A stretch of 25,715 nt of DNA from a virus. The position numbers were made by a program, and so were the translations under genes. Positions 1 to 25,715 of this stretch are shown piece after piece. The stretch spans positions 1 to 25,715 of IMG/VR virus record IMGVR_UViG_3300046491_000233. One strand, 5' to 3'. The notes beneath the pieces are model-generated. The model was not told where the DNA came from, ran no database searches, and worked only from the letters and a program-made list of their open reading frames with translations. The first letter of the stretch is position 1. Each line of letters opens with the position of its first letter.

Positions 1-164
1 ACCCCCGCAAAACCCCACTTCCTCAGTATTTTCAAGGGCTTACGACGCTCTGGTCGGGTTCCATGCGGCTACAAAATACCACTTTTCCCCGCATAATATC
101 TGCACCGATGACGCACGATTGACGCCATAATGACGCGCGGCGTAACTCAGCAGAAGGCAGCTAG
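1..164. other. Prophage end / integrase upstream region (possible att side)
   Basis: No gene is visible here. Because int is the outermost phage gene and int genes usually sit beside the attachment site, attL or attP-derived arm sequence is expected in this stretch. No tRNA or recognisable host gene end was found, so the core cannot be placed from one end alone. The last third carries the phased TGACGC repeats listed separately. Confidence 0.35.
108..140 (+). repeat. Three phased (A/T)TGACGC direct repeats upstream of int
   Basis: ATGACGC, TTGACGC and ATGACGC start at 108, 119 and 130, exactly 11 bp apart, about one helical turn. The last copy ends 28 bp before the int start codon. Same-face tandem sites like this are typical of integrase arm-type, excisionase or autoregulator binding sites. 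The role is inferred; the spacing is seen directly. Confidence 0.6.
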
Positions 165-1175
165 ATGGCATCGATAACGAAAATTAAGACGGGCTGGCGA
201 GCCCAGGTTCGTATCCAGGGCGTGCGCGAGTCGCGGACGCACTCGACGAAGGCCGAGGCCAATGCTTGGGCGGCCCAGCGCGAAACCGAGATCCGCACCG
301 AGAAGGCCTCCGGCGTCCAGCGCGGCCGTACGGTCGACGACGCCTTCCGGCGTTACGAGAAGGAAGTCTCCGCGCACAAGCGCGGCTACCGCTGGGAGGC
401 GATTCGCCTGACGGCGATCGGCCGCATGATGATCGACGGCGTCGCCCTGCAGGACATGAAGCTGGCCGACGTGACTCCGGACATCCTGGGCAAATGGCGC
501 GACATGAGGCTCAAGGTGGACAAGGTATCCGGCGCCACCGTCAATCGCGACCTGAACCTGATATCGCACGTGTTCTCGTCGGCCGCCAGGGAATGGAAGT
601 GGATCGCCACCAGCCCTACCACCGACGTGCGCCGGCCGGCCGAATCGGCGCCGCGTGACCGTCTCTACACCGACGATGAAATCACGCGCCTGTGCCTCGC
701 GCTTGGGTTCGACCTCGGCGGGAGCGAGCAGGCCGAGACCACCAGCCAGCGGATTGCGGTCGCATTCCTGTTCGCGATCGAGACCGCGATGCGCGCCGGC
801 GAGATCTGCGGCTTGATGCCGCAGGACGTGAGCGGTCGGGTGGCCACGCTGCAGCAGACCAAGAACGGGACCAAGCGCCACGTGCCGCTGTCGTCGCGCG
901 CGGTCGAGCTGCTCGAGCTGCTGCCGCTGCCGGCGGAGGGCGGGACCATCTTCGGGCTCACGGCCGCGTCGCTCGACGCCCTGTTCCGCAAGGCGAAGAC
1001 GCGCGCGATGATCGAGGACGGCACCTTTCACGACACGCGCCACCTCGCCATCACCAGGCTGGCCAAGAAGCTCGGCGTGCTCGACCTCGCGCGGATGGTC
1101 GGCCACCGCGATCTGCGCCAGCTGCAGGTGTACTACAACGAGACCGCGGAGGCGATGGCCTCGAGGCTCGACTAG
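165..1175 (+). CDS. int: Tyrosine-family phage integrase
   Basis: Site-specific recombinase that would integrate and, with an excisionase, excise the prophage. The 336-aa protein has the family layout: a short N-terminal arm-type DNA-binding region (about 1-45), a core-binding SAM-like domain (about 55-150) and a C-terminal catalytic domain (about 165-336). Catalytic residues can be placed: R210 in AMRAGE, K233 in the β-hairpin TKNGTK, H289-x-x-R292 in HDTRH, H314 in VGHRD, and Y323 or Y324 in QVYYNE. All conserved positions are present, so it looks functional. The ATG at 165 follows a modest purine-rich stretch (AGAAGGCAG). It is on the opposite strand to the late genes and is followed at once by a strong hairpin. 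The specific attachment target cannot be inferred. Confidence 0.96.
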   Translation: MASITKIKTGWRAQVRIQGVRESRTHSTKAEANAWAAQRETEIRTEKASGVQRGRTVDDAFRRYEKEVSAHKRGYRWEAIRLTAIGRMMIDGVALQDMKLADVTPDILGKWRDMRLKVDKVSGATVNRDLNLISHVFSSAAREWKWIATSPTTDVRRPAESAPRDRLYTDDEITRLCLALGFDLGGSEQAETTSQRIAVAFLFAIETAMRAGEICGLMPQDVSGRVATLQQTKNGTKRHVPLSSRAVELLELLPLPAEGGTIFGLTAASLDALFRKAKTRAMIEDGTFHDTRHLAITRLAKKLGVLDLARMVGHRDLRQLQVYYNETAEAMASRLD

Positions 1176-1217
1176 GTCGCGCCAGCGCCGGCCGGGACGC
1201 GCGGCGCCGGCGCGACC
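1175..1217 (+). terminator. Strong hairpin after int
   Basis: GGTCGCGCC (1175-1183) pairs with GGCGCGACC (1209-1217). After one mismatch the stem continues as GCGCCG/CGGCGC around an 11-nt loop. The stem begins at the last base of the int stop codon. There is little U-tract (CTTGA follows), so it may insulate int from the cargo genes or protect the mRNA 3' end rather than act as a classical intrinsic terminator. Confidence 0.6.
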
Positions 1218-1306
1218 TTGACATGCCCCGGCGCTTCCGTTGACGGCCGCCAACTTGCCGTAAACCCTACCCTGCGACCATATCCTCATCGATAACAGGA
1301 GGGCAA

Positions 1307-1729
1307 ATGGGAGCGGTCATCTATCAGGGAAATGTAGACAAGCTTGATGGCCACGCGCCGTTCAGGGACGGCGAGTGCGTTGCGCTGGTGCAGGCGGTGA
1401 CAACCATCGGGCATACCGGGTCTTGGCGGCCGGGGCCGCGCGTGGTCGACCTGAGCTACCTGAACCCCGGTACAGTCATCGCGAACTTTGTCGACGGCAG
1501 GTTTCCGAATCGACATGGCTATCACGCGGCGCTGTTTCTCGACTTCCGCCGCAGCGTGACGAGTGACCGGGTCATGGCCATCAATGTCATGGACCAGTTC
1601 ACCAGCCGGCGGCCGCGCAACGTCGTAATGCCGCGCCGTATCGACTCCCGTGGCGAGCGTTCGCATAAGCAGGGCAACCCCTACAGCGACTGCGACAATG
1701 CCGACCAGTTCTATGTGGTGGTCGTATGA
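1307..1729 (+). CDS. BPSL0067-family amidase-like protein (cargo gene)
   Basis: This 140-aa protein matches the BPSL0067 family, a small NlpC/P60- or CHAP-like Cys/His fold. The N-terminal DGECVALVQ places the candidate nucleophile at C24, GYHAALF places the His at H73, and NVMDQF places an acidic residue at D96. By analogy it would cut peptide bonds in peptidoglycan, but this family's substrate is not established here. It has no signal peptide, so it would need lysis, a holin or a secretion route to reach the wall. A very good Shine-Dalgarno (AGGAGGG, 1297-1303) sits just ahead of the ATG. Its stop overlaps the start of the next gene (ATGA), so the two are translationally coupled. It lies on the + strand between int and the lysis cassette, a typical place for lysogenic-conversion cargo. 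Confidence 0.85.
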   Translation: MGAVIYQGNVDKLDGHAPFRDGECVALVQAVTTIGHTGSWRPGPRVVDLSYLNPGTVIANFVDGRFPNRHGYHAALFLDFRRSVTSDRVMAINVMDQFTSRRPRNVVMPRRIDSRGERSHKQGNPYSDCDNADQFYVVVV

Positions 1730-2067
1730 AGCGCCTGCTATTCGCCTTGTTGACTGTCGGTGCTGCGGCTCAGGCGCAGGAGATCGAGTGCCCGAAGCAG
1801 CATGCCGGCGCCGCGTTGACGTCGGGAGCAATCCGGGTCGGTCCGGCTGAGGATCGAATCGAGCTGGCCGGTGGCGACCTGCGGAAGATGCGGGGCGGCT
1901 ACGAGATACGGTACCGCTTCCCAGGGAATGAGCCAAAGTGGTTGATGTGCGCTTACGGGAAGGACGGCACGGCTCAGCGGTTCGAGCCAATGAGCGTGCG
2001 CGCGACCGAATGCACGCTGCGGGTGCACGAGCGCGGGCAGGTCACGGTGAAGATGGCCTGCAGGTAG
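1726..2067 (+). CDS. Exported four-cysteine protein, STY0301-like (partner of the amidase)
   Basis: This 113-aa protein starts with a clear Sec signal peptide (MKRLLFALLTVGAAAQAQ, cleavage expected after about residue 18). The mature part is about 95 aa with cysteines at 22, 75, 96 and 112, enough for two disulfides in the periplasm. The KWLMCAYG segment and following ECTL resemble the STY0301 family of small periplasmic proteins; this is recognition by eye. It overlaps the amidase-like gene by 4 bp, so the two should be made together. A cytoplasmic cell-wall enzyme followed by an exported small protein is the arrangement of amidase-immunity pairs, so a protective or inhibitory role is plausible but inferred. 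Confidence 0.8.
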   Translation: MKRLLFALLTVGAAAQAQEIECPKQHAGAALTSGAIRVGPAEDRIELAGGDLRKMRGGYEIRYRFPGNEPKWLMCAYGKDGTAQRFEPMSVRATECTLRVHERGQVTVKMACR

Positions 2068-2070
2068 GTG

Positions 2071-2092
2071 CTGGCCGCCAAGCGACGGCCAG
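2071..2092. terminator. Hairpin between convergent cargo and lysis genes
   Basis: CTGGCCG (2071-2077) and CGGCCAG (2086-2092) form a 7-bp stem with an 8-nt loop, in the 35-bp gap between two genes that converge. No good U-tract is seen on either side. It could act as a weak bidirectional terminator or mRNA end. Confidence 0.4.
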
Positions 2093-2102
2093 TGCAGGAA
2101 GG

Positions 2103-2609
2103 TCAGGCGCCGGACAGTTTGCTAATCGTCTCGTCCTTGTCCTGCGAGCCCCGGGACGACCCGAAGTAGAACGACAGCACCAGCGTCAGTGCCGCGTCGA
2201 GCGTGCCAAGCACCCGCGCCACCAGCTCGCGCATACTGGCGTCGACCACGTGCGAGAGCAGATACCACTGGATCGCCACCCACGCCAGCACGACCACGAT
2301 GGCCAGCGCCGCCGGCACCAGGCTCTTGGTCTCAATCTGCATCTTGCGCGCGCTGTCGCGGTCAGCCGCGGCGATTTTTTCAAGATCCACGCCGAGTCCC
2401 GCCATCTGCGCCTTGAACTCGATTTCCTTCTGCTGGATTGCGGCGAGCTGCTCGCCCGAGAGCTGCCCGCTTTTCAGCGTCGCCTCGATCTTCGCTTTAT
2501 CGGCGTCGCTCATGCCGAGCGCGGAGCCGATCGCGGACACCGCGGCCCCGCCGAGCGGGCCGAGCAGGGCAGTCGCCAATGACGGCGCGATTTGTTTGAG
2601 CCATTCCAT
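2103..2609 (-). CDS. Holin, 3-TM gene-transfer-release type
   Basis: This 168-aa membrane protein has an N-terminal hydrophobic stretch (about 8-32), a charged, probably helical middle (about 35-92), and two closely spaced membrane segments (about 94-118 and 130-150), ending in a charged tail. This matches the 'holin of 3TMs for gene-transfer release' family. A holin forms lesions in the inner membrane that let endolysin reach the wall and set lysis timing. The start follows a strong GGAGGT (2615-2620) inside the end of the endolysin gene, with a 1-nt gap between the genes. It is the last late gene, next to the endolysin. A second holin candidate lies on the other side of the endolysin, so this one could instead be an antiholin or pinholin-like partner. 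Confidence 0.75.
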   Translation of the reverse strand: MEWLKQIAPSLATALLGPLGGAAVSAIGSALGMSDADKAKIEATLKSGQLSGEQLAAIQQKEIEFKAQMAGLGVDLEKIAAADRDSARKMQIETKSLVPAALAIVVVLAWVAIQWYLLSHVVDASMRELVARVLGTLDAALTLVLSFYFGSSRGSQDKDETISKLSGA

Positions 2610-2610
2610 G

Positions 2611-3165
2611 TTATACCTCCACCCTGTTAAGCAGCCATCCGTAATAGAAATCCTCGTTCGCCTCGCGCTTCTCGGTGATGTCGAGGTAGCGCACGCCCTG
2701 CTGGCAGTTCAGCGCGCGCAGGATCACCTTCTCGCCGTCGGCCCCGCGGCGGCTCAGGAAGTCGCGCAGCGCGCCGATGGTGGCCGGGCCGATCCTGCCG
2801 TCCACACCGACGTTGGGATAGTCCTTGCCGTGGTTGTTCAGCGCGTTGAGGACGCGCTGCAGCCAGGGCCCGGGAAGACCGGTACCCATGTTCACGCCGG
2901 TGTCGAACATCTCTTCTGCGATCGGCTGGGACAGCGCGTAGACCTTGTCGAATCCCGGGGCGACGAAGTACTCGTCGCGGAAGATATGGACCGCCAGCGC
3001 GCGCGGCAGGTCGCGCATCAGCCCGGTATAGCCGCGGCGGCGCGCGACTGCCTCGGTAATGCCCCACATAGTCGGGCCGCCGGCATCGGCCGGACTATTG
3101 GAATAGCGGCCCTCGCGGCCGATCAGCTCGTCGATCATCTGGTCAACGCTTCCCCTGGTCGCCAT
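2611..3165 (-). CDS. Endolysin, GH108 lysozyme with peptidoglycan-binding domain
   Basis: Muramidase that degrades host peptidoglycan at lysis. The N-terminal part has the GH108 signature REGRYSN (catalytic Glu18 from the ATG start) and then DAGGPTMWGIT. The C-terminal half (about 95-182) looks like PG_binding_3, with VGVDGRIGPATIGAL. It lacks a signal peptide, so it needs a holin. The frame opens with a GTG at 3168 followed by ATG at 3165; the ATG is preferred because it forms TGATG with the stop of the upstream gene, a usual coupling arrangement. The protein is then 184 aa, the normal size for the family. Genes for a holin lie on both sides. Confidence 0.92.
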   Translation of the reverse strand: MATRGSVDQMIDELIGREGRYSNSPADAGGPTMWGITEAVARRRGYTGLMRDLPRALAVHIFRDEYFVAPGFDKVYALSQPIAEEMFDTGVNMGTGLPGPWLQRVLNALNNHGKDYPNVGVDGRIGPATIGALRDFLSRRGADGEKVILRALNCQQGVRYLDITEKREANEDFYYGWLLNRVEV

Positions 3166-3545
3166 CACAGCACCCCCTTCACATCGTTGGCGATCTCGAC
3201 GATATCGGCGTCCTTGCGCTTCTCCAGGTACTTAAACAGCGCCCGGATGAGCGTCCATGCGGGCAGTCCGCACGTGAATATCAGACCACCCTGCGCCACC
3301 AGGCCAAGCACGTCGTTCGACCAGTGCTCGACGCCCAGGTACTTAATCAGGGCGGCGCCACCGCCCAGGGAGCCGACGAAGGTGCAGGCCAATGCAACGC
3401 GCCATTCCTGCTCGGTCTTAGGCTTGGTCATCGCCATCACGACAAAGGCCGCAAGGGCGGCGCCGATCGCGCCCATGCCGGCCAGCCCGCCGATGATCTT
3501 CCAGCCAACGGCGCCGGCAGCGGCGCCCGAAATTGGTTCACTCAT
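3165..3545 (-). CDS. Putative second holin (LydA-like, small membrane protein)
   Basis: A 126-aa protein with three likely membrane segments: about 8-38 (Gly/Ala-rich), 50-72 and 80-102, followed by a charged C-terminus (YLEKRKDADIVE). Size, topology and position immediately before the endolysin fit a holin; a LydA-type phage holin is the closest family I can name, by eye. The open frame extends to 3644, but the first 33 residues are not membrane-like and run over a G8 homopolymer. ATG 3545 (MSEPISG) is preferred; ATG 3560 is the alternative, and both have weak ribosome binding sites. Its stop overlaps the endolysin start by one base. Confidence 0.65.
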   Translation of the reverse strand: MSEPISGAAAGAVGWKIIGGLAGMGAIGAALAAFVVMAMTKPKTEQEWRVALACTFVGSLGGGAALIKYLGVEHWSNDVLGLVAQGGLIFTCGLPAWTLIRALFKYLEKRKDADIVEIANDVKGVL

Positions 3546-3640
3546 TTGTTGTACTTTCATGGTCAAGTTACCGCGGGATGAAAACTGGGGGGGGCTAGGG
3601 GAAATTCGTGCAGAATCAGGGCTACTACGGTGGCATCGGG

Positions 3641-5695
3641 TCAAAGAGCACTCGTCTCGTAGGTGATTTCTCCGTACAGGCCCAGGGTCGCGCCCGGGAT
3701 GTCGGTGGCCGGTACTGGTGCCACAGCGAGGCCGCTGCCCGACTTCCGCAAGTCAATGGTCAACCCATCAGGGGAAAGCAGACCAGAAAGGTGGGTGTAG
3801 CCGCCGGCGAAGGTGAAGCCTTCGAAGAGCGCGACGTTGGCGAATTCGAGGTTACCAGCGATGTTCTCCGCACGAAATGGCAGGCCCAAAATGCGCACGG
3901 TGCCGTCGAGGGCAACATCCTTGATCGACACGGCCAACGCAAATGACAACGTGCACAGATTGCCGCGGCGCGAATACTGGCCTCTTTGAAGGCTGTAGGC
4001 ATGCACGCCACTCGCCGCGGTCGCCCCAAGCGTCGGCGTCCACAGGCCTTCTTCTTGGTATGCCGGCGTTGCGCCGTAGACGTGGGCCAGCGCCACTTTC
4101 GTAGAAGTCAGGACGCAGGTGAAGCTGGCCGCGGTCGTGGCGGTGACAATTGTGTCCTCGCCGTTCGTGCCGTCCGGGTTGGTAATGTGCAGTCTCGTAC
4201 CAGGGCTGATGAATTCCATCGTGGCCGGGGTGATCGTGACCGTTCCCGCAGCCGCCGCAAGCGGGATATAGGTAACGGCGGTCTGCCGGATAATGTTCTG
4301 CCGGAGCGAACGCGGGAATCCTGCGATGAACGGCCCAGCGGTGATGCCCGGGCCAGATAGAATCTTGCTGTTGCCTTCAACGATGATGCCAGTCGATTGG
4401 TTGGCGGCGCCATTGAGGAAGTTGATGGCGGCAGCGGCCTGGCCGAAGTAGTTCCCGGAGATTCGGCCGTTGACGCCGTTCTGGATGCTGATGTTGCGGC
4501 CACCAGAGAAGGAAAACAGCGAGTTGCCACCAGTGATCTCGAAGGAACGGCACGGACCAACGTAAGCACCAGCGGCGGTGGTGTCGCACAACAAAATGTC
4601 TTCGTTGTCGTGCACCTCCGATTCATTTGCCCCGCAGATGCTCAGGCCGACGACCCCGGATGCGCGAATGCCAGTGTTGCCGGCATTGAAGTTGTTGCCC
4701 CTGAATTCGTGCGAGACACCACCATCGTCGAGGATGTTGTATTGCGCTCCGGCAGCGCAGTTGAACTGGCAGTTCTCGACGGTGATGCGGTTGGTGAAGT
4801 AGGTCTGCGCGGCCGGAGTGTGGTCCGGGCCATTGGTCAACCAGACGCCTGAGACGGCGAACGGCGGTTCGAGGAACTGGCAGTGGCGGATCGAGGCGAT
4901 CTCGGTCTGGTCGAAGATCACGCCATGTTTCCAGCCACTGAAATTGACCTTGTAGACATCGACGTAGCTGCCACCCACCTGCACGAAGCCGCCGCCGGCA
5001 TTCGCGCCATTGGTACACACCACCGCTAGATTGGACAGCGTGACGTTCGCCGCGGTGGAGCCGTTGATCGCGCAGGTACTGGTGATTCCATTGCCGACCG
5101 TGTTGAAAGACAGGACTGTGTCTGAGCCGTCGCCGTCCAAGATGCGGTTGTTCGGGATCGGCAGGCTGCTGTTGAAATGGTAGGTGCCTGGCGGCACCCA
5201 CACGCGCTTCTGTATCGCCAGCGCCCGCACGAACATTGGCTGGACGTCTGCTTCGCCGGCGATGAAGTACAGGTTCACGTTGTGCAGCTCAGCGCGCAGG
5301 GCGGACTGCAGGTCGCTCTTGTCGACGCCCGGGGCGTGTAGATACCCCATCATGCTTGCACCACCTGCTGCGGCCAAGTCTTCCCGCGTTGCTCCTTGGT
5401 GGACCGCTACCTTCCCTGCCGCCAGGTCCGCAGCGACTGTCGTTGAGATATGGTCACTGACGGCGACATATGCGATACCGTCACTGGTATAAACATCTTT
5501 CATTACGTAGGCGGCGCCCGGTGCAAATGCCCCCCGTACGTTGAAGGCCTTGAGCGAATTAATCGCGCCTTTAACAGTCAGCTTAACTTTCCCCGTCCGG
5601 TCCGTCGCCGTCTGGTTTTCTGATACTGCAATCTCGGCAATATGGTCGAGGTCCTTTTTGCCATTATTCAGGTCGTTGACATTCAAGGCCGGCAT
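3641..5695 (-). CDS. Tailspike / tail fibre with right-handed β-helix
   Basis: 684-aa receptor-binding protein. The N-terminal part (about 1-150) is probably the virion-attachment region. Then come GYLHAP and VPPGTYHFNSSLPI, typical of the start of a pectate-lyase-like parallel β-helix, with many short Asn/Gly-rich turns to about residue 470. The C-terminal region has GLWTPTL followed by QRGQYSRRGNLC, a widespread tail-fibre C-terminal module. Such proteins bind or depolymerise surface polysaccharide; no catalytic residues can be assigned by eye. The start is set at ATG 5695 (MPALNV), which has AAAGGA upstream. The in-frame codons up to 5731 overlap a transcription terminator and are unlikely to be translated. 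The gene is therefore separated from the tail operon by a terminator, unusual for a late structural gene. Confidence 0.88.
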   Translation of the reverse strand: MPALNVNDLNNGKKDLDHIAEIAVSENQTATDRTGKVKLTVKGAINSLKAFNVRGAFAPGAAYVMKDVYTSDGIAYVAVSDHISTTVAADLAAGKVAVHQGATREDLAAAGGASMMGYLHAPGVDKSDLQSALRAELHNVNLYFIAGEADVQPMFVRALAIQKRVWVPPGTYHFNSSLPIPNNRILDGDGSDTVLSFNTVGNGITSTCAINGSTAANVTLSNLAVVCTNGANAGGGFVQVGGSYVDVYKVNFSGWKHGVIFDQTEIASIRHCQFLEPPFAVSGVWLTNGPDHTPAAQTYFTNRITVENCQFNCAAGAQYNILDDGGVSHEFRGNNFNAGNTGIRASGVVGLSICGANESEVHDNEDILLCDTTAAGAYVGPCRSFEITGGNSLFSFSGGRNISIQNGVNGRISGNYFGQAAAAINFLNGAANQSTGIIVEGNSKILSGPGITAGPFIAGFPRSLRQNIIRQTAVTYIPLAAAAGTVTITPATMEFISPGTRLHITNPDGTNGEDTIVTATTAASFTCVLTSTKVALAHVYGATPAYQEEGLWTPTLGATAASGVHAYSLQRGQYSRRGNLCTLSFALAVSIKDVALDGTVRILGLPFRAENIAGNLEFANVALFEGFTFAGGYTHLSGLLSPDGLTIDLRKSGSGLAVAPVPATDIPGATLGLYGEITYETSAL

Positions 5696-5716
5696 GTAAA
5701 TCCTTTTCTTTGGACG

Positions 5717-5739
5717 AAAAAAAAGCGCCATCGGCGCTT
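5717..5739 (-). terminator. Intrinsic terminator before tailspike
   Basis: On the - strand AAGCGCC (5739-5733) and GGCGCTT (5729-5723) form a 7-bp stem with a 3-nt loop, followed directly by a T8 run (5724-5717). This is a textbook rho-independent terminator. It lies between the small fibre gene and the tailspike. Confidence 0.85.
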
Positions 5740-5758
5740 GGTGGTGACTACCTATTTT

Positions 5759-6235
5759 TTATGAACCTATGCCGCGATCTATCAGCACAGCCCGGATGCT
5801 ATTTGCGAGCGCGATCGCGGTAGCGAGGTCTGTGGCGGGCGGTGCCAGAGGTGTTCCCACCGGCGACACTGGGGTGTACCCAAGCGCATCGGTTACCTGC
5901 GCCTTTGTGAGGCCCGTAAGAGCAGCACCGTTGCCGACAAACTTCGTCGCCTGGAGAATCCCAGTCGCCGGGTTGAACGACAGTTTCGTGGTCGTAATGT
6001 ACTGGTGAACGGTGCCCCGGGTTTGCCTCACCCAGGCCAGGTACACAGGCACGTCGCTCACGTTGTCATCCTCGATCGCAACCAGCCCGCTCACCTTGAT
6101 CACGACATTGTCGTAGCCCTTGCTGTACAGCGTGTAATCGGTCAGATTGACCGCGAGCCCGCCCACTATCACTTCTGCCGGCAGCGGCTTTTTCCCTTCC
6201 ACGATGCTATGTGGAATCTGTACTTGTTCGACCAT
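5759..6235 (-). CDS. Small tail fibre / tail-tip protein
   Basis: 158 aa, directly after host-specificity protein J. The middle has the fibre-type segment FNPATGILQATKFVGNG followed by AALTGLTKAQVTDALGYTPVSP, a common trimeric phage-fibre motif. The N-terminal part (VEGKKPLPAEVIVGGLAVNLTDYTLY) looks like a globular attachment domain. It probably links J to the tailspike or forms a short side fibre. TGAGGGA precedes the ATG at 6235. The stop is followed by an intrinsic terminator, so it ends the tail-tip transcription block. Confidence 0.75.
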   Translation of the reverse strand: MVEQVQIPHSIVEGKKPLPAEVIVGGLAVNLTDYTLYSKGYDNVVIKVSGLVAIEDDNVSDVPVYLAWVRQTRGTVHQYITTTKLSFNPATGILQATKFVGNGAALTGLTKAQVTDALGYTPVSPVGTPLAPPATDLATAIALANSIRAVLIDRGIGS

Positions 6236-6243
6236 AGTGTCCC

Positions 6244-8838
6244 TCAGTTGATGATTTCAGACGAGTCCGGGATCGCCGCGTAATCCGCTGCGTAGTAATC
6301 GTCCGAGTAATTGATGGCGCGGACGGTCACGTACTGCGGGTCCGACAGGTCGATCTCCTGCACCAGGTACGCCTGCGCGCCACGGGCGCCGTCGGCGGCG
6401 AAGCTGTAGATCGTACGGATGCCGTCCTGCCCGTAGCTCGTCACGATCTCCTCGGTGGGCAGCGCCTGCAGCACCACCTGGTTCGGCTCGGCGCCGGCGC
6501 TGCAGGCGATGCTCTGTAGCGAGCCATCCCGGCGCATCAGGACGATGCTGTGCGGCTGGCCAGCCACGAACGCAACGTCCCGGCTCAGCGTGAGCGTGAG
6601 CCCATCCTGCCGCACCACCTCGCCGTCGCAAGACTTGAAGCGCGTGTTGTCGACGACATCGATCCGAGCCGCCGGCAGCAGCGAGCGGGCATCGGCCGTG
6701 GTGGTGGTCTCGATCGTGATGCGCTGGCCGAGCAGCTTGCGGTACTCCCGGTTCGCCCGCAGCCACGCCTGGGTGAACGAGCGGATGCCGGCAATCTCGA
6801 ACTTTTTCGCCTTCGTGTGCGAACCGTCGAGCGGCAGCGTGATCGTCTCCGACTGCCCGCTGTCCGGGTCGGAGTAGACGAATTCGACCCCGTCATACTC
6901 GGCATCGGAAGCGAAGGCGCGCGTGATGGTCTCGGCCTTCGGCTTCTTGTTCCGGTGCGTGAAGAGCGCGGTGCTGTTAGCCTGGGCCCGGTCGAAGGCC
7001 AGCCGGATCTTGCCGTTCTGCCGGTACGCGATGCAGAAACCCGCGTTGGCGATCATGACCACCGTCTCCTCGAAACTGGTGTTGTCCGAGTCGAAGGTGT
7101 AGGAGAACTGGCCGCACTCCGGGTGCCACGCATCGAGCGCCTGCTGCACGCCCCAGATCTGCCGCATGTCCACCTCGCTCGCCAGGTCGCGCCGCCCGAT
7201 CTTCGGATCGACCGACACCGCGGCGATGATGTCCACCAGCTTCGACGTGGCCGCGATGGCGCCCGATACCAGCCGGCCGTCCTCGTCCAGCGCGCCGGAG
7301 AACGAGGCGCCGTCATAAACCGGCAGCTTGCGCGACGCCAGGCAGTTAAGCTGGCGCGTTTTCACGGCCGTCGCGCGCGCCGTAGCCTGCGTGATCGTGT
7401 GCACCGTGGTCTTGTTCCCGAACTCCGCCTTCGCCACCGGCGACACGCTGTACAGGTCCTGCCACTTGATCTCGTCGACCACCGTGCCGGTGAAGTCGAA
7501 ATCGAACGGTGTCGTCCTGTACATGCGCACGCGCGCCGGCCCGGTCCAGGCGGTGACGTGCTCGATCGTCTCGGCCCGCTCGTCCTGCACTGCGCCCTGC
7601 AGCATGCCGGTGATGGTCTCGACCGTGCCCGTTGGCGTCAGGCCGGCATCGAGCTGCTCGATCTCGATCTCGAATTCCACGCTCGTGAGCGAGCGGCCGT
7701 TGTCGTCCTTGAACATGCCGTTCTGGGCTATCACGTTGCACCACACCTCGGTGCGGTCAGCTGCCGGCAGCGTCACCCAATCCGGCATGTACGTCGCGTC
7801 GACGACGGTGATCGTGGCCGTCATCTCATGTTCCACCGCCCAGGCGCCGCCGCCTACCCTCGTCACGACGATCGCGCCGTCATAAACGGTCGAGACGGTG
7901 TACGTGCCCGAGTAGTTGTAGGGCCCGCCGATGACGGTCTCGCCCACCTTCGACCCGTCGAAATCCAGCCCGAGGAAGGAGGTCGCGTTAAATCCGAGCA
8001 TCGCCACGGTAACTTGATCACCCGGCTCGAGCACCGAATTGAAGTTCGGCTTCTTGTCCACTTGGGTGATCCGGCCGCCACCAGCCAGCGGGGTGAACTT
8101 GTAGTTCGCGCCCGCCGGCAGCTGCACCTGGTTCTCCGCCTTGAGCGTGATGCCGTCGACCTCGATCGCGCGCTTGGCCGTCACGATGTCGTCGACGATC
8201 GGCGCGCCGATCTGCAGCACCGGCGCGCCGCTGTTGGGCGATGTGAACGGGTCGTAGAAGGCCGCGCTGGCGCCGTCGATGTCCGCGATCAGGGTGTCGC
8301 CGTCGCGCACCTCGTCGATGTCGTAATAGCCGCGCCCGACGCAGTAATAGCCGTACTCGAACTTCTGGTGTCCGATGTACTTGTTATAGGTCGGCATCAT
8401 CAGCGACGGGATCGACTTGACCGTGCCGTAGATGTCCTCGACGCGCTCGAGCAGGCGCGCCTTGTTCTCGCGGCTGCCCAGGGCGTTGTTCGGGCTCTGC
8501 TGGGTGCGGTTGACGTTCTCCGGCATGACCGGCTTGGGCATCAGCACCACGGCCGCCACCGCGACCACGGCCGAGACCACGAAGGCCGCGATGGCCCACG
8601 TCAGCGGGTCGCCGCCGGGGCTCTGCAGGACCACGTATTCCGGGCAGTCGCCGGCGAGGATCGCGCGGGCATCCCGGCTGATCTCGTTCTCGGCGCACGG
8701 CTCGCCAGTGAAGATCTGGACGGTGACGGCCGGAGCGTCGCCGTAGTGCTCCAACAGCCATTGCGCCAGGCTCGGCACCTCGAACACCCGGGGCGCGACC
8801 GGCGCGAACGGCGAATCGTAAAGTCGGATGCGCGTCAT
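6244..8838 (-). CDS. Host-specificity / tail tip protein J
   Basis: 864-aa central tail-tip protein that forms the distal tail hub and contacts the receptor. Family features seen by eye are the N-terminal region with a hydrophobic stretch (about 130-150, TWAIAAFVVSAVVAV), the NVNRTQQSPNNALGSRENKARLLERVEDIYG segment typical of J/TipJ N-termini, and a large β-rich hub region with fibronectin-like segments to the end. It is shorter than λ J (1132 aa) and lacks a long C-terminal fibre, which fits the presence of separate fibre and tailspike genes downstream. It overlaps the preceding NlpC/P60 gene by 4 bp (ATGA). Confidence 0.88.
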   Translation of the reverse strand: MTRIRLYDSPFAPVAPRVFEVPSLAQWLLEHYGDAPAVTVQIFTGEPCAENEISRDARAILAGDCPEYVVLQSPGGDPLTWAIAAFVVSAVVAVAAVVLMPKPVMPENVNRTQQSPNNALGSRENKARLLERVEDIYGTVKSIPSLMMPTYNKYIGHQKFEYGYYCVGRGYYDIDEVRDGDTLIADIDGASAAFYDPFTSPNSGAPVLQIGAPIVDDIVTAKRAIEVDGITLKAENQVQLPAGANYKFTPLAGGGRITQVDKKPNFNSVLEPGDQVTVAMLGFNATSFLGLDFDGSKVGETVIGGPYNYSGTYTVSTVYDGAIVVTRVGGGAWAVEHEMTATITVVDATYMPDWVTLPAADRTEVWCNVIAQNGMFKDDNGRSLTSVEFEIEIEQLDAGLTPTGTVETITGMLQGAVQDERAETIEHVTAWTGPARVRMYRTTPFDFDFTGTVVDEIKWQDLYSVSPVAKAEFGNKTTVHTITQATARATAVKTRQLNCLASRKLPVYDGASFSGALDEDGRLVSGAIAATSKLVDIIAAVSVDPKIGRRDLASEVDMRQIWGVQQALDAWHPECGQFSYTFDSDNTSFEETVVMIANAGFCIAYRQNGKIRLAFDRAQANSTALFTHRNKKPKAETITRAFASDAEYDGVEFVYSDPDSGQSETITLPLDGSHTKAKKFEIAGIRSFTQAWLRANREYRKLLGQRITIETTTTADARSLLPAARIDVVDNTRFKSCDGEVVRQDGLTLTLSRDVAFVAGQPHSIVLMRRDGSLQSIACSAGAEPNQVVLQALPTEEIVTSYGQDGIRTIYSFAADGARGAQAYLVQEIDLSDPQYVTVRAINYSDDYYAADYAAIPDSSEIIN

Positions 8839-9206
8839 GCTGTGCGGGCCCAGAACTCGATCAGCGCGTAGGTGTCGCGGATGACCGACATCTCTTCGAA
8901 GCGGTTGCCGGCCTCGAGGCCGTGCAGCACCGCGCCCTGGTAGAACACGCCGCAGTGGTGCAGGCCCATCGCGGCCGTCTTCCCCATCAGGACGATGCAG
9001 TGGTCGACCGGCTCGGCGATCTGCGCGAAGCCCTCGGGCGACTTGTGCAGGGCGATGCGGAAGGCGCTGGCGATCGCGCGGATCGAGCCGTTGACGGTCT
9101 TGTAGTCCGTTACCGGCAGGCCCAGCTCGGAAGTGTAGACGTCTGCAACCAGCTGCCAGCAGGGCGGCGAGTCGTACTGTTTGGCCAGGTAGGCGTTGAT
9201 ATTCAT
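8835..9206 (-). CDS. NlpC/P60-type tail-tip peptidase (λ gpK position)
   Basis: 123-aa tail-associated cysteine peptidase. The N-terminal SPPCWQLV places the nucleophile at C16, and LHHCGVFY places the catalytic His at about H84. These are the NlpC/P60 hallmarks. Tail-tip NlpC/P60 proteins are thought to help DNA entry or tail assembly by local cell-wall cutting. ATG 9206 overlaps the upstream stop (TAATG); a much longer frame to 9884 exists but runs in another frame over the DUF1833 gene and is not coding. Position just before J corresponds to gpK in λ, without the N-terminal Mov34-like domain of λ gpK. Confidence 0.88.
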   Translation of the reverse strand: MNINAYLAKQYDSPPCWQLVADVYTSELGLPVTDYKTVNGSIRAIASAFRIALHKSPEGFAQIAEPVDHCIVLMGKTAAMGLHHCGVFYQGAVLHGLEAGNRFEEMSVIRDTYALIEFWARTA

Positions 9207-9712
9207 TACAGGAATCCTCTCAGCATCGGGATTTCTTTCGGGGCGTAGAGCTCGCCGGTGCGCGTCATGTTCAGCCGCGGCGACACGGCGGTGATGCTGG
9301 CCGCGCCGATCACATACGAAATGCTCTCGGCCTGCAGCACCGCCGTCGCCTGCGCCGTGGTCAGGTCGTCGCTCAGGAACTCGCGGTACACGACCTTGAT
9401 CTTCTCGGTCGTGTCGATCGGGATCCGGTCCAGCTGCTCGCGGAACTCGTCCTCGATGTCGACCAGGCCGAGGCGGATGTCGAACTTCTGGTCCAGGTGG
9501 CCCTGGCTGCCGGCCAGCTTGATCTCGATGTTGGCGGGCTGCATATCGACCAGCACGCCGTCGGCGACGGTCTGGCCGGGGTAGGGCTCGCGCCACAGGT
9601 GGTAGGTCTTGCTCATCGCCGAGTGGCTGATCTGCAGCGTGGCGATCGGCCAGATGGTCTGCGGCGCCGACGCCAGGAAGCGGCGCAGGCGGGTGTCGAG
9701 GTCGATGCTCAT
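9206..9712 (-). CDS. DUF1833-family tail-tip protein (λ gpL position)
   Basis: 168-aa protein resembling DUF1833 family members: ISHSAMSKTYHLWREP near residues 28-43, then a β-rich body. These proteins sit between tape measure and NlpC/P60 genes in many siphoviruses and probably form part of the distal tail/hub complex. Its start overlaps the preceding stop (TGATG at 9712), and its stop overlaps the next start by one base, so the tip genes form a tight, coupled group. Confidence 0.75.
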   Translation of the reverse strand: MSIDLDTRLRRFLASAPQTIWPIATLQISHSAMSKTYHLWREPYPGQTVADGVLVDMQPANIEIKLAGSQGHLDQKFDIRLGLVDIEDEFREQLDRIPIDTTEKIKVVYREFLSDDLTTAQATAVLQAESISYVIGAASITAVSPRLNMTRTGELYAPKEIPMLRGFL

Positions 9713-10206
9713 CAGAAGTCCAGTGCGTTGGTGTCGACCAGGGCAAACGTGGCCAGGCGCTGCAGCAGCGCGTTCGAGCCCGTTCCGGCAGCGTTGTACA
9801 GGTCGACCATGGCAGCAGCGTCAGCGGCCGACATCTCGTACACCTTGTTCTCCGCCTCGACCACGAACGACACGACCACGGCAACGCCGCCAGTGCGCGC
9901 TGCCGAGTACGAGCCGGGCATGATGTTCACGGCATGCAGCTCGGTACCGAAGCCGGAGTCGAGCCGCATGTCGAAGGTGATCGCGCCCTTCTTGATGATG
10001 TGGTGGTAGAACGCGGTCCACACCGAGAACTTCAGCGCATCCAGGATCAGCGTCACCTGGTAGCGCTGCGGGCCGCGGTCCCAATCGAGACCGTAGCGCG
10101 CGGCGCCGCCGGCGACGTCGGTGCGCAGCACACCGCCCGGGTCGTCCATCGAATACGCTGCGACCGTCGGCGTGAAGCCGTTCGGCATCTGGGGATTGGG
10201 CATCAT
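9712..10206 (-). CDS. Minor tail protein (λ gpM position)
   Basis: 164 aa, not matched to a specific family with confidence. It lies immediately after the tape measure and before DUF1833, where λ gpM-type distal tail proteins lie. The YQVTLILDALKFSVWTAFYHHIIKKG region and the mixed β/α pattern suit a distal-tail component. The frame opens ATGATG; the first ATG (10206) overlaps the tape-measure stop (ATGA). Confidence 0.65.
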   Translation of the reverse strand: MMPNPQMPNGFTPTVAAYSMDDPGGVLRTDVAGGAARYGLDWDRGPQRYQVTLILDALKFSVWTAFYHHIIKKGAITFDMRLDSGFGTELHAVNIMPGSYSAARTGGVAVVVSFVVEAENKVYEMSAADAAAMVDLYNAAGTGSNALLQRLATFALVDTNALDF

Positions 10207-12701
10207 CGATTCCTCGATACGTTGAGGTGGCGGGACAGGGCACGCGACGTGCGGCTGTTCGGGTCCGCCATCGAAGAGGCGGTAGCGTTCACGGCTTCCG
10301 AGATGATCAGGGCACGCTCGTTATCCGAGATTCGCTGCTCGGTCACGGTCCCGATCGGCGAACGGGTGTTGTTCACGATGGTGAGCTTGAGATCACCGCC
10401 AGCGCCGCCGATCTTGTTGTTCGGGATGATGGTGCCGTGCGTCGGCGGCCGGAAGATCTCCGGCCCCTTCTCGCCGACCAGGAAGGCGCCGCCATCCCAC
10501 ACCGAGCCGCCTTTCTCGCGCTGGCCAGCGATGGCCATGCCCGCCACCATCCCGGCGCTTGCATAGCCGGTCACCCTGATCATCGTGGCCATCGGAATCC
10601 CGAAGACGCCCAGCTGAGCGCCTGCCTTCGCTGCGGCCACCTCGGTATTGAGGATGATCTCGGCGACGGCGATCGCTTTGTTGGCCAGGAACGCCGCCTT
10701 GGCGAGTGCCGACTGCTCCCGCCCGGCCGACTTCAGCAGGTTGTAGAGCTGGTCCGCAGTGTCGCCAGCCATGGCCAGCGACTGCTGGCTGTTTGCCGCT
10801 TCCATCTCCGTGATGGCGGCCACGTGGCGCTGTTTCTCGCGCTCGATGGCAAGGTCGGCTTCGACGGTGTTTGCAAGCTCGGTATCGCGGTATTCCTGCA
10901 GATCCTTGAGCCGGTTCGCGTACTCCTGGTTTTCCTTCTCCTGCGGCGTCTGCAGCGAATCCACGAGCTGCTTGCCGACGGACTGGGTTGCGGCGAGATT
11001 GGCCTTGGCCGCGTGCTCCGCGGCGTCCTTCCGGTACCGGGCGATCGACTCTTCGGTGATCGTGCCTTTCTCTTTGGCCTGGCGGATCTTCTCTTCGATC
11101 TCCAGCTCGAGGCGGCGCGCCTGCGTCAGCTTCGCGACCTCCAGGGCGGACTTGCCGTACAGGTCGTTGGTGAACTGCATCTGGCTCTCGGCCTGCGTCT
11201 GCTCGCGGTTCCAGTCCTCCATTGCCTTGTTCAGGCCGGATTGGGCGGCGCCCATGCTGAGCGTCTGCAGCTGCAGCTGGCGGACCGCGTCGGTGCGCGC
11301 CTTGTCCCGCAGCGCGACCTTCTCGTTGATCTGGTTCGCGATCGCGACCCGGTCGGCTTCCTTGGCCGCTGCGCCATGGGCCTTCTGCAGGGCTGCGATC
11401 TCGGCGTCATATGCGCGCACGGCCGAATCCCGTGCCTGCTCGATGGCCGCGATCTTGTACTGTGCATACGTCTGCACGTCCACGATGTCTTGGCTGCGCA
11501 GCTCCTGCATCACCTGGTCGTGGTAGGCGGCCGTATCGCGCTCCTGGGCATAGGCGGCCTCGATTACCTTCAGCCGGCCCTCGAGCAGCGCCTTGGTCGG
11601 GTCGTCGCCCTTGGCGCGCAAGGTTGGCGCGCGGGGCTTCGGCTTGTTGGCGTCCGCTTCAGGTGCCGGCTGCTCGCTTGGCTTCGGCGTGCGATTGAGC
11701 ACCTTGTCGATGAATTCCTGATGCTCCTTTGCCGCCTTCTCCGCGTCGGCCTTCATCGCCTCGCTTATCGCGTTGAAGCCCTGGATGTCGCCATGAGCCA
11801 GTGCGGCGAGTTGGGCCGTGATGCCGCCGATCTCGGTGCCGACACCCTTGAAGATGAAGCCCACTTCCGAACCGACAACCACGAACGTCTCGAGCACGGT
11901 GCGCACCGCTTCGCCAGCGATGGAGAATTTGTCGGAGCCCTCGGCAGCGCCCAGCATCTCGTCGGCCACCGTCTGCAGGACCGGCAGCACAGCCGACGTG
12001 ATGGAATTGTAAAAGCCTTTCTGCTGTACCGACAGCTTGCCCATCGTGTCGTTGAAATTGTCCGAGGCATTGGCCAGATCCTCGGTCACGCCGCTGTACT
12101 GCTTGGCGTAGGCGATGTTCTCGCGCATCGCGTCGCCACCATCGTTCAGCAGCGGGATCATGTCGGCGCCGGCCTTGCCGAAGATCCGCAGCGCGATCGC
12201 GCTCTTCTCCGGGCCGTCAGCCCAGTCCTTGAACTTGTCGGCCACCTCGGCCATGATCACGTCGGCGGTCTTCAGGTTGCCGTTCGCATCGCGCACCTTA
12301 ATGCCGAGCTTGTCGTAGGCCTCGGCCATGTCCTTGTTCCCGCCGGCGGCCTCGGCGACGGACTTGTTCACTTTGCCGGCCGCGGCAGCCACGCTTTCGA
12401 GGTCGCCGCCAGCCTGGCCCGCAGCGAAGCCCAGGCCATTCAGCGTCTCGACTGCGACGCCCGTTTTCTGCGACATGTCGCGCAGCTCGTCAGCCGCGTC
12501 GATCGAGCCCTTGATCAGTTCGGCAAATGCGCCGACCGTCACCCCGACGCCCAGGAGCTCCAGTGCCCTCTTGCCGGTTTCGATCGCGCCCTCGACGCGC
12601 TTCATGGCGTCTTCGGTTTCTTTCCCCGACTTCTTCATGTCGCTGAGGAATTTCGCGATGTTCGCCTCAAGCGTAACTACCATCGAGCCAAGATTTGCCA
12701 T
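10203..12701 (-). CDS. Tail tape measure protein
   Basis: 832 aa, the scale of λ gpH (853 aa), so a tail of about λ length is expected. The N-terminal SMVVTLEANIAKFLSDMKKSGKETEDAM and following ELRDMSQKTGVAVETLNGL are typical of siphovirus tape measures. The protein has long charged coiled-coil runs (about 400-650) and a Gly-rich hydrophobic region near 715-745. It sets tail length and enters the cell envelope with the DNA. The start is taken as ATG 12701 (MANLGSM); the open frame to 12746 runs through a terminator hairpin and is not likely coding. The Shine-Dalgarno is weak. Confidence 0.93.
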   Translation of the reverse strand: MANLGSMVVTLEANIAKFLSDMKKSGKETEDAMKRVEGAIETGKRALELLGVGVTVGAFAELIKGSIDAADELRDMSQKTGVAVETLNGLGFAAGQAGGDLESVAAAAGKVNKSVAEAAGGNKDMAEAYDKLGIKVRDANGNLKTADVIMAEVADKFKDWADGPEKSAIALRIFGKAGADMIPLLNDGGDAMRENIAYAKQYSGVTEDLANASDNFNDTMGKLSVQQKGFYNSITSAVLPVLQTVADEMLGAAEGSDKFSIAGEAVRTVLETFVVVGSEVGFIFKGVGTEIGGITAQLAALAHGDIQGFNAISEAMKADAEKAAKEHQEFIDKVLNRTPKPSEQPAPEADANKPKPRAPTLRAKGDDPTKALLEGRLKVIEAAYAQERDTAAYHDQVMQELRSQDIVDVQTYAQYKIAAIEQARDSAVRAYDAEIAALQKAHGAAAKEADRVAIANQINEKVALRDKARTDAVRQLQLQTLSMGAAQSGLNKAMEDWNREQTQAESQMQFTNDLYGKSALEVAKLTQARRLELEIEEKIRQAKEKGTITEESIARYRKDAAEHAAKANLAATQSVGKQLVDSLQTPQEKENQEYANRLKDLQEYRDTELANTVEADLAIEREKQRHVAAITEMEAANSQQSLAMAGDTADQLYNLLKSAGREQSALAKAAFLANKAIAVAEIILNTEVAAAKAGAQLGVFGIPMATMIRVTGYASAGMVAGMAIAGQREKGGSVWDGGAFLVGEKGPEIFRPPTHGTIIPNNKIGGAGGDLKLTIVNNTRSPIGTVTEQRISDNERALIISEAVNATASSMADPNSRTSRALSRHLNVSRNR

Positions 12702-12717
12702 GCGGGACCCATATATG

Positions 12718-12742
12718 AAAAAAGCTCGCCGAGGCGAGCTTT
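12718..12742 (-). terminator. Terminator between cargo gene and tape measure
   Basis: AAAGCTCGCC (12721-12730) and GGCGAGCTTT (12733-12742) form a perfect 10-bp stem with a minimal loop. The - strand product ends in a T6 run, so it would terminate leftward transcription just before the tape measure gene. Confidence 0.8.
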
Positions 12743-12757
12743 TCAAAGTTGATTAAT

Positions 12758-12773
12758 CCCGAGAATTCTCGGG
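12758..12773. repeat. 16-bp perfect palindrome CCCGAGAATTCTCGGG
   Basis: An uninterrupted 16-bp inverted repeat centred on GAATTC, in the 46-bp gap between the cargo gene stop and the terminator. It has no loop, so a DNA-binding dimer operator is a better fit than an RNA hairpin. Chance occurrence of such a palindrome in this small gap is low. Confidence 0.6.
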
Positions 12774-12788
12774 GAGGGTAGGACGTAT

Positions 12789-13325
12789 TCAGTTCTGAAT
12801 GGTGGTCAGAATCCCATTCCGGAAATAGAGATAATTCCGATGCCCATAAACCCACTGCTCCGAGGTACCGTATGCGGTGGTCGTCTTGTTGATGTCGTCA
12901 GGGCGCCCCCAACTTGACGCGAGAACCTCTGCTTGGGTCATCCCGATTCGGACGCCTTCCTTCTTGATCTTCGGACGCTTTGCGACTGGCTTCGCTGCCA
13001 GCTTCACCGGCAACTTAACTGCTGGAGGGGGCAACGCGAGAGCTGCATCGGATTTATCGGAAAGGGTGCAATCTTCCGTTCTCGCTAGGATATCTCCGCT
13101 CTTCGCCGTAATTGTTACCAAATACCGATCTTTGAATGTAAACGTGGTGCCGTCTATATACACCCACTCCTTTGATCCCGATCCGCGATCCGACACTTGT
13201 TCCGGATAGCCAATTTCGGAGCTCGTTACGTCATAGTCAAAGCTGCATAACTTCGGCATGCGCGGGGCTTGTGCGGTAGCCTCACTGCAAAATAGGGCAA
13301 AGCAAAGTCCAATAAAACGCCGCAT
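12789..13325 (-). CDS. Exported two-repeat BamE-like protein (moron)
   Basis: 178 aa with a Sec signal peptide (MRRFIGLCFALFCSEATAQA, cleavage near residue 20). The C-terminal part (about 126-176) has the IGMTQAEVL, WGRPDD, EQWVY and YFRNGILTTI order of BamE/OmlA-like folds. The mature N-terminal half repeats the second part of it: GYPEQV, KEWVY and FKDRYLVTI at 39-72. A Pro/Ala/Lys linker (about 96-122) joins them; C27 and C86 could form a disulfide. No structural phage role is evident. It has a good ribosome site (GAGGAT), a terminator behind it, and visibly lower GC than the flanking tail genes, so it looks like an acquired cargo gene acting in the envelope, perhaps in superinfection exclusion. 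Function is inferred, not shown. Confidence 0.75.
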   Translation of the reverse strand: MRRFIGLCFALFCSEATAQAPRMPKLCSFDYDVTSSEIGYPEQVSDRGSGSKEWVYIDGTTFTFKDRYLVTITAKSGDILARTEDCTLSDKSDAALALPPPAVKLPVKLAAKPVAKRPKIKKEGVRIGMTQAEVLASSWGRPDDINKTTTAYGTSEQWVYGHRNYLYFRNGILTTIQN

Positions 13326-13363
13326 TGTTTATCCTCGGAAAGTTGCAAATACGGCATATTAAC

Positions 13364-14076
13364 CTACCGGGGAGGCAGGCCAAACATCGCCGCCCGGATC
13401 AGGTTGGACTGCGCGACCGGATCCTCGAGCAATGTCGGCTCTTCCTCCTCCTCGGCGGCCTCGGTTCGGCCGAGATCACCCCAGCTGATGAAGTCGGCGG
13501 CATGGAAGGGCTCCGGTCGATCCTTGCCGCTGCGGTTGATGTTCGCCAAGAGCGCGGCCGCCGTGCCATGCCGCATGTCGGCAACCTGGTCACCGAACGG
13601 CTCGAGCTCGTAGTAGGCCTGCCATTCGGTGAACTCGGCCGAGCTGATCTCCAGTTGGGCCTGGCGGACGCTCTTGCCTAGCTCTTTTGCGAGTCGGAAC
13701 CAGAATCTCCGCTCTGGCCGCTCGCGGAGTTTTTTACCGCATCCTCGACTGCGGTGGGGCCGAGCCCGTTCAAGCGCATGGCTACGGCCGCTGGCGCGTC
13801 CAGCGACGCGGCGCTCTTGGCCTGCAGCGCCTCCATGTCCCCCATCGTGAACAACCGCCGGCCGCCCTCGTCGATGCAGCAGGCCGCGAGCAGGGCCGCC
13901 GAGAACTTGCCGACTGGGATGCCGCCTTCCGACGCGATCGCGGCGCGAAACTCGTCGCGCTCCACGCCGGTCATCACGCGAACGCGCACCGTGCCGCCCC
14001 ACTGTGGTACTGGCACATCCTCGTGTTTCAGGTCTGCGACGCCGAGGATCGCCGCTTTGTTCAACAGGCCTGCCAT
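13364..14076 (-). CDS. Tail assembly chaperone fusion GT (-1 frameshift product)
   Basis: This is the longer product of the G gene, made by a -1 ribosomal frameshift. The first 116 residues are shared with G. On the slippery site A AAA AAC (13735-13729, zero-frame codons GTA AAA AAC) the ribosome would slip back one base and continue as CTC CGC GAG in the overlapping frame to 13364, giving 237 aa. The T part contains FRLAKELGKSVRQAQ and YYELEPFGDQVADMRHG, typical of DUF4035/tail-assembly T proteins. In λ-like phages GT binds the tape measure and recruits tail tube subunits. A 6-bp stem (CTCCGC/GCGGAG) can form just after the slip site. The T part has no good start of its own, which supports frameshifting. 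Confidence 0.85.
13678..14076 (-). CDS. Tail assembly chaperone G
   Basis: 132-aa zero-frame product preceding the tape measure. It resembles tail assembly chaperones with VPVPQWGGTVRVRVMTGVERDEF and a small helical C-terminal half. The Ser/Gly/Asp-rich last 16 residues (after the slippery site) look like a spacer rather than a folded part, as expected where most function lies before the frameshift. It lies directly after the major tail protein gene, with a 2-bp gap, as in λ. Confidence 0.88.
   Translation of the reverse strand: MAGLLNKAAILGVADLKHEDVPVPQWGGTVRVRVMTGVERDEFRAAIASEGGIPVGKFSAALLAACCIDEGGRRLFTMGDMEALQAKSAASLDAPAAVAMRLNGLGPTAVEDAVKNSASGQSGDSGSDSQKS
13729..13735 (-). promoter_or_regulatory. 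-1 frameshift slippery heptamer A AAA AAC
   Basis: The run reads A AAA AAC in the G frame (codons 114-116: GTA AAA AAC), a canonical X XXY YYZ heptamer. The -1 frame is open both upstream and downstream and encodes the recognisable T domain only downstream. Confidence 0.85.
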
Positions 14077-14078
14077 GG

Positions 14079-14711
14079 TCAGCTCCAGACCACGGGGCCG
14101 CTGATCTTGGTGTCGACCTTAACCTTGAGCAGCGCGTTGACGCCGCCCGAGCTCGGGATCGACTTGACCAGGGTGCTGAAGGTAGCCACGCTGCCATCCG
14201 GCAGGGACAGCTTCATTCCAACCTTTGCGCCGCTGGTGCGCGCGGCGCGCAGGGCGATCTGGCCGTTATCGTCCTTGAGGACCTTGATCTCGAAGCCGAA
14301 TTTCCCTTCGTCGCGCAGGCCGCTGATGTATTCCATCGCCTCGCTGTCCAGGTCCGTCGAGTCGATGTCGGATGCGGCGCCGTCGAAACCGTCGAACGAC
14401 AGCAGGCCTTTGATCCTGGTGTAGCCCGTCGGGGTGGCGGTACCGCCGTCCGCGTAGGCCAGGCCGGTCGTGTTGACATCCAGGAGGGCGAAGGTGTCGG
14501 CGGTCGCGTTGGCGACGACGTGGGACGTGCCGTTGAGCACCGCCATCGTGCCACCGATGTCGGCGAGCGCGACGACTGTGCCGTTGGTCAGGCCGTGGCC
14601 TTCGCTGGTGACGATCGCAGGGAAGCCAAGCGAAATAGCGGTGATGACCACCTCATCGCCGGTACCGGTCGCGATCTCCAGGGTACTGCCTTGTGCAGAA
14701 ATTCCGGGCAT
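14079..14711 (-). CDS. Major tail (tube) protein
   Basis: 210 aa. The C-terminal half (FDGFDGAASDIDSTDLDSEA, then EYISGLRDEGKFGFEIKVL) is typical of siphovirus tail-tube proteins. An inserted segment (about 24-100: VTSEGHGLTNGTVVALADIGG and TSHVVANATADTFALLDV) resembles the FCCH-like β-domain often seen as an extra surface domain in phage tail proteins. It polymerises into the tail tube around the tape measure. ATG 14711 (MPGISAQ) has AAAGG upstream; the open frame beyond it runs over a terminator-like hairpin. Confidence 0.85.
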   Translation of the reverse strand: MPGISAQGSTLEIATGTGDEVVITAISLGFPAIVTSEGHGLTNGTVVALADIGGTMAVLNGTSHVVANATADTFALLDVNTTGLAYADGGTATPTGYTRIKGLLSFDGFDGAASDIDSTDLDSEAMEYISGLRDEGKFGFEIKVLKDDNGQIALRAARTSGAKVGMKLSLPDGSVATFSTLVKSIPSSGGVNALLKVKVDTKISGPVVWS

Positions 14712-14724
14712 GTAATACCTTTCA

Positions 14725-14747
14725 AAAAAAGCGCCGCACAAGGCGGC
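14725..14747 (-). terminator. Weak terminator-like hairpin before major tail protein
   Basis: On the - strand GCCGC-CTTGT-GCGGC is followed by GC and a T7 run (14730-14724). The stem is only 5 bp, so termination would be partial. Confidence 0.5.
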
Positions 14748-14769
14748 AATTGTTGAAGCTGCAGGCACG

Positions 14770-15189
14770 TCAGGCGCTAAGGCTGAGCCGGTCCGTGCAG
14801 TAATGGATTTTGTAGCGGGTGGTCACCAGGCAGGCGCCACCATCGGCGCCAGCGAACACCGGCGCGTTGGTCCCGACTTCTTCGATCAGGACGATGCCGG
14901 GCGCGCTGTACTGCATGATGATCGGATGCGCCACCTCCATGACCTCGTCCGCCTCCTGGTCAGGAGCCTCGGCGCGCGACACCACGCTGGCCAGGATCTC
15001 GCAGTGCCGCTCGGTGTCGTCGCCGAGACTGTTCTCGATCTCCTCGGCGCCGCGGTGGACGATCAGGACCGGGCTTTCCTCGCGGCGGAATGCCACGGTC
15101 ACCGAGCGGGACACGCCGGCCGGGAACCACGGGCTGGCCTCGAGCACGGCGATCAGCCCCTGGATGTAACTCTCTCGGGCTGTCGTCAT
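14770..15189 (-). CDS. Tail terminator / U-like protein
   Basis: 139 aa, in the slot of λ gpU (tail terminator) between the head-tail joiner and the major tail protein. ESYIQGLIAVLEASPWFP and later HCEILASVVSRAEAP, AHPIIMQYSAP give the helix-then-β-sheet pattern of minor tail U proteins. It would cap the tail tube and help join it to the head. Its start overlaps the preceding stop (ATGA). Confidence 0.7.
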   Translation of the reverse strand: MTTARESYIQGLIAVLEASPWFPAGVSRSVTVAFRREESPVLIVHRGAEEIENSLGDDTERHCEILASVVSRAEAPDQEADEVMEVAHPIIMQYSAPGIVLIEEVGTNAPVFAGADGGACLVTTRYKIHYCTDRLSLSA

Positions 15190-15494
15190 GGCTTTACCAC
15201 CTCCAGCGCGGCGACGTAGAACGTCCCGTCCCCCTTCGCTGCGGGCGTTTGCCGGACCTTGTAGTCGACGCCGTCAATCCGCAGCACGTAGCCGCGCTGC
15301 AGCTCGATGTCGGCGGCCTGGTACTCGATGCTGTAGTCGGTGGTGTGCACCATCCCATCGAGCACCACCTGGTCAGGGCGGTTGAACCCGACGTCGAACG
15401 GCACAGCCACTCCGTTCAACGGCTGGTAGACCGCCACGTCCAGCATGCCGGCCTGCTTGAAGGCCGGCCAGAACACATCAGCGCCGAACGACAT
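15186..15494 (-). CDS. Head-tail joining protein, FII-like
   Basis: 102 aa. GADVFWPAFKQAG, RPDQVVLDGMVHTTDYSIEY and LRIDGVDYKVRQTPAAKGDGTF fit the λ gpFII-type connector fold (small β-barrel). It would form the connector ring to which the tail attaches. It lies between the decoration protein and the U-like gene, the λ order. Confidence 0.7.
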   Translation of the reverse strand: MSFGADVFWPAFKQAGMLDVAVYQPLNGVAVPFDVGFNRPDQVVLDGMVHTTDYSIEYQAADIELQRGYVLRIDGVDYKVRQTPAAKGDGTFYVAALEVVKP

Positions 15495-15496
15495 GA

Positions 15497-15829
15497 TCAG
15501 CTAATAACGGCGTCGAGCTTGATCGTGGCCGTCGCGGCGCCGTTTGCCTTGGCCACCACAGCCACGCCGACCCGCGTGTTGCCGGCGGCAGTCACCGTCA
15601 AGCGTTTGTTGGCGGTGTCCCAGTACAGTACGGCGCCTTGAGCCGCGACGTCGGCGCCGAGCGCGGGCAGCTCGAACACGCCTTCGGTCATGAATTCGCC
15701 GTTTGCACCGGCTGCGACGTTGGCCACGGCCACCCCGAAGATCTTCCCGACGAGGATAGCCTCGCCGGCCTGGACGGCGGCAGCGGCGAGCAGAGTCAGG
15801 GTAAGGCCGCGCTGGATAAAGCATTTCAT
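15497..15829 (-). CDS. DUF2190 capsid decoration protein
   Basis: 110 aa. FIQRGLTLTL near the N-terminus, AILVGKIFGVAV, GVFELPAL and LYWDTANKRLTV are the DUF2190 pattern. These proteins lie next to the capsid gene and are thought to decorate or stabilise the shell. The start is ATG 15829 with AAAGGAAC upstream; ATG 15853 is less likely. The N-terminus looks superficially like a signal peptide, but it is a normal part of this fold. Confidence 0.8.
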   Translation of the reverse strand: MKCFIQRGLTLTLLAAAAVQAGEAILVGKIFGVAVANVAAGANGEFMTEGVFELPALGADVAAQGAVLYWDTANKRLTVTAAGNTRVGVAVVAKANGAATATIKLDAVIS

Positions 15830-15867
15830 ATGGTTCCTTTTGAAATTGAGCACTTCGGAAAACGAAC

Positions 15868-15890
15868 TGGCCAGCCATCACAGCTGGCCA
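15868..15890 (-). terminator. Hairpin between capsid and decoration genes
   Basis: TGGCCAGC (15868-15875) and GCTGGCCA (15883-15890) form an 8-bp stem with a 7-nt loop. The following - strand sequence is GTTCGTTTTC, a poor U-tract. It may be a weak terminator or mRNA stabiliser. Confidence 0.45.
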
Positions 15891-15915
15891 TCACTACGGC
15901 TCGAAGCGGCGAGCG

Positions 15916-17967
15916 TTACGCCCCGGCGTTCTTGTACATGCCGCGCCAGTCGATCGCCTTGGCGCCAAACACGTGGCGCGCCTTGATCTGCAGGCCATCA
16001 ACCTCGAAGCCCTGGCGGGTTTCGGTGAACAGGCCTTGCTCACCTTCGAGGTACGCGAACTCGATGGTGTCGACGAGCGCCGGGGTTGCCGACAGGTGCC
16101 AGGCCTTGCCTTGGATGCGCGGGTCGACCACGACTTCCAAGCTGGTGTTGTAGTTCGGGTTGATGTCGCCCGCCTTGGCTGCAACGAACGAGGCCGACGT
16201 GTACTTATTCGCAGCGCTCTCGTTGTCCGGGCCGACGATCAGGAACGACGGCGTGAGGTTCAGCACGCGGCCCTTGAGGCCGATCTGCTTGCGCATCGCT
16301 GCGCGGCCGTCGCCGAGCGTCATATCGGTGATCGCGCCGGCCGCACCGGCCAGGTTGCCATGGACAGCATCGAACAGCGCGACGCCGTCCGACATGGCTG
16401 CGGCCCCCGTCATGATGCCGTAGACGATGTCGCCCTCGATCGCCGCCGCCTCGGCCGCCAGTGCCAGCGGGATGCGGTCGAATGCGCCCAGGTCATCGTT
16501 GATGATCGTTTCCCAGGTCAGCGCGACGATGCCGCCCCACTTGCCCAGCGAGTACTTCTCGGCCGAGTCGCCGAAGGTAATCATCTTGTATTCGCCGCCT
16601 TCCTTAATCTGCTTGAACGCAGCGGATTCGGACAGCTGCGTGCGCGCAACTTCGCGGAAGTCAGGCGCCGTCGACTCGCGCGCCCAGCCGGTGAAGGTGC
16701 GGGGCTGGATGCTGTAGGCCGTGCGCAACGTGCGATTGACCGTGCCCGCCAGGATCTGCGGGAAGTCGCTGGTCGAGCTCATGCCTGCACGACCCTGCAT
16801 ATCGCGGTCCAGGTTCAGCGCCATCACCGCGATCTCGCGACGGGACATGCCGCGCGTGCTGCCGCCGGCTGCTTCGATCGATGCGCGCGCCATGTCGGTC
16901 AGGTTCATGCCGCGATACTGGCGCGCAGCTTCAACGCGAGCCGCGTCGCTGCGGAAGGCCGCGTTCGGGTTGGCGCGCAGGGTGATCGCGTCGCCCATCG
17001 CGTTGCGGCGCATTTCGGTTTCGTCGCTGATGGTGCGGATATCGGCGGCGGAGCGGGTCGGGTTGGCGGCGTCGCGCTTGGCCTTCTCGCGCAGCACGGC
17101 CATGCCGGCGTCCGCTGCCGTCATGTCGCGCTGGCCGATCAGCTGGTCGGCATATGCCGTGTCCAGGCCGCCCAGGGTGACTGCCTCGCGGATGCCGGCC
17201 TGACGTGCCGCTTCTTGTGTGGCGCCCTCGGCGCGTGCTGCGTCGAGTTGCGCCTGGGTTGGGGCCGAGGACGGCGCCGCCTGATTGCCTTGTTCACCTG
17301 GCATGGTGTTTCCCTTTCTGGTTTGGTTACCGGCGGCTGCCGGCGGTTGGACTGCAGAGGTGTTACGGGTATTGAACTTGCAAGGCCCCATGCGGACATC
17401 GGGCCCCGGCTTGGTGTTCGGCTGGTTCGGGTCGTCGCTGCGCGTGCCGCATTCGGCATCCGCGCCGATCGGGCAGAGCGAGATCTCGCTCGGCTCCCAG
17501 TCGATGGCGCGGTAGATCCACGGCTGGCCGTCAGCGGTCGGCGGGATGCGGTCGTATTCGAAGACGGTGTAGCCGACCGAGACGTTGCAAATGATCTTGT
17601 CCAGCACGTCCTGGTAGTAGGGCTGAACATCCTCGCGCTTCGAAAACTCGACCGTGGCGACGCCCTGGGCGGCCTCCAGTGCTGCGGTGCGCACCACGCC
17701 GAACACCGAGCTCAGGTCCCAGCGCGAATGGGTGTTGAGCAGCGGCGCCTGGCCAGACTGCAGCCGGCCCATGCGGACGTGCTTGGGATCGAGGCTCAGC
17801 TCCTCAACGTAGTACCGGTCGTTGTACCAGTCGTAGCGCCGCACGCCGGCGCCCGTGGTCCACACCAGGTCGACGGTACGCGTCTCCGCGTTGACCGTCG
17901 TAATCGGGGCCGTGCGCGCTTGCATGGGCATCTGCAGGACTTCGACGGGGATGTCTTTAGGATTCAT
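15916..17967 (-). CDS. Prohead protease-major capsid protein fusion
   Basis: 683 aa, combining functions usually coded by two or three genes. Residues about 1-175 are an HK97-type prohead protease (family U35): H80 in PLLNTH and S130 in NVSVGYTVFEYD are the likely catalytic pair, with an acidic residue in WEPSEISL as the third. Residues about 220-330 are charged, Ala-rich and probably helical, as a scaffold would be. Residues about 330-683 look like an HK97-fold capsid protein. Fusions of this type are known. A good internal ribosome site (AAAGGG, then ATG at 17304, M222) could make a separate 462-aa scaffold-capsid product. The full-length start has AAAGG ahead of it. A terminator lies between it and the portal gene. 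Confidence 0.88.
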   Translation of the reverse strand: MNPKDIPVEVLQMPMQARTAPITTVNAETRTVDLVWTTGAGVRRYDWYNDRYYVEELSLDPKHVRMGRLQSGQAPLLNTHSRWDLSSVFGVVRTAALEAAQGVATVEFSKREDVQPYYQDVLDKIICNVSVGYTVFEYDRIPPTADGQPWIYRAIDWEPSEISLCPIGADAECGTRSDDPNQPNTKPGPDVRMGPCKFNTRNTSAVQPPAAAGNQTRKGNTMPGEQGNQAAPSSAPTQAQLDAARAEGATQEAARQAGIREAVTLGGLDTAYADQLIGQRDMTAADAGMAVLREKAKRDAANPTRSAADIRTISDETEMRRNAMGDAITLRANPNAAFRSDAARVEAARQYRGMNLTDMARASIEAAGGSTRGMSRREIAVMALNLDRDMQGRAGMSSTSDFPQILAGTVNRTLRTAYSIQPRTFTGWARESTAPDFREVARTQLSESAAFKQIKEGGEYKMITFGDSAEKYSLGKWGGIVALTWETIINDDLGAFDRIPLALAAEAAAIEGDIVYGIMTGAAAMSDGVALFDAVHGNLAGAAGAITDMTLGDGRAAMRKQIGLKGRVLNLTPSFLIVGPDNESAANKYTSASFVAAKAGDINPNYNTSLEVVVDPRIQGKAWHLSATPALVDTIEFAYLEGEQGLFTETRQGFEVDGLQIKARHVFGAKAIDWRGMYKNAGA

Positions 17968-17980
17968 GTGTCGCCTTTAA

Positions 17981-18010
17981 AAATGCCCTGCGAGCAGCTG
18001 CTGGCAGGGC
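17981..18010 (-). terminator. Intrinsic terminator between portal and capsid genes
   Basis: GCCCTGC (17985-17991) pairs with GCAGGGC (18004-18010), with an inner AGCAG/CTGCT stem. Leftward transcripts then read ATTTTTA. It would cut the portal-terminase transcript from the capsid message, or attenuate it. Confidence 0.7.
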
Positions 18011-18032
18011 GTGGTAACGGGAGGAGGGAGTC

Positions 18033-19484
18033 TTACTGCTGCTGGCCGATCATGTCCGCCGCAGTGGAAGCGTCGATCAGGCGCTGCGAGATTGCGGCAT
18101 CCGAGTCGGTCAGGATGCTCAGCTCGGCCAGCTTCTTGCGCTCGGCTGAGATCTCGGCAAACACCTTGTCCGGGTCTTCGCCCATCTCCCGGATCGTCTC
18201 GGAGATGCTCTTGATCGTGCCGCGGTGCGCTTCCTTTGCAGCCATCACGTCCTTGAGTGGATCCACCCACTGCAGCTTCGGCATCGTCCAGCCCATCGCC
18301 TTCACCGGCTTGCGGGTCTTGCCGGCCAACCGCGCCACCTCCTGGAAGCGGCGCCCGATCGGCGCCAGTACCATCGGCTTGAGGGCCAGCCACTGCTCGG
18401 CCTTGATCATTTGCCGGAACTCAACCAGGCCGGCCCGGTAGCTGGAAAAGTTGAAGTTCGACAGGTTGCCAGTCATCTGCGAGTGCATCACGTTGGCGCC
18501 GGCCGCGATCGCGTGCAGCTGGGTGTCCGTGTAGTCACCGTAGCCGCCGCTCGATGCCGGGCTACCGAAGTCCACACCCTCGGAACTCCCGATGTACTTG
18601 ATCATCCCCGGCGCGACCTTCTCGTTCACCCCGCGCGGCGTCACCTTGGTCTCGCCGACGCGCAGCGACGTATCGTCGGATCGCACGAAGGCGACGAAGC
18701 ACGACTCGATCTTCTTGCGCACCAGCTCGGCCTGCTCGTAGTCCGCCAGGTCGCGCAGGCGCAGCAGCGAGACCGCCAGCTCCGGCATGCCGCGCACCTG
18801 GCTCGGCCGGCGCTTGCGGTAGTAGTGCAGTACTTCCGAGGCAGGCACGCGCTTGCTCTGAAGGCTGGCCAGCTGGTAGCTCGCCATCTCGCCGGGGTGC
18901 ACCGGGAACAGCCAGTACGCGACCCGCTGTCCGATCAGGTTGAACTCGATGCCGGCGATCGCGTAGTTGCCGTTGGCCAGGGGCCCCATCTTGCTCGTGT
19001 CGATGTGATCCGGCTCGAGCACCTGCAGCTGCAGCGGCACCTCGTAGCCGTCATCCGGCATCCTGGAGCGGAAGCGGATGATTACCTCGCCGCTCTCGCG
19101 CCGGGTACGATGCGCCAGGTCGATCAGCCCGTTGAAATCGAGCTGGCCGTCCGCGTCGCAGTACTCGCACCAGTCGTCCCACAGCTGCTGGTCCGGCGCC
19201 TTCGCGACAATGCCGTCGCCCACCGTGTTGACGCACAGCGTCTCGATCGCCTTGGCCGCGTACTCGTTGTTGCGCACCACATCGCGGCAGCGGTTGCGCA
19301 CACGGGACAGCGCTGGCGCGATCTCGACGTTGGCGCTGCCACCGTTGGCGACCCAGCCGTCCGTGCGCCGCCCGACCTTGGCCGCGTCGTAGCCGCGCAT
19401 CATGCCCAGTGCGCTGCGCGCCTGGGCGCGTCGCACTCCCGCCATGGGGCTGAAGAACCCGACAACTTCGTCAATGAGGTTCAT
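18033..19484 (-). CDS. Portal protein (λ-type, Phage_portal_2-like)
   Basis: 483 aa. The N-terminal YDAAKVGRRTDGW, then LSRVRNRCRDVVRNNEYAAKA and the region with DDWCEYCDADGQLDFNGL fit the λ gpB-like portal family. A dodecamer of this protein forms the DNA channel at one capsid vertex. It follows gpW by 1 bp, and the terminase-gpW-portal order is the usual head module. Confidence 0.92.
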   Translation of the reverse strand: MNLIDEVVGFFSPMAGVRRAQARSALGMMRGYDAAKVGRRTDGWVANGGSANVEIAPALSRVRNRCRDVVRNNEYAAKAIETLCVNTVGDGIVAKAPDQQLWDDWCEYCDADGQLDFNGLIDLAHRTRRESGEVIIRFRSRMPDDGYEVPLQLQVLEPDHIDTSKMGPLANGNYAIAGIEFNLIGQRVAYWLFPVHPGEMASYQLASLQSKRVPASEVLHYYRKRRPSQVRGMPELAVSLLRLRDLADYEQAELVRKKIESCFVAFVRSDDTSLRVGETKVTPRGVNEKVAPGMIKYIGSSEGVDFGSPASSGGYGDYTDTQLHAIAAGANVMHSQMTGNLSNFNFSSYRAGLVEFRQMIKAEQWLALKPMVLAPIGRRFQEVARLAGKTRKPVKAMGWTMPKLQWVDPLKDVMAAKEAHRGTIKSISETIREMGEDPDKVFAEISAERKKLAELSILTDSDAAISQRLIDASTAADMIGQQQ

Positions 19485-19485
19485 G

Positions 19486-19707
19486 TCAGTCCCGGCTGAA
19501 GGTAGCCAGCGAAGCCGGGCCGCGGTTGGAGAGCGGCGAGGCGCTCAGCTGGCCAGACGCGAGCAGCTCACCCCGGATCAGGTTGCGCGCTGCCATCAGG
19601 TCCGAGACGCTGCGGTAGGTGACGCTCTTGCCGTCGTAATTGACCGACAGTTGGCCGGATGCCAGCGCCGCTTCCAGGGCGTTGAGTTGAGAAAGTGTGA
19701 ATGCCAT
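19486..19707 (-). CDS. gpW-like head-tail joining protein
   Basis: 73 aa, normal length for gpW. The TLSQLNALEAALASG and RSVSDLMAARNLIRGEL segments fit the two-helix gpW fold. It would help stabilise packaged DNA and form the connector for tail attachment. It lies between large terminase and portal, as in λ, and begins just after the terminase stop. Confidence 0.82.
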   Translation of the reverse strand: MAFTLSQLNALEAALASGQLSVNYDGKSVTYRSVSDLMAARNLIRGELLASGQLSASPLSNRGPASLATFSRD

Positions 19708-19709
19708 GT

Positions 19710-21686
19710 TCAGTCCAGCCAGTTATCAGTGCCGGAGAGCCAGCTGCTCTCCTGCGATTGTTCTTCTTGCGGTGCCGGCGCGGGCGATTGCTGCGGTGCC
19801 GTCGCGGCACCCTGCAAAGCTGCCTGCTCCTGTCCGTCCGCTGCTGACTCCGGTTCATCGGGCGATGGCAACGGCGCGCGAAACAGGTCGCCATTGACGG
19901 GCTCGATCATGCTTTCCAGCTGGGCCCAGTCAGCATCGCGCATCGTGTCGAGGCGCAGCAGCGGGTGGTACGCCGCGGCGAAGCCGTACACGAACAGGTC
20001 GATCACCTCATTGCGGCGCCCAGGAAGCTTGCGCCACTGCGACTTGTCGGCGTCGAACACCTCGGCGGTCAGCTGCTCGAAGTAGTCGTCCGACAGGCCG
20101 GCAGGGAAGTGGATGAAGCGGTCCTCCGGGACAGACTCTTCGTCGGACGCGATGTAGTTGAACAGCAGCGATTTCGCCGTGTCCGTGCCGACCTGCCACA
20201 GCTGCACCCCGCCCTTGATGGTGCGGCCCTTATGGGTGACGTCCATCGAGGATGGGCGACCGATCACCGGCTTGCCAGCAGTTGATGCGCCCTTGACGGC
20301 AAACACACCCGCATGCCGGTACAGACGCGCGTAGTGGTACACCTCGTGCGTGTGGTGACCACCGGAGTCGATTGCACACGTCTGCACGCGCATCGAGACG
20401 CCGAAGCTGTTCACGATCGGCCGCTCGCGCAGCGCGGTCAGGCGGGTCCAGACATCGTCCTTGGCGGGATCGCCATCGATGATCGAGTAGTCGATAACCC
20501 AGTGTTTCTTGCCTCGGCCGAAGCCGAGGATCTTGTACTCAAGACGGTTGCCCTGCACGTCGACCGACATGACCAACGCCAGGCAGCCCTTCGGGATGGT
20601 GCGCAGTGCATAGTCCTCGCGTCGCTTCGCGATCTCGGCCCCCTTGATTTGGCCGCTCAGGTCTTCCCAGCATTCGGCCAGCTCGTTGTTGATGAAGGCC
20701 TTCAGCGCGACCGGGTCAGCCTTCGCAGCAACGAAGTCCGCGGCCATTTCTGCCCACGGCCGCCAGCCCAGCGGGGCATACAACGACGGCAGGTGGAAGC
20801 TGGCGACCCCGGGTTCACCCTTCGCGGTCGGCTGCCAGAAGGCGCCCTCGTAGCCGCGCGTTTTCCACTCGGCCTCGGTGCTGAGCACGTCGCAGTGCTC
20901 GCACAGGTAGCGCGCCTTTTCCGGCTCGCCCTCGGGCCACTTCATCTGGCCCCACTTGAAGAACTGCCGTGCGCCGCAGTCCGGGCACTTGACCATATAC
21001 TTCTGCTGGTCACCGCGCAGGTAGTTGCGGTCGATCGGCGAGCTGCCCAGGATCGTCGGCGTGCTGTTGCCGAAGATGCGCGCCTTGCGGCCGAAGTTAC
21101 TGGTCCGCTTCTTGGCCAGCGTCTCCGGCGCGCCCTGGTTGCCGATGTCGCCGGCGTACTCGTCCATCTCCTCGAGCAGCACGTAGCGCATCGTCGAGGA
21201 CTTCAGGCCGCCCGGCCTGTTCGCGCCGATGATCTGCAGGAAGCCGCCCGGGAATTTCTTGCGGCGCTGCGTGTTGTCGGAGCCCTTGACCTCCTTGTCA
21301 CGGATCCGCTTCTTCAGCTCGGGCGTCGATTCGCGCATCGGCTCGAAGCGCGACAGGTTCCACTTCTCGCCGTCCTCCACAGTGGCGAACACCGCCAGAA
21401 TGTTGCCGGCCGCCGACGTAATCGAGTGGCCGATGAAGTTCTCGCCCAGCGCCGAGCCGCCGAGCTGGTGGCCTTTCTTGAGGTAGATCTCCCTGTAGGG
21501 ACTGTCGGGCGACAGCGCATCCATGATGCCGACCAGGTACGGCGTGCGACTGTTGCGCCAGGGCCCCGGCTCCGGGCTGTCCGGCGGCAGTATCCGGTGC
21601 TTCTCCGCCCATTCCGCGATCGGGATCCGGTCGTCCGGCTTGATCGCGTCCGTCAGGGATCGAATGAATTCGTCGACTGCTCCCAT
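19710..21686 (-). CDS. terL: Terminase large subunit, GpA type
   Basis: 658-aa DNA packaging motor and nuclease. The λ gpA-type deviant Walker A can be placed at 70-78 (KKGHQLGGS, with the lysine at the start as in λ), Walker B at about 168-176 (YVLLEEMDE), and a zinc-binding cluster at C234, C237, C262 and C265. The C-terminal nuclease part contains VMSVDVQGNRLEYK and CAIDSGGHH with the expected acidic residues. It acts with the small subunit to cut concatemers and fill the prohead. The start directly follows the small-subunit stop (TAAATG). Confidence 0.94.
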   Translation of the reverse strand: MGAVDEFIRSLTDAIKPDDRIPIAEWAEKHRILPPDSPEPGPWRNSRTPYLVGIMDALSPDSPYREIYLKKGHQLGGSALGENFIGHSITSAAGNILAVFATVEDGEKWNLSRFEPMRESTPELKKRIRDKEVKGSDNTQRRKKFPGGFLQIIGANRPGGLKSSTMRYVLLEEMDEYAGDIGNQGAPETLAKKRTSNFGRKARIFGNSTPTILGSSPIDRNYLRGDQQKYMVKCPDCGARQFFKWGQMKWPEGEPEKARYLCEHCDVLSTEAEWKTRGYEGAFWQPTAKGEPGVASFHLPSLYAPLGWRPWAEMAADFVAAKADPVALKAFINNELAECWEDLSGQIKGAEIAKRREDYALRTIPKGCLALVMSVDVQGNRLEYKILGFGRGKKHWVIDYSIIDGDPAKDDVWTRLTALRERPIVNSFGVSMRVQTCAIDSGGHHTHEVYHYARLYRHAGVFAVKGASTAGKPVIGRPSSMDVTHKGRTIKGGVQLWQVGTDTAKSLLFNYIASDEESVPEDRFIHFPAGLSDDYFEQLTAEVFDADKSQWRKLPGRRNEVIDLFVYGFAAAYHPLLRLDTMRDADWAQLESMIEPVNGDLFRAPLPSPDEPESAADGQEQAALQGAATAPQQSPAPAPQEEQSQESSWLSGTDNWLD

Positions 21687-22259
21687 TTACTCGTCCTGGT
21701 CCTGCAGCAGCTTGCCGACATCGATGCCGGCCAGCGCGGCAGATAGGGCGGATTCGAGCAGGCGCTCCACCTGGTGCGGGTCGTCCAGCGCCGCCAGTTG
21801 GTCCTTCAACCTGGCCGGCACGTTGAGCACCGAATCGCGGATGCCGCGGAACGTCGTGAACGCAATGCGCTTCGCTTCGTCGACCGGGATCAGTTCGCCG
21901 GCCAGCTGCTTGTACTCGAGCTCCTGCTTCAGCGCGCTGAACTTCTCCCGCGCCGCGCGGTGCGTACGGTACTCGCTGGTCGACGAGTCGCCTTCGCCCT
22001 CGGGCTCGCCGAGGTCAGCGTCCCCGCTTTCCCCGCAGCCCGGCGCAGCCGGAGGAACCGCGCGATTTTTTTCAGGCTGGTTGATGCTGACAGGAGGTCG
22101 GAGCACTTCGCTGCTGTTGCGCCAGTCGCGGTCAGCCTGGTCGGAGTCGATCTTCTTGTCGGCGTTGACCTTGATGTAGCCGGCCTCGATCGCCTTCTGC
22201 ACCGCGCGGAGCGTGACCCCGGCGTGGCGCGAGTACGCCCGATAACCCATCAAAGCCAT
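21687..22259 (-). CDS. terS: Terminase small subunit, Nu1-like
   Basis: 190-aa DNA-recognition subunit. The N-terminal GYRAYSRHAGVTLRAVQKAI and GYIKVNADKKID form a winged-helix domain like λ Nu1. The middle is a charged, disordered linker, and the C-terminus (about 105-190) has a long helical region that would bind the large subunit. AAGGG precedes the ATG at 22259. The gene lies just left of a cluster of GTAGTCA repeats, likely its own binding sites. Confidence 0.85.
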   Translation of the reverse strand: MALMGYRAYSRHAGVTLRAVQKAIEAGYIKVNADKKIDSDQADRDWRNSSEVLRPPVSINQPEKNRAVPPAAPGCGESGDADLGEPEGEGDSSTSEYRTHRAAREKFSALKQELEYKQLAGELIPVDEAKRIAFTTFRGIRDSVLNVPARLKDQLAALDDPHQVERLLESALSAALAGIDVGKLLQDQDE

Positions 22260-22261
22260 AT

Positions 22262-22308
22262 TGACTACCCTTGTACTGACTACCTGACTACTGACTACCG
22301 CTGACTAC
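22262..22308. repeat. Five GTAGTCA repeats ahead of terS (candidate TerS-binding sites)
   Basis: TGACTAC (GTAGTCA on the - strand) occurs at 22262, 22277, 22285, 22292 and 22302, five copies in 47 bp. The nearest copy lies between the terS Shine-Dalgarno and its start. In λ, small-terminase binding sites lie upstream of the same gene, so cosB-like or pac-like sites are the natural guess; autoregulation is another. Confidence 0.6.
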
Positions 22309-22419
22309 CCCTTAAAAATCCTGTGACGGCGCGAAGATCGAGGCGCGAATTACCCACGATGGGGGAACCCCGGGGAGGACCCTGAAAAATTTGCATTGGT
22401 GCAACGTCAGGCGTCTGCC
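22309..22419. other. Candidate cos region upstream of terS
   Basis: About 110 bp without a gene. It contains a GC-rich palindromic block (CCCCGGGG at 22368-22375 within GGGGGAACCCCGGGGAGGACCC), an A/T tract (TGAAAAATTTGC) and the inverted repeat TTGCA-TTGG-TGCAA (22391-22404). Location next to terS and the repeat cluster suggests the packaging cut site. The precise cut position cannot be read from the sequence. Confidence 0.4.
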
Positions 22420-23079
22420 TCACCGTCGGGCGGTCCTGACGGCATCAGCCCAGGCCTTCGCCATGTTGGACGGGAACGCGGCCGTGATCGTCGCTCTACC
22501 GACCTCGTTGAACCGGAAGCGCTTCTGGTACACGGCCTGTGCCGCGAACACGAGCACCGGGACGATGGAGGTGTTGTTCGGCATGCGGGTGTAGATGCCC
22601 GACGGTAGGGTGCTGCCCTTGGGATGCCCCAGGAATAGGCGCTTCGACTTACCGCCCGTGTTCACGGCTGCGGCAATCTGCTTGATCTTCGCCTTCGTGA
22701 GGTTGCCGTACTGGTTGATCTGGGCGCCGCTCCCTGGGAGAGCCACTTGTACCTGCCCACCGTCAGCGAACTGCTGTTCGAACGACTTGAACTCACGCTT
22801 GCCGCCTTCGGCTTCGGCCTCCAGGTACTTGGCCTGGACATCCTTCACGAACACCGATGCCTGCAGGTTGTTCTTCGTCGCACCGGTGAACGCCACGGCG
22901 CGCTGGGTGAACGGCGTCGGCTTGTCGAACGCCTCCAGAATGTGCTTGTCCTCGGCGAGCTTGGCCTGCTTCACCGTCACGGTCATCGCCCTGGCGATGG
23001 CGAAGGGCGCTTGCTTCTGCCCGATGGCATCCAACCGCCTGATGAACTCGGGCAGGCCTCCGATCTGAACGTTAGCCAT
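22420..23079 (-). CDS. gpZ-like minor tail protein
   Basis: 219 aa. It resembles λ gpZ-type tail completion proteins: GLPEFIRRLDAIGQKQAPFAIARAM at the start, PFTQRAVAFTGATKNNL, and a basic C-terminal part (RFRFNEVGRATITAAFPSNMAKA). The ATG at 23079 has a GGCGAG site 7 bp ahead; an upstream ATG at 23103 is less likely. The gene lies before the terminase, on the far side of the candidate cos region and away from the rest of the tail module, which is unusual for a structural protein. Confidence 0.6.
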   Translation of the reverse strand: MANVQIGGLPEFIRRLDAIGQKQAPFAIARAMTVTVKQAKLAEDKHILEAFDKPTPFTQRAVAFTGATKNNLQASVFVKDVQAKYLEAEAEGGKREFKSFEQQFADGGQVQVALPGSGAQINQYGNLTKAKIKQIAAAVNTGGKSKRLFLGHPKGSTLPSGIYTRMPNNTSIVPVLVFAAQAVYQKRFRFNEVGRATITAAFPSNMAKAWADAVRTARR

Positions 23080-23203
23080 ACAGTCTCGCCGTTCGAGGCG
23101 CATTCATCACGACCACAGCCGCGTCAGTCCGCCGACGCGGTGGTGGTGGCGGCGGAGGTGGCCTACGTCCTGCCGGCGGCGGGTTAGGTTCTTTCTGTGC
23201 CAT
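23072..23203 (-). CDS. Possible proline-rich miniprotein
   Basis: A 43-aa frame (MAQKEPNPPPAGRR followed by P8, then basic residues) ends by overlapping the start of the gpZ-like gene by 8 bp. GGGATGAG lies just ahead of the ATG. Overlap with the next gene and a plausible ribosome site support a real small gene or a translational-coupling leader, but the composition is low-complexity, so this is uncertain. Confidence 0.35.
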   Translation of the reverse strand: MAQKEPNPPPAGRRPPPPPPPPRRRTDAAVVVMNAPRTARLYG

Positions 23204-23230
23204 TTGCTCATCCCTGGAATGATGGCAATG

Positions 23231-23250
23231 CAGTGCAGACGCCTGCACTG
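23231..23250. promoter_or_regulatory. 8-bp inverted repeat CAGTGCAG-ACGC-CTGCACTG
   Basis: A perfect 20-bp dyad with a 4-nt centre, 28 bp ahead of the possible miniprotein start. It has no U-tract on either strand, so an operator or mRNA-leader hairpin is likelier than a terminator. It heads the block that leads into the gpZ-like and terminase genes. Confidence 0.5.
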
Positions 23251-23337
23251 TTCCACAACTTCCCCGCACGCTCCGTCCTGCCGAGCCCTTGTGAGCCAGG
23301 GCAGGGCGGTCTAAGATGCTCGTGCGGTACTGCGAAT

Positions 23338-23359
23338 AAAAAGGCCCGGCGAACCGGGC
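23338..23359 (-). terminator. Intrinsic terminator
   Basis: GCCCGG (23344-23349) and CCGGGC (23354-23359) form a 6-bp GC stem; the - strand then reads C and T5 (23342-23338). It is the second leftward terminator after the 23619-24611 gene. Confidence 0.75.
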
Positions 23360-23508
23360 AAACGAACGATCGCGTTGTATCCCCCGCTTTGCAGCGGATC
23401 GAGACAGGATCACCACCTTTCGTCGTTGAGAATAAAAACGCCGGGGCACGCCGAGGCGCGGCCGGCAAAGGCGCTGGTTGGGTCAGCGCAGGAGACTCGG
23501 TAGAAACG

Positions 23509-23541
23509 AAAAACCCCGCGTGGTCTGCACCAGGCGGGGTT
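23509..23541 (-). terminator. Strong intrinsic terminator
   Basis: AACCCCGC (23512-23519) pairs with GCGGGGTT (23534-23541) and, inside, TGGT pairs with ACCA around CTGC. The - strand ends in T5. It lies about 80 bp beyond the stop of the coiled-coil/HTH-like gene and would end that transcript. Confidence 0.85.
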
Positions 23542-23618
23542 CCGGAAATCGGGAAAATTGACTCAAGGCACAATGGCTTCGAGAATGGCCAAAATGTACC
23601 GCGTCTGGTGCACGGTCG

Positions 23619-24611
23619 TCAACGAGTTTCTTGAACAAATGCAACAACACCATGTTCAGCCAAGTGCGGCGCCAGACGCGCGATCGCGTTCTCTTCCAGC
23701 ATGCGCACGTGGTTCTTCATCTTCATCGATGCCCGCAGGTAGGTGCTGTAGCTCCCGCCAAACTGCGCGGCCAGATCGCGCGCGCTGATGTCGATTTTCT
23801 TGTGCCTGGCGAACATCCTCCCCAGCATGCAGCAAATCGCCAGCGGCTTAATACGTGGGAAACTCGGAGCGAACCACCGGGCCAGGCCGTCGATGGCAGC
23901 AATGCGCTCGGCCGGGAAAGCGTAGCGCCGGCGCGGCTCGCCCGCATCCGATGCGCGCGGCCCGTTATTGACGAGGCTGCAGGACGACAGCTTCTCGAGT
24001 GCGATTCTCCCAGCCCGCTCGGCGGCCTCGGCCCTCGCCACCTCCCCGCCGGCATCGCGCACAGCGTCGTGCGCGGCGTGGTACTGCTCCTGCGCCGACT
24101 CGAGCACGTCGGGCGGCATGATCCGATGCTGCATCGACAGGTAGTGGCCCCGCGCCGCCTCGAGCTCGACGCGCGCCTGTTCCATTTTCGCCCGGGCTGA
24201 GCGCAGGCTCCTATCTGCGAGCTCGCGCGCGGTGCCCACCTGGAGCGAACCCGGCTCCTCAGCCACGTCCTCGAATTCGATCTCGCCGTACTTGGCCAGC
24301 AGCACCCAGCGCTCCGGGTCCGGCAGTTTGGTTGCCACGGCCTGCTGGATCATCACGCACTGCGCGCGCACCTCGTTCATGTCGAGGCCGCCGAAGTTGA
24401 CCTTGCCCGAAGCCTCGCCGCGCAGCTGGTCGAGCCAGTGGCGCTGCCCCGGGCTCAGGTTGATCGACTCCATCGAACGGATCAGCGCCTTGCGGAACGG
24501 CGCATCCTGCCGGGCCGGCTGCGCCATCACCAGGAAGGCCACGTGTACCGCCTGTCCTGCGTCTTCGAAGATCGGTTCTTCCAACACCCACCGTGCTGCT
24601 ACTCCCATCAT
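23619..24611 (-). CDS. Unassigned phage protein with coiled coil and C-terminal HTH-like region
   Basis: 330 aa, family not recognised. The N-terminal part (about 1-115) is compact with MGVAARWVLEEP and RWVLLAKYGEIEFED. Residues about 125-210 are a long charged coiled coil. The C-terminal part (about 250-325) contains ICCMLGRMFARHKKIDISARDLAAQFGGSYSTYL, which reads as helix-turn-helix with a following basic helix. Location between the replication region and the late module, followed by strong terminators, would suit a late-gene regulator or antiterminator, but this is inference. ATG 24611 is preferred because it overlaps the upstream stop (ATGA) and has AAAGGG ahead; the frame extends to 24722 in the same reading frame without support. 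Confidence 0.7.
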   Translation of the reverse strand: MMGVAARWVLEEPIFEDAGQAVHVAFLVMAQPARQDAPFRKALIRSMESINLSPGQRHWLDQLRGEASGKVNFGGLDMNEVRAQCVMIQQAVATKLPDPERWVLLAKYGEIEFEDVAEEPGSLQVGTARELADRSLRSARAKMEQARVELEAARGHYLSMQHRIMPPDVLESAQEQYHAAHDAVRDAGGEVARAEAAERAGRIALEKLSSCSLVNNGPRASDAGEPRRRYAFPAERIAAIDGLARWFAPSFPRIKPLAICCMLGRMFARHKKIDISARDLAAQFGGSYSTYLRASMKMKNHVRMLEENAIARLAPHLAEHGVVAFVQETR

Positions 24612-24913
24612 TTCATCCCTTTCAGTTTTTGTTCTCGAAGCTGCATGGCTTCGAATTTTGTCGTTTCGTTTCCCTGATCTGGCGTCCCGCCCACCACGTA
24701 CGCCCTTCCCCGCTGGTCCCACTGCACTCGCACCCTTGCCGGGCTTGGTGTACCGACCGTATGCCCGTTCTCCTGGGCGAAAAACACCGGCTCGCCCTTC
24801 ATCGCCTTCCTGAGCTGCCCGTCGATCGACTCCTTTCCGAACGCCGCCCTCATTTCATCGATCCATGCTGCCGTGACCGGCATCTGTTCCCTCAGACTGC
24901 CTTTCGCCACCAT
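24608..24913 (-). CDS. Small hypothetical phage protein
   Basis: 101 aa, family not recognised. The first half is helical (VTAAWIDEMRAAFGKESIDGQLRKAM); the second is β-like and ends in a basic tail (REQKLKGMK). ATG 24913 is preferred over the in-frame GTG at 24916, with GAGG 7-10 bp ahead. It overlaps the next gene's start by 4 bp, so the two are coupled. It is the first gene after the iteron region, so may be controlled from there. Confidence 0.6.
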   Translation of the reverse strand: MVAKGSLREQMPVTAAWIDEMRAAFGKESIDGQLRKAMKGEPVFFAQENGHTVGTPSPARVRVQWDQRGRAYVVGGTPDQGNETTKFEAMQLREQKLKGMK

Positions 24914-24949
24914 CACCCCCGCCTCGTTGTTTTATTTCTTTTCGACAAA

Positions 24950-25218
24950 CCCTCAACACCGTCAACACACCCTCAACACACCTAACCTTTTGTTTTCATT
25001 ATCTTTATTGACAGTATTGAGAGTATTGAGGGTTAAATTGAAATTGAGTTGAATTAAATTCCGCTGCTTCTTCTCTTGGCTTGCCTTGCTCTACCCCTCC
25101 GCGTGCGCGTGGAGCTTGGAAAAACCGTCAATACCCTCAACACCGTCAACATTCCCTTTATTAACAATGAGTTATCCGTGTTGAGGCTTATGTGAATGTT
25201 GAGGGTTGAGTGTCAACA
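24950..25218. repeat. Iteron array: 9-bp CCSTCAAYA repeats in alternating orientation
   Basis: Forward copies at 24950, 24959 and 24970; inverted copies (TATTGASRG) at 25006, 25015 and 25024; forward copies at 25125, 25134 and 25143; inverted at 25179 and 25197; plus degenerate copies at about 25204 and 25211. Each main group is three units, mostly in exact 9-bp tandem. The 18-mer CCCTCAACACCGTCAACA appears twice (24950 and 25134). The middle (24985-25062) is AT-rich. It lies beside, and partly inside the 3' end of, the replication gene. This is the look of a replication origin with initiator iterons, or of a regulator-binding array. Confidence 0.7.
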
Positions 25219-25715
25219 TCGTCCGCATCACCCCGGCGATATGTCCGGAAACCCTTCTCGAAGATCCCGGCCGTCGACTCAGCCCATTCCCGGTACGACT
25301 TGCCCGCCGGCTGGTCGCCAATGAGGAAGACAAAGCGCTGTTTCACCTCGGACTCGAGCTCGTACTTGATCGTGTGCTGCTTCAGCGCCCCGCCGGCGTA
25401 CCGTTCCACTGCTGGGCTGAACAGGGTCTGCGACGTGTACTTGGATTCCCCGGAGCGGCCGCACCAGACCTTGAACACCTCGTACAGCCTGGTCACGCTG
25501 CAGGTCACGAACGGGATCGGCAGCAGCCCGCTGGACCACTCGCGGTAGAAGCGTTCCGGCGGCGCCAGGCTCTTCTCGATCAGCTTGTCCTTCGCCTCGT
25601 TGTAGAGCGGCTTGGTGTGCTCGTTGAAGTCGCCCATGTCCAGCTCGTGCACCAGGTAGTGGTAGAACGCCTCGATGCCGCCGGCCTTGATCTCGTCAGC
25701 CACGCCGACATAGAA
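25188..25715 (-). CDS. Phage replication protein, primase/helicase type (C-terminal part)
   Basis: The reading frame is open to the right edge, so only the last 175 or so residues are visible and the start lies outside. Visible are HTKPLYNEAKDKLIEKSLAPPERFYREW, then FVTCSVTRLYEVFKVWCGRSGESKY and RRGDADDVDTQPSTFT at the end. This resembles the C-terminal part of DUF5906/D5-like phage and plasmid primase-helicases, with a winged-helix-like segment near VTRLYEVFKVWC. The last codons run into the iteron array. The catalytic primase and helicase motifs are outside the window, so the family call is tentative. Confidence 0.6.
   Translation of the reverse strand, partial: FYVGVADEIKAGGIEAFYHYLVHELDMGDFNEHTKPLYNEAKDKLIEKSLAPPERFYREWSSGLLPIPFVTCSVTRLYEVFKVWCGRSGESKYTSQTLFSPAVERYAGGALKQHTIKYELESEVKQRFVFLIGDQPAGKSYREWAESTAGIFEKGFRTYRRGDADDVDTQPSTFT

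Follow-up and report, generated by a model that had tools for sequence, protein, structure and literature searches.

A twelve-site iteron array at the end of a phage primase-helicase gene as a probable replication origin

At the very end of a primase/SF3-helicase gene, the viral contig IMGVR_UViG_3300046491_000233 (hereafter the window, that is, the whole stretch of 25,715 nucleotides analysed here) carries a dense cluster of short repeats that lies at and just beyond the stop codon, raising the question of what such a cluster does and which protein reads it. On the strength of sequence comparison, structural modelling and analogy with characterized replicons, we consider it very probable that the array is a phage replication origin, with iterons bound by the adjacent primase-helicase and a mode of action like that of SaPI, PICI and P4 origins.

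The array comprises twelve 9-bp sites within positions 24950-25218. Eight of them match CCSTCAAYA exactly (24950, 24959, 24970, 25125, 25134 and 25143 on the plus strand and 25024 and 25197 on the minus strand, as read from that motif), three have one mismatch (25006, 25015 and 25179, all minus) and the last, at 25210, has two mismatches and is conserved among relatives. The initial annotation had counted at least eleven repeats, ordered as three forward, three inverted, three forward and two inverted; this order is right, and the scan adds the twelfth site. It had also listed a repeated 18-mer, and a 19-mer (ACCCTCAACACCGTCAACA) does recur at 24949 and 25133. Outside the array, no exact CCSTCAAYA site occurs in the whole 25.7 kb of the contig, which is incomplete at its primase end. 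The best 9-mer is present in eight non-overlapping copies (at most one mismatch) in 290 bp, whereas 300 dinucleotide shuffles gave a mean of 2.4 copies and never more than 4, and other segments of the contig (n = 164) reached 5 copies at most. Overall GC content is 43% in the array versus 64% in the contig.

Read in the direction of the primase gene, and located by the site scan and comparison with relatives, the array opens with iteron A (TGTTGACAC; 25210-25218, minus strand), within the final primase codons, followed by iteron B (TGTTGAGGG; 25197-25205, plus strand), here inside the primase ORF, and iteron C (TGTTGAGGC; 25179-25187, plus strand), which starts right after the primase stop codon. 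An AT-rich spacer of 27 bp (IIa; 25152-25178, 33% GC; 25-27 bp in relatives) leads to iteron triple I (25125-25151, minus strand), with sites I1 (25143), I2 (25134) and I3 (25125) placed head-to-tail in steps of 9 bp. The centre of the array contains a GC-rich alternating purine/pyrimidine element (CTCCGCGTGCGCGTGGAG; 25097-25114), seen in the sequence and in relatives, and a 34-bp AT-rich tract with 26% GC (25033-25066), a candidate unwinding site. The AT-rich centre initially described is therefore real as regards this tract, and incomplete in that the GC-rich element lies there too. Near relatives, and many of the remote phages with GC-rich genomes, likewise have a GC-rich alternating purine/pyrimidine stretch just beyond triple I. 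Triple II (25006-25032, plus strand; II1 at 25024, II2 at 25015, II3 at 25006) is inverted with respect to triple I, and the two inner triples thus point toward one another. A second AT-rich spacer of 27 bp (IIb; 24979-25005, 30% GC) separates it from triple III (24950-24978, minus strand; III1 at 24970, III2 at 24959, III3 at 24950), with spacings of 11 and 9 bp.

A search with the primase C-terminus returned 43 loci in viruses and 6 in bacterial genomes, with Massilia and Paucimonas as the nearest hosts that bear a name. Each of the 24 close relatives examined has the array directly after the primase, in the order A> <B <C, spacer, I>>>, GC-rich alternating element, AT-rich tract, II<<<, spacer, III>>>. 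Spacing was compared in 20 non-redundant relatives, among which nearly every interval is constant to about 1 bp: A-B measures 12-14, B-C 17-19 and C-I1 34-36 bp; triple I is spaced 9/9 and triple II 9/9 (8/9 in L021); II3-III1 is 35-36 bp in 20 of 20; and triple III is spaced 11/9 with four departures (L014, L017, L021 and L022). The centre alone varies freely, from 76 to 101 bp. Conservation of repeat spacing among relatives had been proposed as a check on the initial annotation, and this is its outcome: twelve sites kept, near-fixed spacing and a variable centre. The suggestion that terminal codons of the gene are recruited as a site is likewise borne out, since in most close relatives site A is encoded by the last primase codons, D-V-[E/D]-[G/T]-stop (for instance GAT GTT GAG GGT TAA, that is, DVEG and stop).

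The sequence of the sites differs from phage to phage, with types such as TGTTGAGGG, TGTTGGCRG, TGTGAAYRG and RTTGGGCGG. When the 12 orthologous sites of 24 relatives are aligned, paralogous sites within one array show an identity of 0.714, against 0.627 +/- 0.003 for mixed arrays (1000 permutations). Sites in the same array are thus more alike than sites in mixed arrays, indicating that the whole set changes in concert. For spacers IIa and IIb as a second paired element the signal is weak (p = 0.007), with a single strong case, L003.

The gene that ends in the array (25188-25715, minus strand; phrog_2249 DNA primase match) starts off the contig. Only its C-terminal 175 residues fall in the window, and it is therefore from relatives alone that the helicase part is known: their primases contain DUF5906, a helicase-type domain. 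At their N-terminus these primases are either TOPRIM-like or of the Prim-Pol/PriCT_2 kind, and the array is kept with both. Similar helicase halves carry Prim-Pol/PriCT_2 N-termini in L009, L010, L022 and L023 and TOPRIM-like ones in L003-L008, L011-L019 and L021, which suggests module exchange.

An AF2 model of the 175 C-terminal residues predicts a winged helix, with pLDDT of about 88-96 over residues 51-160. Its structural matches by VIA-align include RFX (1dp7, Z 6.5), the P4 origin-binding domain (1ka8, Z 6.1), Cdc6/Orc1 bound to DNA (2qby, Z 6.1) and NrS-1 (6k9c, Z 4.6). A Z near 6 is moderate and the winged-helix fold widespread; these matches therefore support a DNA-binding role for the predicted C-terminal winged helix and not a specific ancestry. 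Foldseek returned nothing at E <= 0.001, and PDB sequences searched with a profile yielded no significant match.

Iteron type tracks the C-terminal half of the protein more closely than the N-terminus: the correlation with iteron distance is 0.557 for the winged helix, 0.457 for the helicase and 0.394 for the N-terminus. For the winged helix, the partial correlation amounts to 0.368 (p = 0.001) with L021 and L022 included and to 0.131 (p = 0.21) without them, so that the distances do not distinguish winged helix and helicase once these two loci are omitted; nor did sliding-window and partial Mantel tests tell which of the two is the reader. A further winged-helix domain, of the FtsK_gamma type, occupies residues 396-453 of the L003 primase (E = 1.6e-24); such inserts are found in the primase-helicase linker of L003, L008, L011, L015 and L019, at two alignment positions, and are absent in other close relatives. 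We rejected this domain as the site reader, as it is confined to those five loci and unlinked to iteron type.

Remote relatives, at about 25-40% identity, have arrays at the same place built from unrelated repeats (TGTGACGGG, TGTTACAGG, TGTCTAGGG, GGTTACGCG, TGTCGGAAT and others). An array follows the helicase gene in Pseudomonas phages PG1, Turba, SC_9 and KT1, as well as in Moraxella Mcat5 and Mcat7, Halomonas H4907 and Stenotrophomonas S1, the least regular arrays being those of Mcat7 and the L028 group. Across 46 loci, the best 8-mer averages 3.7-5.5 copies in control windows, and the array exceeds every control window of its own locus in 37, among which are the E. coli island EcCICFT073 and most of the remote phages whose repeats differ. 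In the remaining nine (L009, L010, L017, L023 and five others) the array is equalled or surpassed by one control window or more on this 8-mer measure, which is crude. Scanning 2.9 million viral contigs for the pattern of three tandem sites yielded 21 loci, 15 of which (L002 among them) adjoin this helicase; the other six have long 9-bp-type repeat tracts without a helicase match. In L065, L070, L073, L075 and L081, long tracts of 9-bp-type repeats that fit the iteron pattern and lie away from any helicase appear to be collagen-like coding repeats.

The position of the array after the helicase is constant despite changes in repeat sequence, in primase N-terminus or in downstream gene. Given location, constant layout, concerted change and satellite counterparts together, a putative origin bound by its initiator explains the array far better than any rival. 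The putative phage origin initially assigned beside the primase/helicase gene is thereby supported, through conserved sites at near-fixed spacing, the same kind of array at remote helicases and the shared design of EcCICFT073 and the P4 crr.

The same evidence bears on an improbable alternative, in which the array serves as an operator for a phage regulator of the 24.6-24.9 kb genes, and perhaps also of the primase. It lies between genes, on the upstream side of the next one (24608-24916, minus strand; 102 aa), and tandem sites are common in operators. That next gene, of the MAKGxMREQMP type in many relatives, is nonetheless replaced by others in several relatives with the same kind of array (MKEFEARMDNW and MEVM types, among others); a single iteron type is found with different downstream genes; and in remote phages the array remains after the helicase gene. 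What weakens the operator reading is that relatives differ in the downstream gene and yet retain the array at the primase. The gene two places downstream (23619-24722, minus strand) matches phrog_17923, of unknown function (2.2e-50), and genes with similar starts directly follow the array in L011, L014 and L017-L019.

The orientation switches had also been held to allow two large cruciform-like structures, which would fit a stem-loop or cruciform origin of the sort proposed for pRN1, where secondary structure and not site sequence is recognized. There are imperfect inverted arms (21 nt, 81% complementary), and a required stem-loop has been shown downstream of the pRN1 replication gene and one proposed for phage BIP-1 (PMC4234260). 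Hairpin partner sites are, however, no more alike than non-partners (0.659 versus 0.658), and in most relatives the arms cannot align in register, being spaced 11/9 on one side and 9/9 on the other, so that cruciforms are not supported; the SCCmec helicase Cch2, moreover, requires direct and not inverted repeats (PMC7581432). We regard this explanation as very improbable. Equally remote is a pac or partition site for the small terminase or a Par-like protein, since, although a small terminase gene lies 2.7 kb off in the window (21687-22259) and that of Stenotrophomonas phage S1 is the second gene downstream of the primase, it is the helicase gene that the array accompanies, and the array's satellite counterparts are replication sites.

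Returning to the replication origin, we propose that the winged-helix C-terminus of the adjacent primase/SF3-helicase recognizes the 9-bp sites, the presumed reader being this domain and no other portion of the helicase half. The twelve sites, in two opposed halves, would assemble the helicase on either side of the central AT-rich tract, where two hexamers would load; the tract would then be melted, unwound and primed, with initiation at the array. A bolder extension, which we offer as a speculation more likely wrong than right, is that the 2 x 6 layout acts as a template for docking, on which each half receives one hexamer, with one winged helix per 9-bp site, giving a head-to-head double hexamer whose register around the melting tract is fixed. 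This template would have been kept by many phages, and partly by P4 and PICIs, while the 9-bp 'password' was rewritten in concert with its reader, setting the replication compatibility of co-infecting phages and satellites.

The kind of system is known, and what appears to be undescribed is the compact 12-site locus of two opposed halves in these phages; the open-access literature, most subscription papers lying outside its scope, yielded no account of such an origin in this type of phage. The arrays constitute a natural series of initiator/site pairs, with a single layout and many site sequences, useful for the study of winged-helix recognition and for testing replication interference through iterons shared by phages and satellites. 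With their help the origin could also be pinpointed directly in many phage contigs from the environment.

Among known systems, pRN1 and BIP-1 share with the phage a primase, an SF3 helicase and a C-terminal winged helix, with the origin downstream of the gene (shown for pRN1, proposed for BIP-1, PMC4234260; probable in the phage). The pRN1 origin differs in being a long stem-loop without iterons. Bordetella phage BIP-1 has a similar primase-helicase by the account of that paper (PMC4234260), and inspection by eye of the region after its gene revealed no array of the present kind, which counts against the origin reading. In the related SaPI Rep and SCCmec Cch2, the latter with a putative origin, the C-terminal domain is reported to bind iterons downstream of the gene; Cch2 binding is abolished by deleting the direct repeats and not the inverted repeats (PMC7581432). 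The Cch2 iteron differs in being 5 nt long (AAGTG), and the hosts and helicase subfamilies are unlike those of the phage.

In phage P4, the crr lies just beyond the stop codon of alpha, and its first five sites run > < < > > with spacings of 14, 18, 43 and 9 bp. The order is that of the first five sites of the phage array, in which the corresponding spacings are 13, 18-19, 34-36 and 9 bp, the third being off by about 7 bp, and the P4 type 1 iterons (GGTGAACAG/TGTGAACAA) resemble the TGTGAAYRG iteron type of relatives. The two also differ: P4 splits the function between ori1 and, kilobases away, crr, the latter made of two direct 120-bp repeats, whereas in the phage all known sites lie in one 270-bp locus of opposed halves, with further triples following the first five sites. 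TIGR01613, the P4-family helicase profile, matches weakly, below its cut-off, and BLASTP of P4 alpha against the primase of one relative found no significant similarity (E = 0.32), so that the likeness to P4 could be convergent.

The PICIs of Gram-negative bacteria offer a further parallel. In those of E. coli, sets of iterons flank an AT-rich region downstream of pri-rep, and the pri-rep-ori segment of EcCICFT073 supports plasmid replication (PMC6092414). By the definition given in that work, the array resembles a PICI/SaPI-type pri-rep-ori replicon in having four groups of sites around a tract of 26% GC, and, in location, in that it lies directly 3' of the primase-helicase gene, overlapping and following its stop codon in the window and in relatives; the D5/DUF5906-type SF3 helicase of relatives and the predicted C-terminal winged helix of the window add to the likeness. 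The pri-rep of EcCICFT073, with DUF5906 and Pox_D5, is followed by about twelve GGTAGACAG-type sites, so that both systems have about twelve iterons of about 9 bp directly downstream of a fused primase/helicase gene. They differ in site sequence (GGTAGACAG) and site order, and in that EcCICFT073 is a satellite island and the contig probably a phage with its own terminase and late-type genes: a small terminase and numerous long ORFs of late type in the window point to a phage. By analogy, then, the module would work like a PICI replicon, and the element that carries it is not itself filed as a PICI.
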